From assembly GCF_030149515.1 (NCBI RefSeq), contig NZ_JASBRI010000003.1, positions 1 through 64,000 on the forward strand: DNA of 64,000 nucleotides. The letters are read 5' to 3'. Below, in pieces: positions 1 to 64,000 of this stretch. This stretch comes from Maricaulis sp. GTDB taxonomy: Bacteria; Pseudomonadota; Alphaproteobacteria; Caulobacterales; Maricaulaceae. The position numbers and the translations under genes were made by a program. A model generated the notes under the pieces. It ran no database searches. It saw only the letters and a program-made list of their open reading frames with translations, and had not been told where the DNA came from. How positions within the stretch are numbered: position 1 is the first letter of the stretch; every line of letters starts with the position of its first letter.

Positions 1-661
1 CGCGGCGATCAAGCGGGGGGTGTCGCATGTCTGCGCCCTGTCCACGGACAAGGCGGCAAACCCGATCAATCTCTACGGCGCCTCGAAACTGGCCGCGGAT
101 AAAATATTCACGGCGGCCCAGCACATGGGCGGCGATGGCGGCCCGATCTTCTCCGTCGTGCGCTACGGCAATGTGGTCGGTTCGCGCGGATCGGTCATTC
201 CCTTCTTCCGCAAGCTCATCGACGAGGGCGCGAACGAATTGCCGATTACCGATCCGCGCATGACGCGGTTCTGGATCACGCTCGAACAGGGCGTGAATTT
301 CGTTCTGTCCTCGCTCGCCATGGCACGCGGCGGCGAGATCTTCGTGCCCAAGATACCCTCCATGTCGACGGCCGAACTGGCCCGCACCATGGCGCCGAAC
401 CTGCCGCACAAGATCGTCGGCATCCGTCCGGGCGAGAAACTGCACGAAGTCATGATCCCGGAAGACGACAGCCGCACCACCGTCGAACTGGAAGACCGCT
501 ATGCCATCCTGCCGGCGCATGGCGCCCGGATCATGGCGCGCTATCTGGCCACCGGCGGCCATCTCGTGCCCGACGGCTTCCACTACGCCTCCAACACCAA
601 TCCCGAACAACTCGGCGGCCGGGCGCTGCGGCGGCTGATCGGCGAAGCGGCCGCGGCCTGA
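1..661 (+). CDS. pseB: PseB, UDP-GlcNAc 4,6-dehydratase (5-inverting), 3' part
   Basis: This is the C-terminal part of an SDR-family sugar nucleotide dehydratase. The reading frame is already open at base 2 and the start lies outside the window. The visible part has the STDKA-NPINLYG segment with the catalytic Tyr-x3-Lys pair (visible residues 25 and 29), followed by the RYGNVVGSRGSV stretch typical of PseB/FlaA1. PseB converts UDP-GlcNAc to the 4-keto-6-deoxy-L-arabino sugar, the first step to pseudaminic acid, which decorates flagellin. pseC lies nearby on the other strand, and pseF, pseG and pseI lie further along. Legionaminic-type or capsule dehydratases look similar, but the context makes PseB much the best call. 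Caulobacter calls this gene flmA. Confidence 0.93.
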   Translation, partial: AAIKRGVSHVCALSTDKAANPINLYGASKLAADKIFTAAQHMGGDGGPIFSVVRYGNVVGSRGSVIPFFRKLIDEGANELPITDPRMTRFWITLEQGVNFVLSSLAMARGGEIFVPKIPSMSTAELARTMAPNLPHKIVGIRPGEKLHEVMIPEDDSRTTVELEDRYAILPAHGARIMARYLATGGHLVPDGFHYASNTNPEQLGGRALRRLIGEAAAA

Positions 662-727
662 ACCCAATCATCGGTCGACAAGTACTCCCGGCACGCCTAG
701 CCTCCAGCGATCATCGGGAGGGGTATC

Positions 728-1210
728 ATGAAAACCGTTTTGACCGCCGCCGCAGCCACCGCCTTGGTCTGCGGCCTGGCCAGTGCCGAACACCACGAAA
801 GCCGCGCCAGTGCCGGTGCCGAAGCGGTGGTGCAGAGTATCTATGCGGCCTTTGCGGCTGGCGACATTCCGGCCTTCACGGCCCGTCTGGGCGCGGACAT
901 CGTCTGGAACGAGGCCGACAATTTTCCCTATGCAGACGGCAATCCCTACGAAGGGCCGGACGCGGTGATGGCGGGAGTCTTCGGCCGTATCGGTGCCGAT
1001 TGGGACGGCTTCGCTGCCACACCGGACACCATGATCGTGGACGGCAATGAGGTCGCTGTGATGGGCCGTTATACCGGGACCCACCGCGAGACCGGCAACG
1101 CCATCGACGCGCAATTCGTGCATGTCTGGACCATCGTGGACGGCCAGGCGGTCACCTTCCAGCAATACACCGATACCTGGCAGGTGCGCACCGCCAGCGG
1201 GCTGGATTAG
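728..1210 (+). CDS. Secreted NTF2-like/SnoaL-type protein
   Basis: This 160-residue protein has a clear Sec signal peptide (basic MKT start, Ala/Leu core, likely cleavage after GLASA at residue 20). The mature part follows the NTF2-like/SnoaL fold pattern: an N-terminal helix with IYAAFAAGDIPAF, then the WNEADNFPYADGNPYEGPDAV stretch and a C-terminal strand pattern ending VTFQQYTDTW. The fold is used by ketosteroid-isomerase-like enzymes and by many small-ligand binders, so no substrate can be given. A GGGAGGGG ribosome site lies just upstream. Its stop codon overlaps the stop of the convergent pseC by a few bases. Nothing ties it to glycosylation except position. Confidence 0.8.
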   Translation: MKTVLTAAAATALVCGLASAEHHESRASAGAEAVVQSIYAAFAAGDIPAFTARLGADIVWNEADNFPYADGNPYEGPDAVMAGVFGRIGADWDGFAATPDTMIVDGNEVAVMGRYTGTHRETGNAIDAQFVHVWTIVDGQAVTFQQYTDTWQVRTASGLD

Positions 1211-2373
1211 AGGCCCAGCGCCTCGCCCAGCGCGGCCGCCACACGTAACGGATCCTCATCGTCCATTCCCACGAAGAGCGGCAGCGACAGCGTGCGCGCA
1301 TAATAGTGTCCGGCTCCGGGGAGACAGGCCGCGCCGTAACGATCCCGGTAATAGGGCTGATCCGGTACAGGGATGTAGTGGACCTGGGTACCGATGCCGC
1401 GCTCGCGCAGGGCCGTCATGACGCCGGCGCGGGAGATGCCGGCACGCTCGAAATCGATGCGCACCGGATAAAGGTGCAGGCAGGGCTCGCAGTCCGGGGT
1501 TCGCGCCAAGGGCTGGACCAGGGGCGCCATGTCCACGAACACCCGGTCATAGGCCTGCGCCAGCGTCCGCCGCCGTGCCACGAATTCGGGCAGGCGTTTC
1601 AGTTGCGACAGCGCCAGTGCCGCCTGGATGTCGCTGAGCCGGTAATTCCAGCCCAGCGCCTGCATTTCATGCCACCAGGGCTCGCCCGCCCGGCGCCGGT
1701 GCCTGGAGGGATCGCGCTCGATACCATGGCTGCGCAGGCGCCGGAGACGGGCCGCCACCTCTGCGTCATCGGTCGTAACCGCCCCGCCTTCGCCGGCGGC
1801 GATCGTCTTGACCGGGTGGAAGGAAAACGTGGCCGCTGCCGACCATGCACAACTGCCTACCGGCGCCCCGCGAAAGACCGTACCCACGGCATGGCAGGCA
1901 TCCTCGACAAGCACCGCCCCGGCCGATGTCGCCTGCCGGGCCATGCCTTCGAGATCCTCGCACTGGCCGGCCAGATGGACCGGCAGCACGGCCCGCACGG
2001 GACCGTCCGCACGCTCCAGTGCCTCGGCCAGTGTGTCCGGCGTCATCAGCCCGGTCTCTGCATCCACATCAGCAAAGACGGCCTCAGCGCCGCAATAGCG
2101 CGCCGCATTGGCCGTCGCCATGAAGGTGATCGCCGGCACAATGCAACTGTCGCCCTCGCCCACACCCAGCGCCGCAAGGGCCAGATGCAGGGCAGTGGTC
2201 CCGTTTGAACAGGATACGGCATGTTCCGCTCCCACCGCGGCGGCGAAAGCGGTGTCGAAGGCGTCGACCGCCGGTCCGGTCGTCAGCCAGTCGCCGCGCA
2301 GCACGTCCACCACGGCGTCGATATCGCTGTCGTCGATGGCCTGGCGGCCATAGGGCAGGAAAGATCTGGGCAT
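1207..2373 (-). CDS. pseC: PseC, UDP-4-amino-4,6-dideoxy-N-acetyl-altrosamine transaminase
   Basis: This 388-residue enzyme is a DegT/DnrJ/EryC1 PLP-dependent sugar aminotransferase. The PLP lysine is K189 in FSFHPVKT, followed by the GEGGAVTTDD motif. SCSNGTTALHLA (residues 54-65) is the cofactor phosphate region, and VEDACHAVG holds the conserved Asp that contacts the PLP ring nitrogen. It aminates the PseB product at C4, the second step of pseudaminic acid synthesis. It lies downstream of flagellin gene A on the same strand, with a hairpin between them, so coupling is uncertain. Length matches the family. Caulobacter calls this gene flmB. Confidence 0.93.
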   Translation of the reverse strand: MPRSFLPYGRQAIDDSDIDAVVDVLRGDWLTTGPAVDAFDTAFAAAVGAEHAVSCSNGTTALHLALAALGVGEGDSCIVPAITFMATANAARYCGAEAVFADVDAETGLMTPDTLAEALERADGPVRAVLPVHLAGQCEDLEGMARQATSAGAVLVEDACHAVGTVFRGAPVGSCAWSAAATFSFHPVKTIAAGEGGAVTTDDAEVAARLRRLRSHGIERDPSRHRRRAGEPWWHEMQALGWNYRLSDIQAALALSQLKRLPEFVARRRTLAQAYDRVFVDMAPLVQPLARTPDCEPCLHLYPVRIDFERAGISRAGVMTALRERGIGTQVHYIPVPDQPYYRDRYGAACLPGAGHYYARTLSLPLFVGMDDEDPLRVAAALGEALGL

Positions 2374-2425
2374 CGGCTCGGCTCCGCTACAGCGCGATCA
2401 TGGAATGAGTCGCTCCAACGGAAAC

Positions 2426-2447
2426 GGCCCCCGGAATTCCGGAGGCC
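2426..2447 (-). terminator. Stem-loop after flagellin A
   Basis: An inverted repeat with 9-bp arms (GGCCTCCGG type, one G-T wobble) around an AATT loop sits between the flagellin A stop and the pseC start. Only a weak T-rich tail (GTTTCC) follows on the minus strand, so it may end only part of the transcripts. A second GC-rich stem lies at 2473-2495. Confidence 0.45.
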
Positions 2448-2502
2448 GCGCCGTGGTGGTGGAGACTGTAACCCGGGCTCGGGACCAAAGCCCGGAAAAT
2501 AA

Positions 2503-3336
2503 CTAGCCCTGGAAGAGGCTGAGGATGGTCTGCGGCTGGGAGTTGGCGATCGACAGCGCCTGCACGCCCAGCTGCTGCTTGACCTGCAAGGATTGAAGTT
2601 TGGCGCTTTCGACCGCGAGGTCGGCATCGACCAGATCGCCCACGCCCTTGGTCAGGCTGTCCATCAGACGGTCGACGAAATTGCCGTGCGATTCGAGTTT
2701 CTTGACGTCGGAACCGAGATTGGCCAGCGCCTGGTTGACGTTCTCCAGGCTGGTCTTGATCGCGGTCACCGCATTGGTGGCCAGGGTGACCGAGCCCAGG
2801 CTGGCCGTGGCCGCCAAGGTGATGATCGCGCCACCCACACTCATGTCCTGGGTCTTCAGCGTGACGGTGCGGGCCGCGTCGGCATCGGCCAGGAATTCGA
2901 TCCCGCCGGTGATCGAGCCATCGAGAATATTGGCGCCGTCAAATTCGGCATTCTGGATGATCACCTGCACCTGTTCCAGCAGCGCCTTGAAGTCGGCGTC
3001 GTAGGCCGAACGCGAAAAGGTATCGAGCGAGGGGTCCATCGCCGCCGTCGCCTTTTCACGCATCTGGATCAGCAGGTCCGAGATCGACTCGCCGGCAGCG
3101 AGGGCCACATCGCCAATCGTCGTCGCACGGTCCAGACCGGTCGAGACCGCCTCGTAGGCGCCGATATCCGAACGCATGCCCTGGGCCACCGCATAGATGG
3201 CGGCATTGTCCTTGGCACCGGCAATCTTCAGACCCGTATTGATGCGGTTCTGGACGCCCTGCATCTCGTCATTCGTCTTGTTGAGGTTCTGGAGCGCAAT
3301 CATCGCGCCCATATTGGTGTGAACACTCATCGTCAT
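2503..3336 (-). CDS. Flagellin A, divergent paralog
   Basis: This 277-residue flagellin polymerises into the flagellar filament after export. It has the N-terminal coiled-coil region (MIALQNLNKTNDEMQGVQNR) and the C-terminal D0 region (ESAKLQSLQVKQQLGVQALSIAN). A short variable middle replaces the large D2/D3 domains, as in Caulobacter-type small flagellins. ATG at 3336 is chosen because a GGGAG site lies 8 bases upstream; ATG at 3330 is possible. A sigma-54-type promoter lies at 3398-3412. It is clearly less similar to flagellins B and C than those are to each other. Its Ser/Thr-rich middle is a plausible target of the FlmG-like enzyme. Confidence 0.95.
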   Translation of the reverse strand: MTMSVHTNMGAMIALQNLNKTNDEMQGVQNRINTGLKIAGAKDNAAIYAVAQGMRSDIGAYEAVSTGLDRATTIGDVALAAGESISDLLIQMREKATAAMDPSLDTFSRSAYDADFKALLEQVQVIIQNAEFDGANILDGSITGGIEFLADADAARTVTLKTQDMSVGGAIITLAATASLGSVTLATNAVTAIKTSLENVNQALANLGSDVKKLESHGNFVDRLMDSLTKGVGDLVDADLAVESAKLQSLQVKQQLGVQALSIANSQPQTILSLFQG

Positions 3337-3397
3337 GCGACATTCTCCCGCGTAGTCCGTAGCGCCGCCCTTCCGGCAGCGGTTCGTCCTTACAGGC

Positions 3398-3412
3398 GCA
3401 AGAGACGTGCCG
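3398..3412 (-). promoter_or_regulatory. Sigma-54-type promoter of flagellin A
   Basis: Read on the minus strand the site is CGGCACGTCTCTTGC. It has the invariant GG (-24) and GC (-12) with the correct 10-base gap. It lies about 60 bases before the flagellin start, and near-identical elements stand before the other two flagellin genes. Confidence 0.75.
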
Positions 3413-3527
3413 GTTTTGGTTAATCGCATAACTCGTTATATTTCAAATTATTATACATAGGCTCAGTTTTCACCCACAACGGGAAACGTCGTGGATTGCC
3501 GAGCAATGCGCCACCGGTAGGTCAGTT

Positions 3528-3544
3528 TTGCCGGGTTGCGGCAA
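3528..3544. promoter_or_regulatory. TTGCCG/CGGCAA inverted pair, possible FlbD (ftr-like) enhancer
   Basis: TTGCCG, five bases, CGGCAA. It stands about 115 bases upstream of the flagellin A sigma-54 promoter, the distance expected of an activator site. A lone TTGCCG half lies at 3496-3501. Comparable inverted pairs occur upstream of the other two flagellin promoters. Binding by FlbD is inference. The rest of the 346-base gap 3337-3682 holds the sigma-54 promoter and AT-rich DNA, but no gene that I can support. Confidence 0.5.
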
Positions 3545-3682
3545 GACCGGCGCGGACGCCACCCCCGGCCGTCCCGTATTTGCCCGCTCCAATGGAACCT
3601 TCGCCCCGTTCATGCGTTTTCAGACAACAGGCGGGCCTTCGGGCCCGGCCCCTGCTCCTGATGCAACAAAGGGAGGACGATC

Positions 3683-4348
3683 ATGCGTTTTACGCTCACA
3701 ACCACCAGCCTTACCACAGCCATCGCGGCCGCGGCGCTGGCCGCAGGCGCCCCCGGGATCACCCCGGCCCAGGTGGTCGACGTGACCGGTACGGTGGAAG
3801 GCCAGCTGGACACCACATCGCGGATCCAGTCGAACGGTCTGCTCAATTCCGACGTGCTCGTCGACCAGCGCAGCGGACTGGCCCTCAACACCCAACTCAT
3901 GGGCCGTCTGGGCTCCAGCCTGCCGGACTATAACCGTACGCACGCCTCGGCGCGCCTGCGCCAGGAACTCGACGCCAATACCCGCGCCTGGTCCCGCGTC
4001 AGCGCCGACCACTGGGACCGCACGAGCGTGCACGGCAGCATGCACACCCGCATGGGTACGCGCACGACCCTGCCGCGCCGCGACCGCCATGCCCGCGTGC
4101 GCGTCTATACGAGTGACGGCTATCATGTCGGCCATGTCGACCGCTATGAGGACGACCGCGTGATGGTCCGCGTCGACGGCGACGCCATGGCCGAAACCGG
4201 TACCGCCGCCAGCGCGGCCACGGACGCTGCGGCCGAAGGCCGGCTCCACGCCGTCTCCAGCAGTCAGGCGGCCCTCGACCAGGACGCCAACGCCGTGGTC
4301 CTCAGCCAAACCCGCGCCGACTTCACCTCAGCGGTGACCGGCTCGTAG
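3683..4348 (+). CDS. Exported protein of unknown function in the flagellin locus
   Basis: I do not recognise this 221-residue protein. It has a signal peptide (MRFTLTTTSL, then an Ala-rich core, likely cut near TPAQ at about residue 31). The mature part is rich in Arg, His, Asp and Thr. At about residues 132-156 it has a segment VRVYTSDGYHVGHVDRYEDDRVMVRV, which reads like a PRC-barrel-type beta repeat. The Ala/Asp/Gln-rich C-terminus is probably helical. A strong GGAGG site lies 6 bases before the ATG, and a good terminator follows the stop. It sits alone on the plus strand between flagellin A and flaG, facing away from flagellin A, so the two may share upstream control. A periplasmic or surface role is likely; nothing more can be said. 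Confidence 0.75.
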   Translation: MRFTLTTTSLTTAIAAAALAAGAPGITPAQVVDVTGTVEGQLDTTSRIQSNGLLNSDVLVDQRSGLALNTQLMGRLGSSLPDYNRTHASARLRQELDANTRAWSRVSADHWDRTSVHGSMHTRMGTRTTLPRRDRHARVRVYTSDGYHVGHVDRYEDDRVMVRVDGDAMAETGTAASAATDAAAEGRLHAVSSSQAALDQDANAVVLSQTRADFTSAVTGS

Positions 4349-4376
4349 CCGGCAAGGTCCAACGGTGAAATGACGG

Positions 4377-4412
4377 CCCCGGCAGCGAGCGAAGGCTGCC
4401 GGGGTATTTTTA
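4377..4412 (+). terminator. Rho-independent terminator
   Basis: A 9-bp perfect stem (CCCCGGCAG / CTGCCGGGG) with an 10-base loop is followed by TATTTTTAT. It stands 30 bases after the stop of the exported unknown protein. Confidence 0.85.
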
Positions 4413-4545
4413 TGTGTGGCGTCGCGTCTGTTTTGGCGCTGGAAGGGCGTTGGAATTGGTCTGGATCAGGGGGCTGCATCATCCCCCGTACAAGGCCCCT
4501 GGCATCGCCAGGAGCCCCGGTGCGACATGATGGCGAGCGCCGGGG

Positions 4546-4911
4546 TCAGGCCATGCGGTTGACCAGGCCAGCCGTTCGGGTGCGCAGGTATTCCATCAGG
4601 TCGGCGTATTTTTCGGGGGGCCAGCGGCGTACGGTTTCGCCGGTATCCTGGTCGACCATGAGATAGACATAGTCGCCGGACGTGTCGTCCTGGAGGATTT
4701 TCAGGCGGGAATTGTTCAGGGCGTCGTGAGCCAGGCGTTCGATCTCGGCGGCCCGATGTTCGCGATTGTCCGACGCCGCGGCGGGCCTGTCGGCCTTCTC
4801 GAGCGGTTCGACCCGCGCCGCGGTCTCGCGCAGGCGGTCGGAATGGACATCTTTGCTCTCGGTGTAGCCTGCCACCGGTGCCGGTCTTGGATTGAACCCC
4901 GTCTCTGCCAT
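4546..4911 (-). CDS. flaG: FlaG-like flagellar protein
   Basis: This 121-residue protein has a charged, disordered N-terminal half. The C-terminal half (from about residue 55) matches the FlaG pattern: a helix, then LKILQDDTSGDYVYLMVDQDTGETVRRWPPEKYADL, with the D-x-x-TGE-x-(V/I)R-x-(I/W)PPE core. FlaG proteins influence filament length and are often encoded next to flagellin or fliD. Here the gene follows flagellin B on the same strand, 102 bases downstream, with a hairpin between them. No strong ribosome site is seen before the ATG. The residue pattern, not context alone, supports the call. Confidence 0.75.
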   Translation of the reverse strand: MAETGFNPRPAPVAGYTESKDVHSDRLRETAARVEPLEKADRPAAASDNREHRAAEIERLAHDALNNSRLKILQDDTSGDYVYLMVDQDTGETVRRWPPEKYADLMEYLRTRTAGLVNRMA

Positions 4912-4978
4912 TGTTTCATCGCTGACGATAAGGTCGCCAGTGCCTCAAAAAAACTCGCGTCAGGCGCGGAAGGCGGAC

Positions 4979-4999
4979 GGCGGGGCCCGAGGCCCCGCC
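4979..4999 (-). terminator. GC stem-loop after flagellin B
   Basis: A perfect 9-bp stem (GGCGGGGCC/GGCCCCGCC, CGA loop) lies just after the flagellin B stop. The T-run on the minus strand (4947-4953) is about 25 bases further on and follows a small second stem, so flaG may be reached by read-through. Confidence 0.55.
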
Positions 5000-5013
5000 A
5001 TCCCATCCCGCGA

Positions 5014-5838
5014 TTAACGGAAGTAGCCCAGGATCGTGCTGGGAGCCGAGTTGGCGATCGACAACGCCTGCACGCCCAGCTGCTGCTTGACCTGCAGCGA
5101 CTGGAGGCGGGCGCTTTCCTTCGCCAGGTCCGCATCGACCAGATTGCCGATACCCTTTTCCAGGGCGTCGGACAGCTTGCCGACGAAGCTCTTGTGAACG
5201 TCCAGCGACTTCGACGCCGTGCCGAGCTTGGCGAGCGAAGCGTTCAGGTTGTTCAGCGAGGTTTCGATCGTGGTGACAAGCGTGGACGCATCGCCCGCCG
5301 AGGCGAACGAAGCCGTCGCAGCCACGGTCACTGTACCGCCGCCGAGCGTCAGGTTGGCGTCGGAGATGGTGATCGTGTTGGAGCCGTCGGCATTGGCCAG
5401 GGCCGAGATCGAGGTCACGGAACCGTTGATCAGGTTCGTGCCGTTGAATTCGGCATTGGCGGTGATCGTGGTGATCTGGTCGCGAAGCGCCTTGAAGTCT
5501 TCATTCAGGGCGGTGCGGGACGCCGAGTCGAGCGATGTGTCGGAAGCGGCCAGGGCCTTTTCCTTCATCTCGACCAGCAGGTCGGAGATCGCTTCACCGG
5601 CAGCCAGGGCCACGTCCGTGGTCGACTGGGCGAGATCCAGCGAGTTGCGGACGGCGCCATAACCATTGACGTCCGAACGCATTTTCTGGGCGATCGCGTA
5701 GATACCGCCATTGTCCTTCGCGGACGACACGGCCAGGCCGGTGTTGATGCGGCTTTGAACCTGCTGCAGGTCCTTGTTGGTCTGATTGAGGTTTTGCAGC
5801 GCAACCATGGCGCCGGCATTGGTGTTGATGGTAGCCAT
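5014..5838 (-). CDS. Flagellin B
   Basis: This 274-residue small flagellin has conserved N-terminal (INTNAGAMVALQNLNQTN) and C-terminal (ARLQSLQVKQQLGVQALSIAN) filament-core helices. The short central part is rich in Ser and Thr, the likely O-glycosylation sites. ATG at 5838 follows an AGGG element at 7-base spacing; the reading frame runs on upstream but lacks flagellin features. The central part is nearly identical to flagellin C at both protein and DNA level, which indicates a recent duplication or gene conversion. A sigma-54-type promoter lies 75 bases upstream. Confidence 0.96.
   Translation of the reverse strand: MATINTNAGAMVALQNLNQTNKDLQQVQSRINTGLAVSSAKDNGGIYAIAQKMRSDVNGYGAVRNSLDLAQSTTDVALAAGEAISDLLVEMKEKALAASDTSLDSASRTALNEDFKALRDQITTITANAEFNGTNLINGSVTSISALANADGSNTITISDANLTLGGGTVTVAATASFASAGDASTLVTTIETSLNNLNASLAKLGTASKSLDVHKSFVGKLSDALEKGIGNLVDADLAKESARLQSLQVKQQLGVQALSIANSAPSTILGYFR
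5260..5605 (-). repeat. Flagellin duplicate block, copy in gene B
   Basis: This stretch of flagellin B is closely matched by 6446-6791 in flagellin C at a constant offset of 1186 bases. Most differences are silent. Ends are approximate. Confidence 0.8.
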
Positions 5839-5912
5839 TTCTTGGCCCTCTCCATTCTGGTGTTGTACCGGGCGTTTTGCCCGACAGGTCTTCTGACCCG
5901 TCCCCATGAAGA

Positions 5913-5927
5913 GCAAGGCCGGGGCCA
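5913..5927 (-). promoter_or_regulatory. Sigma-54-type promoter of flagellin B
   Basis: On the minus strand the site is TGGCCCCGGCCTTGC, with TGG at -24 and TTGC at -12 at the standard gap. It lies 75 bases before the start codon, as for flagellin C. Confidence 0.75.
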
Positions 5928-6069
5928 GTTGCGCCTTGACTGGCTTGGTTAATCACCCCCCGCCTGATTCGGTGCGTGCATCGGATGCATTCCCGCCATC
6001 TGCGGTAACTATTGCGCACATGCGGCTGGGCAGAAATTGCCGCCCCAGGACGCCAAACCGGCAGGAAAA

Positions 6070-6087
6070 TTTTGCCGGTCGGCAAAA
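6070..6087. promoter_or_regulatory. TTTTGCCG-GT-CGGCAAAA inverted repeat, possible FlbD site
   Basis: An 8-bp perfect inverted repeat with a 2-base centre lies about 145 bases upstream of the flagellin B sigma-54 promoter. It shares the TTGCCG/CGGCAA halves with the elements at 3528 and 7210. An enhancer role for the NtrC-type regulator FlbD is inferred from spacing and recurrence. Confidence 0.5.
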
Positions 6088-6095
6088 ATTTATGC

Positions 6096-6110
6096 TTAAA
6101 AATGAGTTAA
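6096..6110. promoter_or_regulatory. Perfect CtrA-type box TTAA-N7-TTAA
   Basis: TTAA-AAATGAG-TTAA matches the full CtrA recognition consensus (two TTAA halves, 7-base gap). It lies between the flagellin C terminator and the inverted repeat at 6070. CtrA is the cell-cycle master regulator of alphaproteobacteria and controls flagellar genes. Occupancy is inferred only. Confidence 0.5.
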
Positions 6111-6154
6111 TTGCCGAATTCGGGCATGCCGAAGCGCCAGCGCTGAATGTGCAG

Positions 6155-6189
6155 AAAAAATGTCGGGACCGCGCGAACGCGGTCCCGAC
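6155..6189 (-). terminator. Rho-independent terminator of flagellin C
   Basis: A perfect 12-bp stem (GTCGGGACCGCG arm, 4-base CGAA loop) is followed on the minus strand by a run of six T. It starts 10 bases after the flagellin C stop. Confidence 0.92.
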
Positions 6190-6199
6190 CTGGACGAAC

Positions 6200-7027
6200 T
6201 TACCCGAAGAAGGACAGAATGGTCTGCGGCGCCTGGTTGGCGATAGAGAGCGCCTGCACACCCAGCTGCTGCTTGACCTGCAGCGACTGGAGACGGGCGC
6301 TTTCCTTGGCCAGGTCGGCGTCGACCAGATTGCCGATTCCCTGCTCGAGCGCATCGGACAGCTTGCTCGTGAAGGAGCTGTGCACCTCCAGCGACTTCGA
6401 AGCCGTGCCGAGCTTGGCAAGCGCAGAGTTCAGGTTATCCAGCGAAGTCTCGATCGTGGTGACGAGCGTGGACGCGTCACCAGCCGTGGCGAACGAAGCC
6501 GTCGCAGCCACGGTCACGGTACCGCCGCCGAGCGTCATGTTGACGTCGGAGATGGTGATCGTGTTGGAGCCGTCGGCATTGGCCAGGGCCGAAATCGACG
6601 TCACGGACCCGTTGATCAGGTTCGTGCCGTTGAATTCGGCATTCGACGTGATCGTCGTGACCTGGTCGCGCAGCGCCTTGAAGTCTTCATTCAGGGCGGT
6701 GCGGGACGCCGAGTCGAGCGACGCGTCGGAGGCAGCCAGGGCCTTTTCCTTCATTTCGACGAGCAGATCGGAAATCGCTTCACCGGCGGCGAGTGCCACA
6801 TCGGTGACAGACGTGGCCAGGTCGAGCGAATTGCCCACCACACCATAACCGTTCACCTGGGAACGCATGCGCTGGGCGATGGCGTAGATACCGCCATTGT
6901 CCTTTGCGCCGGCGACTTCCAGGCCGGTATTGATGCGGCTTTGAACCTGGTTCATGTCCATGTTCGTCTTGTTGAGGTTCTGCAGCGCCATCATGGCGCC
7001 AGCGTTGGTGTTGACAGAAAGTGTCAT
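6200..7027 (-). CDS. Flagellin C
   Basis: This 275-residue flagellin has the same plan as flagellin B. The N-terminal core is MTLSVNTNAGAMMALQNL and the C-terminal core ends SIANQAPQTILSFFG. The central 110 residues differ from flagellin B at only a few places. It is the first flagellin after flaF and is separated from it by a terminator and its own sigma-54-type promoter (7103-7117), so it is probably an independent unit. A CCTCC-complement ribosome site (GGAGG) lies just before the ATG. Confidence 0.96.
   Translation of the reverse strand: MTLSVNTNAGAMMALQNLNKTNMDMNQVQSRINTGLEVAGAKDNGGIYAIAQRMRSQVNGYGVVGNSLDLATSVTDVALAAGEAISDLLVEMKEKALAASDASLDSASRTALNEDFKALRDQVTTITSNAEFNGTNLINGSVTSISALANADGSNTITISDVNMTLGGGTVTVAATASFATAGDASTLVTTIETSLDNLNSALAKLGTASKSLEVHSSFTSKLSDALEQGIGNLVDADLAKESARLQSLQVKQQLGVQALSIANQAPQTILSFFG
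6446..6791 (-). repeat. Flagellin duplicate block, copy in gene C
   Basis: This is the partner of 5260-5605 in flagellin B. The strong DNA-level match over the middle and the weaker match at the gene ends suggest gene conversion. Ends are approximate. Confidence 0.8.
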
Positions 7028-7102
7028 TGTGTAAGTCCTCCATTCTGGAAGCAGTCAAAGCCGACTTCTGCGGCTGCGGACGTTTTGCCCGCGCACTGCA
7101 TC

Positions 7103-7117
7103 GCAAGCGCCGTGCCG
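7103..7117 (-). promoter_or_regulatory. Sigma-54-type promoter of flagellin C
   Basis: On the minus strand the site is CGGCACGGCGCTTGC. GG and GC stand at the -24/-12 distance, and the site is almost the same as the flagellin A promoter. It lies 76 bases before the ATG. Confidence 0.8.
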
Positions 7118-7163
7118 TTGCTGGAGGAAAATTCAGCATTAAGTTTCAATGGATTATAATATG

Positions 7164-7190
7164 AAAAAGGCGCCTCCCGACGGAAGCGCC
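7164..7190 (-). terminator. Rho-independent terminator of flbT-flaF
   Basis: A 9-bp stem (GGCGCTTCC/GGAGGCGCC, one G-T pair, 4-base loop) is followed by TTTTT on the minus strand. It lies 38 bases after the flaF stop. Confidence 0.88.
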
Positions 7191-7209
7191 CGATCCTGCC
7201 TGCCGGTTT

Positions 7210-7224
7210 TTGCCGGGGCGGCAA
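7210..7224. promoter_or_regulatory. TTGCCG-GGG-CGGCAA inverted repeat, possible FlbD site
   Basis: This inverted pair lies about 95 bases upstream of the flagellin C sigma-54 promoter, between the flaF stop and its terminator. It has the same half-sites as 3528-3544 and 6070-6087. Confidence 0.5.
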
Positions 7225-7227
7225 TTC

Positions 7228-7611
7228 CTACCCGACGGCCCGCTCGTCCGCTCCGGCATTCGCCTGGGGCATCAGACCCTGCATCACAGTCCGGTTGATA
7301 TCCACGAGATCGTCCACGGCTTCCGGATCACGCATCGCGACGGTGCCGTGCTTGGACACGAAGATGGACAGGGAAATAATCGCCGCACGCAGGCTTTCCG
7401 GCAATTTGTTGTCCTGGCTGGCACAATCCAGCGCCAGATTACTCCAGACCCGGCGGTTCCAGTCGATCGCCTCCGCCCGGCCCTTGATATCGTCCATCGG
7501 AAGGTCCTTGGATGCCATCAGCGCCCGTGTGACCTGCGCGAAGAGGCGATACTCCGTCGCGCGCGGATCCTCGCTGCGCTGACTTGTCTTCTGGTAAGCT
7601 TGAAGCGACAT
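7228..7611 (-). CDS. flaF: FlaF, flagellin synthesis/export regulator
   Basis: This 127-residue protein matches FlaF: the start MSLQAYQKTSQRSEDPRATEYRLFAQVTRALM, the central WNRRVWSNLALDC and the helix LRAAIISLSIFVSKH. In Caulobacter, FlaF is needed for flagellin synthesis and secretion and works against FlbT, acting at the level of flagellin mRNA translation and as a flagellin-binding factor. The ATG at 7611 shares one base with the flbT stop (TGATG), so the pair is translationally coupled. Longer upstream starts would lie inside flbT and add no conserved sequence. Confidence 0.93.
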   Translation of the reverse strand: MSLQAYQKTSQRSEDPRATEYRLFAQVTRALMASKDLPMDDIKGRAEAIDWNRRVWSNLALDCASQDNKLPESLRAAIISLSIFVSKHGTVAMRDPEAVDDLVDINRTVMQGLMPQANAGADERAVG

Positions 7612-7997
7612 CAGGCCAGTCTCTCGTCTTCGTACTTCATCAGTTTCCGGCAGCCCATCAGGGCCTTGTAGTGCTCGCCTGCCATGACATCCCGGCTCAC
7701 AGAAACGCACACCGCAAGCACTTCAGGATTGGAAACGACACCCATGAACTCGTTCATCCGGAGCACGAATTCGTCGTAAAGCTTGTCGTCCGCCCGGTCC
7801 GACAGATACATCATCATGATCGGGAAATAGATCCGCCGAACAGGAGTCGTCACATCCGCTTCCTGGAGAATGTCCTTTTCGCGCAGCACTGCGGCCTTGT
7901 TCTTGAGAACCAGGTTGGCCCGCCGGTCGCCGTTTTCGATAACGGCCCCGTTGAGGACAAACTTCTCGCCGGGCTTGAGCGAGATTTTCAGGGGCAT
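7611..7997 (-). CDS. flbT: FlbT, post-transcriptional flagellin regulator
   Basis: This 128-residue protein matches FlbT (MPLKISLKPGEKFVLNGAVIENGDRRANLVLKN, then REKDILQEADVTTPVRRIYFP). FlbT acts on the 5' leader of flagellin mRNA and slows its translation until the hook is complete. ATG at 7997 is preferred because a GGAG element lies exactly 7 bases upstream; the TTG at 8003 would leave only one base of spacing. It is the first gene of flbT-flaF and faces the FlmG-like gene, from which it is divergently transcribed. Confidence 0.93.
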   Translation of the reverse strand: MPLKISLKPGEKFVLNGAVIENGDRRANLVLKNKAAVLREKDILQEADVTTPVRRIYFPIMMMYLSDRADDKLYDEFVLRMNEFMGVVSNPEVLAVCVSVSRDVMAGEHYKALMGCRKLMKYEDERLA

Positions 7998-8106
7998 GTG
8001 CAAACTCCGTTGCGCACAAGGCGGTCACGACACGTAACGGCGGCAGGTTGGCAATGTGGAGTGAAGAAATCGTTTCCGCCTGTTCCGCCTGCCGCCGGAC
8101 TTGACG

Positions 8107-8121
8107 TTAGCGAGTTCTTAA
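8107..8121. promoter_or_regulatory. CtrA-like box upstream of the glycosylation operon
   Basis: TTAG-CGAGTTC-TTAA differs by one base from the TTAA-N7-TTAA consensus. It lies 46 bases before the FlmG-like gene. Caulobacter FlmG is known to be cell-cycle regulated, so CtrA control here is reasonable but unproven. Confidence 0.4.
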
Positions 8122-8166
8122 AGCGAATCCCATGCGATCGGGCGCAAAATCGAGACAGGTTGGATC

Positions 8167-9969
8167 ATGATGCAAAACGCCCCGGCCCTGGACCTGGACG
8201 CGGAACTCTCGGCTGACGCCGAAATCGTCCGGAACGAAGCGCGCGACGCGGTCCCCCTGGGACGTGAAGCACTGAAGGTCGATGCCCAGCTTGTCCGGAT
8301 CCCCGAGAGCAAGCGGCGCCAGTACCAGAAGGTCGTCGCACAGGCCAAGCGGGCACTCAAACTTTCCGCCGAGAACGCCCATTCCGACGCGGCGCGCATT
8401 GCCTTCAAGGCGGTCCAGCTGGCCCCGGACCTCGCCCTGACCAATCATGTCATGGGGCTGATGCTCTACCGCCTGGGCCGGCTGTCGCGCGCGCTCGACT
8501 TCTTCCAGCGTGCCTGGGAGCTCGATCCCAACGATGCGGAAATCTACCAGAAGCTGGGCCTGGTCGCCTGGAAGCTGGACATGCTGGAGGCGGCGGAAAA
8601 ATTCTACCGCATCGAATGCCGGCTGGCGCCGGACAAGACGGATGGCATTATCAATCTGGCGGGTGTGCTGCGCGACCAGGGCAAGTTCGAGGAAGCCATC
8701 GAGATCCTGCGCACGGCGATCTACGCCAATCAGGAGAGCTACGAGCTCTGGAACTCGATGGGCACCGTGATCAATGACAGCGGCAAGCCCGAGGAGGCCT
8801 CCACCTTTTATCTCGAGGCACTTCGCCTGAAGCCGGAATACGGCCGGGCCCACAACAATATGGCCAATGTCTACGAATTGCTCGGCGAGCCGGAAAAAGC
8901 CCTGCCGCACTATGAGGAAGCGCTGAAAGACCCTGCCGACGAAATGGAAGAGGCGACCATGCGTCATGGCCGGTCCATGGTGCTTCTGGCCGCCGGCCGG
9001 ATCGCGGAAGGCTGGGCAGCCAACGAGGCGCGCCTCGACCCCAACCGCGCCCAGGCAACGCTGTTTTCCATGAAAATGCCGATGTGGGACGGTGTGGACC
9101 CGGGCGAGATCCGGGGCAAGACCGTCGTGCTCGTCGGCGAGCAGGGCCTGGGTGACGAGGTTCTTTTCATGAACATCGTCAAGGATATGCTCGAGGCGAT
9201 CGGACCGGACGGCCAGCTCCGTATTGCCTGTGAATACCGCCTCATGCCGATCGTCGGACGCTCCTTCCCCGAAGCGGTCGTCGGTAACCACCTCTCGGCC
9301 ACGATCGAGGGGCGGGAAATCCGCACCACGCCCAAGCTGGACGCCGGCGCGGATTTCTGGACCCCGATGGCGACCCCGCTGCGCGCCTTCCGCCCGACAC
9401 TGGACAGTTTCCCAAAGGAGCCGGGCTTCCTGAAGGCCAGTCCGGAATATCTGGATCAGTTCAAGGCCCAGCTCGACACGTTCGGCAACGGCCTGAAGGT
9501 GGGTATCCTCTGGAAATCCCTGCGCATGGATGCCCAGCGCTCGAAATTCTTCTCGGCCTTCGATGCCTGGGAGGGCGTTCTGAAGACGCCGGGTGTCGAT
9601 TTCGTCAATCTGCAATACGGGCAGGTCGAGGACGAACTGGCCCTGGCACGGGAACGCTTCGGCGTCGACATTCACCAGCCGCGCGATATCGACCTGAAGA
9701 TGGACCTCGACAAGGTCGCCGCCCTGGCCGCGTCCTGCGATCTGGTTCTCGGCCCGATGAACGCGACCTCCAACCTCGCGGCCGCCTGCGGCGGCAAGGT
9801 CTGGTTCATCCACGCCCGGTCCTCGACCTGGACCCTGCTCGGCTCGGACCGTCAGCACTGGTACCCGCAGACGCGCTCCTTCTTCGGCAACGGGTTCCAG
9901 GACTGGGACAATACGTTCACGCGCATCGCCTGCGAACTCGCCTCTCTGGCGTCCGGGCACAACGGTTAA
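8167..9969 (+). CDS. flmG: FlmG-like flagellin glycosyltransferase (TPR + GT-B domain)
   Basis: This 600-residue protein has TPR repeats from about residue 55 to 265 (for example LGRLSRALDFFQRAWELDPND and GKPEEASTFYLEALRLKPEY). The C-terminal glycosyltransferase-like domain (about 275-600) contains GEQGLGDEVLFMN, VGILWKS and a late ATSNLAAACGGKVW segment. This is the domain order of Caulobacter FlmG, in which the TPR part binds flagellin and the GT part transfers pseudaminic acid to it. It lies divergent from flbT and leads an operon that contains pseF, pseG and pseI. The next gene begins 14 bases after its stop. Other TPR-glycosyltransferases have the same plan, but the context strongly favours flagellin as acceptor. 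Two adjacent ATG codons (8167 and 8170) are equally possible starts. Confidence 0.85.
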   Translation: MMQNAPALDLDAELSADAEIVRNEARDAVPLGREALKVDAQLVRIPESKRRQYQKVVAQAKRALKLSAENAHSDAARIAFKAVQLAPDLALTNHVMGLMLYRLGRLSRALDFFQRAWELDPNDAEIYQKLGLVAWKLDMLEAAEKFYRIECRLAPDKTDGIINLAGVLRDQGKFEEAIEILRTAIYANQESYELWNSMGTVINDSGKPEEASTFYLEALRLKPEYGRAHNNMANVYELLGEPEKALPHYEEALKDPADEMEEATMRHGRSMVLLAAGRIAEGWAANEARLDPNRAQATLFSMKMPMWDGVDPGEIRGKTVVLVGEQGLGDEVLFMNIVKDMLEAIGPDGQLRIACEYRLMPIVGRSFPEAVVGNHLSATIEGREIRTTPKLDAGADFWTPMATPLRAFRPTLDSFPKEPGFLKASPEYLDQFKAQLDTFGNGLKVGILWKSLRMDAQRSKFFSAFDAWEGVLKTPGVDFVNLQYGQVEDELALARERFGVDIHQPRDIDLKMDLDKVAALAASCDLVLGPMNATSNLAAACGGKVWFIHARSSTWTLLGSDRQHWYPQTRSFFGNGFQDWDNTFTRIACELASLASGHNG

Positions 9970-9983
9970 GCGGGATACCGGCC

Positions 9984-10613
9984 ATGCCCAGCCAGCACCT
10001 TATCCGGATGCTCGACGGCTCGGCGGCCGCGTTCAAAGGCGGGCGCGACTATGTACACGGATCGGATATCGCGACTTTCGCGGTAGGGACCGCCACCGAA
10101 ACGCCCGGCCTTGCCGCCCTCCGCCGCATCGAGTTTCATCGCCCCCTGGTGTCACGCGGCGTGCTCTTCGCGGAGCCGCAGCTCGCCAAGGGCGCATCGG
10201 CGGAATTCTGCGCCACAGGCAGTTTTTCCATGGGTGACGGCGGCGAACTCCCCTTCGCGATCTTCCCGGCTCCCCTGCCCGTGCTGCGCACCGATCTTCC
10301 CTTCGACGAGGGCGCCCTTTGGCCGCAATGCGAGGTAGATGCCGGCGCGCAGTCGGTCAGGACGCAACAGATCCATACGCTAACCTTCGAGGAACATCTG
10401 ACCAGCATGATGAAGCTGCTGTGCCGGACGGTGGCGCCCACTTTCGGCAAATGGTGGTTCGTTCGCCTGACCCGGAATGGCGAGACACCGCCAGCTGGCA
10501 CCGAACTGGAACTTCGCGTCCGCCGTCTGACGGCGGACCGATTCGTGGCAGCATCCATCCTCGCCGGCGGGAAGCCTTGGGGCGGGATCGAATTTATCGG
10601 GAGGCAGGAATGA
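9984..10613 (+). CDS. Unknown protein, possibly hotdog fold, in the Pse acyl cassette
   Basis: I do not recognise this 209-residue protein by name. It has no signal peptide or membrane segment. Two halves each read like a hotdog unit: residues about 20-90 (YVHGSDIATFAV, then LRRIEFHRPLV) and about 125-209 (helix HTLTFEEHLTSMMKLLC, then strands ending AGGKPWGGIEF). Hotdog proteins act on acyl-ACP or acyl-CoA as dehydratases or thioesterases. The stop overlaps the KAS III start (ATGA) and an acyl carrier protein follows, so a step on an ACP-bound acyl chain is an attractive inference. Fold and function are not certain. Confidence 0.6.
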   Translation: MPSQHLIRMLDGSAAAFKGGRDYVHGSDIATFAVGTATETPGLAALRRIEFHRPLVSRGVLFAEPQLAKGASAEFCATGSFSMGDGGELPFAIFPAPLPVLRTDLPFDEGALWPQCEVDAGAQSVRTQQIHTLTFEEHLTSMMKLLCRTVAPTFGKWWFVRLTRNGETPPAGTELELRVRRLTADRFVAASILAGGKPWGGIEFIGRQE

Positions 10614-11551
10614 CATCGCAGCGGACCTGGATCAGATCCATCGGCACCCGGCTCGGTTCAGCCCGCGTCGACAATGTCCGCCAGGCGGAGACCTTCGGGA
10701 AGGATGCGGAATTCCTCGATACGAGGATCGGCGCTCGTTGGCTACCGCAAGCCGACGATACGGAGACCGCGGTCACGCTGGGCGAAGCCGCCTCCCGCGA
10801 GGCGATCGAAGAAGCCGGTATCGCGCCGGAGCGGATCGGCATCTTGATTTTCGTCAGCCAAAATCCGGATTTCGGCGGCCTGCCGCATAATTCGGCAATA
10901 CTACAGGACCGGCTGGGTCTGCCAACCTCAAGTGCCTGCTTCGACGTCGGCCTCGGCTGTTCGGGCTATGTTTACGCTCTCTCCATAGCCACAGCCATGA
11001 TGCAAGCTTTGCGACTGGACCAAGGGTTGATCGTCACCTCGGACCAATACCGAGCCCAACTCAGGGAAGGCGATGTGAACACGCAGATGCTGTTCGGCGA
11101 TGGCGCGACGGCCACGGTTTTGAGCCGCGACGAGGCCGAACTCGAGATCGTCGCAACGGAGCTTGGAACCAACGGCAATCATGCGTCCGCTCTGCAGCGC
11201 AGCGCCAACTGCATCGCCATGAACGGCCGCACGATTTTCGGCTTTTCGCGCAAGACAGTTCCTCTGGCGATCCGTCAGTTCACGGAACGGTATGGCCTGT
11301 CGCTTGATGAGGTGGATACGGTACTGCTGCACCAAGGCAGCCGGGCAATCGTCGAGGAGATTACAAAGGAACTCGGCCTCGATGTGACGAAAGTTCCAAT
11401 TGAGATGGGGGAGACGGGCAATACCGTCTCCTCCTCCATCCCCTTCCTTTTGAAACCGCGACTGAAGGATTGCGAGATCAAGACCGTATTGGCCACAGGG
11501 TTCGGCGTCGGCCTGTCCTGGGGCACCGCCTGGATGAGGAGGACATCCTGA
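10610..11551 (+). CDS. 3-oxoacyl-ACP synthase III (KAS III/FabH-like)
   Basis: This 313-residue thiolase-fold enzyme has the full KAS III triad: C117 in DVGLGCSGY, H241 in LLHQGS and N271 in ETGNTVSSS. The C-terminal GFGVGLSWGTAWM segment matches FabH. KAS III enzymes condense an acyl-CoA with malonyl-ACP to give a 3-oxoacyl-ACP. The ATG overlaps the stop of the preceding gene by four bases, and the acyl carrier protein starts two bases after the stop, so the three are translated as a block. Placed inside a pseudaminic acid operon, it is unlikely to be the housekeeping FabH. It probably makes a short 3-oxoacyl chain for sugar acylation. Confidence 0.9.
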   Translation: MTSQRTWIRSIGTRLGSARVDNVRQAETFGKDAEFLDTRIGARWLPQADDTETAVTLGEAASREAIEEAGIAPERIGILIFVSQNPDFGGLPHNSAILQDRLGLPTSSACFDVGLGCSGYVYALSIATAMMQALRLDQGLIVTSDQYRAQLREGDVNTQMLFGDGATATVLSRDEAELEIVATELGTNGNHASALQRSANCIAMNGRTIFGFSRKTVPLAIRQFTERYGLSLDEVDTVLLHQGSRAIVEEITKELGLDVTKVPIEMGETGNTVSSSIPFLLKPRLKDCEIKTVLATGFGVGLSWGTAWMRRTS

Positions 11552-11552
11552 G

Positions 11553-11780
11553 ATGAATGACGCAGGCATCAAGACGACCATCGCCATTATCGAGAAGGTC
11601 GCAGAGGAGGAGTATCCGGACGCGACGGCCAACACCATGATCGACGAGCTGTCCATCGACAGTCTCGATCTGTTCACGGTGATCGGGGATCTTGAGGAAG
11701 AAACCGGCCGTTCGATGAGCGATGAGGAAATGGGCCGAGTCGCCACTATTGGCGATCTGGTGAAACACTTCTACGGCTGA
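11553..11780 (+). CDS. Dedicated acyl carrier protein
   Basis: This 75-residue acidic protein has the carrier-protein signature IDSLDLF. S37 is the expected attachment site for 4'-phosphopantetheine. The four-helix pattern and length fit a type II ACP, but it is clearly not the usual AcpP sequence. It follows the KAS III gene immediately and precedes pseF. It probably holds the acyl chain that the LpxD-like transferase passes to the amino sugar. A phosphopantetheinyl transferase must be supplied from elsewhere. Confidence 0.92.
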   Translation: MNDAGIKTTIAIIEKVAEEEYPDATANTMIDELSIDSLDLFTVIGDLEEETGRSMSDEEMGRVATIGDLVKHFYG

Positions 11781-11821
11781 CCCCGCAGAATCGGCTGCTA
11801 TCCAGATTTGCGGAGGACAGT

Positions 11822-12532
11822 TTGGCACTCGCTGTGATCCCCGCCCGCGGGAACTCCAAGCGCATACCGAGGAAGAATATCCGGCCCTTCGCCGGCAAAC
11901 CGATGATCGCCTGGCCGATCGAGGTGGCCCTCGCCAGCGGCAGTTTCGACCGCGTCATCGTTTCCACCGGCGATGACGAAGTGGCCGACATCGCGCAGGC
12001 CCACGGCGCGGAAGTCCCATTCCGCCGGCCGGCGGAACTCTCGCACGACAAAGTCCCCACCCGTCCGGTCATGGTCCACGCAATCGAACAGGTACAAGCC
12101 CTGCACGGCCCGGTCGAACACGTGTGCTGCATCTATCCGACAGCGCCCCTGCTCGGCGCCGACACGATTCGGAGTAGCAAGCAGGAGCTCATCCAGACCG
12201 GAGCCGACTTCGTGTTCTCCTGCACTACCTTCCCCTATCCCATCCTTCGTGCCCTGCGGATCACGGATGACGGCTCGATGGAAATGATCTGGCCCGAACA
12301 CCTCAAGACCCGCTCGCAGGACCTCGAACAAGCTTATCATGATGCGGGGCAATTCTACTGGGGCCGTGCCGACGCCTTCTTGGAAGGCAAGCCCATGTTC
12401 GGTCCGGGCTCTCGCCCCTGGGTCCTGCCGCGCCATCTCGTGCAGGATATCGACACGCCAGAAGACTGGATTCGTGCCGAGCTGGCTTTCCAAGTGCTCA
12501 GAGGACGTTCGGATGATCGTCTTTCGTTGTGA
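11822..12532 (+). CDS. pseF: PseF, CMP-pseudaminic acid synthetase
   Basis: This 236-residue cytidylyltransferase activates the nonulosonic acid with CTP, the last step before transfer. The N-terminal signature IPARGNSKRIPRKNI is that of CMP-sialate-type synthetases, followed by VIVSTGDDE and the IYPTAPLL region. HLVQDIDTPEDW near the end is typical of PseF. The start is a TTG at 11822, supported by a GGAGG site 5 bases upstream; no ATG gives the full domain. Its end overlaps pseG by 20 bases. Caulobacter FlmC and legionaminic/sialic acid synthetases are relatives, and the operon supports Pse. Confidence 0.93.
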   Translation: MALAVIPARGNSKRIPRKNIRPFAGKPMIAWPIEVALASGSFDRVIVSTGDDEVADIAQAHGAEVPFRRPAELSHDKVPTRPVMVHAIEQVQALHGPVEHVCCIYPTAPLLGADTIRSSKQELIQTGADFVFSCTTFPYPILRALRITDDGSMEMIWPEHLKTRSQDLEQAYHDAGQFYWGRADAFLEGKPMFGPGSRPWVLPRHLVQDIDTPEDWIRAELAFQVLRGRSDDRLSL

Positions 12533-13580
12533 CGCAAACGCGAGGATTGGCTTCGGCCATCTGATGCGCTGTAGGCAGCTGTCGAACGAACTCCGACGGC
12601 GCGGCCACATGACGGCCATCTATGGCGATCTGCCGGATAGCGTAAATGATGACGATCCGCCACCTTTTGACCGGCTACAGCGGGCGTCGGGCTGGAACGG
12701 CAGACGCCGAGATGTGAAGGAGCTGATGGAGTTCGCGGCGTCCGTCGGTGTCAGTGCCTTTATCATCGACCACCCCGGCGCAGACGGCGAATATCAGTCC
12801 CTACTCAAATCGCGGGGCGTACGCTGGTTACATTTTATCGGACAGCCTGCCGGGCCGCTGTTGGCCGATCTCATTTTCTGCGCCAATGCGGCGGCCGATC
12901 CGACCGCCTTCCGGCGCCTTGAGCGCGGCCCCGAAACGAAGTTGCTGGTAGGTTTGGAACACGCCCTGCTGCGGCCCCAGTTCCGGGGGCTCGAGAAAAG
13001 GATCACGAAAGAGCGGGTCGACCGGGTCTTCGTTAGTTTCGGCGGCGGATCCGATCGAGGGGCATTCCGGAAATGTCTTCCCGTCCTGCTGTCACAAGCA
13101 GACGACACTTGCCGTTTCACGCTCGCCGTCGGCAGCGGCAATCCAGAGCTGAACTGGGTCAAGGATTTCGCCGCGGGGCGGCGGGACCGGATCGATCTGA
13201 GGGTCGACGAGATGCGGATCGCGGAATGCATGCTAGTTTCGGATCTTGCGGTCACTGCGTCGGGCACCACCACGCTGGAAGCCGCCGCCTGCGGACTACC
13301 CATGATACTGCTAGCGATTGCCGACAACCAGGTCGAGCCGGCTCGGGCCTGGGCACGGCGCGGCGCAGCGCTTTACCTCGGCGAGATCGATGCGCTCGTC
13401 CCACGCATGCTGGCCAATGCTTTCCGCGAAATGCAGGCGCCTGCGCTGCGCGCGCGGCAAACACGGGCGCTCTACGAAACCGGTGTTGACGGATATGGTG
13501 TCACGCGCGTCGCCGATGCCGTCGAGCGCTGCCTGCTGCGGCCGGAAGGTGTCGGGGAAACGAAGGAACAGCCGTCATGA
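12513..13580 (+). CDS. pseG: PseG, UDP-sugar hydrolase of pseudaminic acid synthesis
   Basis: This 355-residue protein has a GT-B-like fold and removes UDP from the diacylated 2,4-diamino-trideoxy-altrose intermediate. The start shows FRCDANARIGFGHLMRC, with the G-x-GH-x-MRC motif and H16. VFVSFGGGSD and SGTTTLEAAACGLPMILLAIADNQ are the expected nucleotide-binding motifs. The ATG at 12513 overlaps pseF and is preferred to further upstream codons, which would read through pseF in another frame. The C-terminal stop overlaps the next gene by 4 bases (ATGA). No GNAT (PseH) domain is fused to it, although some PseG proteins carry one. Confidence 0.92.
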   Translation: MIVFRCDANARIGFGHLMRCRQLSNELRRRGHMTAIYGDLPDSVNDDDPPPFDRLQRASGWNGRRRDVKELMEFAASVGVSAFIIDHPGADGEYQSLLKSRGVRWLHFIGQPAGPLLADLIFCANAAADPTAFRRLERGPETKLLVGLEHALLRPQFRGLEKRITKERVDRVFVSFGGGSDRGAFRKCLPVLLSQADDTCRFTLAVGSGNPELNWVKDFAAGRRDRIDLRVDEMRIAECMLVSDLAVTASGTTTLEAAACGLPMILLAIADNQVEPARAWARRGAALYLGEIDALVPRMLANAFREMQAPALRARQTRALYETGVDGYGVTRVADAVERCLLRPEGVGETKEQPS

Positions 13581-14509
13581 GCGATCCGGAGCGCTATCCG
13601 CTGTCACAGCCGATGCGGTTGTCCGAGCTATGCGCCCAAATGGACGCATCCGGCACGTTCGTGGGCGAAGCGGACCCCGTACTCACGAGCGCAGCCGCCT
13701 TGGATCGCGGCGACGAGACCTCCATCAGCTTCTGCCGCTTCGGCGGGGAGGTGGGCCGGAGCCGTATCCTCGCATCTCGGGCCGCCGTCATCGTCTGCAG
13801 CGACGCCCCCGCACCGGTCCCCGGACGGGTCTTCATTCAGGTCGCCGATCCGCGCGGCTGGTTCATCGACGCACTCCACCGACTCAATCCGGACGACACT
13901 GAAGCCTCCATCGACGCGACGGCCCGTATCGGCAACGCAGCACTCTTGGGCGATGATATACACGTCGGCGCCCATGCCGTGATCGAAGCTGGCGCCCGGA
14001 TCGGCAGCGGCTGCCGGATCGGCGCCTTCGCCTACATATCGGGCGCCAGCATTCTAGAAGCTGGCGTCACCGTACAGGCGCATGTCGCCATCGGCACGCA
14101 CGGCCTGTCCTTTCACAAGCGGCCGGACGGGTCCCCGCTATTCTTCCCGCATATGGGCAAGGCGATTGTACGTGAAGGCGCGGCGATCGGCACGCATACG
14201 ACTATCGTACGGGGTATTCTCGACAATACCGAGATCGGTGCCGGTGCACAGATTGGTAATCATGTGAATGTCGGACACAATTGCGCGATCGGACGGGAGG
14301 TCTTCATCTCCTCCGGAACCGTACTGACGGGCAGCGTTCGTATCGGCGACCGAACGCGCCTCGCCGCCGGGGTGACGGTGACAGCGCATTGCAGCATCGG
14401 TCAGGATGCCCATGTCGGGCTCGGCTCCGTCGTCGTCAAGGATATTGCGGACGGCAAGCGCGTCTTCGGCAACCCCGCCCGCCCCCTGCCTACAATGCGC
14501 GAGTTCTGA
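13577..14509 (+). CDS. LpxD-like hexapeptide acyltransferase, possible PseH replacement
   Basis: This 310-residue protein resembles UDP-3-O-acylglucosamine N-acyltransferase (LpxD). The N-terminal part (about 13-90) includes RGDETSISFCRF and resembles the LpxD uridine-binding domain. A left-handed beta-helix of hexapeptide repeats runs from about 108 to 300. The segment IGTHTTIVRG and NHVNVGHNCAIG align with the LpxD active region, and H234 is the likely catalytic base. LpxD takes acyl chains from acyl carrier protein. An ACP and a KAS III are encoded in the same operon, and no GNAT-type PseH is seen, so I infer that it N-acylates the 4-amino sugar between PseC and PseG. It is translationally coupled to pseG. 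A housekeeping LpxD is unlikely here. Confidence 0.82.
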   Translation: MSDPERYPLSQPMRLSELCAQMDASGTFVGEADPVLTSAAALDRGDETSISFCRFGGEVGRSRILASRAAVIVCSDAPAPVPGRVFIQVADPRGWFIDALHRLNPDDTEASIDATARIGNAALLGDDIHVGAHAVIEAGARIGSGCRIGAFAYISGASILEAGVTVQAHVAIGTHGLSFHKRPDGSPLFFPHMGKAIVREGAAIGTHTTIVRGILDNTEIGAGAQIGNHVNVGHNCAIGREVFISSGTVLTGSVRIGDRTRLAAGVTVTAHCSIGQDAHVGLGSVVVKDIADGKRVFGNPARPLPTMREF

Positions 14510-14541
14510 CCGCACCCATTTTTGATCCGGAGCCTTGAGAC

Positions 14542-15588
14542 ATGCAGATCGACGGACGCCAGATTGGCCGGGACCAGCGTCCCTACATCATCGCCGAGAT
14601 GTCCGGCAATCATAACCAGTCCCTCGACCGTGCCTTTGCGCTGGTCGATGCGGCCGCGGCGGCCGGTGCGGACGCGCTCAAACTGCAGACCTACACGCCC
14701 GACACAATGACGCTCGACCTCGCAGAGGGCGAATTCTTCATCTCCGATCCTGACTCGATTTGGAAGGGACAGAGCGCGCACCAGCTCTACGAGCGGGCCT
14801 ATACGCCTTGGGATTGGCACGCACCGATCATGGCGCGTGCCAAAGGCCACGGCATAGCCTGTTTTAGCTCGCCCTTTGACGAAAGCGCCGTGGATTTCCT
14901 GGAAAGCCTCGACGTACCGGCCTACAAGATCGCTTCCTTCGAGTGTATCGACCTGCCCCTGATCCGGCGCGTCGCCCAGACCGGCAAACCAGTGATTATT
15001 TCCACCGGCATGGCAACCGTGTCGGAGATCGACGAAGCGGTTTCGGCCGCGCGGGAAAACGGTGCAGCCGACATTGTGCTGTTGAAATGCACCAGCACCT
15101 ACCCCGCCTCTCCCGCCGATACGAATGTGCGCACCGTCGCACACATGCGCGATCTATTCGGCTGCGAGACTGGCCTGTCGGACCATACGATGGGGGTCGG
15201 TGCGGCGATCGCCGCCGTCGCCCTCGGGGCGAGCGTGATCGAGAAGCATTTCACGCTCGACCGGGCCGGTGGCGGCGTCGATTCCACCTTCTCTCTGGAG
15301 CCGGCGGAACTTTCGAGCCTGGTGACGGAAACCGAGCGTGCGTGGCAGGCCCTTGGCAAGATCCACTACGGCCCGGCGACCGAAAAGGAAGCCCGCAGCC
15401 GGCGGCGGCGGCGCTCCCTCTATATCGCAAAAGACCTGCAGGCCGGCGACACGCTGACGCCGGAAAACCTGCGCCGCATCCGGCCCGGCCACGGTCTTCC
15501 GCCGAAGTATTTCGACGTCGTGCTCGGCCGCCGTGTCAACCGATCCGTCAAGCGCGGCACGCCGCTGAGCTGGGACTTGCTGCAATAG
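14542..15588 (+). CDS. pseI: PseI, pseudaminic acid synthase
   Basis: This 348-residue NeuB-family enzyme condenses the deoxy-diacylamino hexose with phosphoenolpyruvate to give the nonulosonic acid. The N-terminal TIM barrel starts with YIIAEMSGNHNQSLDRA and contains DALKLQTYTPDTMT and CFSSPFDESAVDFLE. SDHTMGVGAAIAAVALGASVIEKHFT holds metal and substrate residues. The C-terminal SAF (antifreeze-like) domain covers about 290-348. SGNHN, rather than the motif of sialic acid synthases, favours PseI. It is the last gene of the eight-gene run that starts with the FlmG-like gene. Confidence 0.93.
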   Translation: MQIDGRQIGRDQRPYIIAEMSGNHNQSLDRAFALVDAAAAAGADALKLQTYTPDTMTLDLAEGEFFISDPDSIWKGQSAHQLYERAYTPWDWHAPIMARAKGHGIACFSSPFDESAVDFLESLDVPAYKIASFECIDLPLIRRVAQTGKPVIISTGMATVSEIDEAVSAARENGAADIVLLKCTSTYPASPADTNVRTVAHMRDLFGCETGLSDHTMGVGAAIAAVALGASVIEKHFTLDRAGGGVDSTFSLEPAELSSLVTETERAWQALGKIHYGPATEKEARSRRRRRSLYIAKDLQAGDTLTPENLRRIRPGHGLPPKYFDVVLGRRVNRSVKRGTPLSWDLLQ

Positions 15589-15672
15589 TTCGGCATTGTC
15601 GAATGTGCGTATACGGTCTTAACGGAGGCTGACCTCTGGAGACATGCGACCAATCGCGCTAAGGGGGCCCTC

Positions 15673-16560
15673 ATGCGTTTCGAAGGTACCGATCAATACG
15701 TCGCTGACGACGAACTGAGCGCCGCGGTCAACGCCGCCATCGCTCTGGAGCGTCCGCTGCTCGTCAAGGGCGAGCCGGGCACGGGGAAGACCGAGCTGGC
15801 CAAACAGGTCGCACGCGGCATGGGCATGCCGCTGATCGAATGGCACATCAAATCGACGACGAAGGCCCGCCAGGGGCTCTACGAGTACGATGCGGTGGCG
15901 CGCCTGCGCGACAGCCAGTTGGGCGACGACCGCGTCCACGACATCGACAACTACATCCGCCGCGGCAAGCTGTGGGAAGCCTTCACGGCGCCGGAGCGCT
16001 CGGTGCTGCTGATCGACGAGATCGACAAGGCGGATATCGAATTCCCCAACGATCTCCTGCAGGAGCTCGACCGGATGGAATTCCATGTCTACGAGACCGG
16101 CGAGAGCGTAAAGGCGGAAAACCGCCCCGTGGTCATCATCACCTCGAACAATGAGAAGGAATTGCCGGACGCCTTCCTGCGCCGCTGCTTCTTCCACTTC
16201 ATCGCCTTCCCGGACGAGGCGACGATGAAACGGATCGTCGAGGTCCACTTTCCGGGCCTGAAGGGCCGGCTGCTGTCGGACGCCCTGAAGCTTTTCTACG
16301 AGATCCGCGACGTGCCGGGCGTGAAGAAGAAGCCCTCCACATCCGAGCTGCTGGACTGGCTGAAGCTTCTCCTGGTGGAGGATGTCGATCCGGCCGTACT
16401 GTCCGAGCGCGACCCGCGCAAGCTGATCCCGCCGCTGCACGGTGCCCTGCTGAAGAACGAGCAGGATGTGATGCTGTTCGAAAAACTCGCCTTCATGGCG
16501 CGGCGCCAGGGCGGCCCGGGCACGCCCGGCGGCGGACCGCGAGGACCGGGAGCGGCTTGA
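15673..16560 (+). CDS. MoxR-family AAA+ ATPase
   Basis: This 295-residue AAA+ protein has Walker A GEPGTGKT (33-40), Walker B VLLIDEIDK (111-119) and the sensor segment VVIITSNNEKELPDAFLRRC. MoxR ATPases act as chaperones that mature metalloenzymes or other complexes, together with a VWA-domain protein. The matching CoxE-like VWA protein is encoded 6 kb downstream (22555-23730) instead of next door. The C-terminal tail is rich in Gly and Pro. The ATG follows a GGGGG run; the gene is preceded by an 84-base gap after pseI and ends at a strong terminator. Confidence 0.9.
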   Translation: MRFEGTDQYVADDELSAAVNAAIALERPLLVKGEPGTGKTELAKQVARGMGMPLIEWHIKSTTKARQGLYEYDAVARLRDSQLGDDRVHDIDNYIRRGKLWEAFTAPERSVLLIDEIDKADIEFPNDLLQELDRMEFHVYETGESVKAENRPVVIITSNNEKELPDAFLRRCFFHFIAFPDEATMKRIVEVHFPGLKGRLLSDALKLFYEIRDVPGVKKKPSTSELLDWLKLLLVEDVDPAVLSERDPRKLIPPLHGALLKNEQDVMLFEKLAFMARRQGGPGTPGGGPRGPGAA

Positions 16561-16603
16561 ACGCTGTTAGCGGGCAGCGGCGAGGGCATGCCTCCCCGCC
16601 ACA

Positions 16604-16640
16604 GGCGGGCCGGAACGCCGGCCCGCCGTCTTGTTTACTG
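16604..16640 (+). terminator. Rho-independent terminator after the MoxR gene
   Basis: A perfect 10-bp stem (GGCGGGCCGG/CCGGCCCGCC, AACG loop) is followed by a T-rich tail (GTCTTGTTT). Confidence 0.85.
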
Positions 16641-16749
16641 ACATAAATCGGAAACTGTTTCTGTTTCTGATTGTCACGTTCAGCGGAATGTGAAAAACCT
16701 TGTGCCAAACCTACACGGCCAGACGCTGGCGATCTCCGGGGAGACGAGA

Positions 16750-17988
16750 ATGACGATGTTGCGGATCATGATTGCAGGTGCGGCCGCCCTGGCGCTGGGC
16801 GCCTGCGGAAATGGCGGACAGGAGGCGCGCGATGTTTCGGGCGCCGATCGTGATTACCAGTCGGTCCTGCTGGAACAGCTGATCGATGCCCGGCCCGGCG
16901 ATGTGATCGAGATTCCCGCCGGCGTCTACAGCTTTGATCGCTCGTTGAGCCTGAATGTCGACGGCGTCACCATCCGCGGTGCCGGCATGGACGAGACCAT
17001 CCTCAACTTCCAGGACCAGGTTGCTGGCGCAGAAGGCCTCATCGTCACCGCCGACAATTTCACGCTGGAGAACCTCGCCATCGAGGACACGATCGGTGAC
17101 GGGCTGAAGGTGAATGGCGGCGAGAACATCATCATCCGCGGCGTGCGCGTGGAATGGACGAACGGCTATTCCACCGACAATGGCGCCTACGGCATCTACC
17201 CCGTGCAGACCACCAATGTCCTGGTCGAGAACACCGTCGCCATCGGCGCGTCTGACGCCGGCATCTATGTGGTCCAGTCTCGCAATGTGATCGTGCGCAA
17301 CAACCGCGCCGAATACAATGTCGCCGGGATCGAGATCGAGAACTGCATCGGCGCCGACGTCTACGGCAACACGGCCACCAACAACACCGGCGGCATCCTG
17401 GTCTTCAACATGCCCAACCTGCCCCAGCCGGGTTATCATACGCGCGTGTATGACAATGACGTCTTTGCCAACAATACCGAGAATTTCGGCCATGCCGGTA
17501 CCCCGGTCGCCAGTGTCCCGGCGGGGTCGGGCATCGTCATCAACTCCAACGACCAGGTCGAGATTTTCAACAACCGGATCTCCGACAACAACACCGCCAA
17601 CATCATTATTTCCAGCCTGCATTCGACCGGATATTCGGGTTCATCGGCGCAGGCCGATTTCGACCCCTATCCGGAAGCGATCTGGATTCACGACAACACC
17701 TATTCCGGTGGCGGCGGTTCGCCCGACGGGCTGGACCTGACCGCACTGAAAGTCGCCATGTTCGGCCTGAACGGCTCCCTCCCGGATGTCCTGTTCGACG
17801 GCTTCATCGACGACGCAAAGCTGGAAAACGGCAGCCTGCCCGACGCGCTGCGTATCTGCGTGCAGGATCCGGTGGAAGTGCTCAATGCCGACGGTCCGAA
17901 CGGTTTCGCTTCGCCGAGACTGGATACCGACGCATTCAATTGTTCGCACGAGGGCCTGGCCCCGGTTGCACTGGCCTTCGCCGACTAG
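16750..17988 (+). CDS. Parallel beta-helix lipoprotein
   Basis: This 412-residue protein has a lipoprotein signal with lipobox LGAC (C19). The mature part is a right-handed beta-helix with many short repeats rich in Asn, Val and Ile (VTIRGAGMDETIL, FTLENLAIEDTIGDGLKV, NVIVRNNRAEYNVAGIEI, QVEIFNNRISDNNTANIII). The pattern resembles the family TIGR03805, which from memory occurs as a fixed two-gene pair with an HNE_0200-type protein; the next gene here is just that. It probably sits on an outer or inner membrane leaflet facing the periplasm and may bind or cleave a polysaccharide, but no activity is known. The ATG at 16750 is chosen over 16690 because of a GGGGAG site and the signal peptide. 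Confidence 0.8.
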   Translation: MTMLRIMIAGAAALALGACGNGGQEARDVSGADRDYQSVLLEQLIDARPGDVIEIPAGVYSFDRSLSLNVDGVTIRGAGMDETILNFQDQVAGAEGLIVTADNFTLENLAIEDTIGDGLKVNGGENIIIRGVRVEWTNGYSTDNGAYGIYPVQTTNVLVENTVAIGASDAGIYVVQSRNVIVRNNRAEYNVAGIEIENCIGADVYGNTATNNTGGILVFNMPNLPQPGYHTRVYDNDVFANNTENFGHAGTPVASVPAGSGIVINSNDQVEIFNNRISDNNTANIIISSLHSTGYSGSSAQADFDPYPEAIWIHDNTYSGGGGSPDGLDLTALKVAMFGLNGSLPDVLFDGFIDDAKLENGSLPDALRICVQDPVEVLNADGPNGFASPRLDTDAFNCSHEGLAPVALAFAD

Positions 17989-17999
17989 ACGGATTTCCC

Positions 18000-19127
18000 A
18001 TGCCCTGGTTTGCACGCCTTGCCGTCATCCTGGTCTGCGGTCTTGCGGGCTGCAGTGACACTGCGCCCGCGCCGCGCTTCCATGCCGCAGCCAATCCGCA
18101 ACTATTGTCTGAATGGGGGCAGGTGCATGTCACGGGCAGCGAACTCCGTGTGGGCGAGAATGTGGTGGTCTACGACCTCAATACGCCGCTCTTTACCGAC
18201 TATGCCCTGAAACTGCGCACAATCTGGATGCCGCAGGGCCGTCAGGCCCAGTACCGGGAAGGCGAGGCGCTGGACTTTCCGGTCGGCACGGTGATCACCA
18301 AGACCTTCTACTACCCCCGCACCGGTACGGCCGGTGAAGTCGGCAGGGGCGACGGCCACAGCCTCCTGGCCGCCGGCGGCACGCTCGACCTCTCACGCGT
18401 GCAGCTGATCGAAACCCGTATCCTGGTTCACCGCGAAGACGGCTGGGATGCCCTTCCCTATCGCTGGAGGGAGGATCAGAGCGAGGCGATCCTGCACCGT
18501 GTGGGCGATATCGTGCCCTTGATCCTGGCCGGCGAGGACGGCGAACGGCAGGCATTCAACTATGTCATGCCGGACGTCAATCAGTGCGCCAGCTGCCACG
18601 CGCCGGATTCCAACACTCGCGAGATCGCGCCGATCGGTCCGAAACCGCGTCATCTCAACCGCGATTTCGAGTATCCGGGCGGTACGCGGAATCAGCTGGA
18701 TCACCTCGCGGCCGTCGGTTTCCTCACCGGCTCGCCCGCTCCGGCCGACGCGCCGCGCAATGCCGACTGGAGCGATGTCACGGCGCCGCTGGAAGGACGT
18801 GCGCGTGCCTATCTGGACGCCAATTGTTCCCATTGTCACAGCGCGATCGGCCCGGCCGACACATCCGGCCTGCACCTTGATCCGGGCACCCCGCACGGCC
18901 CCGCCCTGGGACGGTGCAAACCGCCGATCGCGGCCGGCAGCGGCACCGGCAACCGGCGCTACGACATCGTGCCCGGCAATCCGGACGACTCCATTTTGCT
19001 GTTCCGGATGGACAATATCCGGCCCGATCAGATGATGCCGGAGCTCGGCCGCTCGACCGTTCATATCGAAGGCGTAGAACTGATCCGGGAATGGATCGCG
19101 AGCCTGGACGGCGATTGCGGGCCGTAG
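18000..19127 (+). CDS. c-type cytochrome-like lipoprotein, HNE_0200/SO2930 family
   Basis: This 375-residue protein has lipobox LAGC (C18) and two haem c motifs, CASCH (196-200) and CSHCH (276-280). Its late segment, with the ending YDIVPGNPDDSILLFRMDNIRPDQMMPELGR, resembles the family TIGR03806, which from memory pairs with beta-helix proteins of the type encoded just upstream. The start lies 11 bases after the upstream stop, so the two are co-transcribed. Both being lipoproteins supports a complex at a membrane. The Met in DQMMPELG is a possible axial haem ligand. Electron transfer linked to an unknown periplasmic reaction is the fair reading. Confidence 0.82.
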   Translation: MPWFARLAVILVCGLAGCSDTAPAPRFHAAANPQLLSEWGQVHVTGSELRVGENVVVYDLNTPLFTDYALKLRTIWMPQGRQAQYREGEALDFPVGTVITKTFYYPRTGTAGEVGRGDGHSLLAAGGTLDLSRVQLIETRILVHREDGWDALPYRWREDQSEAILHRVGDIVPLILAGEDGERQAFNYVMPDVNQCASCHAPDSNTREIAPIGPKPRHLNRDFEYPGGTRNQLDHLAAVGFLTGSPAPADAPRNADWSDVTAPLEGRARAYLDANCSHCHSAIGPADTSGLHLDPGTPHGPALGRCKPPIAAGSGTGNRRYDIVPGNPDDSILLFRMDNIRPDQMMPELGRSTVHIEGVELIREWIASLDGDCGP

Positions 19128-19139
19128 AGAGGCTCACGC

Positions 19140-19778
19140 CTATTCCAGGTAAGCGTTCAGATACCGTTCCAGCGCGGTGAGCGCTTCGCCGAAACAGGCC
19201 TGGGCCCGCTCGCGATCGCGTTCCTCGAACACCAGGATTTCCGCCGCGCAATATATCTCCACCGCCATGCGCGCAACCAGATCCGGATCGCCGTTCCTGA
19301 AACCGTCGGCCCCGTTGCGCCAGCGTTCGGCAAGGCGGCTGGCCAGCCGCAGATTCCAGTCCTCACGGACGGAGCGCAATTCGTGGGCCGTCAGGGTCAG
19401 ACGGAAGACGGCCCCATAGGAGGGATTGCTGTCGATCAGTTCGCGCAGCCCGGTGATCATGCCCGTCAGGCTCACCCGCCAATCCATGTCGCCCGGGTCG
19501 GCCAGCCGTTCGGTGACGATCCGGTCGGTCTCGGCCTTGAACTCCTCGAGAATGGTGCGGTGGATCGAATAGATATTGGGGAAGTAGCGATAGACCGAGC
19601 TGACCGGCACACCGGCCTCGGCGGCAACCGCCGAAGTCGTGATTGCATCCCCCTCACCCCGCTCCAGCAGGGTCTTGGTTGCCTCGACGATTTTCTGGAT
19701 TCGGGCCTCGGAGCGCTTCTGCCGGGGCTCCGCCCGCCGCGCCAGATCCACATTCTCTGCCGGAGCTCGTTCGTTCAC
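19140..19778 (-). CDS. TetR-family repressor
   Basis: This 212-residue protein has a TetR helix-turn-helix near its N-terminus (ITTSAVAAEAGVPVSSVYRYFPNIYSIHRTIL) and an all-helical ligand-binding C-terminus. GTG at 19778 is chosen because a GAGG element lies 6 bases upstream; a longer form from ATG at 19814 is possible. The gene is divergent from the TonB receptor at 20015, and it probably controls that gene from the 236-base region between them. The ligand is unknown. It is convergent with the cytochrome gene, leaving only 12 bases. Confidence 0.88.
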   Translation of the reverse strand: MNERAPAENVDLARRAEPRQKRSEARIQKIVEATKTLLERGEGDAITTSAVAAEAGVPVSSVYRYFPNIYSIHRTILEEFKAETDRIVTERLADPGDMDWRVSLTGMITGLRELIDSNPSYGAVFRLTLTAHELRSVREDWNLRLASRLAERWRNGADGFRNGDPDLVARMAVEIYCAAEILVFEERDRERAQACFGEALTALERYLNAYLE

Positions 19779-20014
19779 GCTCTGCCTCGTTGATATTACT
19801 CTGCAAACTGACACATCCCGTCACCAAGACAAGTGTGACCCATTTGCGTCGGATTCGTCCCGGTCGCGCCTGTTCCGCCAACACTACTTGCAAAACAGAA
19901 AATAATTCAGTTTCGTTTATCTGGGATTCCAAGAGGGATATTCCAAGGGGAGAACCGGATTAACCGGCAAAAAGCCGGAGGTCCGGAAACGGGCATTTGC
20001 CCAGCGGAGGAAAC

Positions 20015-22444
20015 ATGAAATTCTCGAATTCACCCGGCCGCCAGGGGCTGCGTGCGCTTCTGGCGACAACGGTTGCGGCCATCACCATGACACCGGCGCT
20101 GGCCCAGGGCGACGCCGAGCCGGACGACATCATCGTTGTGACCGCACAGCAGCGCGAACAATCCTCCCAAGACGTACCGATATCGCTCCTGGTACTCGAC
20201 AGTGAATTCATCGACGCCGTGGCGGCCGACGATATGGGCGATCTGGACGCCTTCGTGCCGGGTCTGGACGTCTCCAACGGCAGCCCGACACAGCCGCGCT
20301 ATTCCATTCGCGGCATCACGACCAGCGATTTCGGGGTCGGCACCGATCCGGCGGTCGGCATCTATGTCGACGGGATCTACGCCGCACGCTCGGGCGCTTC
20401 CCTGCTGGCCTTCAACGATGTCGAGCGGATCGAGGTCCTCAAGGGGCCGCAGGGCACGCTGTTCGGCCGCAACTCGGCGGCCGGCGCTGTCTCCATTGTG
20501 ACACGCGCGCCCAGCGACGAGCTTGAGGGGCGCCTGGGCGTGCGTCTGGGCAGCCACAACCGGATCCGCACCGAAGCCATGTTCAACCTGCCCATCACCG
20601 ATAACCTGGCAGTGCGCGCCAATGTTCTGCTCAATCAGGCGGATGGCTGGCTGACCGACGCGGACACCGGCGAAGACTATCGCCGCGAAGACGCCACGGC
20701 CGACCGGATTACGGTTCGCTGGGATGCCACGCCCTCTACCGAGATTCTGCTGCGCCACAGCCGCGACAGTATCGATCAGGATGCGCGTCCGGCGATCGGC
20801 ATCGTGTCCCTGCCGCCGGCACCCGGAACGCCGCCCATCCCGGCCGACAGCACGGCCTTCCTCGACCCGTTCAGCGCGCCGATCCGCAACGACGTCGTGG
20901 CGAACGGCGAATCGCGGGAACTGTCCGAGACCACGCTGACGGTCAATCAGGACATCGGCGCGATGACCCTGACCTCGCTGACCTCCTATCGCGAATTCCA
21001 GACCCGCAATCGCGAGGATGAGGACGGAACCAATCGCATCGAAACCTATTTCGACACCAACAATGTCGAGGACAATGAGGCCTTCTACCAGGAGTTCCGC
21101 CTGGCCGGGACCAGCGGTCATGTCGACTGGCTGATCGGCGCGAGCTATTATGACGAGACTGCGCAGCAGACCTCCCACACTTTCACCTATACCGACACGG
21201 TGAACACGGTGCTGGGCAATCTCGGCCTGGGCACGCCCTTTACCGATCTGGAATACGGTCTTCTGGTTCCCTTCGGCGTTCCGGCAACCCTGCTCGGCCA
21301 TGGCTGGGACGAGAGCATGTACAATGAGGGCGAGTTCACCGCCCGCGCGCTGTACGGGGACATGATCTGGTCGGTGACCGACCGGATGAACCTCACCCTG
21401 GGTGTCCGTTATACCGAGGACGAAAAATCCTTCCGCTGGCTCAATGGCGGCCGCCAAGCCGGCACGCTCGACCAGACCCTTGCCCTGCTGGACGGTGCCG
21501 GCGTCCTGGCTCTTGCCGGCGCCTCCCCGGCCGACTTCCAGTTCGACTTCGTCTTCGACCTGTCGCCCCTGGCCGGCGTGGTCTGCAACAATGGCGTCAA
21601 TGTCGCCGAGAATGTCGCCTGTGTGATGGAGGACAGCTGGAACAATCTCAGCCCGCGCGTCGTGATCGACTACCGCCTCACCGACAATGTCATGATCTAC
21701 GGCTCCTTCACCGAGGGCTACAAGGCCGGCGGCTACAATTCGGTCGAGGTCGGTTCGCGTTTCGAAAACGAGACCGTGACCAGCTGGGAAGTCGGCTTCA
21801 AGTCGGACTTCCTGAACCCGGACCTGCTGCTGAACGTCTCGGCCTTCTCCTATGTCTACGAAGACAAGCAGTCGATCCGGCTGGTCGTGCCCACGGGGGG
21901 CGGCGTGCCGCAATACCTCGTCCAGACGTCGGACGACGAGGCCGTCGGCGTCGATATAGAGGCGGACTGGATGGCGACCGACACGCTGCGCCTGAGCGGC
22001 AGTGCGCAATGGCTCGATTCCACGCACAAGCGCCGGGTCGACAACAATGGCGCGGACCTCGCCGGCGAACCGACCGGCGAGCCTTTCTGGAACATCGCCC
22101 TGGGCGCCGACTATACGTTCGACTGGGCGGAGCATGGCGAAATCGTGCTGCAGGCCAATCACGCCTATCGCGGCGAAACCCGCTGCAACAGCCAGTCGGT
22201 CCTGCAGGGCACATGCGGAGGCTATGACGCCTTCGCCACCGGCGAGGCCCGCAACCGGACCGATCTGAGAGCCCGCTGGATCTCACCCGACGAGGACATC
22301 ACCGTCAGCGTTTTCGTCAACAACCTGTTCGACAACCGGTATGTCGAAGGCGTCAACAACATCACGGCGGACACGCTCGGCACGCCCTTCGCCACGATCA
22401 GCCAACCGCGGGTCTGGGGCGTGGAGTTCGGCTACGACTTCTAG
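20015..22444 (+). CDS. TonB-dependent outer membrane receptor
   Basis: This 809-residue receptor has a signal peptide (MKFSNSPGRQGLRALLATTV core, cut after ALAQ). A TonB-box-like DDIIVVTAQQREQ follows, then the plug domain with PRYSIRGITTSDFGVGTDPAVGIYVDGIY and ERIEVLKGPQGTLFGRNSAAGAV. A large beta-barrel ends in a C-terminal Phe. This is the broad receptor class common in Caulobacterales and sphingomonads, which takes up diverse ligands, not only iron. A GGAGG site precedes the chosen ATG. The divergent TetR gene suggests induction by the substrate. The substrate cannot be told from the sequence. Confidence 0.92.
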   Translation: MKFSNSPGRQGLRALLATTVAAITMTPALAQGDAEPDDIIVVTAQQREQSSQDVPISLLVLDSEFIDAVAADDMGDLDAFVPGLDVSNGSPTQPRYSIRGITTSDFGVGTDPAVGIYVDGIYAARSGASLLAFNDVERIEVLKGPQGTLFGRNSAAGAVSIVTRAPSDELEGRLGVRLGSHNRIRTEAMFNLPITDNLAVRANVLLNQADGWLTDADTGEDYRREDATADRITVRWDATPSTEILLRHSRDSIDQDARPAIGIVSLPPAPGTPPIPADSTAFLDPFSAPIRNDVVANGESRELSETTLTVNQDIGAMTLTSLTSYREFQTRNREDEDGTNRIETYFDTNNVEDNEAFYQEFRLAGTSGHVDWLIGASYYDETAQQTSHTFTYTDTVNTVLGNLGLGTPFTDLEYGLLVPFGVPATLLGHGWDESMYNEGEFTARALYGDMIWSVTDRMNLTLGVRYTEDEKSFRWLNGGRQAGTLDQTLALLDGAGVLALAGASPADFQFDFVFDLSPLAGVVCNNGVNVAENVACVMEDSWNNLSPRVVIDYRLTDNVMIYGSFTEGYKAGGYNSVEVGSRFENETVTSWEVGFKSDFLNPDLLLNVSAFSYVYEDKQSIRLVVPTGGGVPQYLVQTSDDEAVGVDIEADWMATDTLRLSGSAQWLDSTHKRRVDNNGADLAGEPTGEPFWNIALGADYTFDWAEHGEIVLQANHAYRGETRCNSQSVLQGTCGGYDAFATGEARNRTDLRARWISPDEDITVSVFVNNLFDNRYVEGVNNITADTLGTPFATISQPRVWGVEFGYDF

Positions 22445-22465
22445 CCGCACCCATCCGTGCACGTG

Positions 22466-22500
22466 GACGGCCCCGTTTGCCAAAACGGGGCCGTCTTGCA
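22466..22500 (+). terminator. Terminator after the TonB receptor
   Basis: A perfect 13-bp stem (GACGGCCCCGTTT arm, 4-base loop) begins 22 bases after the stop. The tail is only weakly T-rich (TTGC). Confidence 0.8.
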
Positions 22501-22554
22501 TTCAGCCGCACCGCCGCCCCTTTCCTGGCTCGCAAAGCCGGTTAGATTGGCGTC

Positions 22555-23730
22555 ATGCTGCATCATTTCTTCACCGAGTTGCGCGCCGCCCGCATTCCCG
22601 TCACGACGCGGGAATACCTCACCTTGCTCGAGGCCCTCGACAAGGGCGTCATCCAGCCGGAGATCGGACACTTCTACTCGGTCAGCCGTGCCGCGCTGGT
22701 GAAGGACGAGAAGGATTTCGACAAGTTCGACATGGTCTTCGCCCACGTCTTCAAGGGCGTGGAGGCGCTGACCCAATTGTTCGGCGGCAAGGAAATCCCC
22801 GACGAATGGCTTGAAGCCATGATGCAGCGCCACCTTTCCGAAGACGAGATGGCAGCGCTCAAGGAATTGCCTTTCGACGAGCTGATGGAAACGCTGAAGA
22901 AGCGCCTGGAGGAACAGGAAGAGCGCCATGAAGGCGGGTCGAAATGGATCGGCACCGGCGGCACCTCCCCCTTCGGCCATTCCGGCTATAACCCGGCCGG
23001 CGTCAGGATCGGCGGAGAAAGCCGCAACAAGCGGGCGGTGAAAGTGTGGGAACAGCGCCGCTACAAGGATCTGGACGGCGACCGCGAGCTGGGCACGCGC
23101 AATCTGAAGGTCGCGCTGCGGCGCCTTCGCAAATTTGCCCGCGACGGCGCGCACGAAGAGCTGGACCTGGACAATACGATCGGCGCGACCGCCCGCCAGG
23201 GCTGGCTGGACGTGGTCATGCGGCCCGAGCGCCGCAACGCCATCAAGGTGCTGGCCCTGTTCGATGTCGGCGGATCGATGGATCCGCATATCAGGCTGTG
23301 TGAGGAGTTGTTCTCGGCCGCACGCTCGACCTTCAAGAACCTGGAATACTTCTACTTCCACAACTGCCCCTATGAGGGTGTGTGGCGGTCCAATCTGCGC
23401 CGGCGCGCCGAGACCGTGCCGACCATGGATGTGATGCACAAATATCCACACGACTGGAAGGTGATCCTGGTCGGCGATGCGGCCATGGCGCCCTACGAGA
23501 TCACCCATGAAGGCGGTTCGGTGGAACACTGGAACGAGGAGGCCGGCGGGGTCTGGCTGAAGCGCATCGTGGACACCTGGCCGCATCTCATCTGGATCAA
23601 TCCGGTGCCGGAGAAATGGTGGGAACACTCCTACTCCACCCGCCTGGTGCGGGACATCATCGGTCCCGGCCGCATGTTCCCGCTGACCCTGGACGGGGTC
23701 GATGCGGCAATGAAGGAACTGGCGCGCTGA
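22555..23730 (+). CDS. VWA domain protein, CoxE-like partner of MoxR
   Basis: This 391-residue protein has a helical N-terminal half and a C-terminal von Willebrand A domain. The MIDAS loop is LFDVGGSM (D237 to S241), a D-x-G-x-S form of the usual DxSxS. The family works with MoxR ATPases to insert metals or build enzyme complexes in the cytoplasm. The MoxR gene is at 15673, on the same strand, but five genes lie between. In many alphaproteobacteria the two are neighbours, so this locus has probably been split by insertion. No signal peptide. Confidence 0.85.
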   Translation: MLHHFFTELRAARIPVTTREYLTLLEALDKGVIQPEIGHFYSVSRAALVKDEKDFDKFDMVFAHVFKGVEALTQLFGGKEIPDEWLEAMMQRHLSEDEMAALKELPFDELMETLKKRLEEQEERHEGGSKWIGTGGTSPFGHSGYNPAGVRIGGESRNKRAVKVWEQRRYKDLDGDRELGTRNLKVALRRLRKFARDGAHEELDLDNTIGATARQGWLDVVMRPERRNAIKVLALFDVGGSMDPHIRLCEELFSAARSTFKNLEYFYFHNCPYEGVWRSNLRRRAETVPTMDVMHKYPHDWKVILVGDAAMAPYEITHEGGSVEHWNEEAGGVWLKRIVDTWPHLIWINPVPEKWWEHSYSTRLVRDIIGPGRMFPLTLDGVDAAMKELAR

Positions 23731-23791
23731 CCCTGCCCGGGACGATCCGGACATGACCGCTGCCGCCCCTGGCGGTCAGGTGAATGTCCGG

Positions 23792-23890
23792 CTAACTGCC
23801 GATAGGCCAGTACTCGATGATGGCGACGGCGCCGAACAGAAATCCGAATGTCACGACAGTAGCAAGCAGGAAACGATTGCGCGGACGCAT
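23792..23890 (-). CDS. Possible 32-residue single-pass membrane peptide
   Basis: A short frame begins MRPRNRFLLATVV, has a hydrophobic core of about 20 residues (FLLATVVTFGFLFGAVAII) and ends EYWPIGS. Positive N-terminus and aromatic belt fit a small membrane protein. A GGAG element lies 10 bases upstream of the ATG, which is acceptable. No homologue is recalled, so the call rests on composition only. The 336-base stretch from here to the next gene otherwise holds only the regulatory sites at 24141-24192. Confidence 0.4.
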   Translation of the reverse strand: MRPRNRFLLATVVTFGFLFGAVAIIEYWPIGS

Positions 23891-24140
23891 GGCGCCCAAT
23901 CTCCAACAGGATCCGGCATCGGCCCGCGGCCGCTGCCGCGACGTCTCGTCGCCGCCAGGATGTAGCTCCGCTCGGGATTTCGCGGAAGCGGATGCCGCCT
24001 GCCCGGCGGGATTATCTTTTCGTAACCTGACGCGGGGCGCCCTCGGCCCGTCACGCGGAGCGGCTCCTCGGAAAATCCGGGCCCGGCAAGACGGAAACCC
24101 AATTGCATGGGTGAGCACGCCGGTCTCTCCGGCGTAGAAC

Positions 24141-24192
24141 TGCGAACAATTCGCACAACTCGATTGACACTGCAATTTACTCGCATTATCGA
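24141..24192 (+). promoter_or_regulatory. Promoter with two TGC-N9-GCA elements
   Basis: A perfect -35 box TTGACA (24164-24169) and a -10 like TATCGA (24187-24192) are 17 bases apart. Two 15-base elements of the form TGC-N9-GCA start at 24141 and 24171, exactly 30 bases apart; the first is a near-perfect palindrome (TGCGAA-CAA-TTCGCA). The second overlaps the promoter spacer. Upstream of a siderophore-type receptor this looks like a repressor operator, for example of a Fur-family protein; the regulator is inferred. Confidence 0.5.
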
Positions 24193-24226
24193 ACCCCCAG
24201 TTTTTCGCTCCGACTTGGGGACATCC

Positions 24227-26380
24227 ATGTTGCGTTTCAGCCAGTTGCGGCGCCCGGCGCCGATTGCGGGCCTGTGCCTGCTTTCCACCGCTCTTTCGAC
24301 CACCCTCGCCCCGGCCGCGTTTGCCCAGGGCGAGGAAGCGGTCGACGATGTGGTCGTCGTTCACGGTGTGCTCGGCCGCTATTCGGCGACCAAGTCCGAC
24401 ACACCTATCGCGGAGACCCCGCGCGCAGTCTCCATCGAGACCCTGGATGAAATCCTCGACCGCGGCGCCATCGACCTGGCCGACGCCTACACCTATTCCG
24501 CCGGCGTGATCGGTGAGACCTACGGTTTCGCCACCCGCGGCGACTGGGTCGGCGTGCGCGGCCTGAACGTGCCGGAATACCGCGACAGCCTGCAGGCCCT
24601 GTTCGGCAACTACAACAATTCCCGGCCCGACATTTACACGCTCGAACAAGTGGAAATCCTGCGGGGTCCGGCCGCCGTGCTTTACGGCCAGGGGTCTCCG
24701 GGCGGTATCGTCAACGTCGTCTCCAAAACCCCGCAGGACACGTTTGCCGGAGAAATCGTCGGCGAGCTGGGAAGCTATGACCGGCGCCAGATCGCGGCCG
24801 ACTTCACCGGCCCGTTCACGCAGGGCGGCGACTGGCTCTATCGCGCCATCGGCGTCTATCGCGATACCGGCACCCAGGTCGATCATGTCGACGAGACCGC
24901 CGTGGTCATCGCCCCGTCCCTCACCTGGACGCCCGGCCCGGACACGCGCATCACGGCGCTGTTGAGCTATCAGGACTCCGACAACAAGGCCGGCGCGCAA
25001 TTCCTGCCGATTCACGGCACGCTGCTGCCGGCGCCGAACGGCCGGTTCTTCGATCCGAACGTGTTCACCGGCGAACCGGGCTTTGACCGCTACAACACCA
25101 GTTCCACCTCCTTCACCGTGCTGGCCGAACACCGGGTCAACGCCAACCTCCAGCTGGAAGCGACCGTGCGCCGCACCGAGGGCGAGGCCGACTACCAGCA
25201 GTCCTGGATCTCCTTCATCGGCGGCGATCGCTGGATCCGCAATCCGGACGGAAGCCTGTATCGCGACGGCTATGTGCCGCGCACCTTCTACGCCTCCGAC
25301 GCCCGGTCCGAGCAGACCGCAGCCGATTTCCGCGCGCGCCTCGACTTCACCACCGGCGCCTTCGAGCACAAACTGCTCACCGGGGCGCAATACCAGGACG
25401 TCACCACCGACAATGACAGCGCCTATCTGTTCGCCGTCGGCCTGGACTTCGCCACCGGCCTGCCGGATGCGACCTTTGGCGACCAATTCTGGTTCAACCC
25501 CTTCGACCCGGTCTATGGCAATTATCCCTCCGAGGCCGTGATCGACAGCTTCATGGGTGACCGGCCGGAGAGCAATACGCAGGATTTCGGCCTCTACCTC
25601 CATGACCAGATCGAATACGGCAACTGGCTGATCACGGCCGGCCTGCGCGGCGACTGGGTCGAAACCGATACAGGCGCGACGTCACAGGACGACGACGCCC
25701 TCTCCAGCAGCCTGGCGGTGATGTACCGGTTCGACAACGGTTTTGCGCCCTATGTCAGTTATGCGGAAAGCTTCGAGCCGATTGTCGGCACCATGTTCGA
25801 CGGCTCGGCTTTCGAGCCCCAGGAGGGCCGCCAGTATGAAGCCGGGGTGAAATTCCAGCCGCGCGGCACGCGCTCGCTGTTCACCCTGGCCTGGTTCGAC
25901 ATCGAACAATCCAATCTGCGCGAACCCGATCCGGCCCATCCGGGCTTCCAGATCCAGACCGGCACGGTCGAAATCACCGGGGTGGAATTCGAGTCGCAAT
26001 GGCGCTGGGAAGACCTGACCTTCGAGTTCAATGCCAGCCAGGTCGACGCCACCAATGCCAATGGCTTCCAGCAGGCCTCGATCCCGGAAACCCAGGCCTC
26101 GGCCTGGATCGGCTGGCGCCCGCGCGAGCGCTGGTCCGGTTTCCGTACCGGTGCAGGCGTGCGCTATGTGGGCGAAAGCCAGAACGGCACCGACTCGCTC
26201 GAAACCCCGTCCTACACGCTGGTCGACGCCATGATCGGCTACGACATCGACACCTGGGCGATCTCGCTGCACGCGCGCAACCTGTTTGACGAACAATATT
26301 TCTCGACCTGCCTGGCCCGCGGCGACTGTTTCCCGGGCGAGGACCGCAACGTCGTGGCGCGCCTGGCACGCCGCTTCTGA
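24227..26380 (+). CDS. TonB-dependent siderophore-type receptor
   Basis: This 717-residue receptor has a signal peptide (cut near AAFAQ) and the FhuA/FpvA-like plug (SDTPIAETPRAVSIETLDEI, YGFATRGDWVGVRGLN, VEILRGPAAVLYGQGSPGGIVNVV). The barrel ends with NVVARLARRF, a C-terminal Phe. The plug pattern is that of ferric-siderophore receptors. The ATG at 24227 has GGGGA upstream and gives a normal signal peptide. A small membrane protein and a PepSY protein follow on the same strand, a set typical of siderophore-iron uptake and periplasmic or inner-membrane reduction. Iron control is likely from the upstream sites. Confidence 0.9.
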   Translation: MLRFSQLRRPAPIAGLCLLSTALSTTLAPAAFAQGEEAVDDVVVVHGVLGRYSATKSDTPIAETPRAVSIETLDEILDRGAIDLADAYTYSAGVIGETYGFATRGDWVGVRGLNVPEYRDSLQALFGNYNNSRPDIYTLEQVEILRGPAAVLYGQGSPGGIVNVVSKTPQDTFAGEIVGELGSYDRRQIAADFTGPFTQGGDWLYRAIGVYRDTGTQVDHVDETAVVIAPSLTWTPGPDTRITALLSYQDSDNKAGAQFLPIHGTLLPAPNGRFFDPNVFTGEPGFDRYNTSSTSFTVLAEHRVNANLQLEATVRRTEGEADYQQSWISFIGGDRWIRNPDGSLYRDGYVPRTFYASDARSEQTAADFRARLDFTTGAFEHKLLTGAQYQDVTTDNDSAYLFAVGLDFATGLPDATFGDQFWFNPFDPVYGNYPSEAVIDSFMGDRPESNTQDFGLYLHDQIEYGNWLITAGLRGDWVETDTGATSQDDDALSSSLAVMYRFDNGFAPYVSYAESFEPIVGTMFDGSAFEPQEGRQYEAGVKFQPRGTRSLFTLAWFDIEQSNLREPDPAHPGFQIQTGTVEITGVEFESQWRWEDLTFEFNASQVDATNANGFQQASIPETQASAWIGWRPRERWSGFRTGAGVRYVGESQNGTDSLETPSYTLVDAMIGYDIDTWAISLHARNLFDEQYFSTCLARGDCFPGEDRNVVARLARRF

Positions 26381-26407
26381 CCGGGCCGTCCCAGAAGGCC
26401 CGTCGGG

Positions 26408-26440
26408 TGCCGGACTGCGACACCGACCCGCAGTCCGGCA
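26408..26440 (+). terminator. Stem-loop between receptor and membrane protein gene
   Basis: A 12-bp perfect inverted repeat (TGCCGGACTGCG arm) with a 9-base loop. No T-run follows, so it may reduce, rather than stop, read-through into the next gene, or may protect the receptor mRNA. Confidence 0.5.
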
Positions 26441-26473
26441 TCCGCAAACACCCCGTCCGGCAAGGGAGCGCCG

Positions 26474-27055
26474 ATGACCGCGACCGATTTCATCTGGCCC
26501 CTGGCCGCCCTCGCTGCCAGCGTGGGCGGTATTGTGCTTCTGCGCCGCGCCTGGGCCCGGCGGCGAAACCGTCATGCCTGGTTCGTTGCGCTGGGCTGGA
26601 TTGCCCTGTGCCTGGCCACGGTGCTGTGGACGCCGCCCTACCCGCCGGTCTACGCCATCGCGCTGAGCGTCCTCGCCATCGAATGCCTCGCCCTGCTGGC
26701 CGTTTTCCGGAAGACCAATTGGCGCGAAACGTCACCGGAAACCCCTATTCGCCGCGAAACCGCGCCGGCCCCGGCCCCCGCCTGGCGGACGGGTCTGCGC
26801 GGCGTCGCCGTGACCCTGCTTGCCGGTCCCGCCGCGATGGCCGGGGCTATCGTGCTGTCGCTACTGCTGTTCGGCCTGGCACGCATCGCAGGCTGGAACG
26901 ATGCCGACCAGCTGGCCCTGGCCCTGTTCGCCGTGCCGGTCATCTGGACCGTGCTGGCCGCGCTGGCAGTCGTCGACATGAAGCTGCGCTGGCGCACAGC
27001 CTCCATCCTGCTGCCGCTCCTCCTAGGCGGTGGCCTGCTCGCCCTCATTGCCTAG
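26474..27055 (+). CDS. Small integral membrane protein of the siderophore locus
   Basis: I do not recognise this 193-residue protein. It has two hydrophobic segments in the N-terminal 65 residues, a Pro/Arg-rich loop at about 80-105, and three further membrane segments to the end (about 110-193). An Arg-rich RRAWARRRNRH turn follows the first segment. GGGAG lies before the ATG. It is placed between the siderophore receptor and the PepSY protein, with the same strand and short gaps, so it probably belongs to the uptake operon. The exact role is unknown. Confidence 0.7.
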   Translation: MTATDFIWPLAALAASVGGIVLLRRAWARRRNRHAWFVALGWIALCLATVLWTPPYPPVYAIALSVLAIECLALLAVFRKTNWRETSPETPIRRETAPAPAPAWRTGLRGVAVTLLAGPAAMAGAIVLSLLLFGLARIAGWNDADQLALALFAVPVIWTVLAALAVVDMKLRWRTASILLPLLLGGGLLALIA

Positions 27056-27065
27056 GAGCACCGCC

Positions 27066-28562
27066 ATGACGTCCCTGCCCTGGCCGAAAATGCCCGCCCG
27101 TTTCGTCTCCCGGATGCTGTCCGGCCACACGGCGCTGGGCCTGGCGCTCTCCGCTCTGCTCTATATCGTCTGCCTGTCGGGCACGCTGGTCGTCTTCCAC
27201 AATGAGTTCTCGCGCTGGGAGCAGCCCACCGCGTTGGAAACAGGAGCCGTCACGCCCGGGCTGGTCCAGACCACGCTGACCAACGCTCTCGCGCGGGCCG
27301 AGGATATGCCCGACCGGATCACACTCGTCCTGCCCACGGATGACGGGCCACGCCTGATGGCGGGTTTTGGCGAAACCTACTGGCTGGCCGACGAGACCGG
27401 TGCGCTGGGCGATCCCGTCGCGCATCCGTTTTCGGAATTCCTGGTCGATCTGCACTTCTACCTGCACCTGCCCTCGACGCTGGGCCTCACCCTGGTCGGT
27501 CTTCTGGGTGTGATGATGCTGGGTCTCGTCCTCTCCGGCTTCCTGGCCCATCCGCGCATCTTCCGCGATGCCTTCCTCTATCGCCGCGGCAAGAGCGAAC
27601 GCCTGTCGGAGACCGACCTGCACAATCGCCTGTCGGTCTGGGCTGCGCCCTTTCACATCACGATCGCGCTCACCGGTGCCGTTCTCGGCCTGGCCTCGAT
27701 TGCCGCCTATGCCCTGGCTCTGGCCTTCCATGACGGCGATCTGAACGCGGTTTTCCCGCCGATCTTCGGCGATGCGTTCGAGACCGGACCCGCCCCGGAC
27801 GGCCTGGCCGATGCCGCGGCGGCCTACCGGACCCTGCAGGCCGAACGGCCCGACCTCGAACCCTGGCTGATCTATGTCAACGGACCGGGCACCGAGGCCC
27901 AGAACATCGAAATCCTGACCAAGGTCCCCGGTCAGCTGGCCTATTATGACGAGGTCCAGTTCGATGCAGCCGGAAACATGCTCGGCTCCAACGGTATGAG
28001 TGACGGCGAGACCGGCCAGATGATGGCGGCGGCGGTCTATTCCCTGCATTTCGGCTGGTATGGCGGCTTGTGGAGCAAGTTCGCCTATCTCGCCCTGGGC
28101 CTGGCCCTGACCGTGGTCTGCGCCTCGGGCTTCACACTGTGGCTGATCAAGCGGCGCGAGAAAGGCAAACCCTGTCCGCGCCTGGAACGTGCCTGGGTCG
28201 CGGTCGTCTGGGGATCACCGGCCACGCTTGCGGCCAGTATGGCAGGCTCCTTCACCGGCCTGCTGTCGGAGGCCGTGCTGGTCCCCTTCTTCTGGATCGC
28301 TCTGGCGCTTGTCGTCGCGCTGGCCAGCGCGGCCGGATCGAAACGCGCCTGGTCGCGAAGCCTGCGCATTGCGGCCGGCCTGTTTGTGCTGGCCGGACTG
28401 GCGGCGCATCACATTGCGTATTGGGGCACGTTCCGCGGCGAGGCCTCCTGGGGTGTCAGTGCCGGCCTGGCTGTGGCGGCACTGCTGATACTGGCCAGTG
28501 CACTGCCCGGCCTGCGGCCGGTCAGAGCGCCCCGGCCGCGCGCAGACGAAGCCATTTCGTGA
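27066..28562 (+). CDS. PepSY-associated membrane protein, putative ferric-siderophore reductase
   Basis: This 498-residue inner-membrane protein has a first membrane segment (LGLALSALLYIVCLSGTLVVFHNEFSRWEQP), a periplasmic part, a His-rich segment FLVDLHFYLHLPST followed by a second membrane span, and further spans near 200, 340, 390 and 430-490. This is the PepSY-TM family, whose members serve iron-siderophore use and may be periplasm-facing reductases. The conserved His residues could bind haem. The ATG at 27066 follows an AGGAG site. The 3' end overlaps the convergent Nudix gene by 41 bases. Confidence 0.85.
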   Translation: MTSLPWPKMPARFVSRMLSGHTALGLALSALLYIVCLSGTLVVFHNEFSRWEQPTALETGAVTPGLVQTTLTNALARAEDMPDRITLVLPTDDGPRLMAGFGETYWLADETGALGDPVAHPFSEFLVDLHFYLHLPSTLGLTLVGLLGVMMLGLVLSGFLAHPRIFRDAFLYRRGKSERLSETDLHNRLSVWAAPFHITIALTGAVLGLASIAAYALALAFHDGDLNAVFPPIFGDAFETGPAPDGLADAAAAYRTLQAERPDLEPWLIYVNGPGTEAQNIEILTKVPGQLAYYDEVQFDAAGNMLGSNGMSDGETGQMMAAAVYSLHFGWYGGLWSKFAYLALGLALTVVCASGFTLWLIKRREKGKPCPRLERAWVAVVWGSPATLAASMAGSFTGLLSEAVLVPFFWIALALVVALASAAGSKRAWSRSLRIAAGLFVLAGLAAHHIAYWGTFRGEASWGVSAGLAVAALLILASALPGLRPVRAPRPRADEAIS

Positions 28563-29004
28563 TCGCCCAGGCCGCCGCATCATGGCGCATGCGGCTTATC
28601 GCCTCGAGCGGTCCCAGCCAGACCAGTTCGTGATCGTCATCCATCTTGGCATGACGGTCAGCCACGAGCGTGCAGGCGTGAAAGGCGGCATGGTTGTGCC
28701 GATACTCGCCCTGCGAGGTGACGGTGTATTGCCGCGCCCGCACAACAAGCGGTCCGGGCTCGACAGCCCATCCCGTCTCTTCCAGGAATTCGCGGACCAG
28801 GGCCTCGCGGTGGGCCTCGCCGGGATCGACCATGCCTCCGGGCAGGTCCCAGCTGGACGAAGCGGTTCCGCGGATATGCACGGTCGCGATGCGGCCGTCA
28901 CTGCGCGGGGCCAGACCGTAGATGACCGGGCGAAACGTATACGGCACGCCCGGTTCGGCTGCGCCAAACTGCGGCCCCGCATCGCTCGCCATATCATCAC
29001 GCAT
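28522..29004 (-). CDS. Nudix hydrolase
   Basis: This 160-residue protein contains a complete Nudix box from G57 to W79 (G-x5-E, then REFLEETGW). Nudix enzymes cleave nucleoside diphosphates linked to another group. The closest look is that of a DNA-mutation or NDP-X type hydrolase, but the substrate cannot be stated. It starts three bases after the GST stop on the same strand, so the two are co-transcribed. The ribosome site is weak, and an internal Met at 28992 is another possible start. Confidence 0.88.
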   Translation of the reverse strand: MRDDMASDAGPQFGAAEPGVPYTFRPVIYGLAPRSDGRIATVHIRGTASSSWDLPGGMVDPGEAHREALVREFLEETGWAVEPGPLVVRARQYTVTSQGEYRHNHAAFHACTLVADRHAKMDDDHELVWLGPLEAISRMRHDAAAWAITKWLRLRAAGAL

Positions 29005-29007
29005 GGT

Positions 29008-29631
29008 TCAGCCCTGCATCAGCACGCGTCCTTCGTCGGGGTCGATACCCAGTTCCTGCTCGACCCGCGCCACCCAGGCGCGCACGCCCAGGAACTCGTC
29101 GAGATCGAACCCGCCCTCGTCGGCCACGCGCGTATAGGCCACCAGGGCAATGTCCGCGAGGGTCAGCGTATCGCGCACCATGAATTCCCGGGACAAGAGC
29201 CGCATTTCCATCACGCCCAGCGCCCGGCGTCCCTTGGCCATGAGGTCGGGATCGACCTCGTCGTCTGTTAGATGGAGAAAGGCCTTGCGGAAACGGCGCA
29301 CGGCGATGAAGGGCTCGTGGCTGTACTGTTCCCAGAACATCCATTCCAGCATCTTCGACTGATCGAATTCGTCCTCGGGGATCAGTTTCGATCCGCGCGC
29401 GAGGTGGAAGATGATGGCGTTGGACTGGGCCAGGATACGCCCGTCTTCACGCTCCAGACAGGGAACCTGGCCGGCCGGATTGATGGCCAGGAAATCGTCC
29501 GTCCGGGTCTCGCCCTTCACCACATCGACATCGTGCCAGTCATAATCGATGCCGAGATAGTCCGCGGTCCATTTGACCTTGAGACAATTGCCGCTTTGCC
29601 GATCGCCATAGATCCGGACGGGTTGGGCCAT
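29008..29631 (-). CDS. Glutathione S-transferase
   Basis: This 207-residue protein has the N-terminal thioredoxin-like GST domain (VRIYGDRQSGNCLKVKWTADYLG, then NPAGQVPCLEREDGRILAQSNAI with the cis-Pro and the Ser that binds glutathione). The all-helical C-terminal domain includes LTLADIALVAYTRVADEGGFDLDEF. It probably conjugates or reduces small molecules in the cytoplasm. The start at 29631 follows a GGGAG site; an upstream ATG adds 19 residues with no domain match. It leads the GST-Nudix pair. Confidence 0.9.
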   Translation of the reverse strand: MAQPVRIYGDRQSGNCLKVKWTADYLGIDYDWHDVDVVKGETRTDDFLAINPAGQVPCLEREDGRILAQSNAIIFHLARGSKLIPEDEFDQSKMLEWMFWEQYSHEPFIAVRRFRKAFLHLTDDEVDPDLMAKGRRALGVMEMRLLSREFMVRDTLTLADIALVAYTRVADEGGFDLDEFLGVRAWVARVEQELGIDPDEGRVLMQG

Positions 29632-29779
29632 GGTAGGACTCCCTGATGCTCGCGGCACCATAACGCCACCGTCCGGGATATCGAGCACGGATTGATGACA
29701 ATGGCAGGTCTGTGACAGCTCGCCGCTTGGGCGCCGCCCTGGGCGCGCCTATAAGAGGCTAAACGATACGGGTTTGCGC

Positions 29780-30100
29780 ATGACCTCCACACTCCTCTCC
29801 GACGTCACCCCGCCTGAATCCTGCCTGACCATGGCCGAAGTCCGTGAAGGTGTGGATGCGCTCGACCGCGAGCTTGTCGCCCTGATCGCCCGTCGCGCCC
29901 GCTACATGGAAGCCGCCGCGCGGATCAAACCCAGCCGCGATGTCGTGCGTGACGAATGGCGGATCGAGGACGTGATTTCCAAGGTGACCGCCGAAGCCGG
30001 ACGCGTCGGCCTGCCTCGCGCCATTGCCGAACCGGTGTGGCGGGAATTGGTGGAGCGATCGATCGCCTACGAATTCGAGATCTGGGACCGCACGCGCTGA
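29780..30100 (+). CDS. Chorismate mutase, AroQ class
   Basis: This 106-residue all-helical protein matches monofunctional AroQ-type chorismate mutase: MAEVREGVDALDRELVALIARRARYMEAAARIK, then VVRDEWRIEDVISKV and a C-terminal helix with VWRELVERSIAYEF. It turns chorismate to prephenate; a PchB-like isochorismate lyase has the same fold and cannot be excluded, but the lyase hallmark residues are not clear. ATG at 29780 is preferred to a TTG two codons upstream. It lies alone between divergent and convergent neighbours. Confidence 0.85.
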   Translation: MTSTLLSDVTPPESCLTMAEVREGVDALDRELVALIARRARYMEAAARIKPSRDVVRDEWRIEDVISKVTAEAGRVGLPRAIAEPVWRELVERSIAYEFEIWDRTR

Positions 30101-30116
30101 CCGGGGCAGGCCGCGA

Positions 30117-30455
30117 TCAGAGCAACCCGGCGACAGCCTTTTCCGTGTCGCGGAAACAGCGCTCGATCTCCAGTCGCGCCCCGTCCCAGGCCGTCGGCGG
30201 CTGGTCTTCGGCCTGCTCGCACAAATCGGCAAGGGCGAAGGCCCCCACGCCCCGGGCCGCCCCCTTGAGCGTATGAGTCGCGGTCTGCCAGCTGGTCGTG
30301 TCGGCGGCGGAGGCCATCAGGCCGATACAGCGCCGCGCCTGTTCGCACATGAGGTTGAGCAGCTCGGCCGTCAGTGCCTCGTCCCCGCCGGTATAGCGGT
30401 CGAGATGGGCACGATCGAACAGCGGCACGCCGGCGGATTTCATGTCTGCAACCAT
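30117..30455 (-). CDS. Histidine phosphotransfer (Hpt) protein
   Basis: This 112-residue protein is a stand-alone Hpt domain. The phosphorylated histidine is H61 in ATHTLKGAARGVGA, the classic HxxKG motif, within a four-helix bundle. It relays phosphate between a hybrid kinase and a response regulator, neither of which is encoded here. It is convergent with the chorismate mutase gene, 17 bases away. It is not the dimeric ChpT-type phosphotransferase of the CtrA pathway. Confidence 0.88.
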   Translation of the reverse strand: MVADMKSAGVPLFDRAHLDRYTGGDEALTAELLNLMCEQARRCIGLMASAADTTSWQTATHTLKGAARGVGAFALADLCEQAEDQPPTAWDGARLEIERCFRDTEKAVAGLL

Positions 30456-30601
30456 ACGACCTGACTAGACCGGCAATCTTAACACGCCGCTTAACGAATC
30501 CCTTCGCCGGGAAATGATCGTCAGCAAGGTGAATAGAGCGTTCACATACGCTTCAGGCGCGAATTGCCATGGTAAGGCCTTGGAAATCCGGGAGGATCAA
30601 C

Positions 30602-31048
30602 ATGACCAGATGGATCGGTTCCCTGGCATGCGCCCTCGCCGTGAGCCTCGCCGCCGGCGGTCTTGCCGCCGCACAACCGGCCCGCGCCGAAACCGTGCCT
30701 GCCACACCCCAGACCGAAAAAGCCGAGGGCGAGAAACGCCTTCAGCGCCGGCACCATCGCCGCGATTACCGTGACCGCCGCTACCGGCACCGCCATGGCT
30801 ATCGCCATCGCAACCACTGGCGCTACCGTGATCGCTGGCACCATCGCAGCCGCTGGCATGACCGGAGCCGCCATTATCGCGCGCCGCGCTGCTGGACAGA
30901 ACGGCGGCACGACCGCTATCGCGGCCGCCCGGCCCTGGTCTCGCTGCGGATCTGCGTCGACCGCTATGGCCGCAGCTACGTCGATTACCGCTCGCGCCGG
31001 CTGGTCTACTACATCAGTTCGCGCCATTACCGGCCGCGGCGCTGGTAG
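30602..31048 (+). CDS. Small exported Arg/His/Tyr-rich protein
   Basis: I do not recognise this 148-residue protein. A signal peptide (MTRWIGSLACALAVSLAAGG, cut after ARAE or so) is followed by a strongly basic stretch with repeated RYRHR, HRNHWRYR, RWHHRSRW-like units at about residues 45-95. The C-terminal part (LRICVDRYGRSYVDYRSRRLVYY) looks ordered and has Cys residues. A GGAGG site lies before the ATG at 30602. The His content suggests metal or surface binding; this is speculative. Confidence 0.7.
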   Translation: MTRWIGSLACALAVSLAAGGLAAAQPARAETVPATPQTEKAEGEKRLQRRHHRRDYRDRRYRHRHGYRHRNHWRYRDRWHHRSRWHDRSRHYRAPRCWTERRHDRYRGRPALVSLRICVDRYGRSYVDYRSRRLVYYISSRHYRPRRW

Positions 31049-31125
31049 GATCGAAACGGGCTCCGGTCACGGTTGCAGCACGGCAAATGACGCTCTACAT
31101 CTTCACCCAACAGGGGAGAAGAAAC

Positions 31126-32247
31126 ATGCGTCATTCAACCGTAAGCCTTGCCATCCTGGTCAGCGCGGCTGTCGCGGCCTGTTCTCAGCCCGCCCCGCAA
31201 AACGGTGTGGAGGAACCGCCCGCCGAAACACCGGCCGCCAGCGAGGACATGTCCGCGCCGGCCGAAGAGACGTCCGCGACCGGGGCTGAGCCGGACGCGG
31301 CCGCAGCCAACGATGCGCCGCCGCAGATGGCGACCGTCGATATCGAGGAGTGGAACGTGCCCTGGGAGGGCCGCCCGCGCGATCCGTACACGCTGGACGG
31401 CGAAACCGTCTGGTTTGTCGGCCAGGTCAATTCCTACATCGCCAGGCTGGACGTCGCGACCGGCCAGATGGAGCGGATCGATCTGCGCGAAGGCGCCGGT
31501 CCGCACAATCTGATCGTCGATCCCACGGGCGACGTCTGGTATGCCGGCAATCGCGACGCCCATATCGGCCGCTACGATGTGGACAGCGGCGAGTTCGAGA
31601 TCATCGACACACCGCGCGACACCGCCCGCGACCCGCACACCCAGATCTGGAACGCGGATGGCGATATCTGGTTCACCAGCCAGGGCGCCAATTCGGTGGG
31701 CTTCCTGGATGTATCGGAACGCTCGGTCGAGATCATTGCCGTGCCCACGCCCGGAGCGCGTCCCTACGGCATCAAGCTGGCGCCCGACGGCACGATCTGG
31801 GTGGCCCTGTTCGGCACCCACAAGCTGGCATCGATCGATCCGGAGACGATGGAACTGACCGAACACGACCTGCCGCGCGAGGAGATCCGGCCGCGCCGCA
31901 TCGGCATCACGTCCGACGGCCGTGTCTGGTATGGCGACTATAATGGCGGCTATCTCGGCGTCTTCGACCCGGCCAGTGGCGAGGTCACGGAATGGGCCAT
32001 GCCCTCGGGCGAGAACGCCCGCCCCTACGCGCTCGCCGTCGACGGGCAGGACCGGATCTGGTTCGTCGAAACCGGGGTCGACCCGAATTACTTCGTCGGC
32101 TTCGACCCCGAGAGCGAGAGCTTTTTCTCAATCACCGCCATCCCGTCGGGGGGCGGTGTCGTGCGCCACATGCAATACCTGCCGCAGAACGGTGAAATCT
32201 GGTTCGGCTCGGACATGGGCACGATCGGCCGCGCCCGCGTCGAATAG
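31126..32247 (+). CDS. Beta-propeller lipoprotein, Vgb/SMP-30-like
   Basis: This 373-residue protein has lipobox VAAC (C19), an acidic Ala/Pro/Glu linker to about residue 70, and then a seven-blade propeller with repeated D/N-G-x-I/V-W-F/Y-x-G/T units (TGDVWYAGNRD, DGDIWFTSQGAN, DGTIWVALFGTH, DGRVWYGDYNGG, QDRIWFVETG, NGEIWFGSDMG). This pattern is that of virginiamycin B lyase and similar lyases or lactonases. In most cases the substrate of such lipoproteins is unknown. GGGGAG lies before the ATG. It is the last protein gene before the tRNA. Confidence 0.82.
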   Translation: MRHSTVSLAILVSAAVAACSQPAPQNGVEEPPAETPAASEDMSAPAEETSATGAEPDAAAANDAPPQMATVDIEEWNVPWEGRPRDPYTLDGETVWFVGQVNSYIARLDVATGQMERIDLREGAGPHNLIVDPTGDVWYAGNRDAHIGRYDVDSGEFEIIDTPRDTARDPHTQIWNADGDIWFTSQGANSVGFLDVSERSVEIIAVPTPGARPYGIKLAPDGTIWVALFGTHKLASIDPETMELTEHDLPREEIRPRRIGITSDGRVWYGDYNGGYLGVFDPASGEVTEWAMPSGENARPYALAVDGQDRIWFVETGVDPNYFVGFDPESESFFSITAIPSGGGVVRHMQYLPQNGEIWFGSDMGTIGRARVE

Positions 32248-32256
32248 TCCGCGTGT

Positions 32257-32301
32257 TTCCGGTCCCGCACCGCTGCATGGCAGCCATGTGCGGGGCCGGA
32301 A
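32257..32301 (+). terminator. Long stem-loop after the propeller gene
   Basis: A 14-bp stem (TTCCGG-T-CCCGCAC with its complement, one mismatch) encloses a second small stem (GCTGC-ATG-GCAGC). It stands 10 bases after the stop; the downstream tail (CAAGATGTCTTGATTTTG) is AT-rich only later. A terminator is likely. Confidence 0.6.
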
Positions 32302-32357
32302 CAAGATGTCTTGATTTTGTCGCATTCGCGCGTATGTTCCGCCGCTCTCAACCCGGC

Positions 32358-32433
<76 letters not shown>

Positions 32434-32548
32434 ATTTCCCCGATGTCCAGCCGCTTCGCGCACGCCTCCGATGGCGCGCGCAAGCCCACTTTCGTTTTCG
32501 CCCGTCCCCCTGCAAGATGACATGGCCACTTCCCTGCAGGGCTCTCCC

Positions 32549-33682
32549 ATGACGTTTGCGTTCCGGCGACTGCCTCTCCTTGTCCTGTCATGCCTCGGGC
32601 TTGCCCTGGCGACCGCCTGTGCGGCCAATCCCGCGCGCTTGCCGGTGGTCGACCCCGGTACGGATCCCGGACAGACCCAGACAGTTTTCGTCGCCACCAC
32701 GCGCGCTCCCGTCGCCGACCCCATGCTTCGCTTCGGGGCCGGCCGGTCAAGCGAACTGGCCTTTGCCCGCGCCGAGGTCTGGGTGCCGCACAATCGCGAA
32801 CCCGGCGCGATCGAACCTCCGGGCCGGACGCCAGACCCGGGGCGTGAATTCGCCCTTGCAGACTGGGAACTCCTGCCCGGACAGGCCGTGTTTTCGGAAC
32901 AGCTCGATGAAAGCCTGAACGCCGTCGCCTTCCCGGAACGCGACGTCTTCCTGTTCGTACACGGATTCAACACGCCGTTTTCCGACGGGCTTTATCTCAA
33001 CGCCCAGATTCTCAACGATTTCGGCATACTCGGCACGGCGGTCCACTATTCCTGGCCGTCGGCAGGCCGCATCCCCGCCTATCTCTACGATCGAGACAGC
33101 GCCCAGTTCGCCCGCGACGGACTGGCGGAGACGTTGACCCTGCTGGCCGAAAGCGAGACGACCTCGATCACCATACTGGCCCATTCCATGGGCTCGCTGG
33201 TGACCATGGAAGCCCTGCGCCAGCTAAGCCTGAGCGGCCGGCACGATGTTCTGGAACGGATCGATCCGGTCATCCTCGCCTCGCCCGATATCGATCTGGA
33301 CCTGTTCCGGTCCCAGCTCGATGCGATCGACCCGCCACCGGCTCACCTCGCCGTCTTCGTGTCCCGCCGCGACCGGGTTCTGCTGCTGTCCGATCAGTTG
33401 CGGGGCGGGCAAAGGACCCAGCTGGGCATGGGTGCCCAGCGGGATATCCTGACAGGTCTGGGCGTTACAGTGGTCGATCTCAGCGATATCCGCGATGGCG
33501 GTTTCACCCATCACCGCACCTTTGCCAGTTCGCCGACCCTGATGCGCCTGGCCGCGAGCGGCATGCTGAATGCCGCCCTGATGGGCGAGGCCGGGAAGCC
33601 GCGCGCCAGCGGCATCGGCACGCTTTCGGATCTGGCGGCCAGCATCATCTATCTGCCGGCCCGCGCGCTCGGCGAACGCTGA
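32549..33682 (+). CDS. Alpha/beta hydrolase lipoprotein, DUF900 family
   Basis: This 377-residue protein has a lipoprotein-type signal with Cys24 after LATA. The segment QTVFVATTRAPV begins the DUF900-like domain. The fold core includes VFLFVHGFNT (oxyanion HG), the nucleophile elbow AHSMGS, and the late Asp/His region (SRRDRVLLLSDQL and FTHHRTF). It is probably a periplasmic esterase or lipase-like enzyme of unknown substrate. ATG at 32549 gives the signal peptide directly; ATG at 32522 is another candidate. It is convergent with the chemoreceptor gene. Confidence 0.85.
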   Translation: MTFAFRRLPLLVLSCLGLALATACAANPARLPVVDPGTDPGQTQTVFVATTRAPVADPMLRFGAGRSSELAFARAEVWVPHNREPGAIEPPGRTPDPGREFALADWELLPGQAVFSEQLDESLNAVAFPERDVFLFVHGFNTPFSDGLYLNAQILNDFGILGTAVHYSWPSAGRIPAYLYDRDSAQFARDGLAETLTLLAESETTSITILAHSMGSLVTMEALRQLSLSGRHDVLERIDPVILASPDIDLDLFRSQLDAIDPPPAHLAVFVSRRDRVLLLSDQLRGGQRTQLGMGAQRDILTGLGVTVVDLSDIRDGGFTHHRTFASSPTLMRLAASGMLNAALMGEAGKPRASGIGTLSDLAASIIYLPARALGER

Positions 33683-33773
33683 GCCTATCGCGGAGCAGAC
33701 GAAGACCCGGACCTTGAGGGGAGAGAGGGGCCGGGCCTTCACTGTTGCAAGGCGACATCAAGGGGGGGAGAGA

Positions 33774-35474
33774 TCAGCCGGCCTTGCGAACTTCGGAGAG
33801 GAAGGATTCAACCGTCGAATTGAGCCGTTCGGCGCGTTCGGACACCGTCCGCACAGCCTGCAGCACATCCTGCGAAGCTTCGCCCGTCTGCCGGGCCGAA
33901 CGCGAAACCACGTCGACATTTTCCGACACCGACCGCGCACTGGTCGCGGCATGCGAGACCGAGGACGAGATCTCGCGGGTCGAGGCACTCTGCTCCTCGG
34001 CCGCGGCGGCGATGGCAGATGCCGCCCGGCTGATCTCTCCGACCGCGCGGGTCACGTCCTCGATCGAGGACGAGGACGAAGCCGCAGCCTCCTGGATCGC
34101 ATTAATCTGGTCGCGGATATCCTCGGTCGCCTTGGCAGTCTGGGCCGCCAGCGACTTCACTTCCGATGCGACGACCGCAAAGCCCTTGCCCGCCTCGCCG
34201 GCGCGCGCCGCCTCGATCGTTGCGTTCAGTGCCAGAAGGTTCGTCTGTTCGGAGATGTCGTTGATCAGCTGCACGACATGGCCGATCTCCTGCGCCGCAG
34301 CGCCGAGATTGTCGACAACGGCGCGGACCGACTTGGCGCGTTCGTCGGCCTGGGCGGCCATGTCCGAGGAGCCCTGGATCTGCTGTGTCACTTCTGCGAT
34401 GGAGGCCGTCAGCTCTTCCGAGGCGGCCGCCACGGATTCCACGTTCGTCGAGGCTTCCGAGGCCGCCGAGGCCATCATTTCGCTCTGCTGCGAACCTTCC
34501 GTGGCTGCCTGGGAGAGCTGTTCGGCAATGGCCGACATCGAGGTGCAGGCCTCGTTGACTTCACCCAGCATGGCCATGACATCGGCATCGAAGGCCTGGG
34601 CCAGCTCGTTCAGCTTGGCGGCACGGCGTTCGTTCGCCTCGGCCTGCTCGCGGGTTTCCGCTTCGAGCTTTTCGGCCTTCTGTCCGCTTTCGCGGAAGCG
34701 GCGCAGGCTGGCAACCACCGCGCCCAGCTCGTCGCTGCGCTCCAGAGACGAAATGTCGAGCGAGTAATCGCCATTGGCCAGGGTCTCCGTGGCATCGGCA
34801 ATCTTGCGGACCGAAACGGCGATGCGGCGGCCATACAGCAATGACAGGGTGAAAAGACCGACACCGGCCAGCACCGCGACTACAATGAAAGCCATGATCG
34901 AGGTACGCGCGGCATCGTTCGCGGCCTGGGCATCGGCGCGCGAGAGTTCGCCGGCATGGTTCGCCAATTCGGTAAGGTCGCTGTTGAGTTCGTCGAAGAC
35001 ACCGTCAAAAGGCTGAAGAAAGGCGACCGAACTGGCGAAGTCGAGCTCCAGCATCTGGCCCACGAAATCGAGCGCATCCTTGTAAAGTCCGAGCTGCTCG
35101 ATGAGTTCATCGATGGTTTCACCGCGTCCGGCCTCCTCGGCGACGCTGCGCAGCGCTTCGATGCGCGCGGCCAGGTCGTCGACGCGGGTGGCGACACCCT
35201 CGAAAGACGCCATGACATCCACTTGCTCGCCCGCGGCCTGCGCGGTGATGATCTGGAAGACGTCGGCATTGATGGTCTCGAGCGTGGCCTGAAGCCGGGT
35301 CAGTTCGACACCCGTCTCCATGCCCGAAATGACCCGCTCCTGGCTGGCCGACCCCTGCATGAGGGACCAGGTCCCCAGACCTGCGACCGCGGCCAGCGCA
35401 ATGATCGCGGCTATCGGCGCAACTGCGAAAGACTGCGCAATCGTCAGGTTGAAAAGTGAAATCTTCTTGCCCAT
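33774..35474 (-). CDS. Methyl-accepting chemotaxis protein in the sensory module
   Basis: This 566-residue chemoreceptor has TM1 at about 14-36, a roughly 155-residue helical periplasmic domain (four-helix-bundle-like), TM2 at about 192-214, a HAMP domain near 215-265 and a long cytoplasmic signalling hairpin. The tip contains [37 protein letters not shown]. No C-terminal CheR pentapeptide is seen; it ends VRKAG. It lies downstream of a TonB receptor and a YfiR-like protein on the same strand. I infer that it reads ligand state passed on by these two. ATG at 35474 follows AGGAG at 7 bases. Confidence 0.92.
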
Positions 35475-35554
35475 TGGATCTCTCCTAGCGGGTGCGCCCG
35501 GCGGGCGGGATGCCATGGCACCAGCCTCGGCCTGAGTCGCTGAAATCAGGGTTA

Positions 35555-35585
35555 ACGCCCCGGCACCGTCATGGCACCGGGGCGT
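35555..35585 (-). terminator. Stem-loop between the receptor and chemoreceptor genes
   Basis: A 9-bp perfect stem (ACGCCCCGG/CCGGGGCGT, 13-base loop) lies just after the receptor stop. No T-run follows on the minus strand. It may set a lower level of chemoreceptor than of receptor mRNA. Confidence 0.45.
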
Positions 35586-35595
35586 CATCGGCGTC

Positions 35596-37611
35596 CTAGA
35601 AGCTGCCCGTCAGGCCGAACCAGAAGCGGGATTCCGATTCGGTATTGACATTGGTGACCTCGCCGCCGCCGAAATTGGCGTTCTGTGCGCTGAGCGACAC
35701 CGACACATGATCGTTCAGCCGGTAGCCGGCCCGGAAGGACAGGGCCACATAGCTGTCGATCGCCACCTGGGAGGGAAGACCGAAGGTCGCCTGGAACGGG
35801 CTCGTGGTCTCCGAGACATAGTTGACATAGCCATCGGCGGTGAAACGCTCGCCCGTCCAGCCCAGATGGGCGTTGAACAGATGTTCCGGAGTCGCGCCCT
35901 CGTAGTTCTGGACGTGGTTGGCGCCGAACGTGCCGTCCAGATCGTCCTCGGCCTGCTGGAATGTGTAGTTCACGTCCCAGTCCCACCGGCCTTCGGGATT
36001 GCCTTCCAGACCCAGTTCGAAACCGGCGGTCGACGTATCTCCGCGATTGTCGAACAAGAGGGTCGGGATCGTGGCCGCCGGCGGCAGTACGTCCGGGAAC
36101 AGGCCGAACAGGCCACGCACATCGGCCGTGTCCTGCATGAACACCGCGGCGCGCAGGTTCACTGTCGGCGTGAGCGCCCGGTCATAGGCGATCTCATAGC
36201 TGTCCACGATCGACGGGATCATGTTCGGATTGCCCGACAGGATGAGCGGATTGCCGCCGACTGTGGACTGCAGGCCAAAGCCGATATCGAAGGACGTCGG
36301 GGCCTGGATACCACGGCCGGCCATCGCCCGCAGCGAACCGCCGAAGGACGGACGCCAGACCAGGGCTGCATTGTAGGAGAACTCTTCGAAGGACACCGAA
36401 TAATCGTCCTGCGTGAAGATGTAGGTTGCAGCCGGTGCGCCATCCCGGCTCCAGTCTACACTGTCGAAACGGCCGGCCAGGGTCAGGTCGAGTGTGTTCG
36501 AGAACTTGTGGTTCCACATCGCCGAAAAGGCAGCGGACTCATACCCGAAATCGCCATTGCCGGGATCCGGGAAGGAGGCGGTCTCGCCATTGCGGAATTC
36601 GGCGCCGATGCGGAATGTGTTGCGTGTGCCGAGCTTGAACAGATCCTGGATACGCCAGGTAGTCAGCGACGAACTCAGCGGACCGTAAGAGTATTCGATC
36701 TCGCTTTCATTGCGATAGACCATTGCCGTGATGAAGCCGAAATCCGTGTCCGCTTCGATCGAGCCGAGATAGGAGGTCAGTTCGTATGCAGCGCGCGCGG
36801 CCGTATAGACCGACGTGATGCCCAGCTCGTCGACATTGGTGAAGGTCGCTTCACCGTTCAGGCTGATCTTGTCCGTGATCCGGATGCGGCCCTCGATCGC
36901 CCCGGTTTCACGGCTGAAATCGGGAATGGCGCGGGTCTGCACGTCGATGCCACCCTCATAGGCCGGCAGCTCGCTGGTTTCCGAATTGCCATAGCTGACA
37001 CGAACCGAAGCGCGCTCACCGAACTGATGGGCCGCCACGAAGCCGGCGTCATAGCCGCCTTCACTGTCTACATTGACGCGCGCGGTCAGGTATTCACCGT
37101 GCTGCGGGTTGCGGGTGATGATGTTGACCACGCCGGATACGGCATTGAAACCGTACAGCGCCGACTGGGCGCCCTTGACCACTTCGATCTGCTGGATCTC
37201 TTCCAGCTGCACCGGCAGGGTCGACCAGGCGGTATAGCCGTAGCTGTCGAGATAGACTTCGCGGCCGTTCACCAGCACCAGAAGGCGCGGCGAATACGGC
37301 GTGGCAGCGCCGCGGATCGAGATCTGGCCGTCGCCATAGCCGTACCGGTTGAAATTGACGCCGGCATAGTGCCGCAGGATGCCCGGGATGTCGTATTCCG
37401 GAAATCGGCCGATATCGTTCTGGGTGATGATGATCATCGTCGCCGGGACGTCGGAGGCACGCTGCGGCGCGCCGGTGGCGCCCGCCGTTACGGGCTCGCC
37501 GAAGAGTTCGCTCATCGCGGTATAGTCCAGCGACTGAGCATTCGCGCCCGCCGTGATGGCCATGCTGGCGGCCAGGGCGGACAGGGAAGTCGAAAGAAGG
37601 ATGTTTTTCAT
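35596..37611 (-). CDS. TonB-dependent receptor of the sensory module
   Basis: This 671-residue receptor has a signal peptide (cut after GANAQ), then [25 protein letters not shown] and the plug with [35 protein letters not shown] and [16 protein letters not shown]. The barrel ends in Phe. It belongs to the receptor subgroup often encoded with a DUF4154/YfiR protein and a signalling protein (GGDEF or kinase). Here the partner is a chemoreceptor instead. The gene starts 30 bases after the YfiR-like stop. It may transport or merely sense its ligand; the ligand is unknown. Confidence 0.9.
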
Positions 37612-37641
37612 GGTGATTACTCTCTAAATCCGTGTTTCCGC

Positions 37642-38151
37642 CTAAATTTCTTCGATCATCATCGCGAAGGCCGCCGCGAAGGAGACCGAAGAGGCATTCG
37701 CTGCACCGCGATTGACGACGATACGCACCGACGGCGCGCTCTGGACGCCCATCACGCAATTGCCGCTTTCAACGCAGCCCATATCGGTGGAAACCGTCAT
37801 CACGCCGGCCGAGCTGGCCGCCGAGAAAACACCGGCATCGCCCGAGGCTCCGCCCAGCAGCACGGCGGCGTGAGCACCGCCAAGACTGCCGGCATCGGCC
37901 ATCGGCACGAGGCGCGCATTGAGCGTGACCCGGCCGGCCGAAAGCCCGCCGGCCATCGTGCCGGCAAGCGCCTGGGCTTCGGCTTCGCTGGCAGCATCGT
38001 AGACGATGGCGACCGTCCGGCCGGACCCGCTGGCGCCTTCAACGAAGCTGAGCGCGCGCCCGATGACTTCCAGGTCACGCTGGGTGGTTTCCGCCATGGC
38101 GGGAGTGGAGAGGAGAGCGCCGGCGAGTACCGGCAGAATATATTTACGCAT
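37642..38151 (-). CDS. Periplasmic YfiR/DUF4154-like protein
   Basis: This 169-residue exported protein has a signal peptide (MRKYILPVLAGALLSTPAMA, cut after AMA). The mature part has alternating strands and helices: TVAIVYDAASEAEAQALAGTM, ARLVPMADAGSLGG and HAAVLLGG, then VMTVSTDMGCVESGNCVMGV and a final VRIVVNRGAANASSVSFAAAFAMMIEEI. This is how YfiR-type (DUF4154) proteins look; the C-x5-C pair may form a disulfide. YfiR binds and restrains the periplasmic part of a membrane signalling protein. It leads the operon with the TonB receptor and chemoreceptor. The family call is from pattern and context. Confidence 0.65.
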   Translation of the reverse strand: MRKYILPVLAGALLSTPAMAETTQRDLEVIGRALSFVEGASGSGRTVAIVYDAASEAEAQALAGTMAGGLSAGRVTLNARLVPMADAGSLGGAHAAVLLGGASGDAGVFSAASSAGVMTVSTDMGCVESGNCVMGVQSAPSVRIVVNRGAANASSVSFAAAFAMMIEEI

Positions 38152-38235
38152 GTAAGTCCCTGCCCTGTTTTCCGGACATCGAATGACGTCGTATCAGGGC
38201 CGGAACTACGCGCGGAGTGTTAACCATGACCTTCC

Positions 38236-38345
38236 GCACCGTCATAGCTTATTACTTATACTTGTAATATGCTATTACCAGGCAAGCCATGAACAGTATT
38301 CGTATATGTATACCATATTACATACTTGAACAGTTTACCCTCTGC
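38236..38345 (-). promoter_or_regulatory. AT-rich promoter region of the sensory module
   Basis: This stretch is very AT-rich compared with its surroundings and lies 85 bases before the YfiR-like gene. It has several TATTAC/GTAATA motifs and a GTATA-TG-TATAC palindrome (38302-38313). On the minus strand TTGCCT followed by 19 bases and TATAAG is a possible sigma-70 promoter with long spacing. Confidence 0.35.
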
Positions 38346-38927
38346 CGAGCGCAGACACACCCAATGCCCGCCGCGCAGGGACAATGGCCGGGGAGTGCCT
38401 ACTGGCAACTACACGCGCGCTCTGCCCGGCCGGGGGAAATGGGCGCGGGGAAGGCCTGGCGCGCCGCTTGTCCCGCAGCACGCCGGTAAATTCCCGGAAC
38501 CTGCCAGCCACTTTCCGGAAACGCGTCCCGGAGCTGACGTGCCGGGGCTCCGGCAGGGTAGTGCGGCGGGTCGAGCGGCACCAAACGACCGGCCGTGATA
38601 CCCGCGCACCTGGAATCGGGGGCGAGCGCGTCCGGGAAAGCTCCGCGTGCGGGATGTCGATGGATGTCACGCCCAAAAACCAGACCGGTTTACCGGCGCC
38701 CGCCATTCTTCGTGTCGCTAAAGTCCCCGGACTTTTGCGATCGGCGAAACCGACCACTCCTCATCCCGCACCCCTCCCATACCGCCAGGCGGACACGCCG
38801 TGGAGACAAAGGTGTGCGCGGCGGGCGGGAGAAATGGCGCGAGAGACAAGATGACAGAAAGGGCGCTCGTCCCGCGGGGGGGCGGCACAGGGCCGGGGAC
38901 GTGAAGAGACGGGAAGCCGGGAGCGGG
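38346..38927. other. Intergenic stretch without a supported gene
   Basis: About 580 GC-rich bases lie between the promoter region of the sensory module and the MarR gene stop. Open frames on both strands exist but have no ribosome sites and translate to Arg/Pro/Ala-rich low-information sequence. No repeats, RNA genes or insertion remnants are seen. Confidence 0.6.
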
Positions 38928-39416
38928 TCAGTCCTTCAGGCCGTCGCCGTGCATCAGCTGGCCTGCACGACGGCGCAGGCGGCCGAGCAGGCCGGCCAGC
39001 AATTCGGCCTCCTCCGGCGAGAATTCGGCCAGCAGGGCCGCCTCCTCCGCCAGGGCGACCGGCGCAATATCGCCATAGGTATCGGCACCGGCCGCCGACA
39101 GCCGCAACAGGCGGGCCCGGCGGTCGGAAGCGTGGTCCTCGCGCTCGACGAGCCCTCGTTCAACCAGGCTGCGTACGGCCCGGCTGACCGAAACCTTGTC
39201 CATCGCCGCACTGTCGGCGATCGCCTGTGCCGTCATGGCCTGGCCCTCTCCAAGAATGGCGATCACGCGCCATTCCCAGATCGAGATTCCGAACCGCGCC
39301 TGATAGGCCGACGCGATGAGCCGGCTGACCAGGTTCGAGGTGACGGCGAGCCTGTAGGGCATATAATCGCGCAGGCGCAGCTCCTGCGTATCGGGGGTCC
39401 GGGCCGTGTGGGTCAT
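38928..39416 (-). CDS. MarR-family regulator
   Basis: This 162-residue protein has the winged helix of MarR: ISIWEWRVIAILGEGQAMTAQAIADSAAMDKVSVSRAVRSLVERGLVEREDHASDRRARLLRLS, with the DxRxxxLxLT-like wing. It is divergent from a pair of aromatic-degradation genes (39502 and 40147) with only 85 bases between starts. It probably represses that pair until an aromatic ligand binds. A longer start at 39482 would overlap the promoter region and is unlikely. Confidence 0.9.
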   Translation of the reverse strand: MTHTARTPDTQELRLRDYMPYRLAVTSNLVSRLIASAYQARFGISIWEWRVIAILGEGQAMTAQAIADSAAMDKVSVSRAVRSLVERGLVEREDHASDRRARLLRLSAAGADTYGDIAPVALAEEAALLAEFSPEEAELLAGLLGRLRRRAGQLMHGDGLKD

Positions 39417-39501
39417 GCCGTCAGTGGTGCCGGAAGCCGGGCGCAGCCGCAAGGCGATTGTTGGCTCGACGGCGGACCGCAAGGCGCGCTATCTGGACGG
39501 T

Positions 39502-40137
39502 ATGAGCGATCTCGTCACCCTGCCCCCCGCACCGCGCCTCGCGATCGAAGGCGATGCCCGCACCTTTCCTGTCGGCCGCGTCTTCTGTATCGGCCGCAAT
39601 TATGCCGATCACGCCCGGGAAATGGGCGCAGCGGCCGAAGCGATCTTTTTCGCCAAGCCTGCCGACGCCGTGACCACGGCATCGCACATTCCCTTTCCGC
39701 CGGAGACCGCCGACCTGCATCACGAGGTCGAGCTCGTTCTGGCCCTGGGCGAAGACGGCGAAATTGCCGCCAGCGGTGTCGGCGTGGACCTGACCCGGCG
39801 GGACCTGCAGACCCGTATGAAGGAAAAGTCGGCGCCCTGGGAAATCGCCAAGGGATTTCGCCACTCGGCCCCCACGGGCGCGCTGCGCCGCGGTCCGCCC
39901 CCCGCGTCCGGAGCGATCGCGCTGACTGTCAACGGCCAGACCCGCCAGTCCGGCGATCTCGGCCTGATGATCCTCAAACCGCAGGCCCTGCTTGCCGAGC
40001 TCGGCCGCTTTTTCGAACTGTCTCCGGGAGATCTTGTCTTCACCGGCACGCCGGCCGGGGTCGGACCGCTCAACCGGGGCGACAGGGTCCGCGCGACCGT
40101 GGACGGCCTGCCCCCGCTGGATTTCACGCTCGATTAG
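39502..40137 (+). CDS. Fumarylacetoacetate hydrolase-family protein (fumarylpyruvate hydrolase type)
   Basis: This 211-residue protein is the short, bacterial form of the FAH family: VFCIGRNYADHAREMG, FAKPADAV and HHEVELVLALG with the metal-binding H-x-E-x-E, and LVFTGTPAGVGPLNRGD near the end. Such enzymes cleave fumarylpyruvate (gentisate route) or fumarylacetoacetate (homogentisate route). The zeta-class GST isomerase gene follows after 9 bases, which fits either route. Length suits fumarylpyruvate hydrolase. The ribosome site is weak. Confidence 0.87.
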   Translation: MSDLVTLPPAPRLAIEGDARTFPVGRVFCIGRNYADHAREMGAAAEAIFFAKPADAVTTASHIPFPPETADLHHEVELVLALGEDGEIAASGVGVDLTRRDLQTRMKEKSAPWEIAKGFRHSAPTGALRRGPPPASGAIALTVNGQTRQSGDLGLMILKPQALLAELGRFFELSPGDLVFTGTPAGVGPLNRGDRVRATVDGLPPLDFTLD

Positions 40138-40146
40138 GAGGAAGCC

Positions 40147-40788
40147 ATGACCACGCTCTACGGCTATTGGCGTTCCAGCGCCGCCTATCGTCTGCGGATT
40201 GCGCTCAACCTCAAAGGCGTCGGCTATGGCCAGGTGGCCGTCAACCTGAAGGACGGCGAGCAGCATGGCGAGGCCTGGCGGGCGATCCAGCCGCAAGGAC
40301 TGGTACCGGTGCTCGAACACGGGCAGGACCGTTTCCTGCAATCGCCGGCCATACTGGAGTGGATCGACGAGACCTGGCCGGAACCCGCACTTCTGCCCGC
40401 CGATGCCGCCGGCCGCTGTCGCGTGCGCGGCTGGGCATCGGTGATCGCCTGCGACATCCATCCCGTCCAGAACCTGCGCATTCTCAAGGCGATCGCCCAG
40501 GATCTCGGACAGGGTCCGGAGGGGATGAAGGCCTGGGCTCAGCGCTGGATGCAGTCCGGACTGGAATCGCTGGAAACCATGGTCGCGGCCCATGAGCGGT
40601 CCACACCCTTCCTGTATGCGGACCGGCCCGGCATGAGCGAAGTCTATCTGGTTCCGCAAATGTACAATGCCCGGCGCTGGGAGGTGGATGTGTCGAACTG
40701 CCCGACACTCGTGGCGGCCGACGAGGCCGCCCGGGCCCTGCCGGCCTTCGCCGAAGCCGCTCCGGAAGCCCAGCCGGACGCAGAATAG
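40147..40788 (+). CDS. maiA: Maleylacetoacetate / maleylpyruvate isomerase (zeta GST)
   Basis: This 213-residue zeta-class GST begins TTLYGYWRSSAAYRLRIALNLKG, the SSxxxRVRIAL motif that binds glutathione and the substrate. IQPQGLVPVLE and LQSPAILEWIDETWP follow, and the C-terminal half has the CDIHPVQNLRIL motif of the family. It turns the cis-ring-cleavage product to the trans form so that the hydrolase encoded just upstream can act. An AGGAGG site lies before the ATG. Confidence 0.92.
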   Translation: MTTLYGYWRSSAAYRLRIALNLKGVGYGQVAVNLKDGEQHGEAWRAIQPQGLVPVLEHGQDRFLQSPAILEWIDETWPEPALLPADAAGRCRVRGWASVIACDIHPVQNLRILKAIAQDLGQGPEGMKAWAQRWMQSGLESLETMVAAHERSTPFLYADRPGMSEVYLVPQMYNARRWEVDVSNCPTLVAADEAARALPAFAEAAPEAQPDAE

Positions 40789-40792
40789 CCCG

Positions 40793-41983
40793 TCAGTGGC
40801 GCAGGCTCTGGCGTGTCCGTGTGACCAGGACCAGCCAGAGCCACTCTGCCGGGCCCAGCCGGAAACGCGGTACCCAGAACCACGCCGCGGCGATCATCGC
40901 CCCTGCCAGGCTCAGCGCGATGGCCAGGAGCGCTGCACGCGGCAATTGGGCGAAGAGCGAAAGGCCCGGCAGGCCGGAAAACAGGAAGACCAGCACGATA
41001 GAGCCGAGAAGGTAGGCGCTGAGCCAGACCCGGCCGAGACGGCCCAGGGCCTCGACGGGCACACGCAGTGCCCCGGCGCGGCAGGCGAGCATGACGAGGG
41101 CGGCATATCCGTAGGCTATCAAGGGCGTGGCCAGGAGTTTGGCACTGCTGCTGGCGAACGCGCTGGACGGGGCGAATCCGGTTGAGATTTCATGGAGATT
41201 GGCCCAACCGGCCAGCGGCCATCCGATCCCCAGTGCCACGGCGCCGGACAGGGCATAGCGCAGGTCCGGCCAGCGCAGGTCGAAGAAGCCCGTTCGCAGC
41301 GCGGCCATGGCGATCAGCATGACACCGGCAATACCGCCGCCCAGAAAGACGATCTGCATCAACTGGTTCATCAGGGCGAAGCCGAGATTGGCCGGCAGGC
41401 GGGCCCAGAAACCGGCCTGGTAGAGACTGTTCAGCGCGGCCACGCGGTCCGGCGGATAGCCCAGGGCGGCGGCCCGGCTCATGCTGTCGTCGACAAGACC
41501 GGTCATTGCGCTTCCGGCCAGCAATACCGCCAGTGTGGCCAGCACCAGACCCGTTCCGAAAATGAGCTGGCTCACGACGGTGAGGCGGGCGCCCGCAGCG
41601 GCGATCAGCCCGACAATGGCGAGAGGCACGAGAAGATCGCCGAACCAGAACAGATAGGCATGCACCAGGCCGATCGGCAGCAGCCAGCCCAGATACCCCC
41701 ATTGCCGGCCGCCGCGCAGGTCGGGCACTTCGTCCAGCGCGGCGAGCCAGGCGCCCAGGCACGCGGCCAGCAGGACCGGAAAGACCGGCGAGAATCCGGT
41801 CTCGATGATCCACCACGCGAACTGGTTGAGCGGAAAGGCGAAGTCTGGCGCGATAGTCGGCAGGGCCGCCGCCGGCCAGACCAGCGCATAGGACTGGATC
41901 GAAGCGACGGCCAGGCCTGCGACGGTCAGGCCCAGCAGAGCCTCATATCCCGTGCGCCCTGTCGCGATCGGCCATCGTGTCAT
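40793..41983 (-). CDS. DUF418 (YeiB-like) membrane protein
   Basis: This 396-residue protein has about ten membrane segments and the C-terminal DUF418 domain, which ends PRFRLGPAEWLWLVLVT, the GP-x-EWLWR-like hallmark. Function of the family is not established. It is convergent with maiA, leaving 4 bases. ATG at 41983 follows GGAGG. The membrane-topology pattern is clear, but the role is not. Confidence 0.85.
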   Translation of the reverse strand: MTRWPIATGRTGYEALLGLTVAGLAVASIQSYALVWPAAALPTIAPDFAFPLNQFAWWIIETGFSPVFPVLLAACLGAWLAALDEVPDLRGGRQWGYLGWLLPIGLVHAYLFWFGDLLVPLAIVGLIAAAGARLTVVSQLIFGTGLVLATLAVLLAGSAMTGLVDDSMSRAAALGYPPDRVAALNSLYQAGFWARLPANLGFALMNQLMQIVFLGGGIAGVMLIAMAALRTGFFDLRWPDLRYALSGAVALGIGWPLAGWANLHEISTGFAPSSAFASSSAKLLATPLIAYGYAALVMLACRAGALRVPVEALGRLGRVWLSAYLLGSIVLVFLFSGLPGLSLFAQLPRAALLAIALSLAGAMIAAAWFWVPRFRLGPAEWLWLVLVTRTRQSLRH

Positions 41984-42126
41984 CTCGCCTCCACCCTTCC
42001 GCCCCATTTCCGCCCTCTTCTTACGAAGAATTCACGAAACTCCCGCATTTCGTGAATTGCCTTTATTTACAAGGGCGATAATACGTGGTGCCGATAATAA
42101 TCCGGATCGTAAGGCGCACACTTCAA

Positions 42127-42390
42127 ATGATCCAGTTGCTCGAAACCGTGATCGAATGGCTCGCGATGCTCGCGCTGACCTCTGTCGGGATCGATGTGGA
42201 GCCTGTGTCGTGCGCCACCGCCGCGCCGGCGGAATACCGGACCGTGACCGCCGTTTATCTCGAACACGGCCACGACGCCTACCGGCTCTCCGTAAGCGAT
42301 GACGGATGTGCGGAGGCCGCAGTGCGGGCGCTGCGCATCGACGACACGCCGCGCCTGATCACAAAGCTTCCGCAGAGCTACGACAGCTGA
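42127..42390 (+). CDS. Small hypothetical protein
   Basis: This 87-residue frame begins with a hydrophobic helix (MIQLLETVIEWLAMLALTSVGI), then a soluble part with two Cys residues and a strand-rich AEYRTVTAVYLEHGHDAYRLSVSDDGCAEAAVRALRI. The first part could be a signal or membrane anchor. An in-frame GTG at 42085 could extend it by 14 residues; no good ribosome site marks either start. Codon pattern looks like coding sequence. Confidence 0.45.
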   Translation: MIQLLETVIEWLAMLALTSVGIDVEPVSCATAAPAEYRTVTAVYLEHGHDAYRLSVSDDGCAEAAVRALRIDDTPRLITKLPQSYDS

Positions 42391-42557
42391 TCGCCCGGAC
42401 AGCCGGCCTACGCGACCTTTCCCCCGCAAATCCCGATTTTGCATAGATTATCTGTGTGCGCATCGCGCATTCACGCCTATTCTCTGCCATAATGAAATTT
42501 TCGGCCACAGGGCGGCGGACGCTTCCCGCCGGGATCAAAGAGCCAATCGGGCAGACA

Positions 42558-44588
42558 ATGACCAAAAAGACGCAGGATCACACCATCGAGCTGGCGGAGA
42601 TGGAGATGGCGGACGATACGCAGGACTCCCGGATCGCAGCCGCTCAGCCCAACGCCCTGACCACACCCCAGCCGCAACGGCACGAGGACGACGGCCCGGG
42701 CGGCAGGCCCGGCGGCGGATGGCTGATCTGGCTCGGCAATACATTCGCCCTGTTGTGGATCGGCGCTGCCGGCGCCTTTATCTGGGGCTATCTGGGGATC
42801 CGCTCCCTTGAACAACTCGCCCAGTACGGGTTCGGCCAGCTGACCGGCCTGTCGGTGTTCGCGATCGCTCCGGCCCTCCTGTTCGTGATGTGCGGCCTGA
42901 TGGCCCGCGAGGTCGTGCGCAACGGCCACAATACCCGTCGTGTCGAGGTTGCCCTGCGCAAGCTGGCCGAGCCGGCCCAGTATGCCCAGGCGGAGGTCCA
43001 GACGCTGTCCGGCGCCATCTCCGGCGAAGTGGAACGCATTAATTCGGCGCTGGAAAGCGCCCTGGCCCGTCTTGCCGCGATGGAAGAGGTGATCAGCCAT
43101 CACGCCGAGACGCTCGAACAATCGGCCACCGACGCCCGCGACCGCACCGAAACCCTGCTCAAGGGCCTGCGCACGGAACGCCTGCGCCTGGGCGAGGTGT
43201 CGGAATCGCTGGACGACAAGGCCGCACTCATTGCCGCGGCAATCTCGGACCAGTCGAAAATGGTCGCGGCCGCGGCCGAACTGGCCGCATCCCAGGCCTC
43301 CGACAGCGAAAAGCGTATCCGCGCCAGTGTCGACGATCTCAACGAGGCCGGAACCGCCGTCGTCGAACGCAGCGACAAGGCGGCCGCCATCATGGACGAG
43401 CGCACGGGCCATCTGCGCGAACTGTCCGAGACGCTCAAGGAACGCTCGGAAAATCTCGACGCCGCCTATGTGAAGCACCGCCAGCGTCTCGCCGATGCCG
43501 GCGAAGCCCTGCGGCAGGAACAGGAAAAGATAGCCGCGGCGCTCGACTTCCACCGCGCCGAACTGGACGTCATGGCCAGGACGGCCGGTGACGGTGCCAA
43601 GGCCCTCAACAATGCCGCCTCGTCCGGTGCGGCGGCCTTCCGCGACGCCGTCGATCAGGCGCTGGCGCGGGCGGACGAACTGGCCGGACGCGTGCGTTCG
43701 GAAACCGAGAATGCGGCCAGCGAACACGAGGCGGCCCTGGCGCGCCTGGTGGCGGCGGCGCAGGAAGCCAAGTCTGTCTCCGATGCCGCCATCGAGGCCA
43801 TCCAGACCCAGGCCGATGTCGTGTCCTCCAAGGTCGAAAAAACCAACGAGGTCGCCTACGAGGCTGCCCGCCGCTCGGACGAGGCGTTCGAACAGCGTCT
43901 CGCCGAAGCCGACAAGCTGACCAAGCGCGCATCCCAGGCCGCCGACGACGCCGCCGAGTCGGTGCGCCGCCGGCTGGAAGCCGTGCTGGCCAGCGCCCGG
44001 GCGGAAACCCAGACGGTGGAACGGCATATCGAGTCGATGACCGAGCGCCTCTCGGAAATGCCTACCCTCGCCCGCGACCGCGCCCAGGAGGCTGCCGACG
44101 CACTGCGCCGGGGTCTGGACGGTCTCAATGCGGCGGCCATGGCGGCCGCCGAAGAAGCCCAGGAAATCGATGCCGCCTTCCAGTCGCGCATCCGCCAGAA
44201 CTACGAATTGCTGAGCGATTTCATGCTGCGCATGGGATCCGTGGCCGGAGGCCGCCGCGCTCCGGACCTTGGCGCCAACGAACTGCCCGACCCGCTCTCG
44301 CAGCGGCATCGCGCGCCGGACACGTCAGGGTCGGCCGAGGACGCCGGCGAAGCACCGGCCGAGCAAAGCCGGACGGCAGACGCGGAGACTCCGCGGGACG
44401 CGAAGCATGACAGCGCTCAGGGCCGCTCCCGCGCCGAGAATACAGTCGGATTTCCCGAACGCGGCGGGCGGCGCGGTGCGAGCGAGCCGGGCTGGCGCTG
44501 GAAGGATCTGCTGTCCAACATGCCGGCCGAGGACGAGGACACGTCCCGTCGCGACCGTTCGCGGCCCAGTCGTAGCGAGGACGAATAG
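42558..44588 (+). CDS. TipN-like polar coiled-coil membrane protein
   Basis: This 676-residue protein has an N-terminal cytosolic part, two membrane segments at about 55-77 and 95-115, and a very long helical coiled coil from about 125 to 590 rich in Ala, Glu and Arg, followed by a charged disordered tail. Caulobacter TipN, which marks the new pole and directs flagellum placement, has two N-terminal membrane segments and a long coiled coil. That architecture and the flagellar setting make it a candidate. No sequence signature proves it, and other coiled-coil proteins have similar composition. ATG at 42492 is an alternative start. Confidence 0.6.
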   Translation: MTKKTQDHTIELAEMEMADDTQDSRIAAAQPNALTTPQPQRHEDDGPGGRPGGGWLIWLGNTFALLWIGAAGAFIWGYLGIRSLEQLAQYGFGQLTGLSVFAIAPALLFVMCGLMAREVVRNGHNTRRVEVALRKLAEPAQYAQAEVQTLSGAISGEVERINSALESALARLAAMEEVISHHAETLEQSATDARDRTETLLKGLRTERLRLGEVSESLDDKAALIAAAISDQSKMVAAAAELAASQASDSEKRIRASVDDLNEAGTAVVERSDKAAAIMDERTGHLRELSETLKERSENLDAAYVKHRQRLADAGEALRQEQEKIAAALDFHRAELDVMARTAGDGAKALNNAASSGAAAFRDAVDQALARADELAGRVRSETENAASEHEAALARLVAAAQEAKSVSDAAIEAIQTQADVVSSKVEKTNEVAYEAARRSDEAFEQRLAEADKLTKRASQAADDAAESVRRRLEAVLASARAETQTVERHIESMTERLSEMPTLARDRAQEAADALRRGLDGLNAAAMAAAEEAQEIDAAFQSRIRQNYELLSDFMLRMGSVAGGRRAPDLGANELPDPLSQRHRAPDTSGSAEDAGEAPAEQSRTADAETPRDAKHDSAQGRSRAENTVGFPERGGRRGASEPGWRWKDLLSNMPAEDEDTSRRDRSRPSRSEDE

Positions 44589-44600
44589 GCGGTTTCGCGC

Positions 44601-45221
44601 CTAACCGGCGGTTTCCACCGCCGTCCAGGCAGCAATATCCCGGCAGACCTCGCTTGCGGCCCGGTCGAAGGCATCGACGATCGCCCCGGTCCGGTTCGAT
44701 CCGGCTCGCACTTCGGCGGTAAACACACGCGCTGCGACGAAACGTCTGCCGCGTTCGGCCACCAGCCGCGCCGCGATCCGCACGCGGACCGCCGGGGCTT
44801 GGTTTTCGCCCTGGTCGTAGGCCGCCTCGAATTCGCGCAGGTCGAGGCGCAATTCATAATCCGCCCTGACACCGTCCTCCGGCCGTGCCGGGGCCAGTTG
44901 CGACTGGGCCGCGTTGAAACTGTCGATGACCAGGTTCTGCACGATGCTGGGCGCGGGAGAGATCCAGCGCGCACCGCGGATATAAGCCAGGCTCTGCCCG
45001 TTCCTGACAAGCGCGATCTCGTCGCCCGCCAGCCCGCGCGGGGCCTGTGGCGGTTCGATCTGGACGATGGTCCAGTCCTCGCCCGACCATTCACGAGGCT
45101 CGGGCGCCGAAAGGCGGTAAACCGCAACCGGCTCGGCCTCCGGCAACAGCGAGACACAGGCAGACACCGACATCAGGCAGAGTGCCGCCAGGGCCGGTTT
45201 TACGAAACGGGCTCCGCTCAT
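44601..45221 (-). CDS. ABC-type transport auxiliary lipoprotein (PqiC-like)
   Basis: This 206-residue lipoprotein (lipobox VSAC, C22) matches the auxiliary component of MCE-type transport systems: VYRLSAPEP near the start, IALVRNGQSLAYIRGARWI and a C-terminal AFDRAASEV helix. It probably sits in the outer membrane and joins the MCE protein bridge. The start overlaps the MCE gene stop by four bases, so it is translated from the same operon. A hydrophobic-lipid role is inferred from the family. Confidence 0.88.
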   Translation of the reverse strand: MSGARFVKPALAALCLMSVSACVSLLPEAEPVAVYRLSAPEPREWSGEDWTIVQIEPPQAPRGLAGDEIALVRNGQSLAYIRGARWISPAPSIVQNLVIDSFNAAQSQLAPARPEDGVRADYELRLDLREFEAAYDQGENQAPAVRVRIAARLVAERGRRFVAARVFTAEVRAGSNRTGAIVDAFDRAASEVCRDIAAWTAVETAG

Positions 45222-46168
45222 TGCGGCACCTCCACGGTTTCACGGGGCGAACCGGCCACGAAAGCGCCGGGATTGTTCTCGATCTGGAGCGTGATGCGTT
45301 CCAGGGACGCTATCAGCCGGCGCAGGTCGGCCGAAGCACGATTGAGGTCTTCCAGCCCGGTATCGGCAAAATTCTCCAGCGGCGGCGTCATCGTCAGGAT
45401 CAGATGATTGGTGTCCCGTGCCGCCTGGTCGACGGAGATCGCCGCGGCTGTCGTCTGGTTCACGGCCGGAGTGAGGTCGTTGATCAGAAAGGTTTCCGCC
45501 GAAACGGCGAATTGCTGCATGGAATCCGCTGCCGTGGAAATGTCGGCCGCCGCCGTATCGATCCGCCCTATTGCCTGGCGCATATCCTCGATCAGGGCCT
45601 CCTCGGTGCTCAGCCGGTCGGTCAGTTCGCGCAGATTGCGCAACGTTTCCGAGACCTCGTCGACATTCTGCTCGCTGAGCAGGGCCGAAAGGCGGAACAG
45701 TGCCGTCTGGGCGGCGTCGAGTACGTCCTCGGACCCCTCGAACAGGCCTTCCAGCTGGGCCCGGCGCGCAAAGATCTTCGGCGGCTGCCGCCCGGGCGGG
45801 CTCAACAGGCGCTGCGCGTCGGGCGAGCCACCGGTGATGAGAATGTAGGAGAGGCCCGTCAGACCCTGCGGTTCGAGCTGTGCAAAGCTGTCGACCCGGA
45901 CGGGGGTCTGCGCCAGCACCCGGACCCGCGCAATCACCCGGCTCTGCTCGTCCAGTTCCAGCTCGATCACCTCGCCGACCTGAATGCCGTTGAAACGCAC
46001 CTCCCCGCTCTCGCGCAGGCCGCGCACGGGACCGTCAAAGACAATGTCGTAAAGCGCATACTCCTCATCGAAGGTGACCTTGCCGAGCCAGAGCGCAAAG
46101 AAGCCCATGGCCGCGGCGAGCAGAACCGTAAACAGGCCGACCAGGGCGTGATGGGCTTTGGTTTCCAT
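45218..46168 (-). CDS. MCE-domain periplasmic protein (MlaD-like)
   Basis: This 316-residue protein has one N-terminal membrane segment (GLFTVLLAAAMGFFALWLGKV), an MCE domain at about 40-120 (VRGLRESGEVRFNGIQVGEVIELEL) and a long helical C-terminal tail suited to a needle or barrel-like ring. MCE proteins carry phospholipids between the inner and outer membrane. The gene lies two bases after the ATPase stop, and the auxiliary lipoprotein overlaps its end. The C-terminal part is longer than MlaD of E. coli and resembles LetB/PqiB-like shafts in spirit only, since only one MCE domain is present. Confidence 0.9.
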   Translation of the reverse strand: METKAHHALVGLFTVLLAAAMGFFALWLGKVTFDEEYALYDIVFDGPVRGLRESGEVRFNGIQVGEVIELELDEQSRVIARVRVLAQTPVRVDSFAQLEPQGLTGLSYILITGGSPDAQRLLSPPGRQPPKIFARRAQLEGLFEGSEDVLDAAQTALFRLSALLSEQNVDEVSETLRNLRELTDRLSTEEALIEDMRQAIGRIDTAAADISTAADSMQQFAVSAETFLINDLTPAVNQTTAAAISVDQAARDTNHLILTMTPPLENFADTGLEDLNRASADLRRLIASLERITLQIENNPGAFVAGSPRETVEVPQ

Positions 46169-46170
46169 GC

Positions 46171-46944
46171 CTAACTCTCCTTGCCGGCCAGCGCTGCACG
46201 GCCGCGCGGACCGTGGAAATACTCGCGGATCCACGGATGCGGGTGGTTTAACAATTCACGGATGGGCGCGACAGCCTCGACCCTCTTGTCGGCGAGAACC
46301 GCCACGCGGTCGCAGATCTCGTAAAGGCTGTCGAGGTCGTGGGTGATCATCATAACGGTCAGGCCCAGCGCCCGCGACAACTCCAGGATAAGGCTGTCGA
46401 ACGCCGCTGCGCCGATCGGGTCGAGCCCGGCCGTCGGCTCGTCCAGAAACAGGATTTCCGGATCCAGCGCCAGGGCCCGCGCCAGGGCGACACGCTTGCG
46501 CATACCGCCGGACAATTCCGAGGGAAATCGGGTCGCCGCACTGGGATCGAGCCCGGCCAGGCCGAGCTTCATGCCGGCGATCTCCTCCATCAGGGAGACC
46601 GGCATGTCGACGTGCTCGCGCAGCGGCGCCATGACGTTCTCCAGCACGCTGAGCGAGGTGAACAGGGCACCGTTCTGAAACAGGACGCCCCAATGGCTGG
46701 CAATCTGCCGGCGCTCGCTCAGGCCAAGTTCGGAGAAATGCCTGCCATTGAACAGGATGTCGCCCCCGTCGGCGGATTTGAGCCCGAGTATCGTGTTGAG
46801 GAGCACCGTCTTGCCCGTGCCCGATCCACCGACCACACCGAGAATCTCGCCCCGCTCGATATCCAGGTTGAGATTGTCGTGGACGACATGCGCGCCAAAG
46901 GCTGTGCGCAGGTTCCGTACCGAAATGAGGGCATCCCCGCTCAT
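46171..46944 (-). CDS. MCE-system ABC ATPase (MlaF-like)
   Basis: This 257-residue ATPase has Walker A GGSGTGKT (39-46), signature ELSGGMRKRVALARALA and Walker B ILFLDEPTAGLDP, followed by the H-loop MMITHDLDSL. It powers lipid transport with the permease encoded just upstream. Start ATG overlaps the permease stop (ATGA). The longer reading frame upstream lies within the permease gene and is not coding. FHGPRGRAAL near the end is typical of MlaF-type ATPases. Confidence 0.93.
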   Translation of the reverse strand: MSGDALISVRNLRTAFGAHVVHDNLNLDIERGEILGVVGGSGTGKTVLLNTILGLKSADGGDILFNGRHFSELGLSERRQIASHWGVLFQNGALFTSLSVLENVMAPLREHVDMPVSLMEEIAGMKLGLAGLDPSAATRFPSELSGGMRKRVALARALALDPEILFLDEPTAGLDPIGAAAFDSLILELSRALGLTVMMITHDLDSLYEICDRVAVLADKRVEAVAPIRELLNHPHPWIREYFHGPRGRAALAGKES

Positions 46945-48095
46945 ATGCCCAGCTCCAGATACATCATGGCGAACAGGGCCTCGAGCACGATGACGGCGAA
47001 GATCGACTGCACGACCGATGCCGTGACGCGGCGTCCCAGGGATTCCACATCCCCCTTCACCTCCATGCCCTGGCGGCATCCGATCACGGCAACGACCAGG
47101 CCGAAGACGGGGGCCTTGGACATGCCGACCCAGAAATGGCTCCAGTCGAGTTCGGAATGAAAACGGGTGAAGAACAGGGCCGGGGAAATATCCTGGGCGG
47201 ACCAGGCCACCAGCATGCCGCCGAAGATTCCCGCGACCATGGCACCGAAGGTCAGCAATGGCGCCATCAGCACGCAGGCGACCACGCGCGGCAGGACCAG
47301 CGCTTCATAGGGATCGAGACCGAGCACGCGCATGGCATCGATCTCCTGCTGCATTTTCATCGCCCCGATCGAGGCGGTAAACGCGCTGTCGGACCGGGCC
47401 GCCAGCATGATCGCCGTAATCAGGACACCGAATTCGCGCAGAACCGCGATCCCGACCAGCTCCACCGTGAACACCGAAAAGCCTACACTGCGCAACAGGT
47501 TGGCGCCCATGAACGCGACCACGGCGCCGATGAAGAAGGACAGGACGGAAACGATCGGAAGGGCGTTCACGCCCACTTCCTCCATCGCCCAGACCGTCGG
47601 GGTCAGGCGGAAACGCCAGGGCTGAGCCGCAGTCCGAAGACCCGTAGTCACCGTGCGGCCGAAGAAGGCAAAGGTGTGCACAGCCTCGACATAGGCTGCT
47701 TCCAGACCGGCGCCGATCCGTGCCATTGCCAGCATGAAGCCGAATGTCGGCTCCCTCTCGGGTTCGCAGACCGTAGTCCGGTTGCGCACTTCCTCGATCA
47801 GGCGGCGGGCCGTGCGATGATCGCCGAGATAGTGGAAATCGCCGTCCGGTTCTCCACAGCGGCGCGTGACGCGGCCCAGCAAATAGGCCCCGGCCGTGTC
47901 GATGCGGCCAAGATGAGTCAGGTCGATCACGATATCGCCCGGCGCCACGGAGGCCTCGACCGCGCGCAGCGGACCGTCCTGCCGGCCGATCGTATCGACC
48001 AGCCAGTCACCGTGCGGTTCCAGCACGGTCTTGCGTCCGTCTTCGCGCACGACCAGTCCGGCTTGTTCCGCTGTATCGACATTTTGTCCCCGCAT
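46941..48095 (-). CDS. MCE-system permease (MlaE-like) with N-terminal STAS domain
   Basis: This 384-residue protein has an N-terminal STAS-like domain to about residue 115 (GDIVIDLTHLGRIDTAGAYLLGRV) and then the MlaE core with AVVAFMGANLLRSVG and the EQF-loop-like segment REFGVLITAIMLAARSDSAFTASIGAMKMQQEIDAMRVLGLDPYEALVLPR. MlaE spans the inner membrane and hands lipids to the MCE protein. In enterobacteria the STAS part is a separate protein (MlaB); the fusion is normal in alphaproteobacteria. It begins 10 bases after the MFS stop. Confidence 0.92.
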   Translation of the reverse strand: MRGQNVDTAEQAGLVVREDGRKTVLEPHGDWLVDTIGRQDGPLRAVEASVAPGDIVIDLTHLGRIDTAGAYLLGRVTRRCGEPDGDFHYLGDHRTARRLIEEVRNRTTVCEPEREPTFGFMLAMARIGAGLEAAYVEAVHTFAFFGRTVTTGLRTAAQPWRFRLTPTVWAMEEVGVNALPIVSVLSFFIGAVVAFMGANLLRSVGFSVFTVELVGIAVLREFGVLITAIMLAARSDSAFTASIGAMKMQQEIDAMRVLGLDPYEALVLPRVVACVLMAPLLTFGAMVAGIFGGMLVAWSAQDISPALFFTRFHSELDWSHFWVGMSKAPVFGLVVAVIGCRQGMEVKGDVESLGRRVTASVVQSIFAVIVLEALFAMMYLELGI

Positions 48096-48105
48096 GATAC
48101 TGACC

Positions 48106-49278
48106 CTAGTCGATTTTCTCGCGCCGGGGGAGACCTTGAACGCGGTGCAGCAAAACTGCGGCTCCCAAGCCACACAAGGCGGGAAGGATCATGACGGCAA
48201 ACCCGCCCGCGCCAATCCTGGCATAGAAATATCCGGACACGGCCGAGGCTGCCGCCATCACCAGACCACCCGACAGGGCCGAGTTCAGCGCTTGCGCCAG
48301 AGCGGCGTGATCGTCGGGCACATGTTCGGAGGCAAAACGCAGGAATCCGACATAGGTCGCCGCGAAGGTCAGGGCGTGCAGGGATTGCAGAAGGAACAGC
48401 GCCCAGAGCGGCGGTGACAGCGCCGTCAGCCCCCAGCGCACCACCGACGCCGCCGATCCCACACCCAGCAAGAGGGCGGGACTGGCCCGGCCGAGAAGCC
48501 CGCGGCCGGAAAGCCACAGGAAGGCGATCTCGACCGCCACGCCCGAGGCCCAGAGCGCACCGATCGCCGCGCCCGGCAATCCCTGCTCGCTCCAGGCCTT
48601 GGCGGAGAAGGCATAGTAGAATCCATGCCCGGCTTGGACCATGGCCGAGGCGGCCAGCGCAATGCCCAGAGGGCCGATCACCAGGCGCCCGATCTCCCGG
48701 AGATCGCCGCGCCCTGTCCGCCCCTCCTCCGCCCGCCGGCCCTCTGGAAGCCAGGCGGCGGCCAGCGCCAGCAGACCGGCGGCCAGGACCAGCCAGACGA
48801 GAATGCTTTCCGTGCCGAACCGGTCGATCAGCGCCCCGGCGGAAAAATTGGCGATAATGAAGGCGGCCGAACCGATGGCTCGCACAGGTCCGAAGGTGAA
48901 GGCCCCTCCCCGTGCGGCCCGCATCGCAAAGGCATCGATTACGGGGATCTGTCCGAACACCAGCGCGCCGGACAGGAAGGACAGGATCAGCAGCACCCAG
49001 GGCGTTGCGGCCGGCCCGTGCAGTCCGAACACCACGACACAGCCGATGGCGAAGACGAGGATCGGATCGCGCCGGCGCACCGCCCGGTCGGACCAGCGTG
49101 CCCCGACGGGCGAGACCAGCGTGCGCCCGGCCATGCCCGCCGCCACAATCCAGCCGATCCATTCCGGCGACAGGCCGCGCCCGTCCAGCCATTGCGGGAA
49201 ATAGGGCAGGAAGCAGCCGAGCATCAGGTAGAAGGCGCCGTAATAGCCGGCGAAGCGGAAGGCAGGTGTCCTGATCAT
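48106..49278 (-). CDS. MFS transporter
   Basis: This 390-residue protein has about 12 membrane segments and the MFS motif region with a basic loop (VGARWSDRAVRRRDPI). The first segments (FAGYYGAFYLMLGCFLPYFPQWLDGRGLSPEWIG) match the phenylpropionate/nucleoside permease-like branch. The substrate is unknown. The permease gene follows after 10 bases on the same strand, so they may share mRNA. ATG at 49278 gives the usual length; the longer upstream form has a basic, unconserved leader. Confidence 0.88.
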   Translation of the reverse strand: MIRTPAFRFAGYYGAFYLMLGCFLPYFPQWLDGRGLSPEWIGWIVAAGMAGRTLVSPVGARWSDRAVRRRDPILVFAIGCVVVFGLHGPAATPWVLLILSFLSGALVFGQIPVIDAFAMRAARGGAFTFGPVRAIGSAAFIIANFSAGALIDRFGTESILVWLVLAAGLLALAAAWLPEGRRAEEGRTGRGDLREIGRLVIGPLGIALAASAMVQAGHGFYYAFSAKAWSEQGLPGAAIGALWASGVAVEIAFLWLSGRGLLGRASPALLLGVGSAASVVRWGLTALSPPLWALFLLQSLHALTFAATYVGFLRFASEHVPDDHAALAQALNSALSGGLVMAAASAVSGYFYARIGAGGFAVMILPALCGLGAAVLLHRVQGLPRREKID

Positions 49279-49380
49279 TCCGGCGCATTGCTCCCGTGGC
49301 CGCCGAGTTTTCCCGCGATGCTGCCCGGTGGCATAGCCTGCTTGGCGAACATTGTTCACTTCTATAGGTTCGCCGGCGAC

Positions 49381-50706
49381 ATGCCACAGCCGGAATCACG
49401 CGTCATGGGCCCAGATACCCTTGTTTCCGCAAGGCCGAAAGAGACACCGGACGTGGCGCCGGTGCGTCCGCTGCGCGTCCTGGTGACCGGCTATCGCTCG
49501 CATCCCCATGTCGGCGGTCAGGGCGTTTATATCCGCGAACTGACCTCGGCCCTGAAAGCGCTGGGACATCATGTCACGGTGGCCTCGGGCCCGCCCTATC
49601 CCCGGCTCGATCCGGGCATCGGGCTGATCGAACTGCCCTCACTTGACCTGTTTGCCGAGGAGAATGCCTTTCTGGCGCTGCGGCCGCGCCACCTTGCTTC
49701 CTGGGCCGATCTGTCGGAATGGCTCGCGCACAATTCCGGCGCCTTCGGCGAACTCTACGCCTTCGGACGCCGGCTGGACCGGTTTCTCGCTGGCCAGGCC
49801 CACCAGTTTGACGTGATCCACGACAACCAGACCCTGGCCACACCCTTCCTGCGGATCGAGCAACGCCTGCCGGTCATCACCACGATCCACCATCCCATCG
49901 CCATCGACCATGACTACGCCCTCGCGGCCACGCGCAAATGGTGGGAGAAACTGCTGACCCGGCGCTGGTACCGCTTCGTCGGCATGCAGGCGCGTACCGC
50001 CCGCGCCCTGCCGCGACTGCTCGCCGTGTCCGAAGCGGCCCGCGAAACCCATGCCGAGCGCTATGGCGTCGACCGGCAGCGGGTGCGCATCGCCTATAAC
50101 GGGATCGACCATTCAGCCTTTCATCCCGATGCCGCCATCCCGCGCGAACCCGGCCTGATTGTCACCACCGCAAGCGCGGACGTGCCGATCAAGGGGCTGG
50201 ACGTGCTCATCGACGCCCTCGCCCGTGTCGCTGCAGCGCGGCCACGCGCCCGCCTGCACATTGTCGGGCAATTGCGCGACGGTCCGGCGAAACGCCAGTT
50301 GGCCGCACACGGGCTGAGCCAGCGCGTGACCTGCAGCCACGACCTCACCCGCAGCGAGATCGCCGATCTCTACCGCCGCGCCCATATCGTGGCCTGTCCG
50401 GCGCGCTTCGAAGGCTTCGGCTTTCCCGCCGCCGAGGCGATGGCCTGCGGCGCGGCCGTGGTGTCCAGCGATGGCGGGGCCCTGCCGGAAGTCGTCGGCG
50501 ATGCGGGCCTGGTCTCGCCGGCCGGCGATGCCGCCGCGATGGCCGGCAATCTGGCCCGCCTGCTGGACGCGCCGGGAGAGGCCGCCCGGCTGGGCGAACG
50601 CGCCGCAGAACGGGCCCGCAGCGCCTTCAACTGGTCAAACCACGCGCTGGCCGCCTCGCGCCTCTATGCCGAAGCGCTGGCCGAACGGGATACCGCGCCA
50701 TGCTGA
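49381..50706 (+). CDS. GT4-family glycosyltransferase
   Basis: This 441-residue protein is a GT-B glycosyltransferase: RVLVTGYRSHPHVGGQGVYIRELTSALKALGHHV at the N-terminus, and LIVTTASADVPIKGLDVLIDALARV and CPARFEGFGFPAAEAMACGAAVVSSDGGALPEVV (the E-x7-E nucleotide-sugar site) at the C-terminus. It leads a tight run of three plus-strand genes; its stop overlaps the methyltransferase start by seven bases. The acceptor is unknown. ATG at 49405 is an equally possible start. Divergent from the MFS gene. Confidence 0.9.
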   Translation: MPQPESRVMGPDTLVSARPKETPDVAPVRPLRVLVTGYRSHPHVGGQGVYIRELTSALKALGHHVTVASGPPYPRLDPGIGLIELPSLDLFAEENAFLALRPRHLASWADLSEWLAHNSGAFGELYAFGRRLDRFLAGQAHQFDVIHDNQTLATPFLRIEQRLPVITTIHHPIAIDHDYALAATRKWWEKLLTRRWYRFVGMQARTARALPRLLAVSEAARETHAERYGVDRQRVRIAYNGIDHSAFHPDAAIPREPGLIVTTASADVPIKGLDVLIDALARVAAARPRARLHIVGQLRDGPAKRQLAAHGLSQRVTCSHDLTRSEIADLYRRAHIVACPARFEGFGFPAAEAMACGAAVVSSDGGALPEVVGDAGLVSPAGDAAAMAGNLARLLDAPGEAARLGERAAERARSAFNWSNHALAASRLYAEALAERDTAPC

Positions 50707-51419
50707 CCGTCCGCCTCGATCCCATGGCACTGGAACCGGGCCAGCGCGTGCTCGACCTGGGCTGCGGCCATGGCCGCCATCTGCACGCGCTCTACTGGTC
50801 CCACACGCCGGTGATGGCGGTGGGAGTGGACCTGTCCCATGCCGATGCCGCGATCGCGCTGGAGAAATTCTTCGAACTGCCGCCGCCCGAACCCGCCTCC
50901 GACCAGCGTGCTGCCGTGCTCTCGGCCGGCGATGCCGCCCGGCTCCCCTTCGAGGACAAGAGTTTCGACCGTATCGTCTGTTCCGAAGTGCTCGAACACG
51001 TGCACGATCCCGATGCCGTGCTGGAGGAGATTGCGCGGATCCTCAAGCCCGGCGGAATATTCGTGGCCTCCGTGCCGCGCTACTGGCCGGAGAAGATCTG
51101 CTGGTGGCTCTCCCCGGCCTATCCGCGAGAACCGGGCGGACATGTGCGCATCTTCCGGGCCGACCAGTTCAGATCCGCCGTCGAGCGGCAGGGTTTCCGG
51201 CGTTATCTGCGCCACTGGGCACACGGGCTGCACAGCCCCTATTGGTGGCTGCAATGCGCGCTGTGGGAGCGGCGCCAGACCAGCAGCCTCGTCCGCCTCT
51301 ACCGAAAATTCCTGGAGTGGGACCTGATGCAACGACCCTGGCTGACCCGTACGCTCGAACGCCTGCTGGACCCCGTCATGGGCAAGTCCGTGGTCATGTA
51401 TTTCCGGAAGACGGCCTGA
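50700..51419 (+). CDS. Class I SAM-dependent methyltransferase
   Basis: This 239-residue protein has motif I VLDLGCGHGRHLHAL (SAM site), the acidic motif VDLSHADAAIAL and DKSFDRIVCSEVLEHVHDPDAVLEEIARILKPGG. This is the Methyltransf_11 pattern of small-molecule methyltransferases. It is translationally coupled to the GT4 gene before it and the cyclase-like gene after it (one shared base). The substrate is probably the lipid or sugar intermediate made by the cassette. Confidence 0.9.
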   Translation: MLTVRLDPMALEPGQRVLDLGCGHGRHLHALYWSHTPVMAVGVDLSHADAAIALEKFFELPPPEPASDQRAAVLSAGDAARLPFEDKSFDRIVCSEVLEHVHDPDAVLEEIARILKPGGIFVASVPRYWPEKICWWLSPAYPREPGGHVRIFRADQFRSAVERQGFRRYLRHWAHGLHSPYWWLQCALWERRQTSSLVRLYRKFLEWDLMQRPWLTRTLERLLDPVMGKSVVMYFRKTA

Positions 51420-52516
51420 TGGCGCGCCTCGTGGATATCGCCGCCTGCGCCCGCCATATCGAGGTGCTGCAACGGCCCGACGGGGCCATCCCCTGGATCG
51501 AGGCCGGAATCTGGGACGCCTGGAACCACGGCGAAGCCGCCATGGGCCTGGCCATTGCCGGCCGCGCTTGTGCGGCCGGGGCGGCGCTGGACCATCTGAT
51601 CGAACGACAGGACGCCGATGGCGGCTGGACAGGCGATCTCGGGGCCTCGGTCCCGCTGGACGATGCCAACAAGCGCCTTGTCCCCGGCACCCCCGCCACC
51701 GCCCGCGACACCAATTTCTCCGGCTATGTGGCCGTCACCGTCCTGCGCAGCCTTCTCGCACTGGGTGCGCTCAGTGAACTGCCGCGCTACTGGCCGATGG
51801 TGAAAGCCGCGATGGACTTCGTGCTGGCACACCAGACGCCGCATGGCGATATCGTCTGGCGGGCGCGTTCCGGCACGGAGACACTGGGCGCGATCGACTC
51901 GCTGCGCGCCGGCAATGCCAGTCTCTACAAGGCGCTGGAATGCGCCATCCTGATGGGCCGCCTGCTGGACTTGCCGGTGGATGAATGGATGGCCGCCCGG
52001 CGCCGCATCGGCGCTGCGCTGCGCGAAAACGATGCCCGCTTCGACCGGATGGGCACAGACCGGCGGCGCTATGCGATGGACTGGTATTATCCGGTCCTGG
52101 CGGGAGTGGTTTCGGCAGAGGCTGGCCGCGCCCGGCTCTATGCCCGCTGGACCGACTTCGTCGAGCCGGGGCTGGGCTGCCGCTGCGTCTCCGACGAGCC
52201 CTGGGTCACCGCGGCGGAAACCGCCGAACTCGCCCTGGCCTGCCTGGCCGCCGGCAAGCGGGAACAGGCCCGCGCCCTGATCGCAAACCTGGGTCCGCTC
52301 AAGGCCGGGGCTGGCGGCTACTGGATGGGCTGGCAGTTCGCCGAAGAGATCATCTGGCCGGTCGAACGGCCCAGCTGGACCTCCGGTGCGCTGATCCTGG
52401 CTGCCGACGCGCTGGACAGGCTGACGCCGGGTTCGGATCTTCTCGTCCGCAACTGGGTGCCGGAAATCCCGGTCAGGAAAGACGCCGCATCACTTCCAGC
52501 GTTCCTGTCCGGCTGA
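51419..52516 (+). CDS. Terpene-cyclase/prenyltransferase-like alpha-barrel protein
   Basis: This 365-residue protein has an alpha/alpha-toroid pattern with QDADGGWTGDLGAS, a QW-like motif, and repeated helices of about 50 residues. DAWNHGEAAMGLAIAG and CVSDEPWVTAAETAELALACLAAG are further repeats. Squalene-cyclase-like and prenyltransferase beta-subunit proteins look like this, but the DxDD catalytic motif of cyclases is not seen. Glycoside hydrolases with the same fold are another option. The gene starts at the methyltransferase stop (ATG shares a base). The end overlaps the convergent gene by 44 bases. Confidence 0.75.
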   Translation: MARLVDIAACARHIEVLQRPDGAIPWIEAGIWDAWNHGEAAMGLAIAGRACAAGAALDHLIERQDADGGWTGDLGASVPLDDANKRLVPGTPATARDTNFSGYVAVTVLRSLLALGALSELPRYWPMVKAAMDFVLAHQTPHGDIVWRARSGTETLGAIDSLRAGNASLYKALECAILMGRLLDLPVDEWMAARRRIGAALRENDARFDRMGTDRRRYAMDWYYPVLAGVVSAEAGRARLYARWTDFVEPGLGCRCVSDEPWVTAAETAELALACLAAGKREQARALIANLGPLKAGAGGYWMGWQFAEEIIWPVERPSWTSGALILAADALDRLTPGSDLLVRNWVPEIPVRKDAASLPAFLSG

Positions 52517-53078
52517 CCGGTTCGAACAGGCCGGAAGCGCTGGCCAGTTTCCAGATCTCGTAGGGCGGACGGCCGCCATCTTCGGGATTGGGGAAGACGT
52601 CATGGATGGCCAGGAGCCCGCCCGGAACGACACGGCCCGCCCAGCCGCGATAATCCGCCAGCGCCGCCTCCATGGAATGCCCGCCATCGATGAAGAGCAT
52701 GCCCAGAGGCGTCGTCCAGTGCGCGGCGATGACAGCCGAACGGCCGACCACCGGAATGACACAATCTTCAAGGCCGGCGCGATAGAGCGTCTCGCGCAGG
52801 GCCGGCAGGGTTTCCACCGCGCCCAGCCTTGCGTCGAACAGATCCGGATCGTGATACTCCTCACCCGGCTGGTGTTCCTCGGATCCGCGATGGTGATCCA
52901 GCGTGTACAGGACTGTGCCGGCCTCGCGCACGGCCGGGCCCAGATAGAGCGCGGACTTGCCGCAATAGGAACCGATTTCCAGGACGGGGCCCAACTTGCC
53001 GGCCTGACGGGCACATTGCGCCAAGGCCGTGCCCTCCTCGGGCGCGAGGAAGCCTTTGACAGCGTCGGGAGCCAGCAT
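52473..53078 (-). CDS. Class I methyltransferase (Methyltransf_24-like)
   Basis: This 201-residue protein has the SAM-binding region GPVLEIGSYCGKSALYLGPA, followed by VLYTLDHHRGSEEHQPG, and LGMLFIDGGHSMEAALADYRGWAGRVVPGGLLAIHDVF. The DGGH motif is typical of this class. It probably modifies the product of the neighbouring cassette, although it is on the other strand. The 44-base convergent overlap with the cyclase-like gene means that both cannot be freely altered. The start shares a base with the lipoprotein stop. Confidence 0.85.
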   Translation of the reverse strand: MLAPDAVKGFLAPEEGTALAQCARQAGKLGPVLEIGSYCGKSALYLGPAVREAGTVLYTLDHHRGSEEHQPGEEYHDPDLFDARLGAVETLPALRETLYRAGLEDCVIPVVGRSAVIAAHWTTPLGMLFIDGGHSMEAALADYRGWAGRVVPGGLLAIHDVFPNPEDGGRPPYEIWKLASASGLFEPVSRTGTLEVMRRLS

Positions 53079-53740
53079 CAGGACAGGGCGGCCGGGGCGC
53101 TGAATTCGCGGCGAAGGCCCGCCAGCGTGTCCGCGCGCTCGCGCAGGGCGCCCACGCGCACGGCAAACATGTCGCGCTCCACGGTCAGATCGCGGCGGAC
53201 GCTTTCGCCGGCCGAGGCCGGCACGCGTTCGATGAGCCCGTCGAACAGGGCCAGTACATCGCGTGAGCGCGCCAGCGCGGTTTCGACATCGCCGAGGCTT
53301 TCGCTCAGCGCGGCGCGCGATTCTCCGCCACCACGCTCGATCAGCTCGACCGCCGCGGCATCGACGGCAGCAGCCAGTTCGATGGCGCGTTCCATATCGA
53401 CGGCCAGGCGCGCTGGAAATTCGGAGGCGTCCGCCGTCACCTCATTGACGCGGAAATAACGCGCGACCGGGTCTTCGCCCGCGTCCGCATCGCCGCCTTG
53501 CCCCGTCAGCCGTCCCATCCAGCGCATTGCGGTCTGCATGGAGTCTTCATCGGCAATCCAGCCACGCTCGCGGCAGGCGGTTTCAAATACATCCGCAGTG
53601 CGGGAAATGGCGGCATGGGCCGGTGAAGCGGCCCGGGCAGCGGCATCTGAGCGGGCGGAGATGGATATCGGGGCGCTCGCACAGGCTGCGAGAGAGCAAC
53701 ACGCAGCCAATGCCACAAATACACGCCGAAGTCCGGTCAT
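53078..53740 (-). CDS. Lipoprotein of unknown function
   Basis: This 220-residue protein has lipobox LAAC (C20). The mature part is almost wholly helical and charged, Ala/Glu/Arg-rich, and reads as a helical bundle or coiled coil (for example RAIELAAAVDAAAVELIERGGGESRAALSESLGDVETAL). One Cys (SxxFETACRERGW region) may be structural. I do not recognise the family. It is co-transcribed with and coupled to the methyltransferase gene (TGATG overlap). ATG at 53740 is used; the GTG one codon upstream is possible. Confidence 0.7.
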   Translation of the reverse strand: MTGLRRVFVALAACCSLAACASAPISISARSDAAARAASPAHAAISRTADVFETACRERGWIADEDSMQTAMRWMGRLTGQGGDADAGEDPVARYFRVNEVTADASEFPARLAVDMERAIELAAAVDAAAVELIERGGGESRAALSESLGDVETALARSRDVLALFDGLIERVPASAGESVRRDLTVERDMFAVRVGALRERADTLAGLRREFSAPAALS

Positions 53741-53858
53741 CACGCGGTCAGTCCCAACTATTCCAAGAATTGCCCCAAACCGCGTGCACGATATAGGGAC
53801 ATCGCCTCTTAGGCTATCGTTTATTGCGTTTATGAGACGCTAACAGCACAGTATCGCA

Positions 53859-54824
53859 ATGGATGCCTCATACTCCCGCCGCCTGCTTTATCCACCGATC
53901 CGCCCTGTCGACAGTTTCCGCATGCCCGTCGGCGACGGGCATGAACTCTATGTCGAGGAATGCGGCCGGCCGGACGGGCTTCCGGTCATCACCCTGCATG
54001 GCGGCCCCGGGGGCGGCGTATCGCCGGCACTGCGGCGCTTCTTCGACCCGCGGCGATATCGCGTCATCCTGTTCGACCAGCGCGGCTGCGGGCGCTCTAC
54101 CCCGCATGGCGGGCTGGAGGCCAATACCACGGCGCACCTTCTGGACGATATCGAACGCATCCGCGAACGCATGGGTGTCGACAAATGGCTGGTTTTCGGC
54201 GGCTCCTGGGGCGCCACTCTGTCCTTGGCCTATGCCTGCAAGCACCCCGACCGCTGCCTGGGCCTGATCTTGCGCGGGGTCTTCCTGTGTACCGAGATCG
54301 AGCTGCACTGGTTCTACCGGCACGGCGCCAACATGCTGTTCCCGGACGCCTGGGAACGCCTGGTCGAACCGCTCGCGCCGGAAGAACGCGGCGATATCAT
54401 CCGGGCCTATTACGAACGCCTGGCCGAGCCGGACATTGTACGCCGCCGTCCCGACGCGCTGGCCTGGGCCCGCTGGGAAAGCGCCCTGATCTCCATGACA
54501 GGCGACCCGTCCGCCCCGCTGGCCGACCCGGTCCGGGCCGACGCACTGGCCCGGCTGGAGACGCATTACTTTATGAATCGCGGCTTTTTCGAACGCGACG
54601 GCTCTCTGCTGGAGGAGGCCGGCCGTTTCAGTCATCTGCCCGGTGTGATCGTGCAGGGCCGGTATGACGTGGTCACCCCGCCCCGTTCGGCCTGGGCCCT
54701 GGCCCGGGCCTGGCCGAAAGCACGGCTGCAGATGATCGGCGATGCCGGCCATGCAGCCGGCGAACCGGGCGTGGTGGACGCGCTGGTGCGCGCCACCGAC
54801 GCCTTTGCCGATCAGCTGGGCTAG
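53859..54824 (+). CDS. pip: Prolyl aminopeptidase
   Basis: This 321-residue alpha/beta hydrolase matches proline iminopeptidase. The oxyanion motif HGGPGGG is at 47-53, the nucleophile S116 is in GGSWGATLSL, and the Asp/His pair lies in GRYDVVTP and GDAGHAAGEP. It removes N-terminal proline from peptides in the cytoplasm. The stop overlaps the stop of the convergent symporter gene. Length is normal. Confidence 0.95.
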   Translation: MDASYSRRLLYPPIRPVDSFRMPVGDGHELYVEECGRPDGLPVITLHGGPGGGVSPALRRFFDPRRYRVILFDQRGCGRSTPHGGLEANTTAHLLDDIERIRERMGVDKWLVFGGSWGATLSLAYACKHPDRCLGLILRGVFLCTEIELHWFYRHGANMLFPDAWERLVEPLAPEERGDIIRAYYERLAEPDIVRRRPDALAWARWESALISMTGDPSAPLADPVRADALARLETHYFMNRGFFERDGSLLEEAGRFSHLPGVIVQGRYDVVTPPRSAWALARAWPKARLQMIGDAGHAAGEPGVVDALVRATDAFADQLG

Positions 54825-56173
54825 CCGAGACCCAGCACTGCCCCGATCCGGCCTCCGTAGAACTGGGCATCAAGCCCCAGCATCAGGATCACGAAAATCG
54901 CCGGCGGTACGATCCAGCGTACACAGAAGTGGAAGAACTCGAACAGGCCTTTCGACGTGTGCGAAAGCTCGTCGCGCAGCAGACTTTTGGGAATCACCCA
55001 GCCAGTGAAGACAGCGACCAGGAAACCGCCCAACGGCAACAGGAGGCTGCCGGAAATCCAGTCGACGAAATTGGCACCGAATTCCGGCGAATAGACCGCG
55101 CCGGCACCGATCATGAAAGCGAAGAAGCCGACTAGAACAGCCGTCTGAGGCCGGCCGAAGTTTGCGTGCTCGTCGACAAAGGCGACGACACCCTCCAGCA
55201 GCGAGATCGACGAGGTGATCGCAGCGATAAGGGCGAGGGCAAAGAAGGCTCCGCCGATGATATTGCCCGCCGGCATGTCGGCGAATACCGCCGGCAGGGC
55301 CGAGAAGATCAGCCCCAGGCCTTCGGCCGGATTGATGCCCACCATGAAGACGATCGGGAAGATCATGAGGCCGGCCACCATGGCGACCAGCGTGTCGGCA
55401 GAAGCGATGACCACCGAGGACGAACCGATATTGGAATCCTTGGACAGGTAGGATCCGTAAGTGATCATGATTGCCGAGGCGACAGAGACCGAGAAGAAGG
55501 CCTGGCCCAGCGCCTGAACGAAGGTCTGGCCGTTCACCACCGAGAAATCAGGCTGGAACAGGTAGGCGATGGCTTCGGCGGCATTCCCGTTCACCAGCGA
55601 GTAGACTGTCAGACCCAGTAGCACGACGAAGAAGAGCGGCATCAGCATGGTCGCGACGCGCTCGATCCCGCCTTTCAGTCCCTGCGCGACGATAAATACG
55701 GTCAGGACCATGAAAATAACGTGCCAGAACAGCTGGATGCCCTGACCGTTGTAGAACATGGTCGCCCCGGCGTCGGTGCCAAAGCCACCGGCGAATCCGG
55801 CAACGGAGAAGGCCATGACCTGACCGGCGATAACCGAATAGGTGGTCAGGATCAGGAAGCCGGCGGCCGTACACACCCAGCCAACGATCGACCATTTGCC
55901 CGACTTGCCCGCTTCCTGGGCCATTTTCCGGGTCGAGGAGATCGCCGATTGCTGGGCGTGGCGGCCGATGGAGATTTCCGCCATCAGCACTGGCAGGGCA
56001 AACAGGATCACGCACGCGATATAGATCAGCACGAAGGCCGAACCGCCATTCTGGCCCGTCATGAACGGGAAGCGCCAGAGGTTACCCAGACCGACAGCCG
56101 ATCCGACCGCAGCCATGATGAAAGCAAAACGCGACGACCAGTGTGCGTGCGTCCCCGTGGGCGTAACCGCCAT
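54821..56173 (-). CDS. Neurotransmitter:sodium symporter (NSS) family transporter
   Basis: This 450-residue protein has the NSS start WSSRFAFIMAAVGSAVGLGNLWRFPFM, in which the unwound segment binds Na+ and substrate. GGSAFVLIYI and further helices give about 11 membrane segments, as in MhsT/Tyt1-type bacterial members. It probably imports an amino acid with Na+. The stop codon shares CTAG with that of the peptidase gene. It is the only gene of its unit. Confidence 0.93.
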   Translation of the reverse strand: MAVTPTGTHAHWSSRFAFIMAAVGSAVGLGNLWRFPFMTGQNGGSAFVLIYIACVILFALPVLMAEISIGRHAQQSAISSTRKMAQEAGKSGKWSIVGWVCTAAGFLILTTYSVIAGQVMAFSVAGFAGGFGTDAGATMFYNGQGIQLFWHVIFMVLTVFIVAQGLKGGIERVATMLMPLFFVVLLGLTVYSLVNGNAAEAIAYLFQPDFSVVNGQTFVQALGQAFFSVSVASAIMITYGSYLSKDSNIGSSSVVIASADTLVAMVAGLMIFPIVFMVGINPAEGLGLIFSALPAVFADMPAGNIIGGAFFALALIAAITSSISLLEGVVAFVDEHANFGRPQTAVLVGFFAFMIGAGAVYSPEFGANFVDWISGSLLLPLGGFLVAVFTGWVIPKSLLRDELSHTSKGLFEFFHFCVRWIVPPAIFVILMLGLDAQFYGGRIGAVLGLG

Positions 56174-56287
56174 GAATCTCTCCCCTCACATGGGCGCGTA
56201 TTGGGCGCGCCTGCCTTGCATAAAATTGTCGCGCACACTTCCCCAAGCGCGCGGAACCGTCAAGTTGGGTTCGCCAGCGCAGTAAGC

Positions 56288-57445
56288 CTAGCCGAACAGC
56301 CCCGCCCCCCGCGGCGGCTCCGCATTGCGATGGATGTGGGCACCGAGGATCAGGCCGAAACCGACGAGCACCGCCAGCACCACCGTCCCGCCATAGGAAA
56401 TCAGCGGCAAGGGCACGCCGACCACCGGAAGCAGGCGCGAGACCATGCCGATATTGATGAAGACATAGGAGGCATAGGTCGCGATGATCCCGAATGTCAG
56501 GATGCGCAGGAACGGGCTCTTGCAGCTGATCGCGATCATCACGGCCTGGGCCATGATCAGCGCGTTGATCGCCAGGATGGACACTCCGCCGACAAAGCCG
56601 AACTCCTCACCGAGCGCGGTGAAGATGTAGTCTGTCTGCATTTCGGGAAGATAGCCCAGCTGGGACTGGGTGCCTTCCAGGAATCCCTTGCCCGTCATCC
56701 CGCCGGATCCAAGCGTGATCATGGCCTGGTTCGGGTGATAGTTGATCCCCAGCGGATCGAAATCCGGATTGGTGAAGGCCCGCACCCGGTCCATCTGATA
56801 CTCGGCCAGGATATTCTCCAGACCGTAGAGACCGATGCCGATCATGCCGGCCATGCCCACCCCCGTAACGACCAGGATGAACCACCAGCTGAGCCCCGCC
56901 ATGAACACCACGGCCGCGCCCGTGGCAGCCAATAGCAGCGTCGTACCCAGATCCGGCTGTCCAACGATCAGCGCCGCAGGCGCACCGATGATCAGCAGGG
57001 GCGGGATCAGTCCGGACAGGGTCGTCACCTTCTCCGCCGGCAGATCGTGATAGTAGCGGGCCAGAGCCAGCACCAGTGCAAGCTTCATGATTTCCGAGGG
57101 CTGTAGTCGCACCGGGCCGAGATCGACCCAGCGCTGGGCGCCATTGATGCTGACACCCATGACCTCGACCAGAACCAGCAGTATCAGCGCCACGACGTAG
57201 ACGGGATAGGAGACGCCCATCCAGAAGCGCGGCGGAAACATGGCCACAACCACCATGGCCACGAGTCCGATGGCCAGGCGGATGGCATGGTTGAGCGCCC
57301 AGGGCGACCAGCTGCCACCGGCCACGGAATACAGCATGCCGATACCGGCCACGCCCAGCAGGAGAAGAAGCAGAACCAGCGTCCAGTTCAGCTCCATCAT
57401 CTTGCCGCGCAGATCGCGCGGCACGCTTTCGCGGAAGACCGCCAT
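56288..57445 (-). CDS. rodA: RodA peptidoglycan glycosyltransferase
   Basis: This 385-residue SEDS protein has about ten membrane segments. GAQRWVDLGPVRLQPSEIMKLALVLALARYY and VGQPDLGTTLLLA are SEDS hallmarks, and the conserved Asp in QPDLG is probably catalytic. It polymerises glycan strands of the side wall with PBP2. ATG lies directly after the PBP2 stop with no base between. It is the last gene of the rod-shape operon. The ending NAEPPRGAGLFG is not conserved. Confidence 0.96.
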   Translation of the reverse strand: MAVFRESVPRDLRGKMMELNWTLVLLLLLLGVAGIGMLYSVAGGSWSPWALNHAIRLAIGLVAMVVVAMFPPRFWMGVSYPVYVVALILLVLVEVMGVSINGAQRWVDLGPVRLQPSEIMKLALVLALARYYHDLPAEKVTTLSGLIPPLLIIGAPAALIVGQPDLGTTLLLAATGAAVVFMAGLSWWFILVVTGVGMAGMIGIGLYGLENILAEYQMDRVRAFTNPDFDPLGINYHPNQAMITLGSGGMTGKGFLEGTQSQLGYLPEMQTDYIFTALGEEFGFVGGVSILAINALIMAQAVMIAISCKSPFLRILTFGIIATYASYVFINIGMVSRLLPVVGVPLPLISYGGTVVLAVLVGFGLILGAHIHRNAEPPRGAGLFG

Positions 57446-59320
57446 TCAGGCCCCTTCCCGCCGGTTGCGCCGCAGATCGGCGAAGACGCCGGCCCGGCTG
57501 GACGGATCCCTGGCCACGACCCGGCGCAGGATGTCGCGCGCCGGCCGCGTCGCCGCGCTGGACCCGCCGCCATGTTCGACGACGACGACGACCGCGTATT
57601 TGGGATTGTCCGCCGGCGCATAGCACATGAACAGGCCATGGTCGCGCAGACGCCAGGGCAGATCCTCCTGGTCGCGGACGCCTGCTGCGCGCTCTTCGGC
57701 GGTGATGGAATAGACCTGGGCCGTCCCCGTCTTGCCCGCCATTTCCACGCCTTCGATACCCAGCCCGCCCAGCGAATAGGACGTGCCGCCCGGCTCGTGC
57801 ACGACCGCGCGCAACCCGTTGCGCACCTGTGCCAGCGCCTCGTCGGTCACGCCGATATAGGGCGCAGGCCGCGCGAGGGCGTTCCGGTAGAGCGTCGGCG
57901 TGACGGCCCGGCCTGAGGCCACGCGGGCGGTCATGACGGCCAGTTGCAGCGGCGACATCGCCACCGCGCCCTGCCCGATGCCGACATTGTAGGTGTGCCC
58001 CGTCGTCCACGGCTCGTTGTGCCGGGCCCGCAACCAGGCCGGATTGGGCATATTGCCCGAACGTACGCCGGCAATGCCGATATCGAACTGCTCGCCGGCG
58101 CCGAAACGCACGGCCATGTCGTGCAGGCGGTCGATACCCAGCCGGTTGGCCATTTCGTAGAAGAAGATGTCGCACGAGGTCTTCACCGCCTCGTGGATAT
58201 TCACGATGCCGTGCCCCTGGCGCCGCCAGCAATGGAATTCCCGATTGCCCAGCCGGGTCGAACCGGTACAGCGGATTGTCTCGGACGGCTCGACCAGCCC
58301 GTGTTCCAGCGCCGCTGTCGCCACCACCGCCTTGAAGGTCGAACCGGGCGGATAGGTTCCCTGGATGGACTTGTGGAACAGCGGATTGTGGTCGTTCTCG
58401 CGCAGCGCCGCATAGTCGTCGGTGGAGATACCGCCCACAAAGAGGTTCGGGTCGAAACTCGGCGTGGAGACCAGGGCGATCAGCTCGCCCGTATTCACGT
58501 CGAGGACAACGGCCGAAGCCGCCTCCTGGCCCAGACGCTCGTGCGCGAAGCGCTGGATGTCGGCATCCAGCGTCATCACCACGTCCTGGCCCGGCTGTGG
58601 CGGGGTCGACTGGTCGGGCAATTCCCGGATCACCCGGCCGCGCGCATTGACTTCGGTCTTGAGGGCCCCGGCCGCGCCGCGCAGATCGTGTTCGCGCGCG
58701 CTCTCGACGCCGGTCTTGCCGACCCGGAAGCCGGGATGGCGCAAGAGGCGTTCGGCCTCACGCGGATTGTTGGCGATGTCGTCCTCGTTGGGCGGCTGCA
58801 CATAGCCGGCCACATGGGCGAAGGACGCTCCATACGGGTAGGCGCGCACCTCGCCGACATCGGGAATGATCCCGGCCAGGTCCGGGGCGTTGAGGTTGAT
58901 GGCCGAAAAGGTCTGCCAGTCGAGATCGTCGGCAACGGTGATCGCCCGGAAGCGTTCCTGCTGGCTTGCGGTGCGCAGGATGCGGCTGCGGGCATAATCG
59001 CCCAGCGGCATGAAGCGGCTCAAACGGTCGAGCGCCGCCTCCACGTCGCCGGCCTGTTCGGGCACCAGCAGCACGCGGTAGCTGTCACGGTTTTCCGCGA
59101 TGGCGACGCCGAACCGGTCGAGAATGCGCCCGCGCGAGGGCGGCAGCAGGTAGAAATTGAACTGATTGTCTTCCGAGAGCAGGCGATAGCGCTCGTTTTC
59201 AAGCACTTGCAGCGAGTAGAGGCGGCCCGCCAGGCCGACGAAAGCCAGCCCGCCCAGGCCCGACATAATCAGGGCCCGGCGGGTGAATTTCAGATCCTGT
59301 TCCTGACGGTCGGCACGCAT
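57446..59320 (-). CDS. mrdA: Penicillin-binding protein 2 (transpeptidase)
   Basis: This 624-residue class B PBP has an N-terminal membrane anchor (about 14-35), a non-catalytic domain (VGKTGVESAREHDLRG) and a transpeptidase domain. The active-site motifs are S327-TFK330, S381-C-D383 (in place of the usual SxN) and K529-T-G531. The SCD motif is usual in PBP2. It cross-links peptidoglycan in lateral wall growth, with RodA. It lies between mreD and rodA. Confidence 0.96.
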   Translation of the reverse strand: MRADRQEQDLKFTRRALIMSGLGGLAFVGLAGRLYSLQVLENERYRLLSEDNQFNFYLLPPSRGRILDRFGVAIAENRDSYRVLLVPEQAGDVEAALDRLSRFMPLGDYARSRILRTASQQERFRAITVADDLDWQTFSAINLNAPDLAGIIPDVGEVRAYPYGASFAHVAGYVQPPNEDDIANNPREAERLLRHPGFRVGKTGVESAREHDLRGAAGALKTEVNARGRVIRELPDQSTPPQPGQDVVMTLDADIQRFAHERLGQEAASAVVLDVNTGELIALVSTPSFDPNLFVGGISTDDYAALRENDHNPLFHKSIQGTYPPGSTFKAVVATAALEHGLVEPSETIRCTGSTRLGNREFHCWRRQGHGIVNIHEAVKTSCDIFFYEMANRLGIDRLHDMAVRFGAGEQFDIGIAGVRSGNMPNPAWLRARHNEPWTTGHTYNVGIGQGAVAMSPLQLAVMTARVASGRAVTPTLYRNALARPAPYIGVTDEALAQVRNGLRAVVHEPGGTSYSLGGLGIEGVEMAGKTGTAQVYSITAEERAAGVRDQEDLPWRLRDHGLFMCYAPADNPKYAVVVVVEHGGGSSAATRPARDILRRVVARDPSSRAGVFADLRRNRREGA

Positions 59321-59332
59321 GAGATCTCGCGA

Positions 59333-59854
59333 TCACCCCCCGATAAACCCGCTCCGCCCGCCGCGGCGGCGGCGAAGCACGAGATAGGCAATGAGCGGAA
59401 ACATGAGGATCGTCGCGACGATCTCGATGATCAAGGGCTGCAGATCGGCCATCTGCTCCAGGGCGAAACTGCCGGCCGCGAAGGCGATGGCATGGGCCAG
59501 CAGCAAGGTGGCGGCAAAACGGGCAAAGACCGGCGGCAGATCGCGCGGCATGCCATCCTCGCCGCGGAAGCGGAACACCGCGATCGCGATCAGGTAGGAC
59601 AGGGCCCACACCCCCATCGGCGCCCCGGTCAGCAGGTCCTGGGCCAGGCCGATGGCAAACACGGCGACCGGCGGCATGAATTGCGGCCGCAGGCCCGACC
59701 ACAGGAAGATCGCCATCAGCGGCCAGGTCGGCATCACGGTGATGCCGTCGATCAGGCGCGTCGGCGCAGCCTGGACGATCAGGGCCGCCAGAACTGTGAG
59801 AATGCAGCCGATGGCGGAAAGCCAGAGCGCGTCGCGTTCCGTCGGTTTCCTCAC
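59333..59854 (-). CDS. mreD: MreD rod-shape membrane protein
   Basis: This 173-residue protein has about five membrane segments and weak sequence conservation, as usual for MreD (PTWPLMAIFLWSGLRPQFMPP, AIGLAQDLLTGAPMG with the conserved Asp-Leu-Leu-x-G). GTG at 59854 is the start; it overlaps the mreC stop by four bases (GTGA). The longer reading frame upstream lies in mreC and is not coding. It works with MreC and RodA at the membrane. Confidence 0.92.
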   Translation of the reverse strand: MRKPTERDALWLSAIGCILTVLAALIVQAAPTRLIDGITVMPTWPLMAIFLWSGLRPQFMPPVAVFAIGLAQDLLTGAPMGVWALSYLIAIAVFRFRGEDGMPRDLPPVFARFAATLLLAHAIAFAAGSFALEQMADLQPLIIEIVATILMFPLIAYLVLRRRRGGRSGFIGG

Positions 59855-60840
59855 GGTGTGCCCTCCGGATCCTCGGCCGCAGGCGAGGGTTCGGAGCCGC
59901 CTGCCGGTGCCGTCTCCGTCTCTGCCGTTGTCCCGGCCGTCGCCGGCCCGGCCTCGACCGGATCTACCAGGTCCGCCTCGCCGGCATCGACTTCCCGGTC
60001 GGGCGGCACGATGCGGCGATACGGCCAGACCCAGACAAAATCGATCGGGGCCTGGTCGGAATAGAGCCGCACCCGCCACTCGCCGTCACGCGTCGACACC
60101 GCCTCGCCGACCGGCAGGCCGCGCGGCAGGATGCCGCCATCGCCCGAGGAGACGATGCGGTCGCCCTCCTGGATGTCCGGCGCCCGGCCGACATATTCCA
60201 GGCGCGGATAGGGTGAATTGTCGCCGATCAGGATGGCCCGGGCATTGGAGCGGTCGGCCATGACGGGAACCCGGCTGTTGAGGTCGGTGAGCAGCAGGAC
60301 GCGGGCCGAGCGCCGGCCGGTCTCGTAGACCCGGCCGACCAGGCCGTAGAGATTGATGACGGGATAGCCGTCCTCGATGCCGGCATCCGAGCCCCGCCCG
60401 ATCAGGCGCGCCTTGACGAAGGGACCGCGCGGATCGGCCACGGTCCAGGCGCCGATCCGGTCCTCGATGGCGGGCGAATCAACGTTCAGCGCGTCCTCGT
60501 AGACCTCGATCCGGTCGCGCTGGCGATAGGCCAGGTCTTCCCAGTAGCGCGCCTCGATCAGTTGCTGGCGCAGGCGGGCATTTTCCTCGGCCAGTTCGCC
60601 CTGGCGGCGAAAATAGGGGCCGATATTCTTGACCGCACGCAGGGGCTGGGCGCCCAGTTCCAGGAGCGGTGCGGCGATATCGGTGAACGCGGAGCGGAAG
60701 TCCGCAAAGGCGTCCGAACGCGAAGCCGGCCGGTCGAAGGCGATCAGGGCGCCGGAGAGGACGAGAAGCGCGATGAACAGCGTCCGCGAGAACCGGACAC
60801 CTTGATCACCGTCATGTCGTGTCGAGCGCCTGGACGCCAC
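59851..60840 (-). CDS. mreC: MreC rod-shape protein
   Basis: This 329-residue protein has one membrane segment (FSRTLFIALLVLSGALIAF), a coiled coil (QGELAEENARLRQQLIEAR) and a periplasmic beta domain (KARLIGRGSDAG..GYPVINLYGLVGRVYETG, then RIVSSGDGGILPRGLPVG). The C-terminal tail is long and disordered (Glu/Ala/Pro-rich, about 55 residues). Start is GTG at 60840, with AAGGAG 7 bases upstream. It links MreB to the wall enzymes. Confidence 0.95.
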   Translation of the reverse strand: MASRRSTRHDGDQGVRFSRTLFIALLVLSGALIAFDRPASRSDAFADFRSAFTDIAAPLLELGAQPLRAVKNIGPYFRRQGELAEENARLRQQLIEARYWEDLAYRQRDRIEVYEDALNVDSPAIEDRIGAWTVADPRGPFVKARLIGRGSDAGIEDGYPVINLYGLVGRVYETGRRSARVLLLTDLNSRVPVMADRSNARAILIGDNSPYPRLEYVGRAPDIQEGDRIVSSGDGGILPRGLPVGEAVSTRDGEWRVRLYSDQAPIDFVWVWPYRRIVPPDREVDAGEADLVDPVEAGPATAGTTAETETAPAGGSEPSPAAEDPEGTP

Positions 60841-60873
60841 CGACTCACTCCTTCTGCCTCCATGCGCTGGAGG

Positions 60874-62817
<1,944 letters not shown>

Positions 62818-62849
62818 CTAAGCACGGATTGCGCCTGCGGCAATCGGCA

Positions 62850-63368
62850 TCAGCCGTCGGCATCGCCCGCCGTATCCTCGGCAGCGTCCACCGCCTCGCC
62901 CGAGGCGATAGCCACCAGCTTGGCGCGCTGTACCGCCAGAATGGCCAATTGCTCGTCGAGCACTTTGAGGATTTCCCGGGCTTCGTCCTTGTCGACACGG
63001 CCCGGCGAGCGCTCGGTCTCGCTCAGCGATTCCATCAGCGCGGAGATATTGCGCGCATTGGACTGGCTGGCATCCCCCGCCAGGGCCAGCCAGTTGGCGT
63101 CCCCGGCCTTCTCGATCGGCAGGAAGATCCCGCCGGCCAGCGCCGCCAGATGCTGGGCGGCGGCGGTCGATCCCGCCTCGGTCAGGGTCGCAATTCGCGT
63201 GTAGGAAATCTCATTGGTCGAGTCCGGGTCGGCCAGGGCGTAGACCCGCGTGCGGCTGAGATCGAGCAATTCCATGACTTTGGGAATGCCGCCAACCTCC
63301 TCGAATACGCGCGCCACGACTTCCTTGGGCTCGCCGTACCGCCGGACCTTGACCGGATTGAATGACAT
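62850..63368 (-). CDS. Small HTH-like protein, phage CII-like
   Basis: This 172-residue protein has an N-terminal helix-turn-helix-like region (FEEVGGIPKVMELLDLSRTRVYALADPDS, then ISYTRIATLTEAG) and a segment AAQHLAALAGGIFLPIE that resembles the phage regulatory protein CII (Phage_CP76-like) family. The C-terminal half is acidic and helical. It may be a domesticated regulator, as no other phage gene is near. ATG at 63368 follows a GGGGGCAAAG element; the longer frame is unlikely. Confidence 0.7.
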   Translation of the reverse strand: MSFNPVKVRRYGEPKEVVARVFEEVGGIPKVMELLDLSRTRVYALADPDSTNEISYTRIATLTEAGSTAAAQHLAALAGGIFLPIEKAGDANWLALAGDASQSNARNISALMESLSETERSPGRVDKDEAREILKVLDEQLAILAVQRAKLVAIASGEAVDAAEDTAGDADG

Positions 63369-63429
63369 TCTTTGCCCCCGCGCCGTAATACCAATATTCC
63401 CGACTAATACAGGTTGATGATCTTGTTGG

Positions 63430-64000
63430 CTATTTCGTGGCACCGTAGATCCGGCTGCGAAGTTCAGCACCGGCATCCTCGATCGGCAGCGTCTTGTCGG
63501 CCGCCCGGTCGGCCTTCATGGCGTCGCCGGCCTCATGGGTCTCCACCCATAACCGCGCGAAACTCCCGTCCTCGATCGCGGCCATGGCCTGATCGAAGGT
63601 GCGCCGTAATTCGGGACCGGCAATCCGGTCCTCGATCTGGCGCGCACCGAACTCTGCCGTATCGGAAATTGCCTCGTACATGCCCGCGATGCCCCGCGCC
63701 TGGATCAGGTCGGCCAGGTATTTGATCTCGTGAACGCAGTCGATATAGGCCATGCGCGGCGACACGCCGGCGGCCACGAGCCGGTCGAAACTCGCCTTGG
63801 CCAGCGCCACCATGCCACCGACCAGGACCGCCTGTTCGCCGAACAGGTCGGAGACGGTCTCCTCACGGAATGTAGTCGGAAAAATCCCCACCTCGCCGGA
63901 CCCGATCCCCGCCAGATAGGCCAGCGCCAGCTCGCGCGCCGTACCGCTGGCGTCCTGATGCACGGCCCAAAAGCCGATCAGCCCCCGGCCCTTCTCGAAC
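63430..64000 (-). CDS. ilvC: Ketol-acid reductoisomerase IlvC, C-terminal part
   Basis: This is the knotted C-terminal domain of IlvC; the N-terminus lies outside the window. The frame is open to the edge. AVHQDASGTARELALAYLAGIG, FREETVSDLFGEQAVLVGG (with metal-binding Asp/Glu) and EIKYLADLI are diagnostic. ISDTAEFGARQIEDRI matches the late part. IlvC makes the dihydroxy acids on the valine and isoleucine path. The C-terminal tail (ELRSRIYGATK) differs from the usual LRKMMPWI-like end. Confidence 0.95.
   Translation of the reverse strand, partial: FEKGRGLIGFWAVHQDASGTARELALAYLAGIGSGEVGIFPTTFREETVSDLFGEQAVLVGGMVALAKASFDRLVAAGVSPRMAYIDCVHEIKYLADLIQARGIAGMYEAISDTAEFGARQIEDRIAGPELRRTFDQAMAAIEDGSFARLWVETHEAGDAMKADRAADKTLPIEDAGAELRSRIYGATK

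Follow-up and report, generated by a model that had tools for sequence, protein, structure and literature searches.

Locus organization and pathway genes

In the established pseudaminate (Pse) pathway, PseB and PseC yield UDP-4-amino-4,6-dideoxy-beta-L-AltNAc. The window, meaning the whole 64,000-nucleotide stretch of Maricaulis sp. DNA analyzed here, raises the question of how that amino group is acylated when genes for a KAS III, an acyl carrier protein (ACP), and an LpxD-like transferase lie among the pse genes beside flagellin. We consider it probable that a portable, ACP-fed N-acylation module has replaced acetylation in flagellar Pse synthesis and that a CMP-Pse variant is made for flagellin. 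The combination appears to be new, each part being known elsewhere.

An earlier note on this DNA had described an acyl cassette within a flagellin glycosylation operon, and the place, strand, and gene set that it gave were confirmed. Eight tightly spaced genes, all on the forward strand, fill positions 8167–15588 in the order FlmG-like, U, KAS III, ACP, PseF, PseG-like, LpxD-like, and PseI (Table 1). From the coordinates, the junctions comprise a gap of 14 between FlmG and U, an overlap of 4 between the U and KAS III genes, gaps of 1 (KAS III–ACP) and 41 (ACP–PseF), overlaps of 20 for the PseF and PseG reading frames and of 4 for the PseG and LpxD-like genes, and a gap of 32 before PseI. The two overlaps of 4 are the ATGA overlaps previously pointed out, at 10610 (U/KAS III) and 13577 (PseG/LpxD-like). 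By spacing, KAS III, ACP, and the LpxD-like gene belong to one operon, with pseF and pseG between ACP and the transferase. The block adjoins three flagellin genes, and the next gene begins 14 bp after flmG. The FlmG-like call rests on TPRs (Pfam), this site beside flagellin genes, and identity to the FlmG-like protein of the same-genus genome G054. A promoter and terminator scan of the locus performed no better than on shuffled sequences. GC3 in the block (0.71–0.79) is slightly below that of flmG (0.83) and the ORF at 15673 (0.86); pseC (0.78) and the ORF at 17940 (0.76) fall within the block's range.

Table 1. Features of the flagellin-associated Pse locus, in window coordinates
Feature	Position	Strand	Basis
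FlmG-like flagellin glycosyltransferase	8167..9969	+	TPR Pfam matches, N-terminal half; 72% to G054 counterpart
U, 209 aa, no Pfam or NCBIfam family, possibly hotdog; gene coupled to KAS III	9984..10613	+	homologues in L019, L112
Extra KAS III, FabH-type	10610..11551	+	PF08541/PF08545; Cys-His-Asn
ACP of 75 aa with IDSL serine	11553..11780	+	PF00550
PseF, CMP-pseudaminate synthetase, TTG start	11822..12532	+	TIGR03584
PseG-like UDP-sugar hydrolase, divergent	12513..13580	+	TIGR03590 below cut-off
LpxD-like left-handed beta-helix transferase, in pseH slot	13577..14509	+	TIGR01853 below cut-off
PseI, pseudaminate synthase	14542..15588	+	TIGR03586
PseC aminotransferase (4-amino sugar), native type	1207..2373	-	over cut-off; 70% to same-genus G088
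pseB, 3' part, cut by contig start	1..661	+	77% to PseB-labelled protein of G088

Several pathway proteins pass their cut-offs: PseI (489.2 against 340.25 bits, NCBIfam), the only PseI in the genome at E 1e-80 or better; PseF (311.2 against 205.7); and PseC (478.7 against 423.5). The PseG-like protein, the sole PseG match of the genome, fails (137.7 against 153.55). Contig C13 begins at window position 1, within pseB. The frame of the pseB fragment is open from base 2 to its stop at 661; it is 72–77% identical to the PseB-labelled proteins of three relatives and 52% to that of a fourth. As had been observed, there is no GNAT-type PseH over the cut-off: TIGR03585 reaches at most 30.5 bits in the genome (89.8% complete), where 93.1 would be required. 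We rejected this GNAT as a hidden PseH given its low score and neighbors unlike sugar genes (ORFs read by eye as EAL-domain and SURF1-like). The lack of such a PseH is weak evidence because PseH over the cut-off is also absent in 25 of 37 relatives with PseI over the cut-off, because the genome is incomplete, and because a Caulobacter crescentus triple mutant in flmH and its two paralogues is reported not to reproduce the phenotype of neuB or flmG loss (PMC7591256).

Compared with G054, the window's flagellin, FlbT, and FlmG are 90%, 85%, and 72% identical. PseI, however, shares 52–54% identity with six same-genus PseI proteins that share 72–96% with each other, and PseG shares 28–32% with four same-genus counterparts. 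A 47% match to a second PseG-like gene of G054 was discarded as a short local one; direct comparison gave 31% over 99 residues. Since flagellin, FlbT, and FlmG match the genus but PseI and PseG do not, the downstream pathway looks foreign. The block as a whole appears to be a replacement gained by horizontal transfer, whereas flagellin, FlmG, PseB, and PseC seem native.

The transferase beside pseI

The neighborhoods of pseI in related genomes give the LpxD-like gene a context. We compared 39 stretches, each running from ~9 kb before pseI to ~2 kb after it; six are cut by contig ends (L080, L086, L090, L102, L104, and L108), and absences hold within the stretches only. PseH lies directly upstream of pseI in 13, as in G054 (flagellins-FlbT-FlmG-cytidylyltransferase on the minus strand-PseG-PseH-PseI). 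A formyltransferase lies upstream in five, directly in four and with three ORFs between in L077. A NeuD-type hexapeptide protein follows pseI in ten, and 11 could not be classified by neighboring transferase. The LpxD-like gene between pseG and pseI occupies the slot that holds pseH or a formyltransferase in relatives. KAS III, ACP, and U occur in none of the 39 stretches.

Like lipid A LpxD, the window protein is of the beta-helix family, aligns over most of its length (E. coli LpxD 3eh0, residues 13–303 of 310), and keeps a His position, with His234 aligning with 3eh0 chain residue 239, conserved in the LpxD alignment. We take His239 of E. coli LpxD to be catalytic. In contrast to LpxD, it stays below the LpxD cut-off (157.6 against 242.5 bits) and ends without the C-terminal tail that follows the beta-helix. 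This tail, which helps LpxD to bind ACP, is present in six of six compared LpxD proteins and absent in the window protein and the related transferases of two other loci, L019 and L020. The score against TIGR03570 (NeuD/VioB family; 99.4 bits, cut-off 160.8) is also too low, and PF04613 (N-terminal domain) scores 21.1 bits with a cut-off of 30.8. That it is the lipid A LpxD was rejected, as another gene, at C14, passes the LpxD cut-off (271.8 bits). Among 249 genomes of the order (E 1e-30), only its own and G081 contained a match, and the latter was read as a true LpxD because it lies beside FabZ- and LpxA-like ORFs. Among 385 genomes of the class (E 1e-36), matches came from its own genome, G312, and G352, and a contig search returned one short match, in a Sphingobacterium. 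The tree does not separate the deep branches, which we counted against the ACP-fed reading.

After iteration, the LpxD-like profile also picked up the ten NeuD-type proteins, for which the NeuD profile is the better fit. These ten neighbors bear both on ACP-fed acylation and on its main competitor; given their presence, a hexapeptide transferase by pseI need not mean acyl-ACP. According to this competitor, which we judge unlikely, the LpxD-like protein is a plain acetyl-CoA-dependent sugar N-acetyltransferase replacing PseH. The sugar would then be Pse5Ac7Ac, and KAS III, ACP, and U would serve a different acylation (at another position of the sugar, on oxygen, or of flagellin). The ten relatives, with their NeuD-type protein and no KAS III, ACP, or U, are consistent with acetylation, as are the lack of an LpxD-type tail and the separation of ACP from the LpxD-like gene by pseF and pseG. 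A changed acyl group, however, better explains the divergence of PseG and PseI.

The KAS III and ACP genes and protein U

KAS III enzymes condense acyl-CoA with malonyl on ACP. The triad reported for the window KAS III is intact, with Cys117, His241, and Asn271 aligned with the matching residues of solved FabH sequences; these presumably correspond to the FabH catalytic triad. The FabH subfamily score is below its cut-off. At E 1e-40, the genome (G000) holds two copies, 16 other genus genomes hold one each, and two of the 19 genus genomes have no match. The second copy (C1:47636-48613) rules out the window gene as the only FabH of the genome. The IDSL serine motif of the ACP is likewise present, and its Pfam score is 29.8 bits against a cut-off of 20.8. 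The "lipid-like" modification once suggested lacks support, since from a KAS III by itself one would predict a short chain.

Searches with U gave nothing in Pfam, even with E values up to 10 allowed, and nothing in NCBIfam. Its suggested hotdog fold comes from an AF2 model alone: the Foldseek neighbors were mostly FabZ, FabA, and thioesterases (best E 0.02), but they are only a hint because the model is of low confidence (pLDDT 42.6), and a profile comparison with FabZ (hhalign, three loci) did not support the assignment. The best PDB hit had an E of 0.64. Within 398 genomes of the phylum, U occurred in its own genome only; 385 genomes of the class added G312, which was alone among 11 genomes of its order. 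A search of plasmids with the window U gave no match.

Recurrence of the module

KAS III, ACP, U, and a beta-helix transferase lie side by side in two other loci as well. In L019, the module adjoins another nonulosonate synthase; in L112, it lies on a Pontibrevibacter plasmid beside aminosugar genes. The L019 homologue of U is 27% identical (E 5e-9), that of L112 is a weak 22.6%, and the two share 27.4%. All three loci have the 4-bp overlap between U and KAS III. The beta-helix gene of both L019 and L112 likewise overlaps U by 4 bp and belongs to one block with KAS III and ACP, which argues against a plain acetyltransferase. The acetyl alternative gains from L020, where a related transferase (30%) sits in a nonulosonate-type cluster and no KAS III, ACP, or U was recognized among ORFs of at least 150 aa (an ACP would be shorter).

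The proposed ACP-fed branch has the LpxD-like gene in the pseH slot and the recurring module in its favor; the missing LpxD-type tail stands against it. The 3-hydroxybutyryl group named as a candidate requires a ketoreductase, and none was recognized in the three blocks: Pfam and NCBIfam searches of the eight window genes gave none, the annotation of the 25-kb L112 stretch includes none, and none was seen among the ORFs of the 7.1-kb L019, which were read and in some cases searched. We tentatively suggest, at somewhat less than even confidence, that U, KAS III, ACP, and the beta-helix transferase form a portable, horizontally moving module for amino-sugar N-acylation. It may build its acyl group without a dedicated ketoreductase, so that the amide would be of the 3-oxoacyl or 2-enoyl type instead of 3-hydroxybutyryl, and may serve unrelated pathways (Pse/flagellin, another nonulosonate, and a nucleotide-aminosugar), with co-adapted PseG, PseI, and PseF carried along in the flagellar case and U as a new family.

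The acylated sugar could instead be destined for a surface polysaccharide, which we regard as improbable. The several glycosyltransferase genes in the plasmid region of L112 and the L019 neighbor read by eye as an ABC transporter would fit such a destination, whereas the window operon follows closely on flmG beside the flagellin genes, and its PseI is the only one in the genome, leaving flagellin with no alternative supply of Pse, barring one that the assembly lacks. We regard it as very improbable that the genes are degenerate or inactive and that the cell makes no Pse: PseG scores under its cut-off and the pseB 5' end lies beyond the contig, but all eight frames are open and the expected residues are kept in KAS III, ACP, and the LpxD-like protein.

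Under ACP-fed acylation, PseB and PseC would supply the 4-amino sugar, and KAS III would join an acyl-CoA to malonyl carried by the dedicated ACP. U may act on, or escort, the resulting product. Taking the role of PseH, the LpxD-like enzyme would then use the acyl-ACP to acylate the 4-amino group. Its presumed companions on arrival, the divergent PseG, PseI, and PseF, would convert the altered sugar to CMP-Pse5Ac7-acyl, and native FlmG would attach acyl-Pse to flagellin. In favor of this scheme, we counted the slot, the foreign block, the module's recurrence, the extra KAS III, the conserved His, and the psaDE/psaGH precedent described below; against it, the absent LpxD tail, the lack of a block ketoreductase, the ten NeuD-type neighbors, and L020.

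Comparison with known systems

The earlier view that such a system was undescribed proved too strong, since the Pseudomonas syringae viosamine island (PMC3927599) and an Acinetobacter baumannii Pse module (PMC9676051) precede it. The viosamine island encodes VioS (KAS III), VioR (ketoreductase), ACP, and the acyltransferase VioB, and the flagellin sugar carries N-(3-hydroxy-1-oxobutyl) on its 4-amino group; vioR and vioB mutants lacked the sugar, and the roles of vioS and acp were assigned by homology (PMC3927599). The same source notes homologues in P. aeruginosa PAK, and a Burkholderia glumae plasmid (L115) carries a resembling gene set. In these accounts, the island shares with the window a KAS III, an ACP, a hexapeptide-type acyltransferase, a 4-amino sugar, and flagellin as the target. 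It differs in using dTDP-viosamine, a ketoreductase, and VioB, whereas the window has a Pse pathway, no ketoreductase among its genes, U, and an LpxD-like transferase.

Non-acetyl groups at Pse N-7, as predicted for the window sugar, are reported elsewhere as 7-N-3-hydroxybutanoyl: A. baumannii psaABCGHF (PMC9676051, PMC6333632), Shigella boydii type 7 psb genes (PMC3628348), and the Sinorhizobium fredii HH103 K-antigen (PMC9037385). These sugars belong to capsule, O-antigen, or K-antigen rather than flagellin, and the available excerpts mention no dedicated KAS III or ACP. In A. baumannii psaDE/psaGH, the acyltransferase is described as swapped together with its nucleotidase partner (PMC9676051). 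The Aeromonas group II flagellin island (PMC7874193) likewise has an ACP gene alongside pse genes but differs in its 3-oxoacyl-ACP reductase, AMP-dependent synthetase, luxE/luxC, and pseH; the accessible text mentions neither KAS III nor an LpxD-like gene. C. crescentus, also an alphaproteobacterium, shares FlmG-type Pse transfer to flagellin but is described with an acetyl-type FlmH and with FlmC, stated to be without homology to PseF; its FlmG pathway has been rebuilt in E. coli K-12 (PMC7591256).

Implications

The locus suggests that the N-acyl step beside pseI is a swappable position, at which one bacterial family uses acetyl in some members, formyl in others, and here probably an acyl group drawn from ACP. 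In this locus one can test whether an acyltransferase was exchanged along with the enzymes acting after it, and the analysis names for assay a rare four-gene module and the U family, which has no Pfam or NCBIfam model. Swapping the N-acyl step could alter the surface chemistry of the filament with flagellin and FlmG unchanged.

Gene content of the block

The eight genes of the window's block encode, in order, FlmG-like, U (a 209-residue protein for which family searches gave no assignment), KAS III, ACP, PseF, PseG-like, LpxD-like, and PseI proteins. With no gap above 41 bp, and with neighbors overlapping by 4 bp at 10610 and at 13577, they form the tightly packed single-strand unit described in the earlier note, and a residue check likewise bore out its reading that KAS III and the ACP retain their expected residues. 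PseF and PseI score above their NCBIfam cut-offs, the LpxD-like protein and PseG below theirs. The place of the SnoaL-like ORF between pseB and pseC corresponds, in same-genus genome G088, to pseG-formyltransferase-pseI-methyltransferase, and an older pse block may have been lost there.

Features of the window and of fetched stretches of DNA (L-numbers), with positions in each
Stretch	Position	Feature	Remark
Window	1-661	end of pseB	contig starts here
Window	728-1210	SnoaL-like ORF	PF12680
Window	1207-2373	PseC	
Window	8167-15588	eight-gene block	+ strand
Window	9984-10613	U	+ strand
L019	4340-5047	de-N-acetylase gene near LpxD-like gene	PIG-L match
L020	12963-13646	de-N-acetylase gene near LpxD-like gene	by sequence resemblance alone
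L024	7989-8813	LpxD-like protein	haloarchaeal plasmid (Haloprofundus)
L072	6554-7939	461-aa frame	~285 unassigned N-terminal residues precede PseH domain
L077	3028-6071	FAD amine-oxidase-like, methyltransferase, and WbqC-like genes	between formyltransferase and pseI; same-genus G1018
L091	10112-11050	additional PseG-like gene immediately after pseI	G054; N-terminal half PseG-like, C-terminal half MurG/MGT-like
L113	9992-10921	KAS III, 40% identical to the window's	Pseudomonas veronii plasmid; beside polyhydroxybutyrate genes

The slot beside pseI

Within the window's bacterial family, PseI exceeded the cut-off in 38 of 137 genomes (its own included) and PseH in 12, with 13 such genes. Neighbors of pseI were classed with purpose-built profiles in 39 stretches. 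The 37 other genomes above the PseI cut-off supplied 38 of these, and a genome below it supplied the last; six were cut by contig ends. PseH lay directly upstream of pseI in 13 stretches and a formyltransferase upstream in five (adjacent in four, separated by three ORFs in L077; PF00551 confirmed four of the five). A NeuD-type protein followed pseI in 10, and 11 fell in no class. The NeuD-type protein of L106 was confirmed as TIGR03570; that of L110, from the below-cut-off genome, scores lower, with one ORF intervening after pseI. Across the 39 stretches, KAS III, ACP, and U were found in none, and the LpxD-like profile matched only the 10 NeuD-type proteins, which the NeuD profile fits better.

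Six relatives of the same genus have a PseI that passes the cut-off; PseH occurs in four of them and a formyltransferase in the other two. The window's LpxD-like gene sits between pseG and pseI, the strongest support for its replacing PseH. No PseH passes the cut-off in the window genome, in agreement with the earlier note, although absences are provisional because this genome is 89.8% complete. It holds a single PseI at a threshold of E 1e-80, a single PseG-like match, two KAS III at a threshold of E 1e-40, and, elsewhere, a separate gene above the LpxD cut-off.

Gene content, the slot, recurrence of the module, the foreign signature, and the conserved residues are direct observations; the PseC product, the chemistry of KAS III and ACP, and the use of acyl-ACP by LpxD are known from these families. 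An acyl chain built on the block's own ACP would be transferred by the LpxD-like enzyme to the Pse precursor; we infer the donor and acceptor of this step, as well as the acyl identity and the role of U. Several observations count against the mechanism. Alignment found no LpxD-type C-terminal tail in the window protein, 10 relatives have NeuD-type hexapeptide proteins without KAS III, ACP, or U, and L020 holds a related transferase with none of the three recognized. PseH is also missing, by the same cut-off test, from 25 of the 37 over-cut-off relatives. A Caulobacter crescentus flmH triple mutant did not phenocopy loss of neuB or flmG.

Recurrence of the module

KAS III, ACP, U, and a beta-helix gene recur in two other loci. 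In L019 (alphaproteobacterium G312), a NeuB-family synthase scoring below both curated cut-offs, LpxD-like, U, KAS III, and ACP genes are consecutive, with identities to the window of 37-41% (by method) for LpxD-like, 27% for U, and 41% for KAS III. L112 (Pontibrevibacter nitratireducens plasmid) encodes ACP, a beta-helix protein of 315 residues (28% identity across a 171-residue stretch), U, and KAS III, after which come genes for a cupin of FdtA/QdtA type and a DegT aminotransferase. Each of the three loci has a 4-bp overlap between U and KAS III. The module is rare: U turned up in 2 of 385 genomes from the class, in 1 of 398 from the phylum (the window's own), and in 1 of 72,556 plasmid records, which gave no match when queried with the window's U.

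The de-N-acetylase genes near the LpxD-like genes of L019 and L020 suggest that in those clusters deacetylation precedes re-acylation. LpxD-like genes in L020 (read from sequence) and L023 (as annotated) cluster with N-acetyl sugar amidotransferase and HisH/HisF-type genes. Lipid A synthesis is not expected in haloarchaea, the source of the LpxD-like protein of L024.

Apparently foreign and apparently native genes

Pairwise identities to same-genus proteins divide the pathway. Flagellin (90%), FlbT (85%), and FlmG (72%) resemble those of G054, and PseB (77%) and PseC (70%) those of G088, whereas PseI is 52-54% identical to six same-genus PseI (72-96% among themselves) and PseG 28-32% to four same-genus PseG (49-58% among themselves). 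The G054 cytidylyltransferase is of another kind (PF02348), on the opposite strand. Given this contrast, enzymes preceding the acyl step and FlmG look native, and those following it appear to have come together with the acyltransferase. A similar logic is seen in Acinetobacter baumannii, whose listed 3-hydroxybutanoyl-Pse module has psaGH as the counterpart of the psaDE pair, a nucleotidase and an acetyltransferase (PMC9676051).

Relation to known systems

The Pseudomonas syringae viosamine island has genes for KAS III, a reductase, ACP, and an acyltransferase, with vioS and acp functions assigned by homology, and yields a flagellin sugar whose 4-amino group carries N-(3-hydroxy-1-oxobutyl) (PMC3927599). 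L115 (Burkholderia glumae plasmid; flagellin-fliD-fliT-TPR-vioA-KAS III-ACP, followed by genes for an SDR oxidoreductase and an acetyltransferase of NeuD type) is of this kind, with a reductase; in contrast, no ketoreductase was recognized in the blocks of the window, L019, or L112. Aeromonas flagellin islands with pse genes have also been described with ACP and reductase genes (PMC7874193), and in Shewanella sfm the flagellin mass shifts when a predicted 3-oxoacyl-ACP reductase gene is lost (PMC3765264). Because titles, abstract openings, and passages in our partial literature search held no description of Pse, LpxD-like, ACP, and KAS III together, and given these precedents, we take the combination to be new and its kind to be known.
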